Shown here: positions 1-64,000 of the stretch, piece by piece | Layout: each line of letters begins with the position of its first letter | Numbering within the stretch: position 1 is the first letter of the stretch | Program-made: the position numbers and the translations under genes | Source of the DNA: Anaerocolumna cellulosilytica | Lineage (GTDB): Bacteria; Bacillota; Clostridia; Lachnospirales; Lachnospiraceae | DNA: 64,000 bases | Reading direction: 5' to 3' | Assembly (NCBI RefSeq): GCF_014218335.1 | Contig: NZ_AP023367.1 | Coordinates: 449,001-513,000 of the forward strand | The notes under the pieces: generated by a model | The model's database searches: none | What the model was told of the DNA's origin: nothing | The model's input: only the letters and a program-made list of their open reading frames with translations

Positions 1-1
1 G

Positions 2-112
2 AATATCCTAAAGGTCTATGAGGTAGGAAGCAGGCCACTTAGTATCAAGAAGAAACGGTTTGCGATTGGGACAAATCCAGAAAAACATTTGGAACGAATC
101 TTAGAACTATAA
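2..112 (+). CDS. 3' end of a gene entering from the left, unknown product
   Basis: An open frame of 36 codons runs in from the window edge and stops with TAA at 110-112. The visible tail is basic (SIKKKRF, then EKHLERILEL). I do not recognise the family. Its position just before phage genes suggests it belongs to the same prophage remnant, but that is inference from context only. Confidence 0.45.
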   Translation, partial: NILKVYEVGSRPLSIKKKRFAIGTNPEKHLERILEL

Positions 113-297
113 AATAAAAAGGGAACCAGCATTTTTTATTGGAGTTACAGTTTCATGCGTTTGTCGTGGGGTAAAGGGTGAATAAGGTTGACAGCAAAAA
201 CAGATGATGTACTGTTTAATATTTCCGACACCCTAAAAAGGGGCAAATGAATATAGTCAGATTTGTCAGTCCCTAAAAAGGAAAGGCAGGTGAGAAG
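113..297 (+). promoter_or_regulatory. Non-coding leader with twin CCCTAAAAAGG repeats
   Basis: No gene is visible. The 11-mer CCCTAAAAAGG occurs at 231-241 and again at 271-281, exactly 40 bp apart. A TTGACA lies at 188-193 but has no good -10 at 17 bp. The repeats sit just upstream of the Mor-like gene and could be binding sites for a regulator; this is inference. Confidence 0.3.
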
Positions 298-549
298 TTG
301 GTGAATAAGAATACAGAGAATTTGAAAGAGTTAAGAGATATTATTGGGTTTGAACAATTTAAAGTAGTTACTAAACTTATGCCGGGGAAGCTTTTACATA
401 TTTCTGATTGGGGTGGCTTTATATCGAAAGAAGAACGTGATGCAGCAATTCGTAAAGACCTTTATCATAATATGGGTATACCGGAAATTGCAAATAAATA
501 TGGTCTTGGTATTCATGCCATATACAAGATTACAGAACATAAGAAATAA
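298..549 (+). CDS. Mor-like phage transcription activator (small HTH protein)
   Basis: This 83-residue protein has a C-terminal half (EERDAAIRKDLYHNMGIPE, then IANKYGLGIHAIYKI) that fits the helix-turn-helix of the Mor/C activator family known from Mu-like phages, where such proteins switch on middle or late transcription. It is shorter than Mu Mor, so it may be the DNA-binding part only. The start is TTG 298 or GTG 301; the AGGTG at 288-292 suits either. A tandem site of the TTATATGA type follows 26 bp after its stop, and it could bind such sites. Family assignment is from pattern, not from a search. Confidence 0.6.
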   Translation: MVNKNTENLKELRDIIGFEQFKVVTKLMPGKLLHISDWGGFISKEERDAAIRKDLYHNMGIPEIANKYGLGIHAIYKITEHKK

Positions 550-575
550 AACCATCAAGTATATGAAAATAACCG

Positions 576-594
576 TCATATGACCATTATATAA
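576..594 (+). promoter_or_regulatory. Tandem TTATATGA-type site, copy A
   Basis: Two near-palindromic octamers, TCATATGA (576-583) and TTATATAA (587-594), are spaced exactly 11 bp start to start. This is one of four such pairs in the prophage remnant. It lies between the Mor-like gene and the small terminase gene, where a phage late promoter control site would be expected. Confidence 0.45.
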
Positions 595-745
595 AGTCAG
601 ATACGGTTATTTTTATGTGCTTACGGTTGGTTGATTTTTTGGTTTTAGAAATTTCTTAAGAAAATACTAAATATTGTATATAAGCTTGATTTGCTATCTA
701 TATGAGGTATAATTGAGAAAAAATTGAGAAAGGCAGGTGGGCATA

Positions 746-1243
746 TTGGCAAAATTAACTGATAAACAACAAAGGTTTGTAGATGAATACCTGATTGACC
801 TGAACGCAACACAGGCTGCTATTCGTGCGGGATATTCAGTAAATAATGCTGATGAAATAGGCTCTGAATTGCTAGGGAAAACTAGAGTTTTAGAAGCGGT
901 ATCTAAAGCAATGGCAGAGAGGTCAAAACGAACTGGTGTAACTGTTGATAGAATCGTACTTGAACTTGCTAAAATTGCATTCATTAAAATGACAGATGTT
1001 GTTGATTCAAAAGGCAGAATAAAGGAGACTGCAACAGATGATGATTTATCCTGTATTGAATATATCAGATACAAACAATTAGATTCTGATACAAGTTCGT
1101 TAGAGGAAAGGGAAGTGAAAATTGCATCCAAGGTTAAGGCCCTTGAATTACTAGGTAAGCACTTAGGGATGTGGAATGATAAGCTTAATGTAAGCGTAAC
1201 ACTTCCTGTTGTCATATCCGGGGATGATCAACTTGAAGACTAA
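746..1243 (+). CDS. Phage terminase small subunit
   Basis: Residues 1-75 carry the terminase small-subunit signature: LTDKQQRFVDEYLIDLNATQ, then AAIRAGYS and later VDRIVLELAKIAFI. The family binds phage DNA and recruits the large terminase for packaging. I take TTG 746 as the start (protein begins MAKLTDKQ) because the AGGCAGGTGG at 731-740 sits at normal distance from it. A GTG at 737 lies inside that ribosome binding site. The gene is about normal length (165 codons). No large terminase follows, which is abnormal, so packaging cannot work from this locus. Confidence 0.85.
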   Translation: MAKLTDKQQRFVDEYLIDLNATQAAIRAGYSVNNADEIGSELLGKTRVLEAVSKAMAERSKRTGVTVDRIVLELAKIAFIKMTDVVDSKGRIKETATDDDLSCIEYIRYKQLDSDTSSLEEREVKIASKVKALELLGKHLGMWNDKLNVSVTLPVVISGDDQLED

Positions 1244-1262
1244 AAGAAGGTAGGTGAAAATT

Positions 1263-1634
1263 ATGAATGGTTTAATTGAAAACAAAAAGAATCCTAAAAC
1301 ATGGGGGATAACACAGCAAGAAATGAACTTTGCAGATGAGTATGTAATGTTATACTTTCACTCTCCATCAATTTATGCGGGAATGGGTGTGGATGCTGCA
1401 AAAAATGCCGGGTATGAAATACCTGTAGATGACAATAAAGCGGATGTCCTTTAAAAATCCCTGCTAGTAAAGAAGGAAATTAAGAACTACATAAATTTTG
1501 AGATTGCACGATTTAGAGATATTTTATCGGGTGAACAAAGAAGAAACCTTTGGAGGTATATTTCTGATTTTTCAGGTGGTACACCTGAAGCTGGTACTAC
1601 ATCTGATGATTATGGTAGCATAATCAGACACTAG
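1263..1634 (+). pseudogene. Second small-terminase-like gene with in-frame stop
   Basis: The ATG at 1263 follows AGGTG at 1252-1256. The frame reads ITQQEMNFADEYVMLYFHS and AAKNAGYEIP, resembling the start of a terminase small subunit, and stops at TAA 1452-1454. The same frame then stays open for 59 more codons (KKEIKNYINFEIARFRDIL and onward) to TAG 1632-1634. A single nonsense change in a roughly 123-codon gene explains this best. It follows the intact small terminase gene closely. The stop could also be the true end, with the rest non-coding, but the continuing protein-like frame argues against that. Confidence 0.6.
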
Positions 1635-1654
1635 AAAGGAATTGTGAAAATAGT

Positions 1655-2365
1655 ATGGAAGAAAAATTATATGAAACTTGTGCAAAACAGGTAGTGGTAT
1701 TATTACGGGATTATAGGGTTGAACTTGATAATATAAAAGAAAGTACCCAAAAGGTAAAAGCTGATCCAAGGTATACGGAGTTAGGGAAAAAACAACTACT
1801 TACTGGTTTAGTAAAAGAATTAAAAGATTTGAATGAATCGACAACAGAGGCATTGAAAAAAATTATCTTAACCTTTTGTGACAAATACAAAGTGACTTTC
1901 AGTGATGATAAAGGTCAACATCAAACAGAAATAGCTAATGCATTAAAGATTATTGATATGTGCGGTATGAATCTTAGTGTTGAACTGCTTCAAAGCACTA
2001 TTGAACCATTGAAATCATCATACAAGTCGTTAAAAATGATTCGTGGTGTATTGGAAGCTAAGGATAGTAATCCAATGTTACCAGAACATTATGATATGGA
2101 AATATTTAATATGTTAGATGGTTATATGGGTTCAAGTGTAAGTATTGAAGATTATACCAATTTCTTTGACAGGATAAAAGAAATTTTGAATTATCCAGTG
2201 ATATTTGATTCTGGTATTGGTGCAATAATATATGGGGGGAGCGAGATGGTACAAATAAATGATACTACACCTTACAATGTGTTATGTCTTGGTGATAACA
2301 TGATGAATGTTGGCAAAATGTATGAAGTGTTATCCCAAGAATATTTACTTGTATTTGAAAAATAA
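1655..2365 (+). CDS. Prophage protein of unknown function, 236 aa
   Basis: The ATG at 1655 follows AGAAAGGAATTG. The protein is acidic to neutral and largely helical in its first 130 residues (for example ELKDLNESTTEALKKIIL), with a less helical C-terminal third (IGAIIYGGSEMVQINDTTPY). No signal peptide or membrane segment is seen. Its place between the terminase genes and the tail gene suggests a structural or assembly role, but I do not recognise it. It ends just before a clear terminator, so it closes the first transcription unit of the remnant. Confidence 0.6.
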   Translation: MEEKLYETCAKQVVVLLRDYRVELDNIKESTQKVKADPRYTELGKKQLLTGLVKELKDLNESTTEALKKIILTFCDKYKVTFSDDKGQHQTEIANALKIIDMCGMNLSVELLQSTIEPLKSSYKSLKMIRGVLEAKDSNPMLPEHYDMEIFNMLDGYMGSSVSIEDYTNFFDRIKEILNYPVIFDSGIGAIIYGGSEMVQINDTTPYNVLCLGDNMMNVGKMYEVLSQEYLLVFEK

Positions 2366-2376
2366 GGCTTATGATT

Positions 2377-2409
2377 AAAGGTGCATTATATTATTGCACC
2401 TTTATTTTT
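2377..2409 (+). terminator. Rho-independent terminator
   Basis: A perfect 9-bp stem (AAAGGTGCA at 2377-2385 with TGCACCTTT at 2395-2403) encloses a 9-nt AT loop and is followed by ATTTTTG. It closes the unit ending at 2365. Confidence 0.8.
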
Positions 2410-2423
2410 GAAAGTGAGGTAAG

Positions 2424-2711
2424 GTGAAGGTGCCAGATATTGAAAAGTTATTCAAAGATTTAACCGAAGTTACTATAGAAAAAAAGCAGATTGTAGAAAA
2501 GGAACAAGAACTAAAATCGGAGCTTATCAAAATTATGGAAGCAGATAAGATTAATCTTCTAGAGAATGCCCGGATAAAAATAAATTACGTGAAGTCGTTC
2601 AATAGATGCACTGTAAATTCAGAACTGCTAAAAAGGGACTACCCAGAAGTGGCAAAGATATGTATGAAAACAACTTTTATTGATCCATTTTTGAAAGTAA
2701 AGGTGATTTAG
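2424..2711 (+). CDS. Small phage protein with N-terminal coiled coil
   Basis: The first 45 residues of this 95-aa protein are a charged helix (EVTIEKKQIVEKEQELKSEL) likely to form a coiled coil. The C-terminal part has the pattern FNRCTVNSELLKRDYPEV and a conserved-looking end (TTFIDPFLKVKV), a layout seen in small clostridial phage proteins of unknown role. The start is GTG 2424 or GTG 2430; both lie behind a GAGGTAAGG-rich stretch. It is followed at once by another small gene, so the two are probably co-transcribed. Confidence 0.55.
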   Translation: MKVPDIEKLFKDLTEVTIEKKQIVEKEQELKSELIKIMEADKINLLENARIKINYVKSFNRCTVNSELLKRDYPEVAKICMKTTFIDPFLKVKVI

Positions 2712-2713
2712 TG

Positions 2714-2878
2714 ATGAATGAGCAACTTAAAGTGGAGTATTTGTTGAATGACATTACGATTATCAGAAACATGAGCCAGTTCGAACTTGCAGCCCTGTTA
2801 CTAGATGAAGGGGTTTTACTGTTGAGTGTGAACAACGATAAAATTTGTCATATAAGGAAAAGAAAACGTAAGAAGTAA
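2714..2878 (+). CDS. Unknown 54-aa prophage protein
   Basis: The ATG at 2714 lies two bases after the previous stop (TAGTGATG arrangement), which suggests translational coupling. The 54 codons begin MNEQLKVEYLLNDITI and end in a run of basic residues (RKRKRKK). I do not recognise the family. Close coupling to the gene before it and a plausible amphipathic helix (MSQFELAALLLDE) are the only support. Confidence 0.45.
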   Translation: MNEQLKVEYLLNDITIIRNMSQFELAALLLDEGVLLLSVNNDKICHIRKRKRKK

Positions 2879-2905
2879 AATCCATTGTATGTGTATTTGG
2901 AATAG

Positions 2906-2924
2906 TTATATGAGCGTTATATGA
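2906..2924 (+). promoter_or_regulatory. Tandem TTATATGA-type site, copy B
   Basis: Two identical octamers TTATATGA at 2906-2913 and 2917-2924 are spaced exactly 11 bp. The site ends 20 bp before the ATG at 2945, so a bound protein would sit over the leader or promoter of that gene. Confidence 0.5.
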
Positions 2925-2944
2925 GAAAAGAAAGGGTGAAAATA

Positions 2945-3259
2945 ATGAATGAAAAGCAGAATATAAAAATATTTAGTGATTTATGTAGGGACTGTATGGA
3001 ACAGAATAAAAAGTTAATAGATTATGTAGAAGGTTCAAAGGATATTGAAAAAGTTCAAATAGGTAAGGCAATCAGAATATTAAAAAGACTAAGAAAGTCA
3101 TTGTTGGAACTACAGAAAGAAGATTCTAAGCTTACAAAATACATAGGTGATCCGGTACAGTACCAGTTAATATTAAAGCCTTATAAGGAATTGTTAGAAG
3201 GGATTAAAGAAGAAATTAACGTATTAGTGAAAGGAAAATTTAATGAACCAGAACATTGA
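2945..3259 (+). CDS. Unknown helical prophage protein, 104 aa
   Basis: I choose ATG 2945 because GAAAGGG at 2930-2936 precedes it at good distance; an in-frame ATG at 2921 lies inside the tandem site and has no ribosome binding site. The protein is almost all charged helix (KAIRILKRLRKSLLELQKED). The next gene overlaps its end by 17 nt, so both are made from one message. Such small helical proteins often precede the tape-measure gene as tail assembly chaperones, but I see no specific sign of that here. Confidence 0.5.
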   Translation: MNEKQNIKIFSDLCRDCMEQNKKLIDYVEGSKDIEKVQIGKAIRILKRLRKSLLELQKEDSKLTKYIGDPVQYQLILKPYKELLEGIKEEINVLVKGKFNEPEH

Positions 3260-3689
3260 AGTAATTAATAAAAATTTGTGGGCAGTAAATCAAGAATATG
3301 TAAGACAGGGCTTTATCAAAGAACTTTCTATTTTGCCCGGAAGTAATCCAGAATCAAAAGATGCAAGTCTTTCCAACGACGGAAAACTTATTTTGAATAA
3401 GTCTTCTCCAATGTATGATACTTTAAGTAAATTTGTACCTAGGGTTATGGATATGGCAGATGACATATTACAAGATACATATGAAAAGATGAAAAAGATT
3501 CAAACTCCTGACAATTATGAAAAACTTTATCTTAGTGTATTGGGGTGGGAAATAAAAAGACGGCATGTAAGGGCTGAATATTTGGATAGCTTACACAAAG
3601 CAAATTATAAAGATAGATTGAAAAATATAATTATAAATTGGATTAGAAGGAAGGTGAACCAATATGTCATCAATAAGAACGGCAATTGA
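3243..3689 (+). CDS. Unknown prophage protein, 148 aa, before the tape-measure gene
   Basis: It overlaps the gene before it by 17 nt and the tape-measure gene by 26 nt, a tight phage-type layout. The start is ATG 3243 behind AAAGGAAAATT. The C-terminal third is strongly basic and helical (WEIKRRHVRAEYLDSLHKAN). No known domain is recognised. Two overlapping genes before a tape measure recall the tail assembly chaperone pair, but no slippery heptamer was found at the junction, so that reading stays weak. Confidence 0.5.
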   Translation: MNQNIEVINKNLWAVNQEYVRQGFIKELSILPGSNPESKDASLSNDGKLILNKSSPMYDTLSKFVPRVMDMADDILQDTYEKMKKIQTPDNYEKLYLSVLGWEIKRRHVRAEYLDSLHKANYKDRLKNIIINWIRRKVNQYVINKNGN

Positions 3690-6336
3690 ATTATATGATG
3701 CTTTTTCAACTCCTATGATGTCAATTGTAAATGCTGTTAGTTTGGGTATGTCTGCAATTACAGAGCTACAATCAACAATGAATGAATCTGTATCATTTGA
3801 TGTTGCTGATACTGCTAGAGAACAAATGAATCAAGTAACTGCAGCTATTGAAGAAGCAAGGGCAAAACTTGCTGAACCTGTCACACATGAAAATACCTCC
3901 CTTACGTGGGATTCTCCAACAATGGATACATTTACAACATCTGGTATTGAACGTTTTCAGCAGGAGCTTCAAAGTGCAAATTCCATAATGGAATCACTGA
4001 ATACTACACAAATGAAGATTGCAACCCAAGCTCAAAGAACAGAAATTTTTCCACAAAATATGATTAGCGATATGACTGATATGCAAAGTCATATACAAGC
4101 TATTCAGCAAAAAATACAACAATTGGAAAATAATCCAATGAATATGGGGGTTACCGGAGCTAATAACGAACTTGAACGTTTGCGGTCACAGTTAAGCCAG
4201 GCATTAGGGGAACAGAATCAACTTAACACTGCAATGAACAATATGGATGTAGGTAGTGCAAATGAAGCTTATATGAGGTTATCCCAAACGATTGCTACTA
4301 CAGAAAGGTATATCAGGGATAACACGGATGAACAGGGGCGGTTTAATCAAGCAGTTCAAAACTGTTATTCGCAGACAATGAAAGTATCAGATGGTTTTGC
4401 GGGATGGCAAAGAGCGATTATTGTAGCTAATCAAGCAATGGGGTTAATAAAAAGTACGCTTAGTAGTATTGGGGTCATGGATATGAGTGGTGCATTTAAT
4501 CGGTTAGATACTATGAATCGATTTGAAAAAACCATTACTATTATGACTGGTGATGCCCATCTTGCAAATGCAGCTTTGTCACAATTAAGGGAAACAACTC
4601 TTGGTACTGCTTATGGGTTGGATGTTGCTGCAAAATCCACACAAGGTTTCATGACACGTGGTATGTCTTTGGGGGCAGCAACAAATCAAGTACGTGTGTG
4701 GGCTGATGCAGTTAGTTTTTATGGCGAGGGTACAAATGCACAGTTAGAAAGTGTAGTGGATGCAATTGGTAAGATGTATAGTAAGGGTAAAGTCGAAGCA
4801 GATCAGCTTGACAGGCTTTTTGATGCAGGTATTGGAGCAGCAGAAATTTATGCTAATGCGGTAGGTGAATCGGTAAGTGCGGTCAAGGAAGACTTGAGTG
4901 CAGGTACTATATCTGCATACAAATTCATTGATGTTGTAAGTCAGGCTATGGATTCGGGTATATCAGCAGGTGCAGCAAAAGATGCAGGTAGTACATGGGC
5001 AACTACTTTTGCTAATATGCATGCAGTAATTACAAGAGGATGGACAAGTATAATTACAGGGTTGGATGCTGCATTAGCTTCTCATGGGTTACCAAGTTCT
5101 ATGGAAATGGTATCATCTTTTGGAAATAAAATGGAAAGCGTACTTAATTCAGTTGGTAATGCAATGAATTTTTTAGTAGATGTCACCATGAATGTGTACG
5201 ACATTATGAGTACAGTCAGTGGTTTCATAGCTGATAATTGGTCAATAATAGAACCACTAATTATTGGAGTAGTGACGGCAATGAGTTTATATACAGCAGC
5301 ATTAATTGCTAACAATATAGTACAGGGTATAAGCAATGTACAAAAAGCCTTTGCAGCGGTTGCAGAATATAAAAATGCTAAAGCTATTTTAGCAAATTCC
5401 GCAGCTTATACGGCTGAAACAGTGGCTACGGCATCCGCAACAGTGGCACAAGCGTCATTTAACACTGCTTTAGCAGCGTGTCCTATAACATGGATCATAG
5501 TGGGAATCATTGCAATTATTGCAATCTTTTATGCAGCTGTTGCAGCGGTAAATCATTTTGCCGGAACTTCTGTTTCTGCCACTGGTTTGATTGCGGGGGT
5601 TATTGCACTCGCAGGTGCTGCTATATGGAATACAATACTGGGTGTAATTAATTTCATCATTGGAATTGGTGTTGAACTTTATAATCTAATTGCTACATTT
5701 GCAAATTTCTTTGCTAACGTCTTTAATGACCCAGTTGGTGCTATTTTGAACTTGTTCAGTGGAATGTTTGATTTTATCCTTGGTATTGTTCAGGATGCTG
5801 CAAAGTTAATTGACACTATACTAGGAACAGATATGGCAAGTGCGGTTGAAGGATTTAGGAATGACTTTGCAGATGCCGTTAATGATATTATTGGTGATCA
5901 GACGGTTGTAATGGAAAAGCTTGATGCTTCTGATTATCAATTTGATGGTATTGATTACGGTGATGCTTGGGATGCAGGGTATTCGTTTGGTGAAGGCATT
6001 GATGAAAAAATTTCTAACTTTGAACTATCCGATATATTTGGTAAAAATGATATTTCAAATCCAGACATTGACGCTTCTAACATGGCAACTGATATCAGTG
6101 GTATAGCAGGAGACACCAAAGATGTAAAAGATTCCTTAGATATCAGTCAGGAAGATTTAAAATATATGCGTGATATGGCAGAACGTGATGCAGTCAATAG
6201 GTACACAACAGCAGAAATTAAGGTTGATATGACAAATAACAATACTGTCAGTTCATCAATGGATTTGGATGGAATGATTCATGAACTTGCAGTAGGGGTC
6301 AATGAAGCTATGGATAAGGCAGCGGAAAGGGGGTAA
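3664..6336 (+). CDS. Phage tail tape-measure protein
   Basis: The 890-residue protein has helical coiled-coil segments at 20-240, then the tape-measure domain at roughly 280-440 (RFEKTITIMTGDAHLANAAL, the TRGMSLGAA and FDAGIGAAEIYANA segments), then a hydrophobic block at about 525-700 with several membrane-prone stretches (ITWIIVGIIAIIAIF), and an acidic C-terminus. Tape-measure proteins set tail length and later help pass DNA through the host membrane. GAAGGTGAACC precedes ATG 3664. The length implies a siphovirus-like tail of moderate size. It is intact although the rest of the tail module is missing. Confidence 0.85.
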   Translation: MSSIRTAIELYDAFSTPMMSIVNAVSLGMSAITELQSTMNESVSFDVADTAREQMNQVTAAIEEARAKLAEPVTHENTSLTWDSPTMDTFTTSGIERFQQELQSANSIMESLNTTQMKIATQAQRTEIFPQNMISDMTDMQSHIQAIQQKIQQLENNPMNMGVTGANNELERLRSQLSQALGEQNQLNTAMNNMDVGSANEAYMRLSQTIATTERYIRDNTDEQGRFNQAVQNCYSQTMKVSDGFAGWQRAIIVANQAMGLIKSTLSSIGVMDMSGAFNRLDTMNRFEKTITIMTGDAHLANAALSQLRETTLGTAYGLDVAAKSTQGFMTRGMSLGAATNQVRVWADAVSFYGEGTNAQLESVVDAIGKMYSKGKVEADQLDRLFDAGIGAAEIYANAVGESVSAVKEDLSAGTISAYKFIDVVSQAMDSGISAGAAKDAGSTWATTFANMHAVITRGWTSIITGLDAALASHGLPSSMEMVSSFGNKMESVLNSVGNAMNFLVDVTMNVYDIMSTVSGFIADNWSIIEPLIIGVVTAMSLYTAALIANNIVQGISNVQKAFAAVAEYKNAKAILANSAAYTAETVATASATVAQASFNTALAACPITWIIVGIIAIIAIFYAAVAAVNHFAGTSVSATGLIAGVIALAGAAIWNTILGVINFIIGIGVELYNLIATFANFFANVFNDPVGAILNLFSGMFDFILGIVQDAAKLIDTILGTDMASAVEGFRNDFADAVNDIIGDQTVVMEKLDASDYQFDGIDYGDAWDAGYSFGEGIDEKISNFELSDIFGKNDISNPDIDASNMATDISGIAGDTKDVKDSLDISQEDLKYMRDMAERDAVNRYTTAEIKVDMTNNNTVSSSMDLDGMIHELAVGVNEAMDKAAERG

Positions 6337-6359
6337 TAAATAACATTTCCTAATTTGTA

Positions 6360-6390
6360 GAAAGCCTTTGATTGTCATTCAAGGGCTTTC
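6360..6390 (+). terminator. Hairpin behind the tape-measure gene
   Basis: GAAAGCCTTTGA (6360-6371) pairs with TTCAAGGGCTTTC (6378-6390) with one mismatch region. No long T run follows, so termination may be weak. Behind it, the 20-mer AAAAATGATAGTATAAAAAG occurs twice about 30 bp apart (near 6402 and 6431). Confidence 0.5.
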
Positions 6391-6467
6391 CATTATACCT
6401 AAAAAATGATAGTATAAAAAGTGTAGTATAAAAAATGATAGTATAAAAAGTGAGGGTGAAGTGATAA

Positions 6468-6665
6468 GTGGTTTATATTCCTGATGAATGGTTCAATAAT
6501 CCGCAGAATAAAGATGCAGTTTTTGAATTGCTTGGAAATAATACCGATGTGATACATGAGAATCAAAGTGAAGTAAAAATACAGATATTGACCAGATTAA
6601 AAGATTTAGGTGAAACAATAATACTTGAACATTATGAAAAAAATGAAATAGCGTTTGATTCTTAA
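6468..6665 (+). CDS. Unknown 65-aa prophage protein
   Basis: The start is GTG 6468 behind GAGGGTGAAG. The protein is acidic (DEWFNNPQNKDAVFELLG, then a helix LTRLKDLGETIILEHYEK). No domain is recognised. It stands alone between a hairpin and a terminator, so it is a single-gene unit. Confidence 0.45.
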   Translation: MVYIPDEWFNNPQNKDAVFELLGNNTDVIHENQSEVKIQILTRLKDLGETIILEHYEKNEIAFDS

Positions 6666-6692
6666 CACCGTCATATAAGGCGGTGTTTTTGT
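6664..6692 (+). terminator. Rho-independent terminator
   Basis: AACACCG (6664-6670) pairs with CGGTGTT (6681-6687) and runs into TTTTG. It overlaps the stop codon of the 65-aa gene. Confidence 0.75.
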
Positions 6693-6728
6693 TTACCAAA
6701 GAAATAATCAAGTAATCAATTTTAGTGG

Positions 6729-6747
6729 TTATATAAACATTATATGA
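6729..6747 (+). promoter_or_regulatory. Tandem TTATATGA-type site, copy C
   Basis: TTATATAA (6729-6736) and TTATATGA (6740-6747) are spaced exactly 11 bp, as in the other three copies. No intact gene starts directly behind it on the + strand. Confidence 0.45.
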
Positions 6748-6918
6748 GTTTTAGAAAGGTTAGGGACGAAATTCGTCTGCAACTCATTTTTTAAATCTTT
6801 CATTGAAATCTGAAAGAAATCAACCCCGCTAATAAAGTGTTCCCTATTGCATTTAAAATTCCGACTTGGAATCAAATTCAAGAACTTGCTCAATCCAAGC
6901 TGCAATAATTCTTTTCAT
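6729..6918 (-). pseudogene. Remnants of minus-strand phage genes (antirepressor-like)
   Basis: The minus strand shows ATG 6918 behind AAGAAAGGTGAC, opening a 21-codon frame (MKRIIAAWIEQVLEFDSKSE) that resembles the start of a small clostridial phage protein but stops at 6853. Right behind it, another frame reads NREHFISGVDFF and then LSKTHIMF, resembling the middle of ORF6N/Rha-type phage antirepressors. It has no start and ends near 6729. Together they look like leftovers of two minus-strand early genes. This is judged from short motifs only. Confidence 0.35.
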
Positions 6919-7031
6919 TGATTTTTAGTCACCTTTCTTAGTATAAGTATTAGTTCAAAGTAAAGAAATTACAATATATAGACTTTAAACCTAAATTCTA
7001 ATACAAATTATTGTATGCTTGCATTAATATG

Positions 7032-7050
7032 TTATATGGGGTTTATATGA
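7032..7050 (+). promoter_or_regulatory. Tandem TTATATGA-type site, copy D
   Basis: TTATATGG (7032-7039) and TTATATGA (7043-7050) are spaced exactly 11 bp. The site lies about 90 bp upstream of the small toxin-like gene at 7141. Confidence 0.4.
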
Positions 7051-7140
7051 GTTGTCAGATATGAAAGAATATGGTAATATAATGTCATGGAATAATCGTG
7101 TTGCAGGGTGTGTTGACCTCATTCTTTCAGGATGGGGGTG

Positions 7141-7242
7141 ATGCCTATGAAAAATCAAAATAATTTTGATTTTAAGGATTTATTGTCCTTTGGTCTTTTC
7201 CTTTTGGCATTACTTACATTCGTTTTTACGTTTTGTAAGTAG
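7141..7242 (+). CDS. Hol_Tox-like small membrane toxin (type I toxin-antitoxin)
   Basis: The ATG at 7141 (or ATG 7147) follows AGGATGGGGG. The 33-residue product is a short polar start followed by one membrane helix (LLSFGLFLLALLTFVFTF) and a lysine end. This matches the putative holin-like toxin family, whose synthesis is held down by an antisense RNA from the opposite strand. The strong hairpin with CCACCC/GGGTGG stem right behind the gene is also typical of the family. An 8-nt segment before the gene (GTTGACCT, 7112-7119) is complementary to AGGTCAAC (7310-7317) behind it, as in type I toxin messages with 5'-3' pairing. Confidence 0.6.
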   Translation: MPMKNQNNFDFKDLLSFGLFLLALLTFVFTFCK

Positions 7243-7250
7243 CTATACAT

Positions 7251-7297
7251 AGCAAAAACCACCCTGGTATACTTGGCGGTTACTGGGTGGCTTTGCT
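7251..7297 (-). ncRNA. Hairpin and probable antitoxin RNA region
   Basis: AGCAAAAACCACCC (7251-7264) pairs with GGGTGGCTTTGCT (7285-7297). In Hol_Tox loci this segment ends the toxin message and is overlapped by the antisense antitoxin RNA. I could not find a convincing minus-strand promoter by eye, so the antisense RNA itself is inferred from the family and not seen. Confidence 0.4.
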
Positions 7298-7355
7298 ATC
7301 TCTTTAACAGGTCAACCACCTTGTGGACGGTTGTTCCTTTTTCTAACCTAAGAAT

Positions 7356-7373
7356 ACCACATTTGAATGTGGT
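7356..7373 (+). promoter_or_regulatory. 18-bp palindromic operator before the XRE gene
   Basis: ACCACATT-TG-AATGTGGT is a perfect palindrome with a 2-bp centre. It ends 27 bp before ATG 7400 of the XRE-type gene. Such sites are commonly bound by the adjacent repressor; autoregulation is inferred. Confidence 0.55.
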
Positions 7374-7399
7374 TTGTAAAGAGGGAGTGTGATAATTCA

Positions 7400-7816
7400 A
7401 TGTTCAAAGAAGAACTAAAACAGATCATGGTTGATTTAAAACTTAGTCAAACAAAACTTTCTGAACTTACTGGGATTGGTAAAAGTTCAATAAGTCAGTA
7501 TCTTTCAGGAAAGAATGTACCTACAGAATCAAGACAGCGTGAGATAGCAGAATCACTTGGACTTAACGCAAATTATTTTCTTGAAGAATCGGACAATCAA
7601 GAACAGGTTAATTATACCCCAATTAAAAAGCTACAACCGGAACAGGCGGGTAAGTTAATGGGCATTTCAAAAGATACTGTTAGAAAAGGGTTACAGGATG
7701 GTATTTTCCCTTGGGGATATGCAGTAAAAACTTCGCCTAAAAGATGGACTTACTTCATCAATGCACAGAAATTTGATGAAATTGAAAGAATAAATATAGA
7801 AACAAAGGACGAGTAA
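7400..7816 (+). CDS. XRE-family repressor with second HTH-like domain
   Basis: Residues 1-62 are a phage-repressor-type helix-turn-helix (LSQTKLSELTGIGKSSISQY, then LSGKNVP and IAESLGLNANYF). Residues 75-130 look like a second, excisionase-type winged helix (LMGISKDTVRKGLQDGIFPW). I choose ATG 7400, 10 bp behind GAGGGAGTG; a frame extension back to 7367 would read through the palindrome. It probably controls the prophage remnant or the toxin gene next to it. Confidence 0.75.
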   Translation: MFKEELKQIMVDLKLSQTKLSELTGIGKSSISQYLSGKNVPTESRQREIAESLGLNANYFLEESDNQEQVNYTPIKKLQPEQAGKLMGISKDTVRKGLQDGIFPWGYAVKTSPKRWTYFINAQKFDEIERINIETKDE

Positions 7817-7960
7817 ATAAGAGTTAAAATTATAATTAAGCATTTAATGGAGAATGAATTTTAATAGTCAATCATATTTAATAGACGTAAGTGAATAATA
7901 CTCTTGTAATACACAATGGGTTACACAAGTACTGATTTTACTGTCAATGAAACTATCAAA

Positions 7961-8022
7961 GAGATAATAAGCAGGTATATTCAAACCCTTGTAAATACTA
8001 CATTTGCAAGGGTTTTTTCTTT
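7961..8022. repeat. 62-bp direct repeat, copy 1, containing a terminator hairpin
   Basis: This segment matches 12390-12450 with only a handful of differences (a few A/G changes and one T fewer in the T run). It contains AAACCCTTG (7983-7991) pairing with CAAGGGTTT (8007-8015) and a T run, so each copy is also a rho-independent terminator. The similarity extends some 20 bp upstream of the hairpin, which a terminator alone would not need. Confidence 0.7.
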
Positions 8023-8039
8023 ACTCTTAACCAGTTTTA

Positions 8040-8487
8040 TGAGAGGAGAAAAACTGACTGACAGTGCTATTAACGGTACAATTAAAGGTGCTTCAAGAGT
8101 AACTGGATATAATGGAAATGCTAATAGTTATAATGAGATTATGGTACAAGTGCTGTTATAAATAGTGAGGGCATGACATTCTATACACTTGGGATGGTAC
8201 GAAAGGTGGCAAAGCTCAACTGTATGTTGATGATATGTCAAAGCCTAATAATACTACGATCGCTAAATTTGACGATGTAAATACTCCGAAATATAATCTT
8301 TATATTGGTACATTAGCAGAAGTTGCAGGTCCTAAGTTTTTAAGTGATTTACATGAATTTATAGTGAGTTCAGTCGTACAAAAAGTAATTGCTTTAAAAG
8401 TGGTCCTAGAAGTTAAAGAACAACTCCAGTTAAGCATAGATGAGGAATTCAGCGTCCGGCATGTTCGATTGAGTGTCTTTTGTTAAC
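8040..8487 (+). pseudogene. Decayed LamG / concanavalin-like domain fragment
   Basis: One frame at 8040-8161 reads NGTIKGASRVTGYNGNANSY. After a stop, another frame from about 8168 reads HDILYTWDGTKGG, AQLYVDD and later YNLYIGTLAEV. In order these match the start, middle and end of a LamG-type lectin domain (usual pattern WHHV, YDG, LYVDG, YIG). The frame changes and stops show it is broken. Such domains are attached to secreted glycosidases in these clostridia. No catalytic part remains. Confidence 0.5.
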
Positions 8488-8560
8488 GATGTAGTAACCA
8501 TTGCCTATATAAAAGAGGTAATAGTATGATATAATAATTCATATACATGGAGGATTATTT

Positions 8561-8773
8561 ATGGATTTTATTATGTTAGCTATAGTAATTTATGCAGGTG
8601 TTATTTTATATCTGGATATATTTAAGTGGGATTGGCTTTCAAAACATCAGCATAGAAAGTTATTTAGTATGTATGATTGGATTGAAGATAAGTGGGGAGA
8701 TAAAGGTGTACGTATAACAATTGGAGCCACTATGATAGCCGTTATAGTATTTTTTATAACGGATTTGATATAA
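8561..8773 (+). CDS. Small two-helix membrane protein, Imm17-like
   Basis: ATG 8561 follows ATGGAGGATTATTT. The 70-residue product has a membrane helix at about 4-20 (IMLAIVIYAGVILYLDIF), a polar middle with WDWLSK, and a second helix at 50-69 (ITIGATMIAVIVFFITDLI). Length and two-helix layout resemble the immunity protein 17 family, but this rests on general shape. No partner toxin is visible nearby. Confidence 0.5.
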   Translation: MDFIMLAIVIYAGVILYLDIFKWDWLSKHQHRKLFSMYDWIEDKWGDKGVRITIGATMIAVIVFFITDLI

Positions 8774-8788
8774 AGTAAAAAAAGAAAT

Positions 8789-8813
8789 AAGCATCCTTCG
8801 GGGGTGCTTTTTT
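8789..8813 (+). terminator. Rho-independent terminator
   Basis: AAGCATCC (8789-8796), a TTCG loop and GGGGTGCTT (8801-8809) run into TTTTTC. It closes the small membrane protein gene. Confidence 0.85.
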
Positions 8814-8978
8814 CATACACGAAACCACTCGAAAGAGGTGAGCCTGATTGGCGGACTCAAAAATATAATTGATATTAAATACGAGGTATGAATACTGGAT
8901 ATCCAAGCACTCATACCTCAAATGTATTATAGAAAGCTAATTTACAGAAATTATTTTACTCACTCTTCTCATGTCATA

Positions 8979-9359
8979 TTACTGAACTATAACACATCTT
9001 ACCAATTCTAAGTAGTCTCCTTCTGAGACAGATATATAATTATTTCCAGTATAATTGTTATTTGAAAGTATATCATCATGTCGACTATCACTATAAATAC
9101 AGTAATAACCAGAGTCCGTTCCAGAAGCCAGTTTATATTCTCCAGCAGGGATATCTACTCCAACTTTGTATTGTCCTTCTTCATAAATTGTCATAGTGTC
9201 TAGTAGTGACGGTTCTGATGTAGGGGTAGGTGTACTGGTAGGCGCTAAAGTAGCGGTTGGTAATGGTGTTGATGAAGTTTCAGTTTCATTAGCGGATTTA
9301 TTTTGATTTAATATGTCTCGGGATGTTTTAATTTCACTAGATTCCCACCCAGTCAGCAA
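8979..9359 (-). CDS. Secreted/lipoprotein-like protein with PT linker and small conserved domain
   Basis: The 126-residue frame has a Pro/Thr-rich linker (residues 30-50, repeated TPTP-type) and a C-terminal domain (QYKVGVDIPAGEYKLAS, then YYCIYSD, YISVSEGDYLEL) seen as an add-on in clostridial surface proteins. The only start is TTG 9359, which gives no signal peptide. In-frame codons upstream (9360-9407) encode a hydrophobic stretch ending LLTGW, like a lipoprotein signal whose lipobox cysteine has become tryptophan, but without an ATG. The gene may be decayed or start at a non-standard codon. Confidence 0.5.
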   Translation of the reverse strand: MLTGWESSEIKTSRDILNQNKSANETETSSTPLPTATLAPTSTPTPTSEPSLLDTMTIYEEGQYKVGVDIPAGEYKLASGTDSGYYCIYSDSRHDDILSNNNYTGNNYISVSEGDYLELVRCVIVQ

Positions 9360-9461
9360 AACAATTAATATTGTAATTAGGTAAGTTTTGTGTGGAAAAA
9401 TTGAAAGAAATGGTATAATAAGATTTAGAGAATCAATTATATTTAAGAATTAGGCAGGTGT

Positions 9462-10016
9462 ATGATGAAGATTGAAAGATTACTTGCAATAACGAACTAT
9501 TTACTCTCAAATAAAAGAGTAACTGCTCAGATGCTGTCAATGCGATTTAATGTATCTACAAGAACTGTGATGAGAGATATTAACACTCTCTCTTTAGCAG
9601 GAATACCTGTCGTTACGTATTATGGATCAGATGGTGGATATGAAATACTTGATTCATTCAAGTTGGATCGGCAATTGGTAGGAGAAAAACAATTTTCATA
9701 TGTTATTACTGCCTTACAAGGGTTACAAACCGCATTTGATAATGATGAGTTGAATGATACATTGGAAAAGATGCAAGCGATTGCGCCAGAGGGAACTGGT
9801 GAAATTTTATTAGATTTTGGAGTCTTAAGGGAAAATAATAATACGAATGACAAATTGATTCTTTTACAAAGAGCTATTAACATTCGACAAAAAGTTATAT
9901 TTTCATATACAAATGCAGATAATGAAGAAAAAGACCATGAGGTTGAGCCGGTTGCAACGATGTATAAGTGGTATAATTGGTATCTACTATGTTATTGTCC
10001 TAAATATGAACTATAG
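9462..10016 (+). pseudogene. WYL-domain HTH regulator, 5' part, split by IS
   Basis: Residues 1-60 form a DeoR-type winged helix (RVTAQMLSMRFNVSTRTVMR, then DINTLSLAGIPV) and residues 125-184 begin a WYL domain (KVIFSYTNADNEEKDHEVEP, YKWYNWYLLCYCPKYEL). The frame ends at TAG 10014-10016, about 10 bp before the IS end. The missing C-terminal part appears beyond the IS at 11279-11677. WYL regulators sense ligands and often control defence or sugar genes; this one is disrupted. Confidence 0.8.
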
Positions 10017-10064
10017 TCAAGTAAGTAGACACGATTATTAGAAAAAACTTTCTGGAAACAGTTA

Positions 10065-10967
10065 CTAAGCTTGATTCCAGAAGAGTTCCTCCTTTTCATT
10101 GGGTGTTAGCATTCCAAGAGAACTGTGTGGTCTTCTGGAGTTATAGAAACCTTCAATATACTCAAATACAGATAGCTGCAGCTCCTGTAAAGAGTAATAG
10201 GTTTTTCGGTTGGTTTCTTCTTTTTTCAAATATTTGAAGAAACATTCACAGCAGGCATTGTCGAAGGGATAACCTTTCTTAGAAAATGACTGCACTACAT
10301 TAAGAGAATCCAATAACTGTCTGAATGAAAATGCAGTATATTGAGATCCCCGATCAGAGTGGAACATGAGGCCTGTAGGGTATTTCCTTTTATCATAAGC
10401 TTTTTTGAATGCAGTCATTACCAAAGTGACATCAGGTCTTGCTGAAATGTTCCAGGAAATGATTTTGCGAGAAAATAGATCCATTACAATACAGAGATAA
10501 TACCATTTCCCAGAAACTTTGATATAAGTGAAATCACTTGCCCAGACAATGTCAGGGGATTTCTGGTTGAACTCCTGATGGAGATGATTGGTGCAATTGC
10601 CAGTATCTTTATGCCGATAGTTACGATATGGCTTCACCGTTGACATTCGTGGTAATTGAAGTGTTTTCATCAGGCGGTACACTCGTCCAACACTGATGTG
10701 AATGCCATGATCACGCTGGAGGACATAAGTAATCTTATATGCACCAAGACGCTTGTTATAATCGGCGTAGATATGGAGAATCCGTTTGGCTATCTCCTGA
10801 TTTTCCTTGGTGCGTTCAGCAGGTACTGAGTGAAAATGCTTATAATAGGTACTTCTGTTTACACCTAATACATTGCAAAGAATCTTTATGTCATGCTGAA
10901 AACGAAGCTTATGAACAGCATCTAATCGTTGCTGGAGTGTGGCGTGAAGATGGCAATCGCTTTTTTT
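10065..10967 (-). CDS. IS3 transposase OrfB (integrase core)
   Basis: The frame holds the DDE catalytic triad: Asp in VWASDFTYI, Asp in FHSDRGSQYT and Glu in CCECFFKYLKKEE, followed by the usual IS3 ending (FYNSRRPHSSLG). The frame is open upstream to the A7 run at 10961-10967, so the OrfAB transposase is made by a -1 frameshift from orfA. Internal starts such as GTG 10682 would lose the N-terminal HTH_21 region. Confidence 0.9.
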   Translation of the reverse strand, partial: KKSDCHLHATLQQRLDAVHKLRFQHDIKILCNVLGVNRSTYYKHFHSVPAERTKENQEIAKRILHIYADYNKRLGAYKITYVLQRDHGIHISVGRVYRLMKTLQLPRMSTVKPYRNYRHKDTGNCTNHLHQEFNQKSPDIVWASDFTYIKVSGKWYYLCIVMDLFSRKIISWNISARPDVTLVMTAFKKAYDKRKYPTGLMFHSDRGSQYTAFSFRQLLDSLNVVQSFSKKGYPFDNACCECFFKYLKKEETNRKTYYSLQELQLSVFEYIEGFYNSRRPHSSLGMLTPNEKEELFWNQA

Positions 10968-11215
10968 AGTATGAGGAGTTCCTCCTCAAGCTGAGCATTG
11001 CGTTTTTGAAGATCCTTCACTTGTTTGGCGGTCAAGACCTCGCCATCATCCGTTTTGACGGTTGAGTATTGCTTGATCCAACGGGTAAGAGCGGTTAGGG
11101 AAACACCGTATTCTTTACAGAGAACAGCCTGTGTTTTACCGCCAGATTGATAAAGGTTAACGAGAGTACGTTTGAAGTCCTCGTCATACCGTGTTCCATT
11201 TTTACTTGTGGACAT
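10922..11215 (-). CDS. IS3 transposase OrfA (HTH)
   Basis: The 97-residue protein starts at ATG 11215 and carries a HTH_Tnp_1 domain (RYDEDFKRTLVNLYQSGGK, KEYGVSLTALTRWIKQY) and a leucine-zipper-like end (LQKRNAQLEEELLILKKA). The slippery A run lies near its end. OrfA binds the IS ends and is also the N-terminal part of the fusion transposase. Confidence 0.9.
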   Translation of the reverse strand: MSTSKNGTRYDEDFKRTLVNLYQSGGKTQAVLCKEYGVSLTALTRWIKQYSTVKTDDGEVLTAKQVKDLQKRNAQLEEELLILKKAIAIFTPHSSND

Positions 11216-11278
11216 GAGTAGATACCTCCTTTTTTTGTCTACTTAATTGTAATATATGGTTACTTATCGTGTCCACTT

Positions 11279-11677
11279 TTATAATATAGATCCAATATGA
11301 TGATTATAGAATATTTAAGCTTGTAAGAATTGAGAACGCTATCAATTGCAGAACAGAGGAATAGTAAATTACATAGTGTTGCTGAAGCAAGAAAGAAGTG
11401 GGAACAGGCTAAATATACGCAAAAGATTATTAGAGTGAAGTTATTATGTAAAAGTAGTATTAAGGCTAAATGCGAGGAATACTTAAATGGAGAAATTGTT
11501 GAAGAATATGAGGGTGGAGAATTTCTATATGAGATGAATGTTCCTGAGAATGAGCACTTTTGGTATGGGACCATACTAGCATTTGCTGATCAAGCTATAG
11601 TCATTGAGCCTCCTGATTTGGTAGAAAGAATTTGCTTGAATTGTAATCAAACATTAAAACAATATGAAGAAGTGTGA
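11279..11677 (+). pseudogene. WYL regulator, 3' part
   Basis: The frame reads SVAEARKKWEQAKY, VKLLCKSSIKAKCEEYL, EMNVPENEHFWYGTIL and ends CLNCNQTLKQYEEV, the usual C-terminus of clostridial YafY/WYL regulators. It has no start codon of its own with a ribosome binding site, and stops occur between 11279 and 11330. It is the displaced end of the gene beginning at 9462. Confidence 0.75.
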
Positions 11678-11699
11678 CATACAGGTGTCAGACTTCTTT

Positions 11700-11708
11700 T
11701 GCTATAAT
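11700..11708 (+). promoter_or_regulatory. Extended -10 promoter
   Basis: TGCTATAAT at 11700-11708 is an extended -10 element (TGnTATAAT). It lies about 20 bp before a short open frame and 95 bp before the RidA gene. No good -35 box is seen, which is normal for extended -10 promoters. Confidence 0.5.
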
Positions 11709-11727
11709 GGCTTTATAAGGAGGGCAT

Positions 11728-11781
11728 ATGAATAGAGAAAAAGTAATATCTATTGAAGAAGCAAAAAATTATTTGATGTGA
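11728..11781 (+). other. Short leader or remnant ORF (17 codons)
   Basis: ATG 11728 follows a strong AAGGAGGG and encodes 17 residues (KVISIEEAKNYLM end). The strong ribosome binding site suggests it once began a longer gene, or is a short leader ahead of ridA. Confidence 0.3.
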
Positions 11782-11803
11782 TTATGAAGCAGAAGGAGGA
11801 TTT

Positions 11804-12169
11804 ATGAGTAGTATTGTCAGAACAAATGTTAATGAAGAATATGCTTATTCTGAGATAGTAGAAGCAGGGGATTTTGTATTTCTAAGTTTTTGTGTAGGAA
11901 ATGTAGGAGCCTCAATTGAAAATCATGTGCATGGTGCGCTAAATGATATGGAAAAACGTTTGGAAAAAATAAACTTGTCTTTGTGTAATGTGGTTAAGAT
12001 GGATGTTTTACTTAAGGATGTGTGGAATATTCCGATTATGGAAAAAGTTTTTAAGGAGCGATTTGGTAGTGTATACCCAGCAAGAAAAACGATTCAGACA
12101 GAGTTTGCTCATATAGGTGGACCGGACGGTCTGCATGTTCAGATTGATGCAATTGCATATAAAAAATAA
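11804..12169 (+). CDS. RidA (YjgF/YER057c/UK114) family protein
   Basis: The 121-residue protein has the RidA layout: a start with YSEIVEAGDFVFLSF, a helix ALNDMEKRLEKINLSLCNVV, and the end KTIQTEFAHIGGPDGLHVQI. RidA proteins hydrolyse reactive enamine/imine intermediates such as 2-aminoacrylate. The classical arginine of RidA near the end is not evident, so this may be a Rid subfamily with another role. AGAAGGAGG precedes ATG 11804. Confidence 0.8.
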   Translation: MSSIVRTNVNEEYAYSEIVEAGDFVFLSFCVGNVGASIENHVHGALNDMEKRLEKINLSLCNVVKMDVLLKDVWNIPIMEKVFKERFGSVYPARKTIQTEFAHIGGPDGLHVQIDAIAYKK

Positions 12170-12389
12170 AATTTGATATGGGGACTTTGCTTTTATCGCG
12201 GTTTGGTATGTATTTTTTGTAAGGGTTGGTGTAATTTATAAAGGATGAAGGGCTTGATACATTTATAGTTAGTTTTTATGAAATGTCTTAAGACGTAATA
12301 AAACGTCGTGGGTGTGAAACGTATGTGCAACAACTAACACAACAAACCCTGTATTTCTGCGCTTTTCAAGCTCTCAAACGGTTGACAAT

Positions 12390-12450
12390 GAGATAATAAA
12401 CAGATATATTCGAACCCTTGTAAATACTACATTTGCAAGGGTTTTTCTTT
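12390..12450. repeat. 62-bp direct repeat, copy 2, containing a terminator hairpin
   Basis: It matches 7961-8022. The hairpin GAACCCTTG (12412-12420) with CAAGGGTTT (12436-12444) and its T run can end transcription from ridA. The rest of the 12170-12667 gap shows no gene. Confidence 0.7.
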
Positions 12451-12667
12451 CTTATTTGTAACAATTAGTGCATCCGACGCTTCTATATTCTCAAGTAATT
12501 ATCCATCATCTTTTGAATGACTTTATTAGTTAAAGACTGTAATGACAATCTATATGAAGTATTATATAATTGTGGTAACAGCTTGTAAAAAATAACAGTA
12601 TAGTCGTGTTAAGCACTTTGCTATTATAATCAGTTGCAAATAATAAATATAATAGGGGGATTATTTG

Positions 12668-13501
12668 ATGTTTGATGTATACACTGGAGTAATCAAGATG
12701 ATGAAAGATTTTCGTGAGGATGGTATGGACATAACAATAAAATATTTAATAAACGATGATTATAAGGATTTATTAGAAACATATAAATTAAAAGAAATTG
12801 TTGGTAATACAGAAGGAGATTTTAATAAGGCTATAAACTTGTTGAAATGGATTTCATCGAATGTTTACCATTACGGTAATTATAAAAATCACATAACAAA
12901 TACGGCAATGGATTTATTCGAATATTCCTTCGGAAAGGGTGAAGCATACGGAATAAATTGCCGTTCTTTATCCCTCGCTTTAACGGAATGTTTACTTGCA
13001 ATAGGTATAAAAGCACGCACTGTATACATAATGCCATTCTCACCTTATGACTTTGATAATCATGTTGTCTGTGAAGCTTTTATAAGTGAGATTAATAAAT
13101 GGGTTATGCTTGATCCAACATATAATTTGTATGCCACTTTTAATAATATTCCATTAAATATACTTGAACTACGTAGCTTATTAGCAGATCAAGAGAAAGT
13201 GAATTTTAATGACGAAGCAAATTATAACGGAACCCCAATAAATAAAGATGAAGTATTGACCTATTATGCAAAAGATTTATTCAGATTTATGATTTGTGAG
13301 ATGCAAGGAAAAAACGTTCAAGATATGGATGGACGAAGGATTATAAATATCACTCCATGCGGATATGATGTTAAATATAATACTTTAGCAAATATTGACT
13401 ATCGTTTAAAAAAATGGGGGAATAATGATGATTTGAAGGCTTTTAGAAAAAGTTCAGAAACAGATAGTTTGATTTATAAGGGATTAGATATCTTATATTA
13501 A
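12668..13501 (+). CDS. Transglutaminase-like cysteine protease-fold protein
   Basis: The catalytic triad of the transglutaminase-like superfamily is visible: Cys in GINCRSLSLALTECL, His in FDNHVVCEAF and Asp in WVMLDPTYN. There is no signal peptide, so the protein is probably cytoplasmic. Members act as proteases or amidases, and the substrate here cannot be told. ATG 12668 follows AGGGGG; a TTG directly before it is less likely. The gene stands alone. Sequence before residue 60 and after 190 is not recognised. Confidence 0.75.
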   Translation: MFDVYTGVIKMMKDFREDGMDITIKYLINDDYKDLLETYKLKEIVGNTEGDFNKAINLLKWISSNVYHYGNYKNHITNTAMDLFEYSFGKGEAYGINCRSLSLALTECLLAIGIKARTVYIMPFSPYDFDNHVVCEAFISEINKWVMLDPTYNLYATFNNIPLNILELRSLLADQEKVNFNDEANYNGTPINKDEVLTYYAKDLFRFMICEMQGKNVQDMDGRRIINITPCGYDVKYNTLANIDYRLKKWGNNDDLKAFRKSSETDSLIYKGLDILY

Positions 13502-15001
<1,500 letters not shown>

Positions 15002-15058
15002 TAAATAAAAGATTCTTTAAAGACTAGAAGAATCGCACTATAAATAAAGTATGTTAAT

Positions 15059-15097
15059 AAAATCCTTGTAGACTTGGTGTCTGCAAGGATTTTATTA
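15059..15097 (+). terminator. Terminator of the esterase gene
   Basis: AAAATCCTTG (15059-15068) pairs with CAAGGATTTT (15083-15092), with further pairing GTAGAC/GTCTGC inside. The group II intron begins at 15099, only a few bases behind it. Confidence 0.85.
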
Positions 15098-15098
15098 G

Positions 15099-17017
15099 GT
15101 GCGCCCAGCATGGGCGCAATCTCATGGGTTCAAGTCCCTAGCACATCCTAGTAGTGGAAAGTGCATAGCCTAAGACAAGGGTGTCGTTCGTGAGAGCGAA
15201 TCTGAAGGAAGTCCGTGGGCAAATCTCTGGTCTGACGAACAGAAATCACATATAAGGCAAACTTTTGTGGGTAAGGCTGCCTAACAAGTCAAAGCCCTAT
15301 AACTACTCGAAAACAAAAGGTGTAAATGTGGCAGATAGATGGAGAGGAAGATTGCGTTCTTACCTGGGGAGACCTTAGAGGTAAGTTGTGGAAATGAACT
15401 TTGAAACAACAACCCATATAGTGATGTATGGCTGAACTCTAAGGGGTCAGCAGAGGTCATAGTACTAGAGGTTGTCGACGACCAATAGGAAGGACTGAAC
15501 AATAGGAGGTTTTAGAAGTTTGAAAGAAACAAAGAAATGTGATGAAAGCAGACAACTGAATATAAAGTCAGGTCATTTGCAAAAAGATAGAGTGGAACTC
15601 GAAAGATATGCAAAGACGCCGAGCATTTCTATGACGTCAAAGAACAGACAGAACGCTAGAAGTGAGTATCACTATGGATTGTTAGAGAAAATCATCAGTA
15701 ATGAAAATCTGAATGAAGCCTTTAAAAGAGTAAAGAAGAATAAAGGAAGTCATGGAATTGATGAGATGGGAGTAGATGAACTTCTACCGTATCTTAAAAG
15801 ACATGGCGAAGAACTTAAGCAATCCATAGTAAATGGAAGTTATAAACCCAATGCCGTTAGACGAGTAGAAATACCAAAAGAAAACGGGAAAACAAGACCA
15901 TTAGGAATACCGACTGTAGTAGACCGAGTGATACAGCAAGCAATATCACAAGTGCTTACCCCAATCTTTGAGAAGAAATTTTCAGAGAATAGTTATGGGT
16001 TTCGACCAAACCGAAATGCGCATCAAGCCATCTTAAAGTGTAAAGAATACATGGATGAAGGCTACCGATGGGCAGTAGATATCGATTTGGAGAAGTACTT
16101 TGATACTGTAAATCATGATAAATTAATCGGACTGATTTATAAAGAAGTAAAGGATATACGTGTAATCGGACTGATAAGAAAGTATCTAAATGCAGGAGTA
16201 ATGGAAAAAGGTCTAACTACTGTAACCACAGAGGGAGTACCACAAGGCGGAAATCTGTCTCCATTACTTAGTAACATTATGTTACATGAATTAGATACGG
16301 AACTGGAAAGACGAGGATTGAGATTCTGTCGTTACGCAGATGATTGTAATGTATATGTCAAATCAAGAAAATCCGCTGAACGAGTTATGAAAAGTATCAC
16401 GAAGTTTATTGAGGAAGACTTAAAACTCAAAGTAAATAAAGAGAAAAGCAAGGTAGACCGACCATGGAAACTAAAATACTTAGGATACACCTTTTATCCA
16501 AAGAAAGGTGAAATGGGAATAAGAGTTCATCCGATATCAGTCAAGAAAATAAAGGGAAAACTAAAGAACCTCACTGGAAGAAGTAATGCAATGAGCATGG
16601 AAGTTAGAGCAATGAAACTAAGACAACTAATGGTTGGCTGGGTAAGTTACTTTAAACTTGCAGATATGAGAAGTACCTTAAAAGAACTCGATGAATGGTT
16701 GAGGAGACGTATAAGACTTTGCTACTGGAAACAGTGGAAAAAGATTAAAACGAAATACGATAACTTAGTAAAGCTAGGTGCATTAAAGTGGAAGGCATGG
16801 GAACATGCGAATACAAGAAAAGGCTACTGGAGAATCTCCAATAGCCCAATCCTAGCTACAACTCTTACGAACAAACATCTTAGAGAACAAGGATTTATAA
16901 CATTAACAGAAAGATATTTACAAGTAAGGTAATTCTATTGAACCGCCACGTGCCGAACGGCATGCGTGGTGGTGTGAGAGGACGAATAATCAATTAATGA
17001 TTATTCTCCTACTCGAT
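15099..17017 (+). mobile_element. Group II intron (full length)
   Basis: The 5' end GTGCGCCC (15099) is the standard group II start. The 5' ribozyme part runs to about 15515 and the intron-encoded protein follows. Behind it, 16940-16975 folds as domain V (ACCGCCACG, a GAAC loop, CGTGGTGG), then GTGAGAGGACG and a domain VI stem (GAATAATCA/TGATTATTC), ending CTACTCGAT at 17017. It sits on the same strand as the esterase gene and right behind its terminator, so splicing would not disturb any gene. All expected parts are present, so it may be active. Confidence 0.9.
15520..16932 (+). CDS. ltrA: Group II intron reverse transcriptase/maturase
   Basis: Residues 60-330 are the reverse transcriptase (GIPTVVDRVIQQAI, YGFRPNRNAHQAI, DIDLEKYFDTVNH, PQGGNLSPLLSNI, catalytic RYADD). 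The X/maturase domain follows (GRPWKLKYLG-type segment, GRSNAMSMEVR, MVGWVSYFKLADM). The protein ends at WRISNSPILATTL and a short tail, with no HNH endonuclease domain. The start is TTG 15520 behind AGGAGG at 15504-15509, a longish spacing. It helps the intron fold, splice and move. The YADD motif is intact. Confidence 0.92.
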   Translation: MKETKKCDESRQLNIKSGHLQKDRVELERYAKTPSISMTSKNRQNARSEYHYGLLEKIISNENLNEAFKRVKKNKGSHGIDEMGVDELLPYLKRHGEELKQSIVNGSYKPNAVRRVEIPKENGKTRPLGIPTVVDRVIQQAISQVLTPIFEKKFSENSYGFRPNRNAHQAILKCKEYMDEGYRWAVDIDLEKYFDTVNHDKLIGLIYKEVKDIRVIGLIRKYLNAGVMEKGLTTVTTEGVPQGGNLSPLLSNIMLHELDTELERRGLRFCRYADDCNVYVKSRKSAERVMKSITKFIEEDLKLKVNKEKSKVDRPWKLKYLGYTFYPKKGEMGIRVHPISVKKIKGKLKNLTGRSNAMSMEVRAMKLRQLMVGWVSYFKLADMRSTLKELDEWLRRRIRLCYWKQWKKIKTKYDNLVKLGALKWKAWEHANTRKGYWRISNSPILATTLTNKHLREQGFITLTERYLQVR

Positions 17018-17089
17018 TGCAACCAGTATGAGCGCCTTTTAGTTACGACTCCTGAGTATGAGAGTAAAGTGTAATTATCTTGATTTAAT

Positions 17090-18223
17090 CTAGTTCTTTA
17101 AATTAAGGAGTTTATTCTTTAGCTCTGTTTCGATGCGGTTTAATTCAAGTTCTGCTTCTTTTCTCTTTTGACGGCCTTCAGTCTGTATGCGAAGAACTTC
17201 ATCAAGTGTGGAAATCAATGATTCGTTGGTGGTGCGAAGTGTCTCTATGTCAACAATGCCCCGTTCCGATTCCTTTGCTGTCTCAATTGTTGCCATCTTA
17301 AGAGTTTCAGCATTTTTTCTTAACAGTTCATTTGTCATATCAGTAACTTCCCTTTGTGCTTTAGCGGCTTGGGTAGAATGGGCAACCCCAAGGGCAAGCA
17401 CCATCTGACTTTTCCAGAGTGGTATTGTATTAACCAGAGTTGACTGAATTTTCTCAGTCATTAAAGTATCATTTCCCTGTACCAGACGAATCTGCGGAGC
17501 CATCTGTATGGAAATCATTCTGGTGAGCTCTAAGTCATGGATTTTCTTTTCAAAACGGTTTATGACAGCTACAAGGTCATTTACAGCCTGTGCATCTTCC
17601 GGTAAACCGCTTAGGCTGGATTTCTCAACTAATTTAGGCAGTTCTTCTTCCTGAACTTGTACAATCTTCTTTTTACCTGCCAGAATGTACATGGACAACT
17701 CCTTGAAGTAAGTTTTATTCAGCTCATACATTTTATCCAGCATGGAAATGTCTTTAAGCATCTGAATCTGGTGTGTCTCTAAAACCTTACAAATTTTATT
17801 GATATTTGCTTCAGCTTTATCATATTTCGTTTTCATTATATTTAACTTGTTAACGTTTTTTTTGAAAAAACCAAAAATTCCTTTTTCTTCTGTATCTGCA
17901 TCAAAGTTCTTTAATTCGATTACTACATCAGAAAGCATATTCCCAACTTCCCCTAAATCTTTGGTTCTTATATTATTCAAGGCTGATTCTGAGAAATCAG
18001 CGATTTTTTTTTGGGAGCCTGCTCCATATTGGAGAATTTGCGTGGACTTTGTAAGGTCTATTTTACTGGAAAAGTCCTCTACCATTTTTATTTCTTCTGC
18101 TGTTAATGTACTTTCATCCAATTGCTGAAGCTTCTGCTTTTCCTCCGGATGCTTCAGTGTTGAGGGTTCTTTTACATCCTCTTCAAAAGGGTCAAAGGTT
18201 AAAATAGGCATTTCTCCGTTCAT
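17090..18223 (-). CDS. TelA-family protein (toxic anion resistance)
   Basis: The 377-residue protein is highly helical and matches the TelA/KlaA family: EDFSSKIDLTKSTQILQYG near residue 50, a middle with LELTRMISIQMAPQIRLVQG, and IPLWKSQMVLALG. Family members are linked to tellurite and antibiotic tolerance; the mechanism is unknown. No membrane segment is seen. ATG 18223 overlaps a run of closely spaced genes: the xpaC-like gene ends 15 bp upstream, so both form one operon transcribed leftward. Confidence 0.88.
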   Translation of the reverse strand: MNGEMPILTFDPFEEDVKEPSTLKHPEEKQKLQQLDESTLTAEEIKMVEDFSSKIDLTKSTQILQYGAGSQKKIADFSESALNNIRTKDLGEVGNMLSDVVIELKNFDADTEEKGIFGFFKKNVNKLNIMKTKYDKAEANINKICKVLETHQIQMLKDISMLDKMYELNKTYFKELSMYILAGKKKIVQVQEEELPKLVEKSSLSGLPEDAQAVNDLVAVINRFEKKIHDLELTRMISIQMAPQIRLVQGNDTLMTEKIQSTLVNTIPLWKSQMVLALGVAHSTQAAKAQREVTDMTNELLRKNAETLKMATIETAKESERGIVDIETLRTTNESLISTLDEVLRIQTEGRQKRKEAELELNRIETELKNKLLNLKN

Positions 18224-18238
18224 TCATTAATCCTCCGT

Positions 18239-19576
18239 TTAATCATTCGATACAAAATCTTTTTGTGTCAGACCTTCCTGCGCAAGAAGGGTTTCCAATA
18301 CAGATATATCACTGGAAACGTCCATTGTTACATCTTCATAAAGGCTGTCCAACAAATTCTCAAAAGCATGATTTATAGTAGTAAGTGTTTCTTCAATCTC
18401 GTTCTTAGTGTTTGATATATTATCGCCCTGTACAGATAATATATCAAATTCTTTATAGGCATTTACCAGCTTTAGAGTGGTAGGAAGATAATAATCCATA
18501 AATTTCTTTATATCTGCTAACTGGCTGGGATGCTGCTCTATATAAAGAAAAATTTTGCCTACGACTTCTTCGAGACGGTCTAATTTTCTAGATACTTCTT
18601 CACCGGGAATTGCATCATTAGCATCTCTAATCTGCTGTATACAAGCTCTGCCGGCTTCGATGGCGTTTCTTACTTCTTGAGTATAGGAAGCGGTAGAATC
18701 TGCTTGTTCGTCCGTATGTTCTTTTAGATTGCTTTGTATTTCCTGCATACGAACGTTTTTTATTAGTTCCTTATATTGCTTATAGCTTTCATGATTTAAC
18801 ATAATACAGGTTTCTTGTTCATCAAATCTTCCTTCCGGAAACATGCCGATAGTAACCATCTTACGTAAATCCTTAATCACATACTTACGCTTAAGCCCCA
18901 GTGCAGAGGAAAGGTCATTTATAGAATAATAAGAGTGGCTCTTAATAAAATCCATATAACGGTAAAATCGTCGCAGCCTTTTTCTTAGAAAACTGCCTCT
19001 GGCTAACAAGATGCCGCTGATAAAAAAGAAGGGCAACAAGGAAAGAGAAATGGTTAACAGATTTAGTCCACCTGCCAGAAGCCAAATTAAAGCCAGAATA
19101 AAGGCTCCAGTACCAAAAAGGCTCATTCCGATACTTCCAAAAATCGTGTAGAGAATACTGGCAGTTTTTCCTACCGGTACATAGGGGTATGGCTGCTTTT
19201 GATTTGCCATCGGTGTATGTGTGTATTTTGACCAAGTTGAAGGCTTATAGGCTTCGTATTGTTTCTTTCTTTTGTAGTTCATATCAGGGTTTGATTTATC
19301 CTCAGCAGCTTTGCTATAATGCCGCCCTTTATAAGATTCTCTGTTCTTATGATTGGGTTTGTTCTGCTTATCTTCATGTATAGAATCATCCGAGTGCCCT
19401 GACTTACCTCTATACCTGACATACTCTGAATTAAGAGAACTCTTAACTTCCTCTAATGCACCTTTTACAGTATGACTGATATCTCTATTTAATTGATGAA
19501 AGTCCCGACTATTCACTGCATTCTGGACTATATCTTTTATTTCATCTCCCAAATCAGTGAAATTCTTTCTGTTCAT
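18239..19576 (-). CDS. xpaC: XpaC-like membrane protein
   Basis: The 445-residue protein has a charged N-terminal 110 residues, two membrane helices at about 130-185 (LFGTGAFILALIWLLAGGL, LLPFFFISGILLA), then a cytoplasmic helical part beginning with YRYMDFIKSHSYYSIND, as in the XpaC (5-bromo-4-chloroindolyl phosphate hydrolysis) family. XpaC and TelA genes are usually paired, as here. The true role is unknown; a membrane stress or envelope function is inferred from the pair. Confidence 0.82.
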   Translation of the reverse strand: MNRKNFTDLGDEIKDIVQNAVNSRDFHQLNRDISHTVKGALEEVKSSLNSEYVRYRGKSGHSDDSIHEDKQNKPNHKNRESYKGRHYSKAAEDKSNPDMNYKRKKQYEAYKPSTWSKYTHTPMANQKQPYPYVPVGKTASILYTIFGSIGMSLFGTGAFILALIWLLAGGLNLLTISLSLLPFFFISGILLARGSFLRKRLRRFYRYMDFIKSHSYYSINDLSSALGLKRKYVIKDLRKMVTIGMFPEGRFDEQETCIMLNHESYKQYKELIKNVRMQEIQSNLKEHTDEQADSTASYTQEVRNAIEAGRACIQQIRDANDAIPGEEVSRKLDRLEEVVGKIFLYIEQHPSQLADIKKFMDYYLPTTLKLVNAYKEFDILSVQGDNISNTKNEIEETLTTINHAFENLLDSLYEDVTMDVSSDISVLETLLAQEGLTQKDFVSND

Positions 19577-19776
19577 TAAAGTTCCTCCACTATGTTGCTT
19601 TAACCGATAACTAGCTTTATTATATCTTATTTTTTATGAATTAACAATTTAAATTATGATTGCAATATGATTAAATAGTTAATCATATTATAATACTTGT
19701 TGGTGATAAAAGGAATATGAATCATCCTTCAATAAGAATAACCATATTATTGCTGCTTTACAAGCGGTGAAAAATA

Positions 19777-19812
19777 AATACCCTTGCAACTCATAACTTG
19801 CAAGGGTATTTT
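19777..19812. terminator. Bidirectional terminator
   Basis: AATACCCTTGCAA (19777-19789) pairs with TTGCAAGGGTATT (19798-19810); T runs lie on both sides. It lies behind the LacI-type gene, which reads leftward. No gene lies between 19577 and 19868. Confidence 0.75.
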
Positions 19813-19868
19813 GGTTCAAAAATGTAAATTACTATATAGGTGTATGTTGTTAAAACTATTTGCTTCTC

Positions 19869-20888
19869 TTACAGTATTTTTTGAACACTCTGACGAACTT
19901 CCAATTGTACATCAAGAGTAATATTTTGTGAAGGGATTTCAACTTGATTCATTGCATCTAATAATAATTCCACGGCAGAATCTGCTTTCTTTTTAACATC
20001 CTGTGATACAGTAGTCAATTTTGGGGTTACGAATGAACACAAATCCAGGTTATCAAAACCGATAACAGACAAGTCATTGGGAACAATGCAGCCATTGAGT
20101 TTTGCACCTTCTATGATACCCAGGGCAAGTAAGTCAGCAGCGGCAAACACTGCTGTTACATCATATCTATGGTTTGCCAGGTCGCGGCCAATATGAATTC
20201 CGTCCTCATAGCGGGTAAAGGTTTGAATCAGATTCTGTTCGTTATATAGTATTCCGGATTCCCTTAAAGCATTGCGATATCCCTGATAACGCTGGCTTAC
20301 AATAGCATTGTTTTCACTGTAACATCCGGAAAAAGCAATTCTTTGGTGTCCGTTGGCAATCAGATATTTGGTAGCAATGTATCCGCCTTTATAATCATCA
20401 ACACCAACCGTAATAGCCTTTGGATTGGTTTTATTATAGCTGTCAATAAAAACAATGGGGCATTTACTATTCTTTAGTATTATGTTCATTGCATCTTCTG
20501 TCTGTTGTGATATAAATATTGCTCCGTCTACATTCCAGTTCTGCAAAATGGTGGATACGTTCTCAGCTGTCTCAACTGACCTAATAATTGCATAATAACC
20601 GGATTGACGAATCAGGGCTTCCAGTTCCCCGAATAATTCACTGATATAGGGATCTTTAAAATGATTCTGGCCTGCTTCGTATGTATTGATAAATACTGCA
20701 ATCAGCTTGGAAGATTTTTGGGATAGGCTCCTTGCACTAAGATTTGGTACATAATTATATTTTTTAACCAGTTCTTGTATTAAGGTTATGGTCTGGCTTG
20801 ATACTTTGGAATGTTTTCCGTTGATGACATTGGATACAGTCATAATACTAACACCAGCCTCTTTGGCGATATCTTTTAAAGTAGCCAT
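19869..20888 (-). CDS. LacI-family repressor of the alpha-glucan regulon
   Basis: Residues 1-55 are the LacI helix-turn-helix and hinge (TLKDIAKEAGVSIMTVSNVI, SARSLSQKSS). The rest is a periplasmic-binding-like sensor domain (AVFAAADLLALGI, SVIGFDNLDLCSF). I choose ATG 20888 with GAGGG ahead; a TTG just before it is unlikely. It diverges from the sugar transport operon, and TTTAACG-type operators lie before both. It most likely represses the transport operon until an alpha-glucan sugar binds; the ligand is inferred from the neighbours. Confidence 0.9.
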   Translation of the reverse strand: MATLKDIAKEAGVSIMTVSNVINGKHSKVSSQTITLIQELVKKYNYVPNLSARSLSQKSSKLIAVFINTYEAGQNHFKDPYISELFGELEALIRQSGYYAIIRSVETAENVSTILQNWNVDGAIFISQQTEDAMNIILKNSKCPIVFIDSYNKTNPKAITVGVDDYKGGYIATKYLIANGHQRIAFSGCYSENNAIVSQRYQGYRNALRESGILYNEQNLIQTFTRYEDGIHIGRDLANHRYDVTAVFAAADLLALGIIEGAKLNGCIVPNDLSVIGFDNLDLCSFVTPKLTTVSQDVKKKADSAVELLLDAMNQVEIPSQNITLDVQLEVRQSVQKIL

Positions 20889-20915
20889 CAATTGTTCCCT
20901 CTCATTTGTTTTATT

Positions 20916-20960
20916 GGTTTAACGATAAAATAGAGAATGTATTATATTTATCGTTAAACC
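20916..20960. promoter_or_regulatory. Paired inverted LacI-type operators
   Basis: GGTTTAACGATAAA (20916-20929) and its exact reverse complement TTTATCGTTAAACC (20947-20960) flank 17 bp just upstream of the repressor gene. They share the TTTAACG core with the palindrome at 21100. A weaker related site (GTTTAAACTAAGTTTAAC, from 20981) lies next to them. They probably serve autoregulation. Confidence 0.65.
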
Positions 20961-21060
20961 TTTCTTTGTTAAAAATATTGGTTTAAACTAAGTTTAACAT
21001 GTTTAAAATGGAATATCAATTAACATATTCACCAAAAATTAGAGAGATTGCAAAAATAAA

Positions 21061-21111
21061 TTGACAAATATTTGAATAAGTATTATATTATAAGCATAGT
21101 TTAACGTTAAA
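21061..21111 (+). promoter_or_regulatory. Promoter with overlapping LacI-type operator
   Basis: TTGACA (21061-21066), 17 bp, then TATATT (21084-21089) form a sigma-A promoter. The perfect palindrome TTTAACGTTAAA (21100-21111) covers the transcription start region, so a bound repressor would block initiation. Confidence 0.8.
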
Positions 21112-21145
21112 TTAAAGGAATGGATTGATTTAGGAGGAATGGTTG

Positions 21146-22864
21146 ATGAAAAGAAAATTATATCAAAAGTGTTTTGCATTGACTGCTGTATTTTGCCTAA
21201 CTATGGGTTTGCTAGGCGGGTGTGCACCAAAAACAGAAACTACCACCAAGAATACACCTAAGGATTCTACATCAGATGTATCAGAACAATGGAACCTGGC
21301 AAAAACAACACCGGATGCACCTTATCCGGAAGAAGTTACTTATACTATTGGTTTACAGGTAAATGCAAATGTTACATTTCCAGAAGGCAGTAATGACACC
21401 GCAGAAAATAACGGGTATACAAGGTTATATAAAAATAAATTAAATATTCAGAATAAGAATATATTTGAAGCTGTCGACGGTGAGGATTATGAACAGAAAG
21501 TATCCATGGCTATTACAACGGGTGAAATCCCGGATATTATGAGTGTTGATTACAAAACCTTAAAGGAATTAATCGACAATGATATGATTGAAGACCTTAC
21601 AGAAAGCTATAACAATTGTGCCAGTGACTTAATGAAGGAGATTTATGCATCCAATGATAATAAATCTCTGGAAATGGCAACTTTTGATGGAAAGCTGTAT
21701 GCCATCCCGGTGACTTCCATATCAGCAGGACAGGAGATGTTATGGTTAAGGGGTGACTGGATGGATAAATTAAATCTAAAGGAACCTGAGACAATCGCGG
21801 ATATAGAGCATATATTACAAGAATTCGTAGAAAAAGACCCGGGCAATAACGGAGCCGGTAAGACCGTAGGTCTTGTGCTTAATCCGGATATCTATTATGG
21901 AGGATATGCTCAGGCTTATCAGGCAAATAATATTTTTACATACTTTGGAGCTTATCCTGAACAATGGGTAGCGGATAAGGACGGAAATGCAGTATATGGT
22001 TCGGTACAGCCTGAAATGAAAAGAGGCTTAGAGGTACTTGCTGACTGGTATAAGAAAGGTTTGATTGACCAGCAGGTTGCAATTAGAAATTTCGATGATA
22101 TAACTGCATTAGTAACTTCAGGACAATGCGGAGCCTTATTCTGCGGCTGGTGGGCGCCGTATACCCTGGAATCCTCTTATGCTTTAAATAATGAGGTGGA
22201 TTGGAGATCATATATTGTTCCTGCCGGTGAAGACGGTAAAGTGACAATGTTTGCAGGGGATCCCAATCAGCACTATAAAGTGGTAAGAAAAGGTTATGAA
22301 CACCCGGAAGTGTTAGTTAAGGCGGTAAATGTTTCTCTTAATTATAATCAGGGAACATCTTCTTATACGGATACCAGCGATATTGCAAAAGAATATCTGG
22401 ATTATGTCAATCATGCTTATGGTGTAGACCCAATCGGAGGTTTTGATTACTATAATGCTGCAGCACTTGCTTATGAGCACATTAATGAAGCGATTGAAGG
22501 AAAAAGAGATCCGCAAAATATGATTATGTATGAAAATACACTATACCAATCCTGCCAGAAATATTTAGATGCCATTGCAAAAGGTGAAAAAGCGGATTCA
22601 ACTGATTGGTTAAATTATAATGCACGAATGGTTTCCAGCAAGCTTATGTATGAGACACCGGTCAATGTAGTACAGCCTGTCTTCTTTGACCAGACGGACT
22701 CCATGCCTCTTAAGTGGTCAACTCTTCAGAAGATGGAGCGAGAGGCTATGTTAAAAATCCTTACAAATGAAAAAAGTGTTGATTATTTTGATGCTTTCGT
22801 AGATGAATGGATAAAAGCCGGGGGAGAACAGATTACGAAAGAAGTGAACGAAGCAATCAAGTAA
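21146..22864 (+). CDS. Sugar ABC transporter substrate-binding lipoprotein
   Basis: A signal peptide ends in the lipobox LLGGC (about residue 24), followed by a Thr/Lys-rich spacer. The remaining 540 residues fit the large CUT1-type binding proteins (LplA/YtcQ-like). ATG 21146 follows AGGAGG with good spacing. It begins the operon under the LacI-controlled promoter. The neighbouring glucosidases suggest maltodextrin or cyclodextrin as ligand. Confidence 0.9.
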   Translation: MKRKLYQKCFALTAVFCLTMGLLGGCAPKTETTTKNTPKDSTSDVSEQWNLAKTTPDAPYPEEVTYTIGLQVNANVTFPEGSNDTAENNGYTRLYKNKLNIQNKNIFEAVDGEDYEQKVSMAITTGEIPDIMSVDYKTLKELIDNDMIEDLTESYNNCASDLMKEIYASNDNKSLEMATFDGKLYAIPVTSISAGQEMLWLRGDWMDKLNLKEPETIADIEHILQEFVEKDPGNNGAGKTVGLVLNPDIYYGGYAQAYQANNIFTYFGAYPEQWVADKDGNAVYGSVQPEMKRGLEVLADWYKKGLIDQQVAIRNFDDITALVTSGQCGALFCGWWAPYTLESSYALNNEVDWRSYIVPAGEDGKVTMFAGDPNQHYKVVRKGYEHPEVLVKAVNVSLNYNQGTSSYTDTSDIAKEYLDYVNHAYGVDPIGGFDYYNAAALAYEHINEAIEGKRDPQNMIMYENTLYQSCQKYLDAIAKGEKADSTDWLNYNARMVSSKLMYETPVNVVQPVFFDQTDSMPLKWSTLQKMEREAMLKILTNEKSVDYFDAFVDEWIKAGGEQITKEVNEAIK

Positions 22865-22886
22865 ACAGTTATACCTGTAGAGTCTT

Positions 22887-22918
22887 GGCATACAGGAATC
22901 GGACGGTTTCTGTATGCC
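22887..22918 (+). promoter_or_regulatory. Intercistronic hairpin
   Basis: GGCATACAG (22887-22895) pairs with CTGTATGCC (22910-22918) and no T run follows. Hairpins here commonly protect the 3' end of the binding-protein message, giving more binding protein than permease. Function inferred. Confidence 0.6.
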
Positions 22919-22940
22919 ATATTGAAATAAAGGTGGATAG

Positions 22941-23837
22941 ATGCAGATGCGCAAGCCAAAAAAACAATTATATTATCATGTCATGATGCTTCCGGGAATG
23001 ATATTTTTAGCAATTTTCTCTTTTGTTCCAATGTTTGGTATTATAATGGCCTTCCAGAATTACATTCCTGCGAAGGGCATTTTAAACTCCAAGTGGGTCA
23101 ATTTTGACAATTTTAAGTTTATATTTACCATACCAGATAGTAAGCAGATATTCTTTAATACAATTACTATCGCTTTAGGTAAGATGATACTGGGAGTTAT
23201 CGTTCCTGTTTGTTTTGCTTTACTGTTAAATGAGATTAGAAGAAAAGCATTTAAAAAGACGATACAGACCATTGTCTATCTGCCTCATTTCTTATCATGG
23301 GTAGTATTAGCCTCTGTTGTACAGTACATTTTCTCTTATGAAGGACCAATCAACTCCATATTATCGGCGTTGCAGATTAGTCCTATTATGTTTATGGGAA
23401 GTAATACCTGGTTTCGCCCGATTATGATTTTGACGGAAACCTGGAAAGAATTCGGTTATGGTTCTATTATATATCTTGCTGCACTGACAGGTATTGATCC
23501 CGGCCTATATGAGGCAGCAGCAATTGATGGAGCAAACCGTTTTAAAAGGCTGCTGCACATTACATTACCAGGTATCCTGCCAATTATCTTAATTATGACT
23601 ACTATGAGTCTTCCGAATATATTAAGTGCGGGCTTTGACCAGATATTTAATTTATACAACCCCTTGGTATATGAGTCGGGAGACATTATTGATACATATG
23701 TATACCGGGTAGGTATGCTGCAAAGACAGTACAGCCTTGCTACAGCAGTTGGTCTTATAAAGTCGGTGGCGGGTGCGATTTTAATTGCTACTGCGAATAA
23801 ACTAGTAACTACATTTTCTGACCGCAGAATGTTTTAG
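22941..23837 (+). CDS. Sugar ABC transporter permease (LplB/YteP type)
   Basis: The 298-residue membrane protein has six predicted helices and the permease EAA loop (LYEAAAIDGANRFKRLLHIT, then LPGILP). Start ATG 22941 follows AAAGGTGG. It pairs with the next permease. It contacts an ATPase through the EAA loop, but no ATPase gene is in this operon. Confidence 0.9.
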   Translation: MQMRKPKKQLYYHVMMLPGMIFLAIFSFVPMFGIIMAFQNYIPAKGILNSKWVNFDNFKFIFTIPDSKQIFFNTITIALGKMILGVIVPVCFALLLNEIRRKAFKKTIQTIVYLPHFLSWVVLASVVQYIFSYEGPINSILSALQISPIMFMGSNTWFRPIMILTETWKEFGYGSIIYLAALTGIDPGLYEAAAIDGANRFKRLLHITLPGILPIILIMTTMSLPNILSAGFDQIFNLYNPLVYESGDIIDTYVYRVGMLQRQYSLATAVGLIKSVAGAILIATANKLVTTFSDRRMF

Positions 23838-23867
23838 AATAAATAGGATGGGAGCTAGGTAAAAAAA

Positions 23868-24776
23868 TTGAAAGGCATGGGTTTTAAAATGCAGATTCAG
23901 AAAAGAAAAAAACTATATATCTCAGATGTTATGATATATTTGACTGCAGTATTGCTAATGCTGTTATGTCTGCTTCCGCTTTTGAATGTTGTAGCCACAT
24001 CCTTTAGCAGCAGTGCTGCGGCAACAGCAGGAAAAGTCGGTATTTTACCGGTAGGTTTTACATTAAATGCGTACCGGAAGATTCTCGATGACCAACAGTT
24101 TTGGAGATCCTTTATGATATCGGTAATACGTGTAGTACTGGGAACTATCTTAAATCTTGTGTTGGTAATCACTATGGCATATCCCTTATCAAAAAGTAGA
24201 AGAGAATTCCATTCACAGGGAATTTATATCAAATTTGTTTTATTTGCCATGTTATTTAACGGGGGGATGGTACCATTATTTATGGTAGTAAATAAACTTG
24301 GATTATTAAATTCCATCTGGGCATTAATACTCCCGGGAGCAGTTGGTGTAGGAAATGTTATCTTGCTGATGAATTTTTTTCGGAGTGTACCAAAATCCCT
24401 GGAAGAAGCAGCAGAAATTGACGGAGCTAATCCGCTGCAAATCTTAATTAACATTTTTTTACCTGCTTCTAAACCTTGTCTTGCAACCATATGTTTATTT
24501 AGTATTGTAGGACATTGGAATGATTATTTTAGTGGAATATTATATATTTCCAAAACCTCAAATTATCCTTTGCAAACATACATTCAGTTAATATCAGCCG
24601 CCTTTGACTTATCCAAGGTAACGGATATTGAGAAGTTAAAACAATATCTATCAATATCAACAAGAACACTTAACTCTGCCAAAATTGTTATTTCTGTTAT
24701 TCCTTTATTAATTATTTATCCGGCATTGCAGAAGTATTTTACAACAGGTCTTGTTGTAGGAGCAGTGAAAGAATAA
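23868..24776 (+). CDS. Sugar ABC transporter permease (YtcP/AraQ type)
   Basis: The 302-residue second permease has an EAA loop (LEEAAEIDGANPLQILINIF) and the C-terminal signature KYFTTGLVVGAVKE usual for YtcP-like proteins. TTG 23868 is the track-length start; ATG 23889 is an equally plausible start because neither has an ideal ribosome binding site. Co-transcribed with the gene before it. Confidence 0.88.
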   Translation: MKGMGFKMQIQKRKKLYISDVMIYLTAVLLMLLCLLPLLNVVATSFSSSAAATAGKVGILPVGFTLNAYRKILDDQQFWRSFMISVIRVVLGTILNLVLVITMAYPLSKSRREFHSQGIYIKFVLFAMLFNGGMVPLFMVVNKLGLLNSIWALILPGAVGVGNVILLMNFFRSVPKSLEEAAEIDGANPLQILINIFLPASKPCLATICLFSIVGHWNDYFSGILYISKTSNYPLQTYIQLISAAFDLSKVTDIEKLKQYLSISTRTLNSAKIVISVIPLLIIYPALQKYFTTGLVVGAVKE

Positions 24777-24795
24777 ATAATATGGAGGAAAACTC

Positions 24796-27210
24796 ATGAA
24801 AGAGATCTATCGGATTAAGGTTTCATCCCAAAGTGATGCTGGCAGTATAATTCAAGGCAAGAATTATCGTATTACTGTATTAACAGACCGTTTACTTCGA
24901 ATGGAATATAATGGGGAAGGAGAATTTGTAGATATGCCGTCACAGACGGTTTGGTTTAGAAAATTTCCCGTTGTCTCTTATGAAATGGTTGAAGATAAGA
25001 ATATAATCAGAATTCGAACGAAAAACTTGCAGCTGGAATATAAGAAAGACGAAAGTTTTTCTGCGGAATCGTTACAAATAAAAATGCTTGCTAAAAATCA
25101 TATGGTATTAGACTGTTGGCATTATGGTGATTCCATTCACACATTGAAAGGTACGGTACGGACTTTGGATGAGGTAAATGGAAGTACCCATCTTAGCGAG
25201 GGAGTGATATCACAGCAGGGATTTGCCCTGCTGGAGGACAGTAAAAGCTATCTCATTCATGAAAAGGGAGAATTACAGCCACGTCCTAAATCACATGTGG
25301 ATTGCTATTTTTTCGGATATGGACATTCCTATCAGGAGTGTATCAGAGATTTTTACCGGTTAACCGGATTGCCTCCCTTACTTCCCAGATATGCTTTGGG
25401 AAACTGGTGGAGCCGATATCATAGATATACGGATAGGGAATATAAACAATTGGTTACGACCTTTGAAGAAAAGAAGATACCGGTTTCTGTGGTAGTTATC
25501 GATATGGACTGGCATATAACAGAGGTAGAGAAGGAGTATGTAAGCGGTTGGACCGGTTATACCTGGAACAGAAAGTTGTTTCCGGTGCCTGAGGAGTTTT
25601 TAAGCTGGCTTCATGGCAGAAACCTGAAGATTACACTCAATGTCCATCCAGCGCAAGGGGTTCGCCCTTATGAAGAATGTTATGAAGAAATTGCAAAGAG
25701 CTTAGGCTATGATGTGGCTGAGAAAGAAACCGTGGTATTTGATGCGGCAAGTCCTGAATTTATAGAAGCCTACTTAAAGTATTTACATCATCCCAGGGAG
25801 GCAGAAGGAGTAGATTTCTGGTGGATTGACTGGCAGCAGGGAGAGGCAACCAAACTTCCGGGACTCGATCCATTGTGGGTTTTAAATCATTATCATTATC
25901 TAGATAATTATAAAGACAAGGTTCGTCCCATGATTTTATCCCGCTATTCAGATATAGGAAGTCACAGGTATCCCATCGGCTTTTCGGGGGATTCGGTCAT
26001 ATCCTGGGAGTCGCTTGAGTTTCAGCCCTATTTCACGGCGACGGCCTCCAACGTTGGTTACTGCTGGTGGAGTCATGATATTGGCGGGCATATGATGGGG
26101 AGTTATAGTGAAGAACTTCAGATTCGATGGCTGCAGTTCGGCGTATTTTCACCTATACTGCGTCTGCATAGTTCTGCCAGTCCGTTTAATCATAAAGAGC
26201 CCTGGAATTATACCATCGAAACGGAAACCATTATAAGTCAATATATGAGGCTGCGCCATAGGCTGATTCCATATCTGTATTCCATGAATTATAGAATACA
26301 TACGAAAGGAATTCCCTTAATACGCCCTATGTATTATCTTTATGCTGAGGAGAAAGAGGCATATCATTGTCCCAATGAATATTTTTTTGGCTCCGAATTC
26401 CTTGTACACCCTGTAACGTCTCCTATAAATGAGGAAGCAAGAGTAGCGAAAGTGAATTTTTGGTTCCCGGAGGACATCTACATTGATTATTTTACCGGTT
26501 TAATTTATCAGGGTAAACGAAGAATGAATTTATACAGGGATAAAAAAAATATACCGGTGCTAATGAAGGCAGGAGCCATTGTACCATTAGCCGTGGCGGG
26601 AGATAACATGAATGATTCTTCCAATCCGAAAACATTGGAACTCTGTATAGCTGCCGGTGCAGATGGGGAATTTGCCCTATATGAAGATGATGGTTTAACC
26701 ATGAATTATGAACAAGGGTGCTTTGCAATTACCAGAATGAGGCTGGATTATAGAAAAGCAGGAGAGTTAATGATAGAGAAACCGGAGGGAGATATGACAG
26801 TAATACCTCCTGACAGGACATATCAGGTAAGAATGAAAGGTTTTCAGGACCCTGGTAAGATTTTAATGATACGCGGTAAGGAACAACAGGAGCTTAAGTA
26901 TCAATATAACTCCCTGCAAAATGAAATTCTGACGCAGACGCTGCTGTCCGGGCAGGAATCAATACGAATAAAATTTTTATCCGGTATGCAATTAGCACAA
27001 AATTCAGTGAAAGAATTCTGCTTTCAAATATTAGACCGAGCAGAGATTGATTTTTATAAGAAAGACTTAATTTATGACTGGATTCAAAAAGATACTGTTG
27101 AAAGTGTGTTAAGTTCTATACAGACACTGCCGGTACCTGCTGAGTTGTTTGGAGCAATCAGTGAAGTGTTACTGGCGCAGAACGGTAAGGATACATATAA
27201 AAATGAATGA
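24796..27210 (+). CDS. GH31 alpha-glucosidase, cytoplasmic
   Basis: The 804-residue enzyme lacks a signal peptide. Family 31 features are the VVIDMDWH strand, nucleophile Asp345 in FWWIDWQQG, acid/base Asp399 in GFSGDS and the WWSHDIGGH segment. It would remove glucose from the non-reducing end of alpha-glucan oligosaccharides after import. TATGGAGG precedes ATG 24796. The distal domain (about 560-700) is the usual beta-sandwich. The end overlaps or abuts the next gene, indicating one operon. Confidence 0.92.
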   Translation: MKEIYRIKVSSQSDAGSIIQGKNYRITVLTDRLLRMEYNGEGEFVDMPSQTVWFRKFPVVSYEMVEDKNIIRIRTKNLQLEYKKDESFSAESLQIKMLAKNHMVLDCWHYGDSIHTLKGTVRTLDEVNGSTHLSEGVISQQGFALLEDSKSYLIHEKGELQPRPKSHVDCYFFGYGHSYQECIRDFYRLTGLPPLLPRYALGNWWSRYHRYTDREYKQLVTTFEEKKIPVSVVVIDMDWHITEVEKEYVSGWTGYTWNRKLFPVPEEFLSWLHGRNLKITLNVHPAQGVRPYEECYEEIAKSLGYDVAEKETVVFDAASPEFIEAYLKYLHHPREAEGVDFWWIDWQQGEATKLPGLDPLWVLNHYHYLDNYKDKVRPMILSRYSDIGSHRYPIGFSGDSVISWESLEFQPYFTATASNVGYCWWSHDIGGHMMGSYSEELQIRWLQFGVFSPILRLHSSASPFNHKEPWNYTIETETIISQYMRLRHRLIPYLYSMNYRIHTKGIPLIRPMYYLYAEEKEAYHCPNEYFFGSEFLVHPVTSPINEEARVAKVNFWFPEDIYIDYFTGLIYQGKRRMNLYRDKKNIPVLMKAGAIVPLAVAGDNMNDSSNPKTLELCIAAGADGEFALYEDDGLTMNYEQGCFAITRMRLDYRKAGELMIEKPEGDMTVIPPDRTYQVRMKGFQDPGKILMIRGKEQQELKYQYNSLQNEILTQTLLSGQESIRIKFLSGMQLAQNSVKEFCFQILDRAEIDFYKKDLIYDWIQKDTVESVLSSIQTLPVPAELFGAISEVLLAQNGKDTYKNE

Positions 27211-27250
27211 CTGCAAAAGTTTATTCATTATGAAGACAGGGGGAGATAAC

Positions 27251-29158
27251 TTGTATCAATGGTTAGACAGTGTATATTCGGATGGGTCAAAATACTATAT
27301 AAGTAACCCTTATCCAGTAAAAGGAGAAACCATATCCATTCGGCTGCGAATGCTTGAGAACACAGAAATAACTAATGTTTTATTGAGAACCAAAGAATTT
27401 GGTATGGAACGGCTCTATACTATGGAAATTCTGAAAAAAGAGAGAGGCCTCCTCTATTTTACGTGTGATGTTACGGTTCAGGAGACTAGATTACAGTACC
27501 AATTCTATCTGGTTACAAAGGAAGGCATCTATTATTACACGCAATACCGGATTACAGATTACATACCGGAAGAATCGAGAGATTTTACCATATTGGTTGA
27601 TTACCAGAGGCCGGACTGGATGAAAAAAGCGGTTTTTTATCAGATATTTCCGGAACGGTTTTGTAATGGGCAACCGGAGCTTTCTGTTAAAGATGGTGAA
27701 TATACCTACCAGGGACATAAAGCTATACAGGTAAAAGAATGGAATAAGCCTGCGCTTACTTGGGAAGAGGGGCATGGCGTTGACTTTTATGGGGGAGATT
27801 TGTACGGAATTCTTGAACAATTGGATTACCTTCAGCAATTGGGAATTACGGCAATCTATTTAAATCCGATTTTTGTATCTCCCTCCGTGCACAAATATGA
27901 TTGCATTGACTTTTATCATGTAGACCCTCACCTTGGGGGAGATGCAGCATTGGCTAAATTAGCAGAGGAACTTCATATCAGAAATATGAAATTGATTTTG
28001 GATATTTCTATTAACCATACAAGTTCTGCCGGGGAATGGTTTAACCGAGAGAATGAATTTTATGAGAAAGAGGTAGGGGCTTACCAGAATAAGGAGGCAA
28101 TCGAACGGGATTTTTACTTTTTCGATAAAGAAAACCGCTACGATACCTGGGTAGGTGTACAAACCATGCCTAAATTAAACTATACTTCAGAGGAATTAAG
28201 AAACCGGATATACAAATCCTCTAATTCGGTTTTAAAAAAATGGATACAGGCTCCTTATCATATCGACGGCTGGAGATTTGATGTTGCAGATTGTATGGCA
28301 AGGAATGAGACGATTGATTTATATCATGAAGTATGGAGAGAGATTCGGCAGGAATTAAAAAAGGAAAGGCCGGATATATTGATTTTGGCTGAGGATTGGT
28401 CAGATTGTGCAGGTATGTTTCAGGGGGAGGAATGGGACTCTGCAATGAATTATTTTGGATGTACCAGACCCATTCGGGAGTTTCTTGGAGAGACAGATTT
28501 ATTCCATGCAAGAAATGAAATTTTAAGAAAAGTACCGGTGCGTATGAGTGCCAGACAATTGAAAAATCGGATACTTAGCTACTATTCCATAATACCCGGT
28601 GGAATCTGGAATCAGTTATTTAATTTGTTAGGCAGTCATGATATTGCAAGACTACATAATAATACGCAGATTCATCCGGAAGAATATCGCGGTGCTGTCA
28701 TAATGCTATTTACTTTACCGGGAACACCCAGTATATATTATGGGGATGAAATACTGTTGGCTGGAAGAATCACCGATAATGAGGGATTTCGCTATCCAAT
28801 GGACTGGAGCAAAGCACTCAGTAAAGAGAAGGAGGAGAATTACTGGTTGTATCAAAAGCTTGCCCTTCTTCGTCAAAGTTCAGAGGCTTTAAGTGATGGT
28901 GGGTTTATAGTAGTCTGTGAGGAAGGTTATGTGTTTGCTTTTGCAAGATTTACAGAAACAGAACTTATATTAGTTATTTGTTCCACGGATTCTAAAGAGC
29001 AGGAGATAATCTTGCCATTAAAGAACTTTGGTATAAAGGATATATCAATGCAGGAAGATTATTTTGGAGTACAGATTTGTGCTAAGGCAGAGGAAGGTAT
29101 GCTAAAGCTTAATGTTTTGGCCCATCAGAGTTATTTATTGCAGATTAATCTTACATAA
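27251..29158 (+). CDS. GH13 neopullulanase/cyclomaltodextrinase-like enzyme
   Basis: An N-terminal CBM34-like domain (about 1-110) precedes the GH13 barrel (AVFYQIFPERF, DGWRFDVADCM). Catalytic residues counted from TTG 27251 are Asp344, Glu381 (ILAEDW) and Asp464 (LGSHDIARL). No signal peptide, so it acts inside the cell. I prefer TTG 27251 because AGGGGGAGA lies 5 bp before it; ATG 27203, overlapping the GH31 stop, lacks a good ribosome binding site. N-terminal CBM34-type enzymes open cyclodextrins and pullulan, which suits the secreted CGTase-like enzyme next door. Confidence 0.9.
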   Translation: MYQWLDSVYSDGSKYYISNPYPVKGETISIRLRMLENTEITNVLLRTKEFGMERLYTMEILKKERGLLYFTCDVTVQETRLQYQFYLVTKEGIYYYTQYRITDYIPEESRDFTILVDYQRPDWMKKAVFYQIFPERFCNGQPELSVKDGEYTYQGHKAIQVKEWNKPALTWEEGHGVDFYGGDLYGILEQLDYLQQLGITAIYLNPIFVSPSVHKYDCIDFYHVDPHLGGDAALAKLAEELHIRNMKLILDISINHTSSAGEWFNRENEFYEKEVGAYQNKEAIERDFYFFDKENRYDTWVGVQTMPKLNYTSEELRNRIYKSSNSVLKKWIQAPYHIDGWRFDVADCMARNETIDLYHEVWREIRQELKKERPDILILAEDWSDCAGMFQGEEWDSAMNYFGCTRPIREFLGETDLFHARNEILRKVPVRMSARQLKNRILSYYSIIPGGIWNQLFNLLGSHDIARLHNNTQIHPEEYRGAVIMLFTLPGTPSIYYGDEILLAGRITDNEGFRYPMDWSKALSKEKEENYWLYQKLALLRQSSEALSDGGFIVVCEEGYVFAFARFTETELILVICSTDSKEQEIILPLKNFGIKDISMQEDYFGVQICAKAEEGMLKLNVLAHQSYLLQINLT

Positions 29159-29301
29159 TACGATGTTAAGCCGCTTTTTATGGGTGGAGTAAAAAGTGGT
29201 TTGATATAGAGGCGTGTAATCCATCGACACGCTGTACATATGAAAAAGCATATGTAAGGAGTTTCCTTTGTATGAAAGAAGAAAACATCTTGAGTTTACG
29301 T
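29159..29301 (+). promoter_or_regulatory. Hairpin-rich leader before the CGTase-like gene
   Basis: A weak terminator-like hairpin (AAGCCGCTTTTTA with TAAAAAGTGGTTT, 29167-29202) is followed by GCGTGT/ACACGC (29211-29233) and ACATATG/CATATGT (29237-29256). A frame starting at ATG 29272 overlaps the true gene and is not protein-like in its later part. Confidence 0.45.
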
Positions 29302-29324
29302 GTGCTTAAGCACGCAGATAGGAG
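29302..29324 (+). promoter_or_regulatory. Hairpin-plus-SD motif, copy 1 (CGTase-like gene)
   Basis: GTGCTTAAGCAC (29302-29313) is a perfect palindrome directly followed by GCAGATAGGAG, whose AGGAG is the ribosome binding site for ATG 29330. The same 23-nt arrangement recurs before two other genes in this window. Confidence 0.55.
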
Positions 29325-29329
29325 GTCGC

Positions 29330-31585
29330 ATGAGAAAAAATCATTCTATGTTAAAAGTAATTTTTTCAACAATGGCAGCAGCACTTTTTATAACTTCAGG
29401 AGTTCTGCCACAATCTCCCCGCTTAGTACAGGCCAATGCGGGTTATGTAGAGAATTTAGGTCCGGTGACAGCAAAGGATGTGGTATATCAGATTATTACA
29501 GACCGTTTTTATGATGGAGATACCAGTAATAATATTCCGGATGGCTCTAATCCGTCTTATTTTGATGGAACCGGAGGTAACTTAAATCACTTTCAGGGTG
29601 GTGACTGGCAGGGTATTATTGAAAAGATTCCCTATTTGAAAAATATGGGTATAACTGCGGTCTGGATTACAGCACCTTATGCAAACCGTGAAGATGCTAC
29701 TGTTAGTGGTAATAATAGCTGGGTAGCATATCATGGATATCACGTTCGGAATTACTTTGCAACGAACGAACATTTTGGTACGTTAAATACCTTTAAAGAG
29801 TTAAGGGATGAGCTTCATGCGAATGGTATAAAACTTGTAATAGATTTTGTTACGAATCATACCAGTGATACCTTTGTGGATGGTAAATTATATGAACCGG
29901 ATAAATTAGCAACCGGTGAGTATGCCATAGGTTCCGACGGAAAGCCTTATGATGCTAACGGAGACGGTATTGTTGAAAACCTTGTGGCAGATCCCAATAA
30001 CGACTATAACGGGTGGTTCCATCATTATGGCAACCGTGCGGACAGTCAAACCGATGTATGGAGCTACCGGAATAAAGACCTGGCCAACCTGGCGGATTTT
30101 TCTCAGGAAAATGCCCAAGTGGTATCCTACCTTGAGAGCGCAGTAGCATATTGGACAAGATTAGGCGTTGATGGAATTCGTCATGATGCCACCTTACATT
30201 TGAATCCTGCTTTTGTACGAGGATTGATGGATGCGACCAACAGTATACAGACAATTACGAATTTCGGGGAATTTTTTATCGGACGGCCCAGCTCAAAATA
30301 TAGTGAGTATATCAGTTTTCCCACCAGAACCGGAGTACATAATCTTGATTTTGAATTCTATAACGCAGCCACCTCAACATTTGGTAGTTTTTCAACTACT
30401 ATGAGTGATTTTGGTAATATGCTGCTTTACACTTCCGCAGATTATGATTATGAAAATCAAACTGTAACCTTCCTTGATAATCATGATGTCAGCCGTTTTG
30501 GTTACATTCAGCCAAACCAGAAACCTTATAATGCTGCATTAGCTGTATTATTAACCTCAAGAGGAATACCAAATATATATTATGGAACGGAGCAATATAT
30601 CAACCCCGGTTCTTCAAGTAACGATGCAGGGCGTGTCTTTATGCAGACCTCTGCAGGTTTTAATGAAAATACTACTGCATATAAGGTAATCGGTGAATTG
30701 TCAGAATTAAGACAGAACAATAATGCTGTAGCATACGGTACAACAAAAGTTTTATATAGCAGTAATGATGTCATTGTATTTGAACGTCAATTTTATGATG
30801 AATATGTAGTTGTTGCTGTTAACCGTCAACCGGATCAATCCTTTACTATAAATAATATAAAAACTAGTCTTCCGGCAGGAAATTATACCGATACACTAAA
30901 TGGCTTGTTATATGGTGATAGTGTAAATGTCAGTGCTTCCGCTGCGGGTAATGTAATAAATAGTTTGCATTTACAGGGTGGGGAAGTCAATGTATGGTCT
31001 TATGACATGGGTAATGATTCTACCAGTGCACCGCGTATTGGAGATGTTATAAATACAATGGGCAGAGCAGGACAGAAAGTGTATATTTCCGGACAGGGGC
31101 TTGGTGGTTCACCGGTAGTATCCTTTGGTACGGTACAGGCGACAGTGCTTTCGGCAACAGATACCAATATTGTAGCTGTAGTTCCTGGTGGTGCAGTTGC
31201 AGGCATGAATAATATTACGGTAACAAATAATGGAGCAGCCAGTAATGCGTTTAAATATAATGTTCTAACAGCTGACCAGAATCAGGTGATTTTTCATGTG
31301 AATGCGCAGACCAATTACGGTGAAAATGTTTATGTTGTGGGCAGTATACCGGAACTAGGTTCCTGGAATCCGGATAAGAGCACAGAAGCGATGCTATGCC
31401 CGGAATATCCTCATTGGTATCTGCCTGTTAGTGTACCAGTAGGAACTACCTTTGAATTCAAATTTATTAAAAAAGATGCAAATGGAAATGTTGTTTGGGA
31501 AAGCACTTCAAACCGTGTATTTACCTCCAGTTCTGATAGCACAGGAGTTGTAAATACCCAGACTTATAATTGGAATCAGAATTAA
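29330..31585 (+). CDS. Secreted cyclodextrin glucanotransferase-like GH13 enzyme
   Basis: Residues 1-37 are a signal peptide ending VQANA. The GH13 catalytic domain has nucleophile Asp286 (DGIRHD), acid/base Glu314 (NFGEFF) and Asp386 (FLDNHD). An all-beta domain, a TIG/IPT domain (about 568-650) and a C-terminal CBM20 starch-binding module (about 656-751, NVYVVGSIPELGSWNP) follow, exactly the A-to-E layout of CGTases. The tyrosine in WSYRN aligns with the central aromatic residue of CGTases. Maltogenic amylases share the layout, so product type is not certain. ATG 29330 follows AGGAGG. Confidence 0.9.
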   Translation: MRKNHSMLKVIFSTMAAALFITSGVLPQSPRLVQANAGYVENLGPVTAKDVVYQIITDRFYDGDTSNNIPDGSNPSYFDGTGGNLNHFQGGDWQGIIEKIPYLKNMGITAVWITAPYANREDATVSGNNSWVAYHGYHVRNYFATNEHFGTLNTFKELRDELHANGIKLVIDFVTNHTSDTFVDGKLYEPDKLATGEYAIGSDGKPYDANGDGIVENLVADPNNDYNGWFHHYGNRADSQTDVWSYRNKDLANLADFSQENAQVVSYLESAVAYWTRLGVDGIRHDATLHLNPAFVRGLMDATNSIQTITNFGEFFIGRPSSKYSEYISFPTRTGVHNLDFEFYNAATSTFGSFSTTMSDFGNMLLYTSADYDYENQTVTFLDNHDVSRFGYIQPNQKPYNAALAVLLTSRGIPNIYYGTEQYINPGSSSNDAGRVFMQTSAGFNENTTAYKVIGELSELRQNNNAVAYGTTKVLYSSNDVIVFERQFYDEYVVVAVNRQPDQSFTINNIKTSLPAGNYTDTLNGLLYGDSVNVSASAAGNVINSLHLQGGEVNVWSYDMGNDSTSAPRIGDVINTMGRAGQKVYISGQGLGGSPVVSFGTVQATVLSATDTNIVAVVPGGAVAGMNNITVTNNGAASNAFKYNVLTADQNQVIFHVNAQTNYGENVYVVGSIPELGSWNPDKSTEAMLCPEYPHWYLPVSVPVGTTFEFKFIKKDANGNVVWESTSNRVFTSSSDSTGVVNTQTYNWNQN

Positions 31586-31684
31586 TGTAAGTATGTTATT
31601 GTATAAAGCACTCCATAACGCAAAAATAGCAATAGGATAGTATATTATGAGGAAACTGCTGCAAATTAAGTGATATTGCAGAAA

Positions 31685-31832
31685 GAAGCCCTTGGATTTT
31701 CCTTCACACACCGGTTTCATGACACATTGCCAGTTCTGCATGCGATAATCGAACAAAAATTGTTCGTTATCTGCATATAGAACTGGCAACTTGTCTTTCG
31801 GACAGTGTATTACAGGAAAATCCAAGGGCTTC
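31685..31832. repeat. 148-bp long imperfect hairpin (MITE-like)
   Basis: Outer arms GAAGCCCTTGGATTTTCCT (31685-31703) and its exact complement (31814-31832) match over 19 bp. Nested inside, TTGCCAGTTCT (31727-31737) pairs with AGAACTGGCAA (31779-31789), and CGAACAA pairs with TTGTTCG at the tip. No protein-coding reading is credible. The rest of the 31586-31959 gap shows nothing else. Confidence 0.7.
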
Positions 31833-31959
31833 ATAAAGCATTTTATTATTTTTACAACAGCTCTTATTATTTGTACAATGGCATGGATATATAGTATTCT
31901 TAATGCAGAAGAAAATTTAATTCTAATGTGATATTTTTAGAGGCTGAATTGTTATATAT

Positions 31960-32469
31960 ATGAAAACCAATCTACATATAGAAGGAGGTATTAATATTAA
32001 TACGGATATACTGGAAGTTTTTGAGCAATATAAGAACTTTGTATTTAGACTTGCATTAAGTTATACAAAATCCGTTCATGATGCGGAAGATATTAGCCAA
32101 ATTGTATTTATAAAGATGTTTCAGAACAAGGATAAAGTAGAAGAGGGAAAGGAAAAAGCATGGTTGGCAAAAGTAACGGTTAACGAGAGCAAAAATCTTC
32201 TGAAATCATTCTGGAGAAAAAATATAGTATCTATGGAACAGGAAATAGAGTTTGAGAATCCGGAATACAGCGAAATTTATGACAAGGTTATGAAATTGCA
32301 AGCAAAATACAGAGTCGTAATTCTTTTATACTATTTTGAAGCATATTCAACAAAAGAAATAGCAGATATATTAAATATTGGGCAATCACTTGTAACAACC
32401 CGTTTACAAAGGGCACGAAAAAAGCTGGAATCTATTTTAAAGGAGGAATGTTATGAATATACGATATAA
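31960..32469 (+). CDS. ECF-type RNA polymerase sigma factor
   Basis: Sigma region 2 (RLALSYTKSVHDAEDISQIV, FIKMFQN) and region 4 (YSTKEIADILNIGQSLVTTR, LQRARKKLE) are clear in this 169-residue frame. The start is uncertain: ATG 31960 has only a weak ribosome binding site, whereas a perfect AAGGAGGT lies at 31982-31989 inside the frame and points to ATT 31996 (protein beginning with NTDILEVF). The downstream anti-sigma-like gene overlaps by 17 nt. It likely serves an envelope or stress regulon. Confidence 0.88.
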   Translation: MKTNLHIEGGININTDILEVFEQYKNFVFRLALSYTKSVHDAEDISQIVFIKMFQNKDKVEEGKEKAWLAKVTVNESKNLLKSFWRKNIVSMEQEIEFENPEYSEIYDKVMKLQAKYRVVILLYYFEAYSTKEIADILNIGQSLVTTRLQRARKKLESILKEECYEYTI

Positions 32470-33070
32470 AGAAACCATGGAACAAGTAAAAATGCGGGAT
32501 AAATGCTCAAATGAAATTAAAGAAAATTTGTTAAATCTTTGCGATAAAACCAATGTGAGGGGAACAGCAATGAAAAGACAATTAGTTAAGAGAAGGATAG
32601 CCGCGGCTATTGTAGCAATAGTTTGCTTGATTTCTGCTACAGGAATCGTATACGCCTCAGATGGTATAATTTTAGAATATGTCTATTCCTTTTTTAACGG
32701 CGGAGGGATTACTCTTGATGAAAAAGACGGAGTATCTTTTTCAACGGTTGTGTTAGATTCAGAGCCTATATCACCAGTAGAATTAATCGATGGGAAAATG
32801 TATTTTATCGCAGATGGAAGTGGGGAAGATATAACGGATAAAATAAGTGATAGTATACCTTTTATTGGTGAATATACAGGTAAGGATGGTAATACTCATA
32901 AATTTATTATCGGGGGAAAGCCAATTGAGAATTATTATGGTTATAGAGAAGTTATTATTGATTCGAATGGAATATATATAGGTGGTATGGGGTGGTATGG
33001 AAATAAATTGTCTGATATAGAAAAACTTGAATGGGCGGTAAAAGGTGAGAGCTTACTTGGTTTAGAGTAG
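32453..33070 (+). CDS. Membrane protein, probable anti-sigma factor
   Basis: The gene overlaps the sigma gene by 17 nt and has AAAGGAGG ahead of ATG 32453. The 205-residue product has a cytoplasmic N-terminal 45 residues, one membrane helix (IAAAIVAIVCLISATGIVYA) and an extracellular domain. Overlap with a sigma gene and topology are those of an anti-sigma factor or its sensor. No zinc-binding anti-sigma motif is seen, so the class is unknown. Confidence 0.65.
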   Translation: MNIRYKETMEQVKMRDKCSNEIKENLLNLCDKTNVRGTAMKRQLVKRRIAAAIVAIVCLISATGIVYASDGIILEYVYSFFNGGGITLDEKDGVSFSTVVLDSEPISPVELIDGKMYFIADGSGEDITDKISDSIPFIGEYTGKDGNTHKFIIGGKPIENYYGYREVIIDSNGIYIGGMGWYGNKLSDIEKLEWAVKGESLLGLE

Positions 33071-33188
33071 GAAAGGCCAAGTTGTAAAGTAGAATAATCT
33101 GTTTAAATAAATGATTAACAATGGAAACAAAGTAAATATTATAGTAGAATATTATGTAATATTTACTAGTATGGTATAAAGCGATTCC

Positions 33189-33224
33189 AATAAGCTGTTT
33201 GCAGTGGCAGACAGCTTATTTTTA
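33189..33224 (+). terminator. Rho-independent terminator
   Basis: AATAAGCTGT (33189-33198) pairs with ACAGCTTATT (33211-33220), followed by TTTAT. It closes the first sigma/anti-sigma operon. Confidence 0.8.
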
Positions 33225-33297
33225 TATAAAAAATTTTTTTGTAACGAATTGTGATATTCTAACACTAATTAGTAGAAAGGGGGATTAAGACAGGGCG

Positions 33298-33774
33298 ATG
33301 GATTCCATGGAACAAATATATAGGAAATATGCTAAGAATGTTTATGGCTTTCTTCTGACGAAAACACAGAATCCGGATTTAGCGGAGGAACTGACACAGG
33401 AAACCTTTTATCAGGCAGTAAAAGGTATTGACAATTTTAAAGGGAAAAGTAGTGTTTCTACCTGGCTTTGCGGAATTGCAAAGAATATCTGGTATGAGTA
33501 TATGAGGAAACAGAAAAATCAAGTCTCCCTCGAAGAAGCGTCAGAAGTGTCAGTTAATTCCGCGGAAGCAGATTTCTTTAAAGCATGGAGTAATATGAAT
33601 GTGCTTAAAGTACTGCACAAATTGAAAGATCCCATGCGTGAAGTAATGTACCTGCGTTTGATTGGAAATCTTACCTTTCGTCAGATAGGAGAAATCATGG
33701 ATAAAAGTGAAAACTGGGCAAGAGTAACTTATTATCGTGGAAAAGAAATTGTTATTAAGGAGGCAGGATTGTAA
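33298..33774 (+). CDS. ECF-type RNA polymerase sigma factor (second)
   Basis: The 158-residue protein has region 2 (YGFLLTKTQNPDLAEELTQE, TFYQAV; STWLCGIAKNIW) and region 4 (MYLRLIGNLTFRQIGEIMDK). Its stop TAA shares an A with the ATG of the next gene, so the two are translationally coupled. AAAGGGGG at 33277-33284 precedes ATG 33298 at long spacing. Confidence 0.92.
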   Translation: MDSMEQIYRKYAKNVYGFLLTKTQNPDLAEELTQETFYQAVKGIDNFKGKSSVSTWLCGIAKNIWYEYMRKQKNQVSLEEASEVSVNSAEADFFKAWSNMNVLKVLHKLKDPMREVMYLRLIGNLTFRQIGEIMDKSENWARVTYYRGKEIVIKEAGL

Positions 33775-34766
33775 TGAAAAGTAAAATACCTTGTGAAATA
33801 GTGCAGGACTTAATGCCGTTATTTATAGAGGAACTAACATCAGAAGCAACAAACAGGGAGATGAAAAAACATCTGGAAGAATGCAATGAATGTCAGGCAC
33901 ATTATAAGAACATGAAAAGCAGGCTTGTAGGCGAAAAAGAGCAGGAAGAAGAGAAGTCCGTCAAAGAGATTAACTACTTAAGAAAAATAAGAAGAAATAA
34001 CAATAAAAAGGTGTTATTCGGAATATTAAGTGTGCTGCTGCTACTAATTGCCGCCACAGTGGTAAAATTATATGTTATTGGATATCGGGTGAACTCATAT
34101 GATATTACTTACTTGAATACAGATGAAAGTCAATTGAATTTTGGCGGGATTTTTTATGACATATCTGATACCTATAAAGGATATAGGCTAAAGACAGAAG
34201 AAGACGGGAGGAAAGAATTGATATTATATGCACGACGGAGGTCCTTGTGGAGCCGGGAACGTGTCTTTAATTTGAAGATTAATCTAAATGATTTAGAGAC
34301 GGAAGTTAATATTAACGGAAATACAGTTAAAGCAAATGGTACGGTTATTACAAAGTTAGCCAATGATTTATACAATGCCAAAAACAAGTATGTGGGTGAT
34401 ATGTCTTCCAATGCCAAAATAGCATCTATTCTTGGAGTGCCAAAGACCTTGGGTAATTTCACGAATTCCTTACAGACAACCAAGGAGCCATACGGTTGGA
34501 CAATGGACTTCGAAAAAAGTACCTCTAATTCTAACATATTTGAGGAAAGAATAAAAAGTTATGCCTGTGTCCTAATTGCATTAATTGATAATTTGGGAGA
34601 GGTTAGCTGGAAGTATACCGTTGAAACGGAGAAAACTCCTATAGAACGGAACAATACGATTACAGAAGGGCAATGTACAGAATATATTGGAAGCCCTATA
34701 AAATCCTTTTCTAAAAGCCCTGAAAAAGTGCAGGAGTTATTGGAAATATTAAAGATTGAATATTAA
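33774..34766 (+). CDS. Anti-sigma factor with zinc-finger HC2 domain
   Basis: The N-terminus carries the zinc-binding anti-sigma motif (CEIVQDLMPLFIEELTS, then HLEECNECQAHY). A membrane helix lies at about 82-105 (VLFGILSVLLLLIAATVVKL), followed by a 225-residue outer domain. Such proteins hold their sigma factor at the membrane until a signal comes. It overlaps the sigma gene by 1 nt. Confidence 0.9.
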   Translation: MKSKIPCEIVQDLMPLFIEELTSEATNREMKKHLEECNECQAHYKNMKSRLVGEKEQEEEKSVKEINYLRKIRRNNNKKVLFGILSVLLLLIAATVVKLYVIGYRVNSYDITYLNTDESQLNFGGIFYDISDTYKGYRLKTEEDGRKELILYARRRSLWSRERVFNLKINLNDLETEVNINGNTVKANGTVITKLANDLYNAKNKYVGDMSSNAKIASILGVPKTLGNFTNSLQTTKEPYGWTMDFEKSTSNSNIFEERIKSYACVLIALIDNLGEVSWKYTVETEKTPIERNNTITEGQCTEYIGSPIKSFSKSPEKVQELLEILKIEY

Positions 34767-34908
34767 TGTTAGCAATAGTAAGGATTCTAAACATAATTAT
34801 TAATGAAAATCCAGAAAAGAAATATTGAAATAATAAATAGTTTATGGTATAAATAAATACAAATAAATAGAAATATAATTTAAAGTATTAGGCTGGTGCC
34901 TTGATCCA

Positions 34909-34941
34909 CGTCTGTTAGGGAAAATCTAACAGGCGTTTTTT
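34909..34941 (+). terminator. Terminator-like hairpin in the yitT leader
   Basis: CGTCTGTTAG (34909-34918) pairs with CTAACAGGCG (34926-34935), followed by TTTTTT. It lies 60 bp before the first YitT gene, so it either ends the anti-sigma operon or acts as an attenuator. Confidence 0.65.
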
Positions 34942-35000
34942 ATGTAAGAAAGGGGCTTTGTACAGGCTAATTGCGGACAAAGCTTTTGAAGGAGGTATGA

Positions 35001-35870
35001 ATGAAAAAGAGGAGATTAGTATTTGACATATTGATTGTTATATTTGGAAATATTTTATATGCGATTGGAATTGTTTTCTTTATTATGCCGTCGGGGTTGA
35101 TTACGGGAGGGACGACGGGTATAGCAATGAGTATCAATCACTTCACTGGTTTACCGGTATCTTATTTTATATTTTTCTTTAACATAACAATGTTTGTGTT
35201 GGGTTTTCTGATTTTGGGAAGAAACTTTGCCCTAACGACATTGGTCAGTACCTTTTGCTATCCGATAGCCTTGGAATTATTGCAGAAAACATTGGGTGAT
35301 TTCCAGCTTACGAATGATATCTTTTTATGTACGCTATTTGGCGGGCTTTGTATAGGAGCAGCCATTGCAATAGTGATTCGGGCGGGTGCAAGTACAGGAG
35401 GAATGGATATACCTCCATTGATTCTTAACAAGTATACCCGCATTTCCGTGTCCGTCAGTTTATATATTGCGGACTGTGTGATACTCGCTTTTCAGACTGC
35501 CTTCAGCGATAAAGAAAAGGTTCTTTATGGAATTGTTTTGGTACTGGTGTATTCCATTGTTTTGGACAGGCTTCTTATGTTAGGTACGAACAAAATGCAA
35601 TTGAAAATAGTAAGTGACAGATCGGAAGTTATTAAAGAAGCTATTATTTCAGAGATTGACAGAGGGGTAACGCTGCTGCATGGTAAAACGGGATATCTCG
35701 AAAAAGAAACAGACATTCTGTTAAGTGTGGTTTCCAACAGAGAACTTTATAAAGTAGAAAAGCTGGTACATCAAATCGATGAAGATGCATTTGTAATGAT
35801 AAGCCGTGTCAGTGAAGTAAGAGGAAGAGGTTTTTCGGTTGGAAAGAAATATTTACAAAAACAATCTTAA
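35001..35870 (+). CDS. YitT family membrane protein (copy 1)
   Basis: The 289-residue protein has the YitT layout: a membrane part with five or six helices and the GLITGGTTGIAMSI and ASTGGMDIPPLIL motifs, followed by a cytoplasmic DUF2179 domain (DRGVTLLHGKTGYLEKETDI). The function is unknown. GAAGGAGGT precedes ATG 35001. A paralogue of the same size lies at 40485. Confidence 0.88.
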   Translation: MKKRRLVFDILIVIFGNILYAIGIVFFIMPSGLITGGTTGIAMSINHFTGLPVSYFIFFFNITMFVLGFLILGRNFALTTLVSTFCYPIALELLQKTLGDFQLTNDIFLCTLFGGLCIGAAIAIVIRAGASTGGMDIPPLILNKYTRISVSVSLYIADCVILAFQTAFSDKEKVLYGIVLVLVYSIVLDRLLMLGTNKMQLKIVSDRSEVIKEAIISEIDRGVTLLHGKTGYLEKETDILLSVVSNRELYKVEKLVHQIDEDAFVMISRVSEVRGRGFSVGKKYLQKQS

Positions 35871-35951
35871 ATTAAAAGTTGACGAATTTTTAATTGTGTT
35901 AACATAACACCAATTTATTTTATTTAGATGCAAATGGCAGTGGAGTTGACG

Positions 35952-36005
35952 TACAGTAAATGTCATTCTTAGCGAAAGTTAGGAATGGGGTTTGCTGTAT
36001 TTTTT
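35952..36005 (+). terminator. Terminator behind the first yitT gene
   Basis: TACAGTAAA (35952-35960) pairs with TTTGCTGTA (35991-35999), with CATTC/GAATG inside, followed by six T. Confidence 0.75.
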
Positions 36006-36215
36006 ATGCAAAAAACAAATATTCCGAAGAATGTTACGGTGGGAACAGTAATAGCATAATCCCTGTTAATTTGTAAGAGTGTTTGGAATAATATACATAA
36101 TAGTACTTATGTGAAATGCTCTTTTATCATCTGTGGGGTTGTACATTTGCAATAAGTATATATAATAGATAGCAGGGACAAAACGTAACGTGCCTGTGGC
36201 ACAAAGTTTATAAGC

Positions 36216-36300
36216 TTAAAAAGGAACACAGATGGGAGTTTAAGTTGAAACCAAGTTTCAACATCTTGATTTATATATGCAAAAAGTACACGGATAGGAG
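36216..36300 (+). promoter_or_regulatory. Degenerate copies of the hairpin-plus-SD motif and a leader ORF
   Basis: AACACAGATGGGAG (36225-36238) and ACACGGATAGGAG (36288-36300) resemble the SD motif found at 29302, 38735 and 51029. The first serves TTG 36244, which opens a 19-codon frame ending TAA 36302-36304, one base before ATG 36306. The second serves ATG 36306. Upstream, GTGCC/GGCAC (36190-36202) forms a small hairpin. A coupled leader peptide is possible. Confidence 0.4.
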
Positions 36301-36305
36301 TTAAA

Positions 36306-36995
36306 ATGAGAAGAGAAGGCGGTCTGAATGAAATATCAGATGGAAAACTATATGAACCGGAGGATCTGGTAAAAACTAGTTGTAATGGATGTAAGGGGCT
36401 TGCTTCCTGTTGTCATGGAATGGGAAATTCCATTGTCTTAGACCCTTATGATATGCACTGGTTACTGACTAAATTAGATGTATCCTTTGAACATCTGCTG
36501 ACAGACAAAGTAGAATTGAACATTGTGGATGGTATCATTCTTCCAAACCTTAGGATGACTGCTCTCTCTGAGAGCTGCTCTTTCTTAAATGAGAAAGGCA
36601 GATGCAGTATTCACAGCTTTCGACCTGGAATTTGTAGAATATTTCCTCTTGGAAGATACTATGAAAATGGAGACTTTAAATATATATTACAGGTAAATGA
36701 ATGTCATAATAATAGCTCGACTATGGTTAAGGTGAATAAATGGATTGATACCCCGGATTATAAGAAAAATAAGCAATTTTTGCTGAAATGGCATTATTTT
36801 TTAAATGAGGTAGAAGTAAAACTTCAAGAGATTCCGGATGATACACAGGTTAAAAATATTAATATGTATTTACTAAACAGCTTTTATATTCAAAGATATG
36901 ATTCGGAACAAGACTTTTACCTGCAATTTCACAGGCGGTTAAAGGAAGTAAAGGAGAAGCTTTTAAAGGATTATTTTTTTGGAAGAAATAATTAG
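36306..36995 (+). CDS. YkgJ-type cysteine cluster protein
   Basis: Two cysteine groups, CNGCKGLASCC and CSFLNEKGRCSIHSFRPGIC, define the zinc- or iron-binding CxxCxxxCC family (YkgJ). The function is unknown. The 229-residue length is normal. It is separate from the MATE gene by about 150 bp with no terminator seen. Confidence 0.85.
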   Translation: MRREGGLNEISDGKLYEPEDLVKTSCNGCKGLASCCHGMGNSIVLDPYDMHWLLTKLDVSFEHLLTDKVELNIVDGIILPNLRMTALSESCSFLNEKGRCSIHSFRPGICRIFPLGRYYENGDFKYILQVNECHNNSSTMVKVNKWIDTPDYKKNKQFLLKWHYFLNEVEVKLQEIPDDTQVKNINMYLLNSFYIQRYDSEQDFYLQFHRRLKEVKEKLLKDYFFGRNN

Positions 36996-37146
36996 AAGAC
37001 GGGTGAACCGGTGCTATGAATGATAGCAAGGATTTCACCAGATCAGTAATTTTTATAATTCATAAGGGAATCGTGAGGCGGCGGGAAAAGATGCAGTATT
37101 CTGCGATTATCTGCATTGCATAGACAATAGAGCAGGAGATAAAAAG

Positions 37147-38487
37147 ATGGCTAAGTTAATGAGAATGACAGAAGGAAGCATTCCAAAACAATTAATTACC
37201 TATGCGATACCTTTAATCCTTGGTAACATTTTTCAATTAACATACAATGTAGTGGATTCGGTGATAGTAGGACGATTTATCGGAAAAGAAGCCCTGGCAG
37301 CTGTAGGAACAGCCAACCCTATCATGAATATTTTTATTCTTGGCATATCCGGTATTTGTATCGGCGCCTCTGTTATTATGGGGCGATTTTATGGAGCAAA
37401 AAAAGAGGATATGTTAAAAAAAGAAATGGCTACCATAGCGGTTCTTGGTGTCTACTTTTCACTGTTAGTAGTTATAATGGGAATGATAACAGCAGGCGGC
37501 CTATTAAGAATCTTAAAAGTTCCGGAAGACATTATGTCTATGTCCACCATATATTTAAGACTCATCTTTTTAGGCATGCCTTTTACTTACTTCTACAATG
37601 CGGTATCCTCCGCTTTAAAAAGTGTGGGTGATTCAAAAACACCTCTAAAATTTTTAGTATTTGCAGCAGTGTTAAATGGAGTGCTTGATATTATATTCGT
37701 GGGCTACTTAGGTTTTGGTATAATCTGTTCGGCTATGACCACGGTGATTGCCCAGGCAGTTTCTGCAATTCTGTGTATTGTATATGTTTATCGCAAAATT
37801 CCGATATTAAAACTATATCCGTCAGAATTTAAAATAGATAAGGGACTCCTTAAGGAAACTTTAAAATACGGCAGCGTTACTGCGTTACAACAAGCTTGTC
37901 AACCAATCGGAAAGCTTATGATACAGGGTGCTGTAAACACTATGGGAATCGATGTGATTGCAGCTTTTAATGCGGTTAGTAAAATTGATGATTATGCATT
38001 TACTCCAGAGCAGAATATTTCCCATGCTATGACTACTTTTATTGCGCAAAATAATGGTGCAGGGAAGACAGAAAGGATAAACAAGGGATTTCGTACCGGT
38101 ATGTTTATCGAGTTGGTCTATGGAATTAGTATATGTCTGGTGGTTTTATGGCTGTGTAATCCTATAATGGAGCTTTTTGTAGGAAAGTCATCCAGGTCGG
38201 TTATTGCAGAGGGTAGCCGCTATTTATCCTTGATGGCATTGTTTTATATATTTCCGGGTTTTACGAATGGAATGCAGGGGTATTTTAGGGGCATGGGACG
38301 AATGCAGATAACTTTAGTTGGTACGATAGTTCAGACTAGCCTTCGGGTATTGTTTACTTTTTTGCTATCCGGTACGTTAGGAATACAGGGAATCGCCTAT
38401 GCCTGCGCCATTGGATGGAGTGTTATGCTGCTTGTAGAGGGGAGTTATTACGGGAAAATGAACCGGGAGCATACGCATAGAGGATAA
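37147..38487 (+). CDS. MATE family efflux transporter
   Basis: The 446-residue, twelve-helix protein has the MATE repeats (VDSVIVGRFIGKEALAAVGT near the start, and the matching FNAVSKIDDYAFTPEQNIS in the second half). These proteins export drugs or metabolites with Na+ or H+. GCAGGAG precedes ATG 37147. Confidence 0.92.
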   Translation: MAKLMRMTEGSIPKQLITYAIPLILGNIFQLTYNVVDSVIVGRFIGKEALAAVGTANPIMNIFILGISGICIGASVIMGRFYGAKKEDMLKKEMATIAVLGVYFSLLVVIMGMITAGGLLRILKVPEDIMSMSTIYLRLIFLGMPFTYFYNAVSSALKSVGDSKTPLKFLVFAAVLNGVLDIIFVGYLGFGIICSAMTTVIAQAVSAILCIVYVYRKIPILKLYPSEFKIDKGLLKETLKYGSVTALQQACQPIGKLMIQGAVNTMGIDVIAAFNAVSKIDDYAFTPEQNISHAMTTFIAQNNGAGKTERINKGFRTGMFIELVYGISICLVVLWLCNPIMELFVGKSSRSVIAEGSRYLSLMALFYIFPGFTNGMQGYFRGMGRMQITLVGTIVQTSLRVLFTFLLSGTLGIQGIAYACAIGWSVMLLVEGSYYGKMNREHTHRG

Positions 38488-38734
38488 GCTTCATTTGTGG
38501 ATTTGTGTATAGCAGGTCTTTTTATTCTTTAAGAAATATAGTATAATTAGGATATCTTTTTTTTAAGATGAAAACATATAGCAGGGAGTGAACTATAGCA
38601 GCGAGGGATTAATTACGTACTAAAATTATGTCAAGTGTAAAATAGAAAATAATTAGCAAGGCAGGAAAATGCAGAATAAGATTGTAAAAACAAGATTTTG
38701 CTCAACATCCGGATTGTACGTGTGTATGCGCAGA

Positions 38735-38757
38735 GTGCTAGGACACACAGATAGGAG
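38735..38757 (+). promoter_or_regulatory. Hairpin-plus-SD motif, copy 2 (GNAT gene)
   Basis: GTGCTAGGACA followed by CACAGATAGGAG precedes ATG 38763. An outer stem GTGTGT (38720-38725) with ACACAC (38743-38748) ends right at the SD. The spacing and sequence match the copies at 29302 and 51029. Confidence 0.5.
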
Positions 38758-38762
38758 ATATC

Positions 38763-39194
38763 ATGATAAGAAAATTAGTTGCACAAGATATAAAAGCTGT
38801 TATGGATATCTGGATAAGTACCAATATAACAGCCCATGATTTTATCGCGGAGGATTATTGGAAGAAAAATTATGACATAGTAGAAAAAGAATATCTGCCC
38901 GCAGCAGATACTTATGTATATGAAGAGGGTCAGCAGATAAAAGGATTTATCAGTATAATAAATGAAGTTTTTATCGGAGGCTTGTTTGTTGACGAGAATA
39001 GTCAAGGGCAGGGGATTGGTAAAGCTTTATTAAATTATGCGAAAGAACAGTATAACGAGCTGGAGTTATGTGCCTATGCAGATAACCAAAAGGCAGTTGA
39101 CTTTTATAAGCACTGCGGCTTTATCATTACAGAACAACAGCCAAATGAAGATTCAGGTTATCCGGAATATACTATGAAGTGGAAAAAAGAATAA
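38763..39194 (+). CDS. GNAT family N-acetyltransferase
   Basis: The 143-residue protein has the acetyl-CoA-binding signature (VDENSQGQGIGKALLNYAKE) and the terminal DFYKHCGFIITEQQP. The acceptor is unknown; the overall form is like the YjaB/small-molecule acetyltransferases. Confidence 0.88.
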   Translation: MIRKLVAQDIKAVMDIWISTNITAHDFIAEDYWKKNYDIVEKEYLPAADTYVYEEGQQIKGFISIINEVFIGGLFVDENSQGQGIGKALLNYAKEQYNELELCAYADNQKAVDFYKHCGFIITEQQPNEDSGYPEYTMKWKKE

Positions 39195-39249
39195 AACTAT
39201 TTGTATATGTTTGACAACCTCATATGATTATACTAAGATAATCAAAATA

Positions 39250-39405
39250 TAAGATAAAGGCTAAGAAGAGAAGAGTATCAATATTATAGCTTAGTAACGT
39301 TCGTACTTGTAGAGGTCTATGTTGCAAGGCATAGATGAAACAGGGTGGTAACATGAAGCATGGCTCTCGTCCTTAAATAAGAATCAGGGAGGGGTGCTTT
39401 TTTCA
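39250..39405 (+). ncRNA. Orphan T-box leader
   Basis: The T-box core AGGGTGGTAAC (39342-39352) is preceded by a stem III hairpin TCTATG/CATAGA (39316-39335) and followed by CTCTCGTCC (39364-39372) and a terminator ending GGGGTGCTTTTTTC (to about 39404). The 5' part (AGAAGAGTA, 39269-39277) is short for a stem I. T-boxes read uncharged tRNA to control aminoacyl-tRNA synthetase or amino-acid genes. Here no gene follows on this strand; the next gene points the other way. Confidence 0.7.
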
Positions 39406-39475
39406 TATATTTTCGTAATGTCAGCTAAAGATAAAGAAGCGAGAGTATCTTACTTATGAGACCTCTGGAATAAAC

Positions 39476-40207
39476 CTATATCCAGGCGCCGTCTAAGGGT
39501 ATAACCTGACCATTGAGATAATCATTTCCAGAGGCAAGCTGGAATACAAGCTCTGCCACTTCCGCTGTTTTGCCAAGGCGGTTTGCAGGGATACTTTCAA
39601 TCAGGGCATCCATCTCATCTTTTTCAAGGAACTGGTTCATCTGGGTATCAATGGCTCCACAGGCAATTGCATTTACCTGAATGTTACTAGGAGCCAGTTC
39701 CTTGGCAAGAGCCTTAGTAAATGCGTTGATTCCTCCCTTGGTAGCAGAATAGGCAACTTCGCAGGAAGCACCGGTTATGCCCCATACAGAGGATATATTA
39801 ATAATTTTGCCCTTTTGTACAGCTATCATGCCAGGAATGGCAAGGTGGCAGCAATTAAAGACAGAAGTTAAATTCGTGTTTAATATCTCGTTCCAATCTT
39901 TAAAATTCATATCGGTGAATAATCCTATATGAGAGATTCCGGCATTATTAATCAGAACGTCAATGGTTCCGAATTGGTTTCTGGCAGCAGCGAACAGCTC
40001 CTGAACCACTTCATAGCTTCCCATATCACCAAGATAGGTAAGACAATTTACTCCAAGGCTTTCAAGCTCAGCTTTTGTTTTATTTAATTCAGTTTCTTGT
40101 TCACGACAGGTAATAACCAGATTGTAACCTTCTTTAGCAAATTTTAAAGCAATGGCTTTGCCGATACCTCGGGAAGCTCCTGTTATTAATACAGTTTTGG
40201 CACTCAT
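39476..40207 (-). CDS. Short-chain dehydrogenase/reductase (FabG/YmfI-like)
   Basis: The 243-residue protein has the SDR nucleotide-binding motif TGASRGIG, NNAG, and the catalytic Ser-Tyr-Lys set (ISSVWG, YSATKGG). It fits the FabG group; relatives include YmfI, the EF-P 5-aminopentanone reductase, which cannot be told apart by eye. ATG 40207 follows GGAG. It stands alone between the T-box and the second yitT gene. Confidence 0.85.
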   Translation of the reverse strand: MSAKTVLITGASRGIGKAIALKFAKEGYNLVITCREQETELNKTKAELESLGVNCLTYLGDMGSYEVVQELFAAARNQFGTIDVLINNAGISHIGLFTDMNFKDWNEILNTNLTSVFNCCHLAIPGMIAVQKGKIINISSVWGITGASCEVAYSATKGGINAFTKALAKELAPSNIQVNAIACGAIDTQMNQFLEKDEMDALIESIPANRLGKTAEVAELVFQLASGNDYLNGQVIPLDGAWI

Positions 40208-40484
40208 AAGTTCTCCATGTTCTTTGTTTCAAGAATTTTAAGTCTTAACAACACCCATTATAACATGTCTTTTGTTTTAGAGAAACAATTACATTTGGAT
40301 TATATAAGTTTATTGTGTTTCCAATTTCTTTCTGATATACTATATTTTGGTTGAATATGAGCTATAATTACCTTCTTTTGTACAAAAGTAAGGGAAAATA
40401 ACAGAAAATCGTATAAAGCAATACACATAGGCTACAATAATTACAGAAACCTTTACATAAATTCGAGGAGAAAAGGCAAACTAT

Positions 40485-41357
40485 ATGGAGAATTTAACAA
40501 CCAAATCAAAAGTAACACACTACATTCTGATTATAGTAGGTACGTTTTTAATGGCTGCCTCCATAAATTTAGTATATGAACCCTTAGAAATGGTAACGGG
40601 AGGGATTACAGGCCTTGCCATTGTCATTAAAAAGGTGTCTAGTATGTGGATTGAAGACGGTATTCCTATCTGGTTGTCTAACATACTATTGAATGTTCCG
40701 TTATTCATAGCTGCCATTCTTGTCAGAGGAAAAACGTTTCTTAAAAATACATTCTTCGCAACAATCAGCTTGTCAGTTGCATTATATTTAATTCCTACGG
40801 TAGACATAGTATACCAGGATTATCTGTTAGCTTCTGTTTTTGGCGGAGTAATAGGTGGTGCCGGAATCGGCATGGTATTTATTGTTCATGCATCAACCGG
40901 AGGCACCGATTTACTTGCTATGTTAATTCATAAATATAAGCCTTATTATACAGTTCCACAGATTCTTACAGTTGTAGACGGAGTAATCGTCCTTGCCGGT
41001 GTTATAAGCTTTGGTCTTACAAAAGCCTTATATGCAATTATAGCAGTTTATATAGCTGCAAAGATTTCTGACAGTATAATGGAAGGTTTAAAATTTGCTA
41101 AAATGGCGTATATTATATCTGACAATTATAATGAAATTGCCCAGCATATTATGGCAGAGTTAGATAGAGGTGTCACGGGTGTATCAGCGACGGGAATGTA
41201 TTCCAACCAAGATAAAAAAATGTTGTTTTGTGTTGTTTCTAAAAAGGAAATTGTTGAATTAACCGAGATTGTAGCCAAGGTTGACCCTAAAGCGTTCATC
41301 ATTGTAAGTGATGCCAGAGAGGTTATGGGAGAGGGGTTTAGAGAATATAGACAGTAA
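40485..41357 (+). CDS. YitT family membrane protein (copy 2)
   Basis: The 290-residue protein has the same plan as the one at 35001 (EMVTGGITGLAIVI, HASTGGTDLLAMLI, C-terminal DUF2179 with DRGVTGVSATGMYS). CGAGGAG precedes ATG 40485 with a long spacing. Function unknown. Confidence 0.88.
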   Translation: MENLTTKSKVTHYILIIVGTFLMAASINLVYEPLEMVTGGITGLAIVIKKVSSMWIEDGIPIWLSNILLNVPLFIAAILVRGKTFLKNTFFATISLSVALYLIPTVDIVYQDYLLASVFGGVIGGAGIGMVFIVHASTGGTDLLAMLIHKYKPYYTVPQILTVVDGVIVLAGVISFGLTKALYAIIAVYIAAKISDSIMEGLKFAKMAYIISDNYNEIAQHIMAELDRGVTGVSATGMYSNQDKKMLFCVVSKKEIVELTEIVAKVDPKAFIIVSDAREVMGEGFREYRQ

Positions 41358-41555
41358 ATTTAAAGAAATTTATTAAAAAAATCGGTAAAAGTACTTATTT
41401 TGAAAATGAATATACAAATTATACAAAAGGGTAAAAATTAATTTGTTAAAATGGGATATGGCTTTCATAGTGCTAATAGTGTATGATAATTCATATAGTA
41501 ATAGTACAAGGTAGTATACAAAATGACATACTAATTCTAGGGAGGAAATGAGAAA

Positions 41556-42668
41556 ATGGCAAGTTTATCTTTAAAAAATATCAACAAAACATATCCTAAT
41601 GGTTTTGTGGCTGTTAAAGATTTTAACCTTGAAATAGCGGATAAGGAATTTATCATCTTCGTTGGACCATCTGGTTGTGGTAAATCAACAACATTACGTA
41701 TGATAGCAGGTCTGGAAGAAATAACAGCAGGTGAATTATGGATCGGTGATAAATTAGTTAATGACGTAGAACCTAAAGACAGAGATATTGCGATGGTCTT
41801 CCAGAACTACGCATTATATCCTCATATGTCCGTTTATGATAATATGGCTTTTGGTCTTAAGTTAAGAAAGACTCCAAAAGATCAGATTGATAAATTAGTA
41901 CATGAAGCAGCAAAAATCCTTGACATTGAGCATCTATTAGACCGTAAGCCTAAGGCTTTATCCGGTGGTCAGAGACAGCGTGTTGCCATGGGTCGTGCTA
42001 TCGTTCGTAATCCTAAGGTATTCCTTATGGATGAACCTTTATCAAACTTGGATGCAAAATTAAGGGTACAGATGCGTATCGAAATCTCCAAGTTACACCA
42101 GAATTTACAGACAACAATCATCTACGTAACACATGATCAGACAGAAGCTATGACACTTGGTACAAGAATCGTAGTTATGAAAGACGGTGTTGTACAGCAG
42201 GTTGATTCTCCTCAGAACCTTTACAATATGCCAAATAATTTATTTGTTGCTACTTTTATCGGTTCCCCTCAGATGAATATTATTGAATCTACTGTAGTAA
42301 GAAACGGTTCTTCTGTTTCCTTACAGTTTGGATCAAATTCAATTAAATTACCTGAAGCAAAAGCTAAGAAATTAATCGATGGCGGTTATGAAGGTAAACA
42401 GGTTATGTTAGGAATTCGTCCGGAAGATGTAAAAGATGAAGAAGTATTCATCAACAACTCTCCTGACAGTATTATCGAAGCAACTGTAAGAGTATACGAA
42501 TTATTAGGTGCAGAAGTTTATCTGTATTTTGCAGTAGACCAGTATGATATTACTGCAAGAGTAAATCCTCGTACAACTGCAAGACCTGGTGATACAATCA
42601 AGATTGCTTTTGATTTAGCAAGACTTCATGTGTTCGATAAAGAAACAGAACAGGTTATCTTACACTAA
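41556..42668 (+). CDS. MsmX/UgpC-type sugar ABC transporter ATPase
   Basis: Walker A GPSGCGKST, signature LSGGQRQRVAMGRA, Walker B VFLMDEPLSNLD and the H-loop VTHDQ are all present, with a C-terminal TOBE-like regulatory domain (GIRPEDVKDEEVF). This is the multi-sugar ATPase type that serves several CUT1 transporters from a distance. The transporter at 21.1-24.8 kb has no ATPase of its own, so this is its probable partner. Codons are unusually regular (highly expressed gene type). AGGGAGGAAATGAG precedes ATG 41556. Confidence 0.92.
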   Translation: MASLSLKNINKTYPNGFVAVKDFNLEIADKEFIIFVGPSGCGKSTTLRMIAGLEEITAGELWIGDKLVNDVEPKDRDIAMVFQNYALYPHMSVYDNMAFGLKLRKTPKDQIDKLVHEAAKILDIEHLLDRKPKALSGGQRQRVAMGRAIVRNPKVFLMDEPLSNLDAKLRVQMRIEISKLHQNLQTTIIYVTHDQTEAMTLGTRIVVMKDGVVQQVDSPQNLYNMPNNLFVATFIGSPQMNIIESTVVRNGSSVSLQFGSNSIKLPEAKAKKLIDGGYEGKQVMLGIRPEDVKDEEVFINNSPDSIIEATVRVYELLGAEVYLYFAVDQYDITARVNPRTTARPGDTIKIAFDLARLHVFDKETEQVILH

Positions 42669-42682
42669 TTATAAAGTTATTA

Positions 42683-42717
42683 ACAGGGAATACAGCCAAT
42701 GTATTCCCTGTTTTTTT
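42683..42717 (+). terminator. Rho-independent terminator
   Basis: ACAGGGAATACA (42683-42694) pairs perfectly with TGTATTCCCTGT (42700-42711), followed by a run of T. Confidence 0.9.
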
Positions 42718-42853
42718 ATATCAAAGGAAGTTTTAGTGTATTCATGTTTAATAAAAATTGAAAATGCACATGCTTATATCAGATAGCCCCTAAAATAAGA
42801 TAAGATGCTAAAAATAGTAACAATTGTTAGGCGTAGAGGGATTAAATTGTAAA

Positions 42854-42910
42854 AAATCTTATTCTTCTATATAGTTTATTGAATGAACTTTATAGAAGGG
42901 TATAGGATTT
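42854..42910. repeat. Imperfect 57-bp hairpin before the CdaR-like gene
   Basis: AAATC, CTTCTATA and AGTT on the left pair in order with AACT, TATAGAAG and GATTT on the right. No T run follows. It may be part of the leader of the regulator gene. The rest of the gap holds only AT-rich sequence. Confidence 0.4.
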
Positions 42911-43039
42911 AACACTATTGTACGAAAAATATAATGTAAATTCTGTGATTTTAGTTTACTTTCTACTATTTCAATGTTAAAATAAAGGTTATAAATTTTA
43001 AAAGTATAAATGAATCAGATTACAGAAGGAGTGGACAAT

Positions 43040-44128
43040 ATGATATCCAATCAAATACTACAGAATACCCTTGAAGGCTTAAAAGCCATAACCAGAGTAG
43101 ACCTTTGTGTTATGGATACAGAAGGGAAGGCTTTGGCAACGACCATAAACAATGCAGATGAATATGAGAACGCCGTACTAGCTTTCGTAGAATCCCCTGC
43201 TGACAGTCAGGTGTTGCAGGGCTACCAGTTTTTCAAGGTATTTGATGAGCACCAGCTGGAGTACGTAATTCTTGCAAAGGGTGACAGTGATGATGTATAT
43301 ATGGTGGGCAAGATTGCATCCTTCCAGATACAGAATCTGTTGGTAGCTTACAAAGAAAGATATGATAAGGATAACTTCATTAAAAACCTGTTGTTAGATA
43401 ACCTATTGCTGGTAGATATTTATAACCGCGCTAAAAAGCTTCACATTGATACGGATGTAAGAAGAGTTGTATTTATCATTGAAACAAAGAATGAAAAAGA
43501 TGTGAATGCATTAGAAACCGTTAGGGGATTATTTTCCGGAAAAACCAAGGATTTTATTACAGCGGTAGATGAAAAGAATATTATTCTTGTAAAAGAATTA
43601 AAACCGAATGAAAATTATGATGATATGCATAAAACGGCAAGAGTTATCTTAGATATGCTTAACACAGAGGCAATGACAAAAGTCCATGTAGCATTTGGTA
43701 CAATTGTAAATGAAATCAAAGATGTGTCCAGATCTTATAAAGAAGCGAAAATGGCTCTTGATGTAGGAAAAATCTTCTATAGCGGTCGTAATGTTGTAGC
43801 TTATAGTAATTTAGGAATCGGACGTTTGATTTATCAGTTGCCTATGCCTTTGTGTAAAATGTTTATTAAAGAAATTTTTGATGGTAAATCACCGGATGAA
43901 TTCGATGAAGAAACATTAACCACTATCAATAAATTCTTTGAAAACAGCTTAAATGTATCTGAAACCTCCAGACAGCTATATATCCACAGAAATACACTGG
44001 TTTACCGTCTGGACAAATTACAAAAGAGTACGAACTTGGATTTAAGAGTATTTGAAGATGCTATTACCTTTAAGATTGCATTAATGGTAGTGAAATATAT
44101 GAAATATATGGAGACATTGGAGTATTAA
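43040..44128 (+). CDS. CdaR/PucR-type transcription regulator
   Basis: The 362-residue protein ends in the PucR C-terminal helix-turn-helix (FFENSLNVSETSRQLYIHRN, TLVYRLDKLQK). The middle has the GGDEF-like domain of this family (YKEAKMALDVGKIFYSG) and the N-terminus a putative ligand-sensing domain. I choose ATG 43040, behind AGAAGGAGTGG; an ATG at 43010 has none. It lies one base before ftsE, so it may be in the same operon as ftsEX. Confidence 0.85.
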   Translation: MISNQILQNTLEGLKAITRVDLCVMDTEGKALATTINNADEYENAVLAFVESPADSQVLQGYQFFKVFDEHQLEYVILAKGDSDDVYMVGKIASFQIQNLLVAYKERYDKDNFIKNLLLDNLLLVDIYNRAKKLHIDTDVRRVVFIIETKNEKDVNALETVRGLFSGKTKDFITAVDEKNIILVKELKPNENYDDMHKTARVILDMLNTEAMTKVHVAFGTIVNEIKDVSRSYKEAKMALDVGKIFYSGRNVVAYSNLGIGRLIYQLPMPLCKMFIKEIFDGKSPDEFDEETLTTINKFFENSLNVSETSRQLYIHRNTLVYRLDKLQKSTNLDLRVFEDAITFKIALMVVKYMKYMETLEY

Positions 44129-44129
44129 A

Positions 44130-44861
44130 ATGGCATATGATATGAACAAACATTTGAATGAAATCAATGCACCTGTCATTGTATTCGAAAATGTGTCGAA
44201 AGCATATCAGAAAGGAACCCCTGCAATCAGCAATATTAATCTACAGATTCGAAAAGGAGAATTTGTATTTATTGTTGGCAGCAGCGGTTCCGGCAAATCC
44301 ACCATGATAAAACTGATGTTAAAAGAAATTGAGCCAACTAACGGCAAGGTCTATGTCAATTATAAAGATTTGTCCAGACTTCGCCGTGGACAAGTGGCGA
44401 AATACCGCAGAAGCTTAGGAGTAGTGTTTCAGAATTTTAGGCTGTTAAAAGACCGGAATGTATATGAGAATGTAGCCTTTGCTCAAAGAGTTATTGAGAC
44501 CCCAAACAGGATTATAAGAAGGCAGGTGCCGGCAATATTATCTGTTATGGGGCTTTCTGATAAGCACAAGTCTCTGCCTAGTGAATTATCCGGCGGAGAA
44601 CAGCAAAGGGTTGCACTTGCCAGAGCCCTTGTAAATAATCCGATTATTTTATTAGCAGATGAGCCTACCGGCAATCTGGATCCTAAAAATTCCTGGGAGA
44701 TTATGCGGCTTTTAGAGGAAATTAACAAAAGGGGGACTACAGTGGTGGTAGTTACCCATAACAGTGATATTGTGGATAAGATGCAGAAGAGAGTGATTAC
44801 AATGAACAAAGGCATATTAATCAGTGATGAACAAAAAGGTGGGTATACCCGTGCGCATTAG
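44130..44861 (+). CDS. ftsE: Cell division ATP-binding protein FtsE
   Basis: The 243-residue ATPase has Walker A GSSGSGKST, signature LSGGEQQRVALARA and Walker B ILLADEPTGNLD, in the layout of FtsE and next to ftsX. FtsEX works as a mechanical switch that turns on a cell-wall hydrolase at the division site or side wall. It begins two bases after the regulator gene. The first 15 residues are an extension on the usual start. Confidence 0.93.
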   Translation: MAYDMNKHLNEINAPVIVFENVSKAYQKGTPAISNINLQIRKGEFVFIVGSSGSGKSTMIKLMLKEIEPTNGKVYVNYKDLSRLRRGQVAKYRRSLGVVFQNFRLLKDRNVYENVAFAQRVIETPNRIIRRQVPAILSVMGLSDKHKSLPSELSGGEQQRVALARALVNNPIILLADEPTGNLDPKNSWEIMRLLEEINKRGTTVVVVTHNSDIVDKMQKRVITMNKGILISDEQKGGYTRAH

Positions 44862-45759
44862 TACTTTTTATTATAGTCTGAAGCAGGGGTTTAAGAATAT
44901 ACGGCGTAACCGGATGTTTTCCCTAGCTTCTATCGGAACAATAACTGCATGTTTATTTTTATTTGGCATATTTTATTTTGTTGTATCAAATTTTCAGTAT
45001 ATGATAAAAACAGCCGAGACTTCCGTAGGGGTAACGGTTTTTTTTGACAAGGGAATCAACGAGGATCAAATTAAAAAAATAGGTGAAGAAATAAAGCGTC
45101 GCGATGAGGTAAATGCTATGGAATATACCTCGGCGGAAGAGACCTGGAAGAATTACAAGGAAAAATATCTAAGTAAAGAGCTTGCAGAGACCTTTGGAGA
45201 TGATAATCCCTTAGAGGATTCCGCTTCTTATACGGTATACTTAAAAGAAGTTTCCTCGCAGGCAGAATTAGTGAAGTACATAGAGGGAATGGATGGAGTG
45301 AGGCAGGTAAACCATTCAGACTCCGTAGCAGATACCTTTAAAAACTTTAATGCTTTGGTAGGATATGTTTCTGCCGCAATTATTATCATACTTTTGGCAG
45401 TAGCTATATTTCTTATCAGCACAACAGTCACCATGGGTATCTCTGTAAGAAGAGAAGAAATTTCCATAATGAAGTTAATCGGTGCAACCGATACATTTAT
45501 TAAGTCGCCATTTATAGTAGAGGGTGTAATTATCGGAGTAATGGGAGCAATTGTACCTTTGGTAGTATTATATTTCATGTATGATAAACTAATATCATAT
45601 ATTACTGAAAGATATATTAATCAATTTTATGCATTTCAATTCTTAGAGCCCCAAATTGTATTTCGTACCTTAATACCTTCGTCACTGCTAATTGGCATAG
45701 GTATTGGCTTTATCGGAAGCTATATGACCGTTAGAAGACACTTAAGGCACAGGGAATAG
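44851..45759 (+). CDS. ftsX: Cell division protein FtsX
   Basis: The 302-residue membrane protein has a first helix (MFSLASIGTITACLFLFGIF), a large extracellular loop, and three more helices in the last third, with IRRNR ahead of helix 1 as in FtsX. I choose GTG 44851 with AAAGGTGGG in front; a GTG at 44824 is in frame but lacks a ribosome binding site. It overlaps ftsE by 11 nt. Confidence 0.93.
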   Translation: MRISTFYYSLKQGFKNIRRNRMFSLASIGTITACLFLFGIFYFVVSNFQYMIKTAETSVGVTVFFDKGINEDQIKKIGEEIKRRDEVNAMEYTSAEETWKNYKEKYLSKELAETFGDDNPLEDSASYTVYLKEVSSQAELVKYIEGMDGVRQVNHSDSVADTFKNFNALVGYVSAAIIIILLAVAIFLISTTVTMGISVRREEISIMKLIGATDTFIKSPFIVEGVIIGVMGAIVPLVVLYFMYDKLISYITERYINQFYAFQFLEPQIVFRTLIPSSLLIGIGIGFIGSYMTVRRHLRHRE

Positions 45760-45784
45760 TGAACGGCAATGGGAGAGAGAACAG

Positions 45785-47179
45785 ATGGAGAAAAACTGGA
45801 AGAACTTTTTGAAAACGTGGTTTAGAACGTGCAGTACCTTCTTAAAAAGGGTGGGTAACCGACAAAAGGGTATACTTGTTGCCCTTGCGGTCACCATGTT
45901 GGTGGGTTATCCATATCTTCATTCCTTTGCAACCGAGATAGATCAGGCAAAGGAAGAAAAATCTAACCTTGAAAAAAAGAAACAAGAAACAGAATTACGA
46001 TTAGCGGAATTAGAAAAAGAAAAAGGTGATATACTTAATTATATAGAAAAACTAGATAAGGAATTAGAAAACCTTGCTGAAGAAGTATATACTCTGAATA
46101 AGGATATCGAAGCAACCAATGAAGATTTGAAGGTGGCAAAAGAGGAACTTGAATTAGCGAAACTGACAGAAGAGAACCAGTATTCCACCATGAAAAAACG
46201 GATACAATATATGTATGAGAACGGGCAGACTGATTATTTTGAACTGATTCTAAAATCAGATAATTTGTCCGAGATGCTAAATCAGATTGAGTATATGTCT
46301 AAAATAACCCAGTATGATAACAATCTGTTAGGTGAATATAAAGAACTCAAACAGGATGTTATTAATAAAGAACAGAAGCTTGAGGCTAAGATTGAAGAAT
46401 TAAATGGCTTAAAAGAAGAACTTACCTATGAGCAGGATACCATAACCCGCCTTGTAAAAGATAAAAATGCTGAGGTCGTTAAATACGAAGCCAGCATCGA
46501 CGAGACAGAATCTTTATCCGCAGAATACAGTTCAAAGCTAGCAGAACAGGAACAGGTCATTGAAGATTTGTTAGAAGCAGAACGAAAGCGTATTGAGGAA
46601 GAGGAACGAAAGAAAGAAGAAGAACGCAAACGTAAGGAAGAGGAAAGAAAGCGTCAGGAAGAAGAACGAAAGAAACAAGAGCAGGAAAAGAATAACCAGG
46701 GACAGGAGCAAAACGGCGGAGATACTTCTTCTACAGAAGAACCCTCCAATGAAGAGCCGGCTGATAACAGTGATAATACATCAACCACCAGTTTTGCATG
46801 GCCGGTACCTGCCAGTAGACGCATTACCTCATATTTTGGAAACCGTAATCAACCAACAGCAGGTGCCAGTACATATCACAAAGGGATTGATATCGGTGCA
46901 AGTACCGGAACTGAGATAGTGGCAGCTGCGTCTGGAACTGTTGTAACGGCTGCTCATAGTTCATCAGCAGGGAATTATATTATGATATCCCATGGTAACA
47001 GTACATTCACGGTTTATATGCATTGTTCTAAACTGCTGGTATCAGTAGGTCAGCAGGTTAACCAGGGTGAAACCATTGCCTTAGTAGGTTCAACGGGAGT
47101 GTCAACAGGGCCGCATCTACATTTTGGGGTATCCGTAAACGGTGGTTATGTAAATCCGTTGAATTATGTTAGTAATTAA
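45785..47179 (+). CDS. Coiled-coil M23 peptidase (EnvC/PcsB-like partner of FtsEX)
   Basis: A membrane anchor or signal (residues 28-48) is followed by two long coiled coils (about 50-280), a Lys/Arg/Glu-rich stretch and a linker, then an M23 LytM domain (about 335-464) with zinc ligands in HKGIDIG and HLHFG. FtsEX normally controls just such a coiled-coil hydrolase. It lies 25 bp behind ftsX, so these three genes form one operon. Confidence 0.9.
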   Translation: MEKNWKNFLKTWFRTCSTFLKRVGNRQKGILVALAVTMLVGYPYLHSFATEIDQAKEEKSNLEKKKQETELRLAELEKEKGDILNYIEKLDKELENLAEEVYTLNKDIEATNEDLKVAKEELELAKLTEENQYSTMKKRIQYMYENGQTDYFELILKSDNLSEMLNQIEYMSKITQYDNNLLGEYKELKQDVINKEQKLEAKIEELNGLKEELTYEQDTITRLVKDKNAEVVKYEASIDETESLSAEYSSKLAEQEQVIEDLLEAERKRIEEEERKKEEERKRKEEERKRQEEERKKQEQEKNNQGQEQNGGDTSSTEEPSNEEPADNSDNTSTTSFAWPVPASRRITSYFGNRNQPTAGASTYHKGIDIGASTGTEIVAAASGTVVTAAHSSSAGNYIMISHGNSTFTVYMHCSKLLVSVGQQVNQGETIALVGSTGVSTGPHLHFGVSVNGGYVNPLNYVSN

Positions 47180-47408
47180 CGTATATAATGTATAGAGCCT
47201 TTAGCGTACTCAAAAAGTAAAGTATCTTATAATATATGATTTCATCCATGTAAATAGGTATGTCGGTGGCATAGGGGAGAAAGAAAGTACTTTCACACAG
47301 GCTGAAAGAAAATTTTGAAAGAAAGGAAGCCACTTTTATTCTTTCAACCATTATTAATAGTGGCAATAACACACTGGTTACAGGCGTGTTATGCAAAAGG
47401 TATTATCA

Positions 47409-48662
47409 ATGAAAAATAAATTTATGTCAGGCTTTTTATCAGGTCTGGCAGGTGCATTGTTTTTATTTACCATAGTACTTACCATCTATGTTACACAGGT
47501 AGAAGGAAATAATAATATACTGCCACAGAATAGCAATACAGCGAAAGAGGATATAGTCTCCGCGTCGGAAAGTAAAGAAGCTACGGATAAAATTATTGAA
47601 AAAATTCATAAACTGGAAGCGTTGATTGATCAATATTATATGGAGGATGTAGATGATGAGGCGCTGGCAGAAGGTATTTACAAAGGCCTGATGCAAAGTC
47701 TGAAAGACCCATATTCAACCTATTATACCAAAGCAGAATATGATGCCTTAATGGAATCATCAAGCGGTGTATATTATGGAATCGGGGCAACAGTAAGCCA
47801 GAATGTAACAACAGGTATCATATCCATAGTAAAACCTTTTCTTACAAGCCCCGCTTATGAAGCTGGATTACTCCCAGGAGATGTTGTTTATAAAGTAAAC
47901 GGGGAAGAAGTTACGGGACTTGATTTAACAGAGGTAGTCAGCCGTATTAAGGGAGAAGAGGGTACAAAAGCCCAGGTAACAATTATCCGTGAAGGCGAGG
48001 ACGAACCACTGGAATTCTCCATACCAAGGAGAAAGATAGAAGTCCCGACTATTGAATATGAAATGTTAGAAGATAAAATCGGTTACATTGCCGTAACAGA
48101 ATTTGATGAAATTACTGCGGAACAGTTTAGAAATGCTCTTGCCGATTTAGAAAGTCAGGGACAAAAAGGGTTAATTGTAGATATCCGTAATAATCCCGGA
48201 GGCTTATTAGATACAGTTGTAGATATGTTAAACCGCATGCTGCCCAAAGGACTTATTGTCTATACTGAAGATAAATATGGCAACAAAGATGAAAAATTCT
48301 CTGATGCAAAAGAAAAATTTGATAAACCCTTAGCAGTGTTAATCAACGGGAACAGTGCCAGTGCATCTGAAATCTTTGCGGGTGCTATTCAGGATTATGA
48401 ACTTGGAACGATTGTTGGAACCACCAGCTTTGGTAAAGGGATTGTACAGTCTATCATACCTTTATTTGACGGAACTGCTATAAAAGTAACCGTATCCAAG
48501 TACTTTACGCCAAACGGTAAAAATATTCACGGTATCGGTATTGAACCGGATGTAACCGTAGAGCTTGCCGAAGGTTTAAAACAAAAAGTAGTAATTGAAA
48601 AAAGTGAAGATAATCAACTTCAAAAAGCAATTGGTATTGTAAAAGAAAAAATGAATAAATAA
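47409..48662 (+). CDS. ctpA: S41 family C-terminal processing peptidase (CtpA)
   Basis: An N-terminal membrane anchor, a PDZ domain (about 110-190; LPGDVVYKVNGEEVTGLD) and the S41 catalytic domain are present, with catalytic Ser in NGNSASASEIF and Lys in TTSFGKGIVQ. It cleaves exported or membrane proteins near the C-terminus. I prefer ATG 47409 with AAAAGG ahead over ATG 47391. It follows the FtsEX unit, a common order in Firmicutes. Confidence 0.92.
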   Translation: MKNKFMSGFLSGLAGALFLFTIVLTIYVTQVEGNNNILPQNSNTAKEDIVSASESKEATDKIIEKIHKLEALIDQYYMEDVDDEALAEGIYKGLMQSLKDPYSTYYTKAEYDALMESSSGVYYGIGATVSQNVTTGIISIVKPFLTSPAYEAGLLPGDVVYKVNGEEVTGLDLTEVVSRIKGEEGTKAQVTIIREGEDEPLEFSIPRRKIEVPTIEYEMLEDKIGYIAVTEFDEITAEQFRNALADLESQGQKGLIVDIRNNPGGLLDTVVDMLNRMLPKGLIVYTEDKYGNKDEKFSDAKEKFDKPLAVLINGNSASASEIFAGAIQDYELGTIVGTTSFGKGIVQSIIPLFDGTAIKVTVSKYFTPNGKNIHGIGIEPDVTVELAEGLKQKVVIEKSEDNQLQKAIGIVKEKMNK

Positions 48663-48672
48663 TATAAAAGAG

Positions 48673-48704
48673 TAAGCATGGTGATTATATTGCCATGCTT
48701 ATTT
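48673..48704 (+). terminator. Rho-independent terminator
   Basis: TAAGCATGG (48673-48681) pairs with CCATGCTTA (48693-48701), followed by TTT. Confidence 0.8.
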
Positions 48705-48878
48705 GATTAAGGAAATACTTAACAATAAAGAACAGACATTCGGAAAACATTGCTTTTAAAAAATATCTGTGATATAATGTCTAAATGTTAGAATGTATTG
48801 AGTTGTAAAAAATAGTAATGAACATTTACTATAAAAATATATTTAGTACACTATTTAGAGGCAGAAAGGACGAATACT

Positions 48879-50870
48879 ATGAGTGAATTTAAGCTTGTTT
48901 CAGAATTTGCACCCACCGGAGACCAGCCGGTAGCTATAGCAGATTTAGTAAAAGGCTTTAAAGAAGGTAATCAGTTTGAAACATTGTTAGGTGTGACGGG
49001 TTCCGGTAAAACCTTTAGTATGGCGAATGTCATACAGGAATTAAACCGCCCTACCTTGATTATAGCACATAATAAAACCCTTGCTGCCCAGCTTTATGGT
49101 GAATTCAAGGAGTTCTTTCCAGAGAATGCGGTGGAGTACTTTGTAAGTTATTATGATTATTATCAACCGGAAGCCTATGTACCTTCCTCAGATACCTATA
49201 TAGAGAAGGATTCCGCTATAAATGACGAAATTGATAAGCTGCGGCATTCCGCAACCGCCGCGCTTGCAGAACGAAGAGATGTCATTATTGTAGCCAGTGT
49301 ATCCTGCATCTACGGTCTGGGAAGCCCCATTGATTATCAAGAGATGGTTATTTCTCTTAGACCTGGCATGATAAAGGAAAGAGATGAAGTACTTAGAAAG
49401 CTGATTGACCTCCAATATGATAGAAACAATATGGACTTTAAGCGTGGTACCTTCCGGGTACACGGGGATGTGGTGGAAATCTTTCCGGTAACTTCTGATG
49501 ACAGAGCAATCCGAGTAGAGTTTTTCGGTGATGAAATCGACCGGATAACAGAGATTGATGTACTCACGGGTGAGATAAAGTGTAGTTTAGAGCATATAGC
49601 AATCTTCCCGGCTTCCCACTATGTAGTATCAAAGGAAAAGCTGGAAGGTGCCATATCAACCATACAAACAGAGCTTGACGAACGTGTCCGTTATTTTAAA
49701 AGTGAGGACAAGTTGTTAGAGGCACAAAGAATATCAGAAAGAACCAACTTTGATATAGAGATGTTAAGAGAAACTGGTTTTTGTTCCGGTATTGAGAACT
49801 ATTCCAGACATTTATCCGGTTTGGAGCCGGGAAGCACACCACACACCTTGATTGATTATTTTCCCGAAGATTTCTTAATTATTGTGGATGAATCCCATAT
49901 CACCATACCTCAGGTTCGTGGTATGTATGCAGGAGACCAGGCCAGAAAGAGTACACTGGTTGATTATGGCTTCCGTCTGCCGTCTGCTAAGGATAATCGA
50001 CCTCTGAACTTTGAAGAGTTTGAAAGTAAAATCAATCAGATGATGTTCGTATCTGCCACACCTTCCGTCTATGAAAAGGAACACGAGCTGTTACGTACAG
50101 AACAGATTATCCGTCCAACCGGTTTACTAGACCCGGAAGTATTCGTAAGGCCGGTTGAAGGTCAGATTGATGACTTGATTGGTGAAGTAAATAAAGAAGT
50201 TGCGGCTAAGAATAAAATATTAGTTACAACTCTAACAAAGCGTATGGCAGAGGATTTAACTGCTTATATGAGAGAAGTGGGTATTCGGGTGAAGTATCTT
50301 CATTCGGATATCGATACGTTAGAACGTTCAGAAATCATACGCGATATGAGACTAGATGTGTTCGATGTACTAGTTGGAATCAATCTACTAAGAGAAGGTC
50401 TTGATATACCGGAGATTACTCTGGTAGCAATTCTGGATGCGGACAAGGAAGGGTTCCTGCGTTCGGAAACCTCACTGATACAGACCATAGGACGTGCTGC
50501 CCGTAACTCACAGGGACGGGTTATTATGTATGCCGATAAAATGACGGATTCCATGAATAAAGCCATCTCGGAGACCAACCGAAGAAGGGCTATCCAGGAA
50601 AAATACAACGAAGAACATGGAATTACCCCGACAACCATCCAGAAGAAGGTCAGGGAACTTATCAGTATCTCTAAAAAAGCCGATAAAGATTATTACAAGA
50701 TGGAAAAAGATCCGGAATCCATGAATAAGAAAGAGCTGGAGGCTGTTATTAAAAAGGTAACGAAGGATATGCACACAGCAGCGGCAGAATTGAACTTTGA
50801 GATGGCGGCAGAATTAAGAGACCGGTTGTTAGAACTGAAAAAACAGCTTCATGATATAGATGAAGATTAA
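48879..50870 (+). CDS. uvrB: UvrABC excinuclease subunit B
   Basis: The 663-residue protein has Walker [10 protein letters not shown], the beta-hairpin region ([20 protein letters not shown]), helicase motifs ([24 protein letters not shown]) and the C-terminal UVR motif for UvrC binding ([13 protein letters not shown]). Length is normal. UvrB takes over damaged DNA from UvrA in nucleotide excision repair. AGAAAGGACG precedes ATG 48879. Confidence 0.97.
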
Positions 50871-51028
50871 TATAGAGGACGAACAAAGGTGGAACAGGGG
50901 ATTTATTTAAATTTTATACACTAATTCTTGACCAGTAAAGTCTGCAAGCAAATTTGGCAAGTAATTGAACCTATGATGAAAAGTATTATAAATTTCATGA
51001 CCTGCTTCATATTTGTATCGTGTAAAAA

Positions 51029-51051
51029 GTGCTGGAATGCACAGATTGGAG
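51029..51051 (+). promoter_or_regulatory. Hairpin-plus-SD motif, copy 3 (uvrA)
   Basis: GTGCTGGAATGCAC (GTGC/GCAC stem) is followed directly by AGATTGGAG, whose GGAG is the ribosome binding site for ATG 51058. It has the same 23-nt length as the copies at 29302 and 38735. Confidence 0.5.
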
Positions 51052-51057
51052 TTAAAA

Positions 51058-53910
51058 ATGGCTGATAAGAAACAGTATATTAAAATCAGAGGTGCCAAGG
51101 AACATAACTTAAAAAATGTTAGTGTTAACATACCCAGAGACCAGTTTGTCGTGTTGACCGGATTAAGCGGTTCAGGAAAATCATCTCTGGCTTTCGATAC
51201 AATTTATGCTGAAGGTCAAAGAAGATATATGGAATCCTTATCTTCCTATGCGAGACAGTTTTTGGGGCAGATGGAAAAACCCAATGTAGAAAGTATAGAA
51301 GGCTTATCCCCTGCTATCTCCATAGACCAGAAATCAACTAACCGTAATCCTCGTTCTACCGTTGGAACGGTAACGGAAATCTATGACTATTTCCGTCTGC
51401 TTTATGCCAGAATCGGTATCCCTCATTGTCCGAAATGTGGGAAAGAAATAAAGAAGCAAACCGTAGACCAGATGGTTGATGATATAATGAATCTGGAAAA
51501 AGGAAGCCGTATACAGCTCTTGGCACCAGTCGTTAGAGGACGTAAGGGCGAACATGTAAAGCTTTTTGAACAGGCGAAGAAAAGCGGTTATGTCCGGGTT
51601 ATGGTAGACGGACACCTGTATGAATTGACGGAAGAAATAAAATTAGAGAAAAATATTAAACATAACATAGAAATCATTGTAGACCGTCTGATTGTTAAGG
51701 AAGGTATTGAAAAAAGACTTTCCGATTCAGTTGAAAGTGTCTTAAAATTATCCGATGGCCTACTGGTTGTAGATGTACAGGATAGCAAACCCTTAAGCTT
51801 TAGCCAGAACTTTGCCTGCCCGGATTGTGGAATTAGTATTGAAGAAATTGAACCCAGAAGTTTTTCCTTTAATAATCCTTTTGGTGCCTGCCCGGAATGT
51901 CATGGTATTGGAATCAAAATGGAATTCTCAGAAGAACTATTAATACCGGATACCTCCTTAAGTCTTGCAGGAGGTGCGATTGCAGCACCCGGCTGGCAAT
52001 CAGCGGTAGACAAATCCAGTTATACCAGATGTACTTTAGAAGCATTAGCCAAGGAATATAAATTTAATCTGGACACCCCTTACAAGGACTTGCCGGAGAA
52101 AATTCGTCATATGATAATTCATGGTACAGACGGAAAATCTGTAAAGGTTCATTATAAGGGACAGCGTGGAGAAGGGGTATATGATGTAGCATTTGAAGGA
52201 TTAATAAGAAATGTAGAGAGACGGTACCGTGAAACCGGTTCGGAAAGCTCTAAGCAGGAATATGAAACCTTTATGAAGACTACACCTTGTAAAGAATGCG
52301 GTGGACGCAGGTTAAAGAAAGAATCCCTGGCTGTAACCGTAGGAGAAAAGAATATATCAGAGGTTACAGACTATTCTATACGCGACTTAAGTGCATTTAT
52401 GAACAATCTGGATTTAACACCCACTCAGTTGATGATTGGTGATTTGGTATTAAAGGAAATCAGGGCAAGAGTGGGCTTCCTTATGGACGTTGGCTTGGAT
52501 TACTTAAGTCTTGCAAGGGCAACCGGAACTCTATCCGGTGGTGAGGCACAGAGAATCCGTCTGGCGACCCAGATTGGTTCCGGTTTAGTTGGTGTGGCAT
52601 ATATTCTGGATGAACCAAGTATCGGCCTTCACCAGAGGGATAATGATAAGCTGTTAAAGACCTTAAGGAATCTCAAGGAATTAGGAAATACCCTAATTGT
52701 GGTAGAGCATGACGAAGATACCATGTTTGCAGCAGACTATATTATAGATATCGGACCCGGAGCCGGCGAGCATGGCGGTGAAGTCATAGCAGCCGGAACT
52801 GCACAGGAAATCATGAAGGTGGAAGAATCTATTACCGGAGCTTATCTGAGCGGAAGAATCAGAATTCCGGTGCCTAAGGAGAGAAGACAACCCTCCGGTC
52901 ATCTGACCATTAAGGGAGCAAAGGAAAATAACCTAAAGAATGTATCCGTTGATATACCTCTTGGCATAATGACCTGTATTACCGGTGTATCCGGTTCCGG
53001 TAAGAGCTCACTGATAACAGAAATTCTTCATAAGAGATTGGCAAGAGATTTAAATAGGGCACGTTGTATTCCGGGAAAACATGACGATATGATAGGAATT
53101 GATAAGCTGGATAAAGTAATTAATATTGATCAGTCACCGATTGGAAGAACACCTAGGTCAAATCCGGCAACCTATACCGGAGTATTCGACCAGATAAGAG
53201 ATTTATTCGCTGCAACCCAGGATGCAAGAATGAAAGGGTATAGCAAAGGGCGTTTCAGCTTTAACATTAAAGGCGGTCGCTGTGAAGCTTGTAGCGGTGA
53301 TGGTATTATCAAAATAGAGATGAACTTCCTGCCCGATGTCTATGTACCGTGTGAAGTATGCGGTGGCAAGAGATATAATCGTGAAACTCTGGAAGTAAAG
53401 TACAAAGGCAAGAGCATCTATGATGTACTGGATATGACAGTAGAAGAAGCTATGAAATTCTTTGAAAACGTTCCTTCCATCCGTAGAAAAATAGAGACAT
53501 TATACGATGTAGGCTTATCCTATGTCAGACTGGGACAACCCTCTACAACTCTGTCCGGTGGTGAAGCACAGCGTATCAAACTTGCTACGGAATTAAGCAA
53601 ACGAAGCACAGGTAAGACCATCTATATTTTGGATGAACCAACCACAGGACTTCACTTTGCCGATGTTCATAAGCTAATCGAAATTATGCACAGGTTATCA
53701 GAAGGCGGTAATTCCGTAGTCGTTATTGAACATAATCTGGATGTAATAAAAACGGCTGACTATATTATTGATATGGGTCCGGAAGGCGGAGATAAGGGTG
53801 GTACAGTTATTGCAAAAGGAACACCGGAAGAAGTAGCGGAGAATAAAAAATCCTATACCGGTCATTATATCAAGAAAATGCTTAATGATAACAGGGAAGA
53901 AGCTGTATAA
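51058..53910 (+). CDS. uvrA: UvrABC excinuclease subunit A
   Basis: The 950-residue protein has two ABC modules with Walker A ([18 protein letters not shown]), two LSGGEAQRI signatures and zinc fingers (CPKC, CPDC/CPEC, CEAC/CEVC). It finds DNA damage with UvrB. I choose ATG 51058 (begins [16 protein letters not shown]); the frame back to 51013 is an unsupported extension. It follows uvrB by about 190 bp with no clear terminator. Confidence 0.97.
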
Positions 53911-53928
53911 TAGTATTCTTGAAACTAA

Positions 53929-54069
53929 TGTACTGCCCAAGTTGGTAATTATTCTAAATATGCAGAAGGAATGTTCAACCTGCTAGGCGGAGAATTGAGG
54001 CATAGCACAGTGTCTATGCTGATTGAAGACAACGCAGAAAATGATAGTGAGTCAAATAATTTTAATTAG
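53929..54069 (+). pseudogene. C-terminal gene fragment, unknown
   Basis: An open frame without a start codon at its head (TAQVGNYSKYAEGMFNLLGG, RHSTVSMLIEDNAEND) ends at TAG 54067-54069. It reads like the end of a real protein cut off upstream by the uvrA region. I do not recognise the family. An internal ATG 53968 with AGAAGG close in front could give a 33-aa peptide. Confidence 0.35.
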
Positions 54070-54180
54070 TCCAGTTATCTGTCGGATGAAACACACGGGT
54101 CTTTCAACTAAGAACATAAAGTTCTGGAAATATATAAGATTTGATGGTCATTCAACCATAATGGCTGTCAGATAGTTTGC

Positions 54181-54200
54181 AGCGGTTCGCAAGAACCGCT
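54181..54200. terminator. Strong hairpin with GCAA loop
   Basis: AGCGGTTC-GCAA-GAACCGCT is perfect, with TGC on both flanks, but no T run follows. It lies in the 456-bp gap between uvrA and the HD gene, which otherwise holds only the fragment at 53929-54069. Confidence 0.45.
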
Positions 54201-54366
54201 GTTGCTGAATTCAAAGCAATTAAATTTAAACGAAATCAATTGAAATATATTGTGCTATCTAACAAAGTATGAAGATATTACGCATGCAAGCTATTCTACT
54301 TTGTTAGAAAAACGCAATAATTTAATTTATATAAATAAAACTACAGAAGAATGGAATGGTGTAAAA

Positions 54367-54948
54367 ATGGAAAGCAATTTCTTTGCAATGATGTCACGAA
54401 TGAAGTATATCAAACGATGGGCGCTTATGCGTAATTCTCAATCAGAGAATGTATCGGAGCATTCTCTGGAGGTCAGTATGATAGCCCATGCTCTGGCAGT
54501 TATCGGCAATAAGAGGCTGGGAAAAGAGTTAAACAGCGAAAGAGCAGCATTAATTGCATTATATCATGATTCTACGGAGATTATAACAGGGGATATGCCC
54601 ACACCTGTTAAGTACTACAACAGTGAAATGCAAGGAGCCTTTAAAGAGATTGAAAAGCTGGCGGCCAACAGGTTGTTAAATATGCTGCCGGAGGATATCA
54701 AAGAAGAATACTATCCGTTATATTTTCCCAAGGAAGGGGAAGCATATCTTTGGAAGCTGGTAAAGGCGGCGGATAAACTATCCGCTCTGGTCAAATGTAT
54801 ACAGGAAGAAAAGATGGGCAATATGGAATTCGCCAGTGCGAAAGAGACAATAGAAGAAAGTCTTTTAGACATGGAATTGAAAGAGGTAGAAATCTTTATG
54901 GGGGAGTTTTTGCCGTCTTATTATAAGACGCTGGACGAACTAAAATAA
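54367..54948 (+). CDS. YfbR-like HD-domain 5'-nucleotidase
   Basis: The 193-residue protein has the HD-domain metal residues (ENVSEHSLEVSMIAHAL, ALYHDSTEIITGDMPTPVKY, VKAADKLSALVKC), matching YfbR-type dNMP phosphohydrolases. I choose ATG 54367 (MESNFFAMMSRMKYIKRW), the family start; the frame back to 54250 is not protein-like and lacks a ribosome binding site. It trims deoxynucleotide pools. Confidence 0.88.
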   Translation: MESNFFAMMSRMKYIKRWALMRNSQSENVSEHSLEVSMIAHALAVIGNKRLGKELNSERAALIALYHDSTEIITGDMPTPVKYYNSEMQGAFKEIEKLAANRLLNMLPEDIKEEYYPLYFPKEGEAYLWKLVKAADKLSALVKCIQEEKMGNMEFASAKETIEESLLDMELKEVEIFMGEFLPSYYKTLDELK

Positions 54949-55093
54949 AAAGTATAGATAACATGTACAGAAATCAGAGGATTGAAACAGTATTTTCTAC
55001 TGGTTTTCAAGAAAGAAATGTTGTAAAATAGGTCTATGTGTTTTAAAATAAACCGATACTAATTAATGATGAATCTATTAGGAGGAATTACCA

Positions 55094-56629
55094 GTGGATA
55101 AGGAAATCGTAATTGTCCTGGATTTTGGCGGCCAATATAACCAGTTGATAGCCAGAAGAGTAAGGGAATGCAACGTATACTGTGAGGTATTACCTTATGA
55201 TACAAGTCTAGAAAGAATCAAAGAAATCAATCCCAAGGGAATTATATTTACCGGAGGACCAGCCAGCGTATATGCAGAGGATGCACCAGCCTGTGATAAA
55301 GGAATCTTTGAATTAGGCATTCCAGTACTTGGAATCTGCTATGGTTCACAGTTAATGACCTATTCCTTAGGAGGAAAAGTGTCCAAAGCGCCTCTTAGAG
55401 AATATGGTAAAACTGAAATAACCGTTAAGAACGAATCAAAGCTGTTTGCAGACGTGAAAGATACATCTATCTGCTGGATGAGCCATACGGATTATATTGA
55501 GCAATTACCAGAAGGGTTTACTGTATCCGCCTATTCTGCATCCTGTCCGGTAGCGGCTCTTGAAAAACCTTCCCAGAACCTATATGGTGTACAGTTTCAC
55601 CCGGAAGTAGTTCATACCCAGGAAGGAACAAAGATGCTTCGTAACTTCCTATACAATGTCTGTGAATGTTCCGGTGACTGGAAGATGGATTCCTTTACTG
55701 AACAATCCATTAAAGCATTGAGAGAAAAAATAGGTGATAAAAAAGTGTTATGTGCCTTATCCGGCGGTGTAGATTCCTCTGTTGCAGCAGTTATGATAAG
55801 CAAAGCGGTTGGAAAACAACTTACCTGTATCTTCGTAGACCATGGTCTTCTTCGTAAAGATGAGGGTGATGAAGTTGAAAAGATATTCACCGAGCAGTTT
55901 GACGTTAACTTTGTTCGTGTCAATGCGCAGCAAAGATTCTATGATAAATTAGCAGGCGTAGCAGAACCGGAAGAAAAGAGAAAGATAATCGGCGAAGAGT
56001 TTATCCGTGTTTTTGAAGAAGAAGCCAAGAAAATCGGAGTCGTTGACTATTTAGTACAGGGAACCATATATCCTGACGTAATTGAAAGCGGTCTTGGTAA
56101 ATCTGCAGTCATTAAGAGCCACCATAATGTAGGCGGACTTCCCGATTATGTAGATTTTAAAGAAATCATTGAACCACTTCGTGACTTATTCAAGGATGAA
56201 GTACGTAGAGCCGGATTAGAAATTGGAATTCCTGAAAAGTTAGTATTCAGACAGCCATTCCCAGGACCTGGTCTTGCCATCCGTATCATTGGTGAAGTAA
56301 CCGAAGAGAAAGTTAAGATACTACAGGAAGCAGATTATATCTACCGTGAAGAAATTGCGAATGCAGGTCTTGACAGAAGCATCGGACAGTATTTTGCTGC
56401 ACTTACCAACATGCGTTCTGTAGGCGTAATGGGTGATGAAAGAACCTATGACTATGCTGTAGCATTACGTGCGGTAACAACTACCGACTTTATGACAGCA
56501 GAAGCAGCAGACCTGCCTTGGGAAGTACTTGGTAAGGTATCCTCAAGGATAGTAAATGAAGTTAAACATATTAATAGAGTACTCTATGATTGTACTGGGA
56601 AACCACCGGCAACGATAGAGTTTGAGTAG
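55094..56629 (+). CDS. guaA: GMP synthase (glutamine-hydrolysing)
   Basis: The 511-residue enzyme has the class I glutamine amidotransferase domain (nucleophile Cys in GICYGSQ, QFHPE), the PP-loop SGGVDSSV and the C-terminal dimerisation domain ([20 protein letters not shown]). It turns XMP into GMP. The start is GTG 55094 behind TTAGGAGGAATTACCA. The 3' end of guaA is a known attachment site for integrative elements in Firmicutes, which fits the element to its right. Confidence 0.97.
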
Positions 56630-56635
56630 AGAACA

Positions 56636-56680
56636 AAGCCCCAAGAATGGCGTATTTACGCGGTTCTTGGGGCTTTTCTT
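56636..56680 (+). terminator. Terminator of guaA
   Basis: AAAGCCCCAAGAA (56636-56648) pairs with TTCTTGGGGCTTT (56665-56677), with GCGTA/TACGC at the tip, followed by T. Right behind it, GTGATACC and TGATACC (56688-56703) form a short direct repeat that could be integrase arm sites. Confidence 0.9.
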
Positions 56681-56710
56681 TGATGTGTGATACCTTTTTG
56701 ATACCTAGAT

Positions 56711-57595
56711 TTATTCTGGAAATAAGTCGAGTAGCTCATTTTCTAAACCGTGTGCTAGTTTTACTAAATCGACAGATTCACAAATTTTTTCTCTTTCGGT
56801 TTGTTTTTCGGAAAGCAAAGAGTTTATAGTTGAATCATTTATTATGGAAACTATGGAATGTTTATATTTTACTTGTGCTTCATTTTCGTAAAAAGCCATT
56901 CTTGTTATAGGATTTCGTTTAGCGATTTGCGCAAGGGATTCATCATGGGTAGCAAGAGACTGCAATGATAAGCAATTATACATATTGGATAACATTGCCA
57001 TTTCAGTAGGGAGATTCCATAAATGAAATAAATCCCATGCCATACCCTCTATCTTTCTAAGTTTTTCTTTTGCCAATGGCTGTATCTTTGCAAAAAACCT
57101 TGTTACACATTCTTCGGATCTATCAAAATACCAATAAGCTAAAATGATACCGTTTTCAAAGTAAACACCAAGTTGTTTGTTTGTAAAATCAATAAGTTGA
57201 GCCAGTTTATTTTTTGAACTTTCTTTCGTTGAAAAAGCAATTATAAACATTTTAATTAATAAGCAATAAATACTTTTAGCTCTTTTTTCGTTTTCTTTTT
57301 GAGTTAAACGCATTTCTTTCATTTGATTCCAAGCAGCATCAGAATATGTATAATCGCTGATATCAGATTGAAAAGAAAGAGTATGTAAATCATTCAATGT
57401 AATTCTATCAAAGGTGAAGAACCTTAAAAGACTTAAATACGCTTTTTCTTCGTTTTTCATCCCTAACGAATTAAGACTATCTTCTAAAAGATAAGGTGAA
57501 GAATTTAACCTTAGGTTATTTTGCTTAATATGAATTAGTAGATTAAAAAAGTCTTGATCAATTATTTGATCGCTTTGAAATTGTTTCTGTAGCAT
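56711..57595 (-). CDS. Unknown island protein, 294 aa
   Basis: The protein is helical, cytoplasmic and without recognised motifs (KMFIIAFSTKESSKNKLAQL; ILAYWYFDRSEECVTRFF). ATG 57595 has no ribosome binding site, and protein-like codons continue upstream of it in frame (INLDSNIIS). The preceding 97-aa frame stops only 17 nt earlier in another frame. The two could be one gene of about 400 codons broken by a frameshift. It is the last gene of the leftward island operon, ending next to guaA. Confidence 0.6.
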   Translation of the reverse strand: MLQKQFQSDQIIDQDFFNLLIHIKQNNLRLNSSPYLLEDSLNSLGMKNEEKAYLSLLRFFTFDRITLNDLHTLSFQSDISDYTYSDAAWNQMKEMRLTQKENEKRAKSIYCLLIKMFIIAFSTKESSKNKLAQLIDFTNKQLGVYFENGIILAYWYFDRSEECVTRFFAKIQPLAKEKLRKIEGMAWDLFHLWNLPTEMAMLSNMYNCLSLQSLATHDESLAQIAKRNPITRMAFYENEAQVKYKHSIVSIINDSTINSLLSEKQTEREKICESVDLVKLAHGLENELLDLFPE

Positions 57596-57612
57596 AGATA
57601 TAATATTTGAAT

Positions 57613-57906
57613 CTAAATTGATTGTGGTGCATGTCTAATTAAAAGTTCTTTTTTGGGTGAATTCCACATTTTTGAATCTAATAATATTGTTTTATTATAG
57701 TCACCTAAATTAACAATTGAATACTTGTTAATTTGAATTTCATTGTTTACATTTTCAAAATCTGTATTTCCATTGCAATCAAAAAGAATTACGTTAATTT
57801 TGCTGATAAAAGGTGAGAATAAATATTTCTCATATACACTAATTGGTTTTTTTGTGTAGAGTATAGAGCCGATAATTTCTTTAACCTCTGCAGGCCATTG
57901 ATACAT
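57613..57906 (-). CDS. Unknown island protein, 97 aa, or 5' part of a split gene
   Basis: ATG 57906 follows a strong GAGGAGGT. The frame begins MYQWPAEVKEIIGSILYTKK and ends LLIRHAPQSI. It lies 45 bp behind the DUF6236-like gene, so it is in the same operon. No domain is recognised. See the next entry for a possible fusion. Confidence 0.6.
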   Translation of the reverse strand: MYQWPAEVKEIIGSILYTKKPISVYEKYLFSPFISKINVILFDCNGNTDFENVNNEIQINKYSIVNLGDYNKTILLDSKMWNSPKKELLIRHAPQSI

Positions 57907-57951
57907 GTATATACCTCCTCTTAAATGTCAAGCAAATAGTAATATATACGC

Positions 57952-58977
57952 TTATGATAAATTATTAATCTGTGCTAAGTATTTTCTTGTTAGATGCTTT
58001 TCATTTATATTCTCAATTGAGTGAGGAAGATTATTTATAAAGTTAGGGATAGTTCGGCTGTCGATGTAAGCACCAGCAGCAACGTTTAAGAAAGATGCAC
58101 TATCTAAATTTCCATTCAATAATTGATTTATTCCATAAGTTGTTAAAATTATGGAGCCCAACATTTCAAAACTATTTTCGCAGATTCTAATAAAGTCACT
58201 TTTATAGCTTAATAAGTCAGTAAGTGAATATCCTGGTGTATTATTTTCTTTAGCAACTATTAGATTTTTAATTTCGCTTACATAAGCATAACGAAGCTGA
58301 TTAAAGTCATTAGAAGATCTTAGTTCAATAATAGTATTAAGTGGTATTTGTGAAATGTTTTTTGGTAAATTAATTTCAATGTTACTCTGAGCATATTGTA
58401 ATTCTAAATGATTTCGCTTTGCTATTTTTTTATTGCGATTTAAAAGTAAATTGTTATATTTAGAAGAATCAGTAATGGAATCCATTTCTTGTAATATCGA
58501 TATCCTCTCGGCTAAAAAGCTCATATATAGATATGCTAAATCTTCGTTAATCTTAATTCCAAAATCACATTCAGAAGCAATGCCTTCTAAAATACAGAAA
58601 TCGTGAAAGTCTTGTGAGAATTTTCCGTTATACAGAGTGTAGTTTTGGGTTGAGCGATTCCGCCACTTATCTCGTATTGTGTAACTATTTGTATTATGGT
58701 AGGGATGGCCAAATCGTCCACCATATCTATGTGGATATTGCAGATACTGTTCGAACTCCTCTATTGCCTTTTGAGATGCCCATGCTCCTTCATCATAATC
58801 AGGCTGATATGGACGTATCAAATTAGTTTCATCAATTATTTGAATTGTGTGTGAACTTAAATAAGTCTCTTTATCATATGGAATCATTGGGATAATAGGT
58901 CTTATTTCATCTAAATATAATAATGCAAATTTTAACCAATTGATATCCTGTGCTTCAAATCCTGGGTAATATAACAT
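57952..58977 (-). CDS. DUF6236-like protein
   Basis: I choose ATG 58977 with AAGGAGGAAT ahead; the longer frame to 59064 runs back into the pseudogene. The 341-residue protein starts LYYPGFEAQDINWLKFALLY, then LDEIRPIIPMIPYDK, the hallmark start of the DUF6236 family (function unknown). The rest is helical with no membrane segment. DUF6236 genes are usually found in accessory islands. It is the third gene of the island operon. Confidence 0.7.
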   Translation of the reverse strand: MLYYPGFEAQDINWLKFALLYLDEIRPIIPMIPYDKETYLSSHTIQIIDETNLIRPYQPDYDEGAWASQKAIEEFEQYLQYPHRYGGRFGHPYHNTNSYTIRDKWRNRSTQNYTLYNGKFSQDFHDFCILEGIASECDFGIKINEDLAYLYMSFLAERISILQEMDSITDSSKYNNLLLNRNKKIAKRNHLELQYAQSNIEINLPKNISQIPLNTIIELRSSNDFNQLRYAYVSEIKNLIVAKENNTPGYSLTDLLSYKSDFIRICENSFEMLGSIILTTYGINQLLNGNLDSASFLNVAAGAYIDSRTIPNFINNLPHSIENINEKHLTRKYLAQINNLS

Positions 58978-59017
58978 AAAATTCCTCCTTAGTATGTTAT
59001 TTATAAATCTACTTACT

Positions 59018-59355
59018 CTAATTATGCCATTTTTTGTGCGATACAAACTTTCCGCAATCATCACGAGTATCTGGCCAATTCAATTTCCATTCCAAATACT
59101 CATTTTCAGTTATCTCCTTATTCGCCAGCTCCTGCTTTCGAATCAACCATTCACTCATGAATTCATCAACCAATCCATAATTAAACCACATACTAACTGG
59201 CAGTTCATCTGGCCAGTAATCCTCATTGTCATCATATTAGGCTAGCACTTTTGTAGTGGTTTTTTTATTGCTACGGATAAGAGAGAAAAGATTGATTGCA
59301 CCACGGTTATCTTCATCTAGCCAGAAGAAAGTCTGCATAATATCTTCTGCACTGC
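59018..59355 (-). pseudogene. Truncated copy of the XRE regulator's C-terminal part
   Basis: This stretch is a close DNA copy of 60586-60893 (C-terminal two thirds of the XRE gene). It lacks the helix-turn-helix part and carries CAA-to-TAA at the position matching AVAQYDD, so it is dead. The reading ends TRDDCGKFVSHKKWHN at 59018. It shows that an XRE gene once stood before the DUF6236 gene too, or that recombination copied this part. Confidence 0.8.
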
Positions 59356-59445
59356 TAGTGTGTAATAGATTATATTTTCCATTAATTAAGTATACTCCTT
59401 TCGATTCTCCAATCCATAATCTGGATAAGATGGTTTGAGAATTGA

Positions 59446-60528
59446 TTAGAATAATTCTGATCTATACGTACTATCACCTAACGTGAAGAACAGAAAGCAT
59501 TTGTCATAATAATTTTTATATTCATTAATCTTATATTGTACAGATGTAAGTTCGGTAATCATATTATTGTAAAATTGCTGGCCAATAGGGGTTACTGAAT
59601 CATTCTCCATTGAATATAAAGCATCATTCCCAATCTTGAAGAAAATTTCTTGAATTACATATCTACCACGTTCTATTCCATAAAAACTATTTTTGGCTTT
59701 GTCAAGATTCTTAATAACCTGTGTGAGAATGGGCGTTGGATCTGTTATTAATTTAAGATACTCATGCATGTTAATTTTATTTGAATTGTTAGCAGGTATT
59801 TCGAAATAAAAATCATTTAGCTGTATAATTACATTCAATAATTCAATTGTATGTAGATCTACATTTGAGGAAGAGCAATCTTCTGTAGAATCACTAGGTG
59901 AGGATGATTCTGTAGCAGAATTAAATGGTAATCCGGACTTAAATATGATTTCAATTGGAATTCGGTTTCTTGAAAAAGTAAATTTATCTAGATTGGATTT
60001 ATTATCGTACACATAATTAATGAATTCTGATATAAAAAGAGAGATTTCACTTGTATTACTATTTGAATTATCTATATAATCTTCAATATCAAAATTTTCT
60101 TTATCGAATTCGCATATATAACCATTTTTAATACAGATTGTATAATTTTTTCGTATAAAATCTGCATGTTCTTCGTAGGTATTAAATATTTCCGATATTA
60201 GGAACACTATGCGCTCAAGGGCTTTACTGCTACCTATTTCTTTATTGGATTCAAAACCAAAAGGAATTCTTTTGATTTCTAAATATATTTCTTCATTTAG
60301 TTTATTCATCAGTCGTATATCAGCAGTACAATGACTGGAATTATTAAGAATATACGGTTTTCTATTCGGATTCATCTTTAATAATAATTTTTGAACTTCT
60401 ATAGCGTCTTCTTTGTCAGGGCATCCAGCAAATTCATAGTTATCATTTAATAGCAGTTCAAATATATTTTTAGTACTTGAATAAGTACATTCTTTTGTTG
60501 TGCAGTTGCAACAATAATTAAAATACAT
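59446..60528 (-). CDS. Unknown 361-aa island protein, possible PD-(D/E)XK nuclease
   Basis: I choose ATG 60528 with GGAGG at good spacing. The N-terminus has a cysteine cluster (CCNCTTKEC) that could bind zinc. Residues around 75-95 read CTADIRLMNKLNEEIYLEIK, that is Asp, a turn, then Glu-x-Lys on a strand, as in PD-(D/E)XK nucleases. The middle is Ser-rich and acidic (about 205-225). No family is recognised, and the nuclease reading is weak. It stands right behind the XRE gene and is probably co-transcribed. Confidence 0.65.
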   Translation of the reverse strand: MYFNYCCNCTTKECTYSSTKNIFELLLNDNYEFAGCPDKEDAIEVQKLLLKMNPNRKPYILNNSSHCTADIRLMNKLNEEIYLEIKRIPFGFESNKEIGSSKALERIVFLISEIFNTYEEHADFIRKNYTICIKNGYICEFDKENFDIEDYIDNSNSNTSEISLFISEFINYVYDNKSNLDKFTFSRNRIPIEIIFKSGLPFNSATESSSPSDSTEDCSSSNVDLHTIELLNVIIQLNDFYFEIPANNSNKINMHEYLKLITDPTPILTQVIKNLDKAKNSFYGIERGRYVIQEIFFKIGNDALYSMENDSVTPIGQQFYNNMITELTSVQYKINEYKNYYDKCFLFFTLGDSTYRSELF

Positions 60529-60562
60529 AACAGCCTCCATTCTCGTTACATAATAATAATTT

Positions 60563-61105
60563 TCAGTTATATTTTGTTGTATTTTTGCAATCATCACAAG
60601 TATCCGGCCAATTCAGTTTCCATTCCAAATACTCATTTTCTGTAATCTCTTTCTTTGCCAGCTCCTGCTTTCGAATCATCCATTCCCTCATGAATTCATC
60701 AACCAATCCATAATTAAACCACATACCAACTGGCGGTTCATCTGGCCAGTAATCATCATTGTCATCATATTGGGCTACCGCCTTTGTGGTGGCTTTTTCT
60801 TTTTTATTACTACGGATAAGAGAAAAAAGATTGATTGCACCACGGTTATCTTCGTCCAGCCAGAAGAAAGTCTGCATAATATCTTCTGCGCTTCCTGGAA
60901 CTTCGCTGACAAAGTTAAGGGGATTGATATCCATAGCCTTTGCCATATCTATAAGCATGTCTTTTTGAGGAACTCTGTAATCGCATTCGTATTGTGCAAT
61001 ACGATTTGCAGCGCCTTTTTCTTCTAAACCAACAGCAACTCCAAGTTCCTGCTGGGTCATTTTTCTGAGTTTTCGTACAAATTTTATTTTTTTACCAATG
61101 GTCAT
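60563..61105 (-). CDS. XRE-family regulator of the island
   Basis: Residues 5-62 are an HTH_3 domain (IKFVRKLRKMTQQELGVAVG, NRIAQYECDYRVPQ). The C-terminal part (EFMREWMIRKQELAKKEITE, EYLEWKLNWP) recurs in clostridial XRE proteins with this layout. ATG 61105 follows AAAGGAGGCAG. It is the first gene of the leftward operon and probably binds the three TTCGC palindromes upstream, controlling both directions. Confidence 0.85.
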   Translation of the reverse strand: MTIGKKIKFVRKLRKMTQQELGVAVGLEEKGAANRIAQYECDYRVPQKDMLIDMAKAMDINPLNFVSEVPGSAEDIMQTFFWLDEDNRGAINLFSLIRSNKKEKATTKAVAQYDDNDDYWPDEPPVGMWFNYGLVDEFMREWMIRKQELAKKEITENEYLEWKLNWPDTCDDCKNTTKYN

Positions 61106-61156
61106 AGTCTGCCTCCTTTACTGGAAATTAAATAAAAATGAAACCTTATAGGACTT

Positions 61157-61185
61157 ATTATATCTGATAAATGAGATACAGTAAA
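61157..61185 (-). promoter_or_regulatory. Promoter of the leftward island operon
   Basis: On the minus strand TTTACT (61185-61180), 17 bp, then TATAAT (61162-61157). It lies 50 bp before the XRE gene and next to operator 1. Confidence 0.75.
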
Positions 61186-61193
61186 TAAAAATA

Positions 61194-61279
61194 TTCGCCT
61201 AGAGGCGAAAATAATATTGACATTCGCTATGAGGCGAATTATAATGGGTATCACAATAGGGCATTCGCTATGAAGCGAA
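61194..61279. promoter_or_regulatory. Three 16-bp palindromic operators
   Basis: TTCGCCTAGAGGCGAA (61194-61209), TTCGCTATGAGGCGAA (61223-61238) and TTCGCTATGAAGCGAA (61264-61279) share TTCGC-6-GCGAA. The second fills the spacer of the rightward promoter. Two half sites (near 61321 and 61408) may be chance. Confidence 0.85.
61217..61245 (+). promoter_or_regulatory. Consensus sigma-A promoter, rightward
   Basis: TTGACA (61217-61222), exactly 17 bp, TATAAT (61240-61245): a perfect consensus promoter whose spacer is an operator. It should drive the leader, xis and integrase genes when the repressor leaves. Confidence 0.85.
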
Positions 61280-61308
61280 TACTAATACAACTGAATGAGC
61301 GGTACCAT

Positions 61309-61437
61309 ATGTTAACAGACATTCGCCAAGACCTTCTGATAAGGAAGCGAGCGATGATGACACTCCCAGAACTGGCGGGAATATCTCACACAAGAGCAGG
61401 CCCGGGGCGAATAGCCGAGGTTGATTTACGCGAGTAG
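61309..61437 (+). CDS. Possible 42-aa protein
   Basis: ATG 61309 opens a 42-codon frame (TDIRQDLLIRKRAMMTLPEL, then AGISHTRAG) that could be a small helix-turn-helix protein. It has no clear ribosome binding site, and its base composition is richer in GC than its surroundings. It may equally be a chance frame in a structured RNA. Confidence 0.3.
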   Translation: MLTDIRQDLLIRKRAMMTLPELAGISHTRAGPGRIAEVDLRE

Positions 61438-61443
61438 CGATGA

Positions 61444-61589
61444 GAATACTATGCTTGCATAAGTATTCGAGGAGCACCGCGATAGTGTTAGAAAGAATTT
61501 CTAACACCGAAACATCAACAACATATGAATACACAGAACGCCAACGATTTTCCAAACAGGAAAACCGTAGCTATAACGTGAGTTATAGC
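61444..61589 (+). ncRNA. Cluster of four hairpins before xis
   Basis: GAATACT-ATGC/GCAT-AGTATTC (61444-61468), GTGTTAGAAA/TTTCTAACAC with a GAA loop (61485-61507), TTTTCC/GGAAAA (61548-61564) and GCTATAAC/GTTATAGC with a GTGA loop (61570-61589) follow one another. No known riboswitch is recognised. It may be a structured leader RNA, an origin of transfer or a single-strand origin. Confidence 0.5.
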
Positions 61590-61690
61590 ACCTGATCTTG
61601 CTGCAATAGTCCAAACAATAGTTGAGCGGCCGGGGGGTTCTCAAGGTCCCTAGTTAGATTTTGAAATTTTTATACAAAGGAGGTGGACGG

Positions 61691-61879
61691 ATGGAAGGAG
61701 CAATTTATATTACAGCAGCTGAGATGGCTGAAATGCTTGGCATTTCAAAACCATATGCGTATAAGCTCATCAAACAGATGAATGAAGAGCTTGACGCAAA
61801 AGGTTTTATTACCATTCCTGGCAAAGTAGCAATTAAGTATTTTGAAGAGAAGTTTTACGGAGTAACAGTAACAGCGTAA
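61691..61879 (+). CDS. xis: Excisionase-like HTH protein
   Basis: I choose ATG 61691 behind AAAGGAGGTGG. The 62-residue protein has a MerR/excisionase-type winged helix (YITAAEMAEMLGISKPYAYK, LIKQMNEEL; GKVAIKYFEEKFYG). It lies 15 bp before the integrase gene. It would direct the integrase to excise the element. Confidence 0.85.
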   Translation: MEGAIYITAAEMAEMLGISKPYAYKLIKQMNEELDAKGFITIPGKVAIKYFEEKFYGVTVTA

Positions 61880-61894
61880 CGAAAGGAGAAATTG

Positions 61895-62989
61895 ATGGCA
61901 GCATATAAAGATGAGGAGCGAGGCACATGGTATGTCTCGTTCCATTATTACGATTGGACTGGCAAGAACAAGCGCAAATTGAAGCGTGGTTTCAAAACCA
62001 GAAGAGAGGCATTAGAGTGGGAGCAGCATTTTCGCATGAAGGAAGAGGCTAATTTGGAAATGACTTTTGATGACTTTGTCGAAGCCTATACAAGAGACAT
62101 GAAACCCAAATTAAAAGAAAATACTTGGAACACGAAAGAAGCGGTTATTAACAGCAAGATACTCCCTTATTTTAAGGATAAGAAAATGAAGGATATCAAG
62201 CCGACAGATATTATTCAGTGGCAGAACCAAATGATTAAGCTTAAGAATCCGCAAGGAGCATTATTTAAGCCTACTTACCTGAAAACAATTCAATCGGAGA
62301 TAAGCGCATTATTTAATCATGCGGTACGTTTTTATGAATTGAAAGAGAATCCGGTAGTGAAGGCAGGACCATTGGGAAAAGGGAAAGCAGACGAAATGCT
62401 CTTTTGGACAAAAGAAGAGTATTTGAAATTTATCGAGCAGGTAAAGGACAAGCCAGTTTCCTATTACGCATTTCAGATTCTATATTGGTGTGGTCTTCGT
62501 ATGGGGGAACTATTAGCACTAACACCAGCAGATATTGATGTCCCAAAGAGTATGATTCATATCACAAAATCTTATCAGCGAATCAGGGGTAAGGATGTTA
62601 TTACAGATCCAAAGACTCCAAAGAGTAAACGAGATGTAGTGATTCCTGATTTCTTGCGTGATGAACTACAGGACTATATGAGTCGGTTATATGGAATTAC
62701 CAAGAAAGATAGGTTATTTCATATTACAAAAACATATTTGCACCATGAAATGGATCGTGGGGCTAAGAAAGCAGGAGTGCAGAGAATCAGAATCCATGAC
62801 CTGCGCCACAGCCACGTATCCCTTTTAATCAGCATGGGATTTACAGCCGTAGCCATTGGTTCAAGAGTAGGTCATGAAAGTTCAGATATAACTTTTCGCT
62901 ATGCCCATATGTTTCCAAGTGAGCAAAAACAGATGGCAACCATGTTAAATGATGCATTTGTGATTACAGATAAGGAAGGTGATGAATAA
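61895..62989 (+). CDS. int: Tyrosine recombinase/integrase
   Basis: The protein has an arm-binding N-terminal domain (GTWYVSFHYYDWTGKNKR), a core-binding SAM-like domain (about 55-155) and the catalytic domain with Arg202 (CGLRMGELLAL), His301 and Arg304 (HDLRHSH), His in GHESS and nucleophile Tyr336 (RYAHM). AAAGGAG precedes ATG 61895. Its stop overlaps the next ATG (TAATG). It is of the Tn916/ICE class and should act at the guaA end or another site outside the window. Confidence 0.95.
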   Translation: MAAYKDEERGTWYVSFHYYDWTGKNKRKLKRGFKTRREALEWEQHFRMKEEANLEMTFDDFVEAYTRDMKPKLKENTWNTKEAVINSKILPYFKDKKMKDIKPTDIIQWQNQMIKLKNPQGALFKPTYLKTIQSEISALFNHAVRFYELKENPVVKAGPLGKGKADEMLFWTKEEYLKFIEQVKDKPVSYYAFQILYWCGLRMGELLALTPADIDVPKSMIHITKSYQRIRGKDVITDPKTPKSKRDVVIPDFLRDELQDYMSRLYGITKKDRLFHITKTYLHHEMDRGAKKAGVQRIRIHDLRHSHVSLLISMGFTAVAIGSRVGHESSDITFRYAHMFPSEQKQMATMLNDAFVITDKEGDE

Positions 62990-63384
62990 TGCCGGGAGTT
63001 CATAAGAATCCAACGATTAGTTTTCGTATTTCCGATTATGAAAGAAGAGAAATTGAAGCGAAGATTAAGGCAAGTGGAATGCAGAAAAAAGATTATTTTG
63101 TTCGTTCCTGTATTTATAACCATGTGTGTGTTGTTGGTAAGAAAGAGACGGTATATGTGTTGGTGGAGGAGTTGCAGAAAATGCAACAAAATCTTTATCA
63201 GTTGAATGAACAGATTTTATCAGAAGATATTCAGATAACCAGTGAAGAAATGCAGGAATTACAGCTTGATTACGAATATATGCTAAAAGCTATTTTGTGG
63301 ATGCTTGAAGGTGCACGATATTTGTGGGAAGGAAAAAGTACAGCAGGGAAGGAGAGTGATAATTGTGGAGGAAGCAAAAGTTGA
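62989..63384 (+). CDS. MobC-like mobilization (relaxosome) protein
   Basis: The 131-residue protein begins with a ribbon-helix-helix (PTISFRISDYERREIEAKIK, ASGMQKKDYFVRSCI), as in MobC-type relaxosome proteins, followed by a coiled helix. It overlaps integrase by 1 nt and the next gene by 20 nt. No relaxase lies inside the window; it is expected to the right. Confidence 0.75.
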   Translation: MPGVHKNPTISFRISDYERREIEAKIKASGMQKKDYFVRSCIYNHVCVVGKKETVYVLVEELQKMQQNLYQLNEQILSEDIQITSEEMQELQLDYEYMLKAILWMLEGARYLWEGKSTAGKESDNCGGSKS

Positions 63385-64000
63385 ACTAAAGATGATTAAT
63401 ATGGCAGATGTTCAGGCGAGTTCCATCGATTGGCTTTGGTATCCGTTTATTCCATATGGAAAACTTACCATCATTCAGGGTGATCCTGGAGATGGTAAAA
63501 GTACTTTGGTATTGAATATAGCAGCTAGACTATCAATGGGAGAAGGCCTTGATGATGAAATGAAACCTACGGAACCAATAAATGTAATTTACCAAACGGC
63601 AGAAGACGGTTTGGCTGACACTGTGAAGCCTAGGCTAGAACTTGCAGGAGCCGATTGTAGTCGGATTTCTATTATAGATGAAAGTGAAAAATCAGTATCT
63701 ATGGTAGATGAGCGATTAGAGGAGGCGATAATGAAACAACAAGCAAAACTCCTTATCCTAGATCCGATTCAGGCATATCTTGGTGGTGGTACGGATATGA
63801 ATCGTGCCAATGAAGCTCGTGATATGACCAAAAAGCTTGGAGCATTAGCTGAGAAAACGGGGTGCGCCATTGTTCTTATCGGTCACATGAATAAAGGTGG
63901 TGGTGCAAAAGCAGCATATCGTGGTATGGGTTCTATAGATTTCTTTGCAGTTGCAAGAAGCATGATTCTAGTTGGGCGAATCGAAGGGCAGGAACAAATG
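63365..64000 (+). CDS. RepA-like AAA ATPase, truncated by the window end
   Basis: GTG 63365 follows AAGGAGAG and overlaps the MobC-like gene by 20 nt. The 212 visible residues have Walker A GDPGDGKST, Walker B LLILDPI and the RepA-type AAA_25 layout (VLIGHMNKGGGAKAAYRGMG, SIDFFAVARSM). These proteins act as helicases in replication of plasmids and mobilizable elements. Confidence 0.9.
   Translation, partial: MEEAKVELKMINMADVQASSIDWLWYPFIPYGKLTIIQGDPGDGKSTLVLNIAARLSMGEGLDDEMKPTEPINVIYQTAEDGLADTVKPRLELAGADCSRISIIDESEKSVSMVDERLEEAIMKQQAKLLILDPIQAYLGGGTDMNRANEARDMTKKLGALAEKTGCAIVLIGHMNKGGGAKAAYRGMGSIDFFAVARSMILVGRIEGQEQM

Follow-up and report, generated by a model that had tools for sequence, protein, structure and literature searches.

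A left-end cargo slot with candidate anti-phage loads in a guaA-inserted mobilizable element of Anaerocolumna cellulosilytica

The window (the whole 64,000-nucleotide stretch of Anaerocolumna cellulosilytica DNA that was analysed) carries, as read from its sequence, the left part of a mobilizable element of about 19.8 kb at the 3' end of guaA, and five minus-strand frames occupy the left cargo slot of this element (Table 1). A previous reading, made from the sequence only, had taken these frames for one operon and overlooked an XRE pseudogene lying amid the cargo; given this pseudogene, the frames are to be read as the regulator gene of the element followed by two successive cargo loads. The explanation that we hold to be fairly probable is that of a left cargo slot of guaA elements, in which the XRE protein is the element's regulator, two loads have accumulated, and loads are exchangeable and often anti-phage. 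As a best inference, the cargo proteins of the window are good candidate anti-phage systems, because related elements of gut bacteria carry varied anti-virus genes at the same spot.

Table 1. Features of the left part of the element (window coordinates)
Feature	Position	Strand	Evidence or remark
guaA	55094-56629	+	
Left attachment core GAGTTTGAGTAG, final 12 bases of guaA	56618..56629	+	near-copy GAGTTTGAATGA at right
Direct repeat at the left end, TGATACC..TGATACC (outer slot wall)	56688..56705	+	same kind of repeat in related loci
Load 2, 294-aa frame, probable larger piece of a frame-shifted gene	56711-57595	-	relatives of 418-420 aa
Load 2, 97-aa frame, probable 5' piece of the broken gene	57613-57906	-	position and length fit
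First gene of load 2, a divergent relative of DUF6236 (341 aa)	57952-58977	-	full-length relative in L061, 36% identical
Remnant of an XRE gene (codons 72-173), now a pseudogene with one stop and lacking its 5' part	59054-59353	-	direct repeat of about 300 bp
Load 1, putative PD-(D/E)xK nuclease with Cys cluster, 360 aa	59446-60528	-	invariant motifs in relatives
XRE regulator gene of the element, 180 aa	60563-61105	-	HTH matches
Three palindromes TTCGC-N6-GCGAA, likely XRE operators	61193..61280	.	upstream of the XRE gene, between XRE and xis/int
Excisionase-like HTH protein (xis)	61661..61879	+	HTH_17 2.2e-5, below curated cut-off
Tyrosine integrase (int)	61892..62989	+	Phage_integrase 1.9e-16, Phage_int_SAM_3 6.5e-21
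NikA-like mobilization protein	62989..63384	+	NikA-like 6e-11

The element, its ends and its regulator gene

Of the features by which an IME is recognised, a site-specific integrase, an insertion site at the guaA 3' end and an attachment core at both ends were found, the right core (window-equivalent 76370-76381; L058:8370-8381) having been read by eye only, as scripted searches gave no copy. The end repeat recurs at the right end of the element (window-equivalent 76249-76266), and a repeat of the TGATACC type was found in 60 of the 61 related loci with guaA. As the sequence-only reading had described, the five frames (56711-61105) share one direction and lie between guaA and the plus-strand integration genes (xis, int and the NikA-like gene, 61661-63384), and good ribosome binding sites precede all of them but the last. 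The right end of the same element carries PsyrTA (PADLOC: PsyrT 9.4e-274, PsyrA 1.9e-103).

Tyrosine-recombinase IMEs that use the guaA 3' end are listed in the tables of a review (PMC5704250), among them ATE-1, a 10.8-kb IME of Trueperella pyogenes carrying tet(W) and TA. The element of the window differs from ATE-1 in its PsyrTA and its two unrecognised loads, and was likened to it by description.

The XRE protein would be the element's own regulator, acting at the three palindromes of Table 1, which lie between its gene and xis/int. These likely operators are also present in L063 and L064, and a -35/-10 pair directed at xis (61217-61245) overlaps the second of them; with two mismatches allowed, the number of such palindromes in the window is ordinary (reached by 29 of 100 shuffles). 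The N-terminal HTH is shared with Csp231I C (3lfp), a restriction-modification controller protein (profile match 1.1e-10, positions 5-98), whereas the match excludes the conserved C-terminal domain of the XRE family, by which 325 relatives were found. Homology of the XRE gene to L063 and L064 stops at codon 173, and the slot is bounded on the outside by the left-end repeat beside guaA and on the inside by the 3' end of XRE, at about this codon. Loads are placed directly behind XRE and in the same orientation, so that they would be readable from its transcript; the list of terminator-like sites has no minus-strand entry below 61194. The single promoter formerly supposed for the five frames was not borne out, promoter-like matches in the region being at chance level (25 found against 26.4 expected).

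The XRE remnant and the two loads

Inside the supposed operon, a direct repeat of about 300 bp duplicates codons 72-173 of XRE. The intact XRE is closer to L063 (502/518 nt) than the remnant is (280/308 nt), and for this reason two different alleles appear likelier than a duplication of one XRE gene. Simple tandem duplication is disfavoured by this unequal identity, which drift of the pseudogene could also explain; tandem integration followed by deletion is a possible origin of the remnant. As to the order of arrival, we infer that load 2 (the DUF6236-like gene and the probably broken gene) was present and that the 360-aa load came in front of it behind another XRE allele.

The relatives of the 360-aa protein (length counted from the ATG behind GGAGG) are L158 (48% identity) and L145 (33%), both of which retain C8, C11, C16, GCPDK, HCTAD and E86-x-K88 (numbering of the 362-residue alignment row). 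The zinc-like cysteine cluster and the Asp...Glu-x-Lys pattern noticed by the sequence-only reading are real; the cluster and D-x13-E-x-K (D72, E86, K88) are invariant in 3/3 sequences, at identities down to 33%. We take this pattern to be the catalytic motif of PD-(D/E)xK nucleases. It is what the family has in common with them, whereas four family libraries gave no significant match to the protein, PDB sequences gave none better than 0.5, and structure prediction (2 sequences, mean pLDDT 37) yielded no usable model and did not recover the fold. Judging from its motifs, the protein is most likely a metal-dependent nuclease that would attack invading DNA or abort phage growth. It had no match among plasmid and phage proteins, no relative in a single-protein viral scan, and only itself among 250 family genomes (1/250). 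The search of class genomes (5/341) returned, besides the protein itself, L145 as a convincing relative and three weak matches of short length (L146, L147 and L148); L147 and L148 were judged on inspection to be chance.

The 341-aa protein had been called DUF6236-like, which stands through its relatives only, since PF19749 matches two of the three members of its alignment, both relatives (best 5e-13), and not the window protein, for which no Pfam family was found at E up to 10 and which does not reach the curated cut-off of PF19749. The N-terminal LYYP...LLY.DEI..I.P pattern and the length are common to it, L004/L061, L005/L062 and L157. Structure prediction (6 sequences, mean pLDDT 44), proposed beforehand as a check, was too poor to show any fold, as for load 1. 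No match was found among plasmid and phage proteins, and no relative in viral scans with the single protein and with the family alignment. The protein occurs in 3/250 family genomes (itself and two), and the DUF6236 model in 2/250 and 3/259 genomes; a match of this model in L154 was judged by eye to be chance. No paper on DUF6236 was found in the literature searched.

The 97- and 294-aa frames are probably a single gene split by a change of frame, because the 294-aa piece has a reading frame that is open upstream of its ATG, its alignment to a 418-aa Legionella relative likewise begins upstream of the ATG (at residue 97 of the relative), and its relatives, found on plasmids, are single frames of 418-420 aa. 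The 97-aa frame fits in position and length the N-terminal part of about 100 aa of these relatives, to which its similarity is no higher than that of shuffles. The 294-aa protein was found only as itself in 391 genomes (1/391) and had no relative in a single-protein viral scan; in PDB sequences the 97/294-aa family matched nothing but cytochrome c peroxidase, and this at chance level (best 0.21). Two PIN-like motifs, Asp-Ser/Thr-Asn/Gln at the start and Thr-x-Asp towards the end, are kept in the five alignment rows that cover them. A PIN-domain reading of the gene was set aside, as Pfam gave nothing at 0.1 either for the 294-aa piece or for four relatives of full length. Load 2 would be, or would have been, a separate defence or toxin-antitoxin-like pair.

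The relaxase-like gene of the element, identified by eye, matches a 683-aa protein of L063 in two frames, and the element may be decaying, because its relaxase gene is broken, as load 2 probably is too. With this broken relaxase, a pseudogene remnant, a probably frame-shifted 97/294-aa gene and a 360-aa protein that has no other relative in 250 family genomes, the loads could be decaying passengers without present function. We regard this as improbable, as neither the 360-aa nor the 341-aa frame is interrupted and both have good ribosome binding sites, and as the three sequences of the 360-aa family, at identities down to 33%, do not vary in the motif residues. The frame changes in genes of the element could alternatively be assembly errors.

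The slot in related elements

Among 80 loci with an XRE relative, guaA lies on the far side in 61, of which 47 have an empty slot and 14 carry cargo. The last cargo stop is 3-66 nt from the end repeat in 10/12 measured cargo loci, at distances of 100 and 184 nt in the remaining ones, and 5 nt from it in the window; the main cargo frame is oriented as XRE in 13/13 listed loci. With regard to a conserved neighbourhood, also proposed beforehand as a check, the slot and XRE are conserved across related loci, but loads differ between elements and none of the four cargo proteins of the window was found in the 80 loci. It is thus very improbable that the five genes evolved together as one operon under an XRE regulator dedicated to it: their shared orientation, the short gaps and the ribosome binding sites fit such an operon, but the remnant separates its second and third genes, and XRE relatives are found with other cargo or none.

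PADLOC matches at 1e-5 or better were obtained for 9 of the 13 scanned cargo slots (10/17 proteins; cargo of L107 and L125 was left out), with the remaining four slots giving none at this threshold, and the specificity of this result is limited by a control, in which 24 proteins encoded on the chromosomal flank of guaA gave matches too, among them housekeeping ATPases (at least two UvrA proteins and an SNF2-type helicase). The loads found elsewhere include a CBASS cyclase (3.8e-107) with its effector (7e-75), a defence reverse transcriptase (DRT UG31, 1.6e-89) and SIR2/ThsA (1e-26). No cargo protein of the window matched a described defence protein, the 360-, 341- and 97-aa proteins having no PADLOC match and the 294-aa protein only two CARF-type hits at 0.001; their location is among defence genes, as seen from the related slots and from PsyrTA in the same element. 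The related elements and PsyrTA also support the previous suggestion that such a slot in a mobilizable element often holds anti-phage systems. An N-terminal motif that we take to be the tetracycline ribosomal-protection signature was found in 15/80 related loci, a cargo type that they have in common with the tet(W)-bearing ATE-1.

It is unlikely that the loads are toxin-antitoxin-like addiction modules stabilising the element and not defending the host. CBASS, reverse transcriptase and SIR2 loads are, to our knowledge, not classical addiction modules, the 360-aa protein has no recognisable antitoxin, and 47 of the 61 slots are empty, so that no load is needed for maintenance of the element. 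An addiction role is nevertheless favoured by the load of L063, an MNT-type nucleotidyltransferase (PDC-M05A 2.4e-7, Polbeta 6.7e-6), by a HEPN match in the load of L134 (1.6e-4), and by guaA IMEs listed with TA genes, for which addiction roles are proposed, in the available part of PMC5704250.

Our preferred reading, that of a slot with exchangeable and often anti-phage loads, has parallels in the P2/P4 hotspots, which are defence hotspots in mobile elements. Defence hotspots or islands in mobile elements of E. coli (PMC10121019) and Pseudomonas (PMC12629846) show, in the available parts of these articles, variable defence genes between conserved boundary genes, as here; they differ in that here, in an IME from Lachnospiraceae and related bacteria, the inner boundary is formed by the coding end of the element's regulator gene. 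In the literature searched, to which preprints and most subscription papers did not belong, the guaA cargo slot was not found in print; nor were mobilizable elements with anti-phage defence cargo in Lachnospiraceae found in the literature searched.

Significance of a bounded slot

A more specific version of the preferred reading, which we put forward tentatively, is that the regulator gene serves as a docking point: defence cassettes would enter by recombination in the XRE coding sequence and be expressed from the XRE promoter, at a low level under repression and at a high level on entry into a new cell or excision. Both loads would then be unrecognised defence systems, the first founding a family of PD-(D/E)xK nucleases with a Cys cluster.

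The sharp boundaries of the slot define the unit of function beforehand. A nuclease-like family is nominated to which the four family libraries searched hold no significant match. If the explanation is true, the switching of mobile-element defence genes by the element's own regulator would become testable, and anti-phage candidates in gut Clostridia could be found within the few kb between an XRE gene and guaA.

Five frames and an XRE remnant beside guaA

The stretch under study (G000:C1:449001-513000) belongs to a genome of 5.43 Mb in a single contig. Five minus-strand frames lie between guaA and xis/int at the coordinates proposed in the sequence-only reading, whose account of good ribosome binding sites for all but the 294-aa frame also held; the start codon of the 360-aa frame is the ATG at 60528, preceded by GGAGG. 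The region is single-copy in the genome, its other DNA match being 42 bases at the terminator hairpin. It contains a direct repeat that had been overlooked, the lower copy of which is an XRE remnant with ~90% nucleotide identity to the XRE gene, one stop codon and no 5' part. The tail of this remnant (GKF...KKW) is similar to the XRE tails of two compared loci, L063 and L064, whereas beyond codon 173 the tail of the intact XRE is unusual; identity to L063 is 502/518 nt for the intact gene and 280/308 nt for the remnant. The single new five-gene operon that had been proposed was not borne out, since the remnant splits the 360-aa from the 341-aa gene, and the kind of place envisaged, a cargo slot of a mobile element, was right, with the suggested anti-phage function a candidate one. 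The simplest history of the loads is a two-stage arrival: the 341-aa load would have come first, directly behind an XRE gene, and a different XRE allele with the 360-aa load would later have been placed in front of it.

Coordinates of features (window-equivalent positions extend the window numbering past its right end on the same chromosome)
Feature	Position	Remarks
Left-end repeat TGATACC..TGATACC	56688-56705	beside guaA, as is a hairpin
294-aa frame	56711-57595	minus strand
97-aa frame	57613-57906	minus strand
341-aa frame	57952-58977	minus strand
XRE remnant (lower repeat copy)	59054-59353	between 360-aa and 341-aa genes; copies XRE codons 72 to 173
360-aa frame	59446-60528	minus strand
XRE gene	60563-61105	minus strand
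Relaxase-like gene	67084-69134 (window-equivalent; L163)	outside window; two frames, 141 and 542 aa
PsyrT, PsyrA (known anti-phage pair), 1084-aa protein	69645-76219 (window-equivalent; L058:1645-8219)	outside window
Right-end repeat of like kind	76249-76266 (window-equivalent)	same chromosome
Right-end core GAGTTTGAATGA	76370-76381 (window-equivalent)	same chromosome

The slot and its cargo in other genomes

Genome contigs were searched with a profile of the C-terminal domain of XRE; 325 relatives were identified, and the best 80 of these were analysed. By tblastn, guaA stood beyond XRE in 61 of these 80 loci, with no room for cargo in 47 and cargo in 14; the other 19, with guaA absent from the available stretch, were left out of the empty/cargo count. 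A similar integrase lay within 5 kb in 67 of the 80. The end repeat was found in all guaA loci except L133 (60/61). Its distance from the last cargo stop is 5 nt in the window; among 12 cargo loci for which this was measured, it was 3 to 66 nt in 10, the remaining two having 100 and 184 nt. On the inner side of the slot, homology of the window XRE to L063 and L064 stops at codon 173. The main cargo frame was co-oriented with XRE in 13/13 loci listed.

Thirteen slots with 17 proteins were scanned for defence models, namely 12 of the 14 guaA cargo slots (without L107 and L125) and L048. PADLOC matches at 1e-5 or better were obtained for 9/13 slots and 10/17 proteins: PDC-M05A (L063, 2.4e-7), PDC-S29 (L064, 6.4e-15; EcsC in Pfam), ThsA/SIR2 (L065, 6.3e-12; L133, 1e-26), DzbB (L066, 1.3e-12), an OLD-like ATPase with NsnB as best match (L132, 1.2e-28), an AAA protein matching HEC-01A (L138, 3.7e-40), a CBASS cyclase with a 2TM (Cap15) effector (L139, 3.8e-107 and 7e-75) and DRT UG31 (L141, 1.6e-89). 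Cargo of L131, L134, L135 and L048 had no PADLOC match at 1e-5; weaker matches were HEPN in L134 (Pfam, 1.6e-4) and mad8 in L048 (5.4e-4). A control of 24 chromosomal proteins beyond guaA, opposite the slot, also matched PADLOC, with at least two UvrA and one SNF2-type helicase among the 25 of 60 families listed, counted as members per family and not as proteins matched. No weight should be given to ATPase matches on their own, a class to which the CBASS pair, the reverse transcriptase and the SIR2 proteins do not belong.

XRE relatives also occur with differing recombinases (L041, L042, L044-L047, L049, L051; serine recombinases by eye). In L049:5722-8443 an OLD-like ATPase and a UvrD-like helicase, resembling Gabija by eye, adjoin XRE in opposite orientation. 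An N-terminal motif that we take to be that of tetracycline ribosomal protection occurs in 15/80 loci (among L063-L142), and for nine of them the guaA slot is listed as empty. C-terminal fragments of XRE that lack the rest of the gene were seen at L053:6057-7572, L054:5575-5913 and L056:8288-8485; one such piece, in the window's own genus, stands ahead of a 446-aa protein adjoining guaA.

Proteins encoded in the slot of the window

No family of Pfam, PADLOC, NCBIfam or PHROGs matched the 360-aa protein significantly, and structure prediction recovered no fold. Its relatives are one of 361 aa on an IMG/VR contig, 48% identical and with integrase-like genes and a Dam-like methylase nearby by eye, and one of 307 aa from a same-class genome, 33% identical and flanked by two copies of an integrase-like gene. 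C8, C11, C16, GCPDK, HCTAD and E86-x-K88 are invariant in 3/3 sequences; D-x13-E-x-K is an ordinary spacing among PD-(D/E)xK nucleases. The gene is an intact, interesting unknown. The setting between integrase-like genes is seen at L149:2070-10923, where near-identical 311-aa tyrosine-recombinase-like genes stand on both sides of the relative and other unknown proteins surround it, much as in a small cassette array.

The proposed DUF6236 likeness of the 341-aa protein stands through the matches of its relatives, whereas the protein itself has none. Of five relatives whose neighbourhoods were inspected, the one in L061 has a beta-type protein (weak PD-Lambda-2_C match, 9.4e-5) at a distance of ~1 kb and cll (7.9e-24) nearby, and the one in L160 adjoins AbiV (4.1e-5) and has HEC-05 (6.6e-13) in its vicinity; no defence gene was recognised by eye around those of L062, L161 and L162, and one L162 protein scanned for defence models had no match.

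Relatives of the 97/294-aa gene measure 418-420 aa and come from five plasmid records, including the Legionella query. Aligned to the Legionella protein, the 294-aa frame scored 182, with a shuffle maximum of 65. Its scores with the Pantoea and Enterobacter proteins were 98 and 89 (shuffle maxima of 63 and 52), and that with the Klebsiella protein, which matches the Legionella one at 24.5% (4e-18), was 69, equal to the shuffle maximum. Because three of the four alignments begin before the ATG of the 294-aa frame, where they meet residue 97-98 of the relative, and the 97-aa frame lies directly upstream, the two frames are likely one gene with a frame change; similarity of the 97-aa frame to the relatives was no higher than that of shuffles, so this reading is likely and not proven. 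Of four plasmid neighbourhoods read, the Klebsiella relative lies directly upstream of avs3a (L150:1066-6145), which, given its score, is therefore the neighbour of a relative of the relative; the Enterobacter one lies ~1 kb from a DprA gene, and those of Legionella and Pantoea showed no named defence gene.

The element and its regulator

The repeat and core at the far end give the element a length of ~19.8 kb. An HTH excisionase-like protein, a tyrosine integrase and a NikA-like protein were recognised by profile, and a RepA-like ATPase, a ParM-like protein and a relaxase by eye. At its right end PsyrT (PADLOC, 9.4e-274) and PsyrA (1.9e-103) are followed by the 1084-aa protein with an SLFN_AlbA_2 domain. 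The relaxase is in two frames, versus the single 683-aa relaxase of L063, to which residues 1-136 are 99% and 137-683 88% identical; this shift coincides with the frame change, as in a mosaic.

Between XRE and xis, 88 bp contain three TTCGC-N6-GCGAA palindromes, of which the lowest departs at one position from a longer ATTCGC form; one more lies near the right end of the element. L063 and L064 likewise have three at this position, L065 has diverged there, and L041, L042 and L044-L047, with other recombinases, have two or three at or before XRE. With up to two mismatches allowed, 29/100 shuffles reached the window count of 3, and the case rests on clustering and conservation. A perfect -35/-10 pair directed to xis overlaps the second palindrome. 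XRE is a putative repressor in both directions.

What lies beside guaA is an exchangeable cargo slot whose regulator gene belongs to the element, rather than a single new operon of five genes. Its contents are the intact 360-aa gene, an intact divergent DUF6236 relative of 341 aa and one gene that is probably broken, and XRE remnants lacking their 5' part may mark cargo exchange repeatedly.
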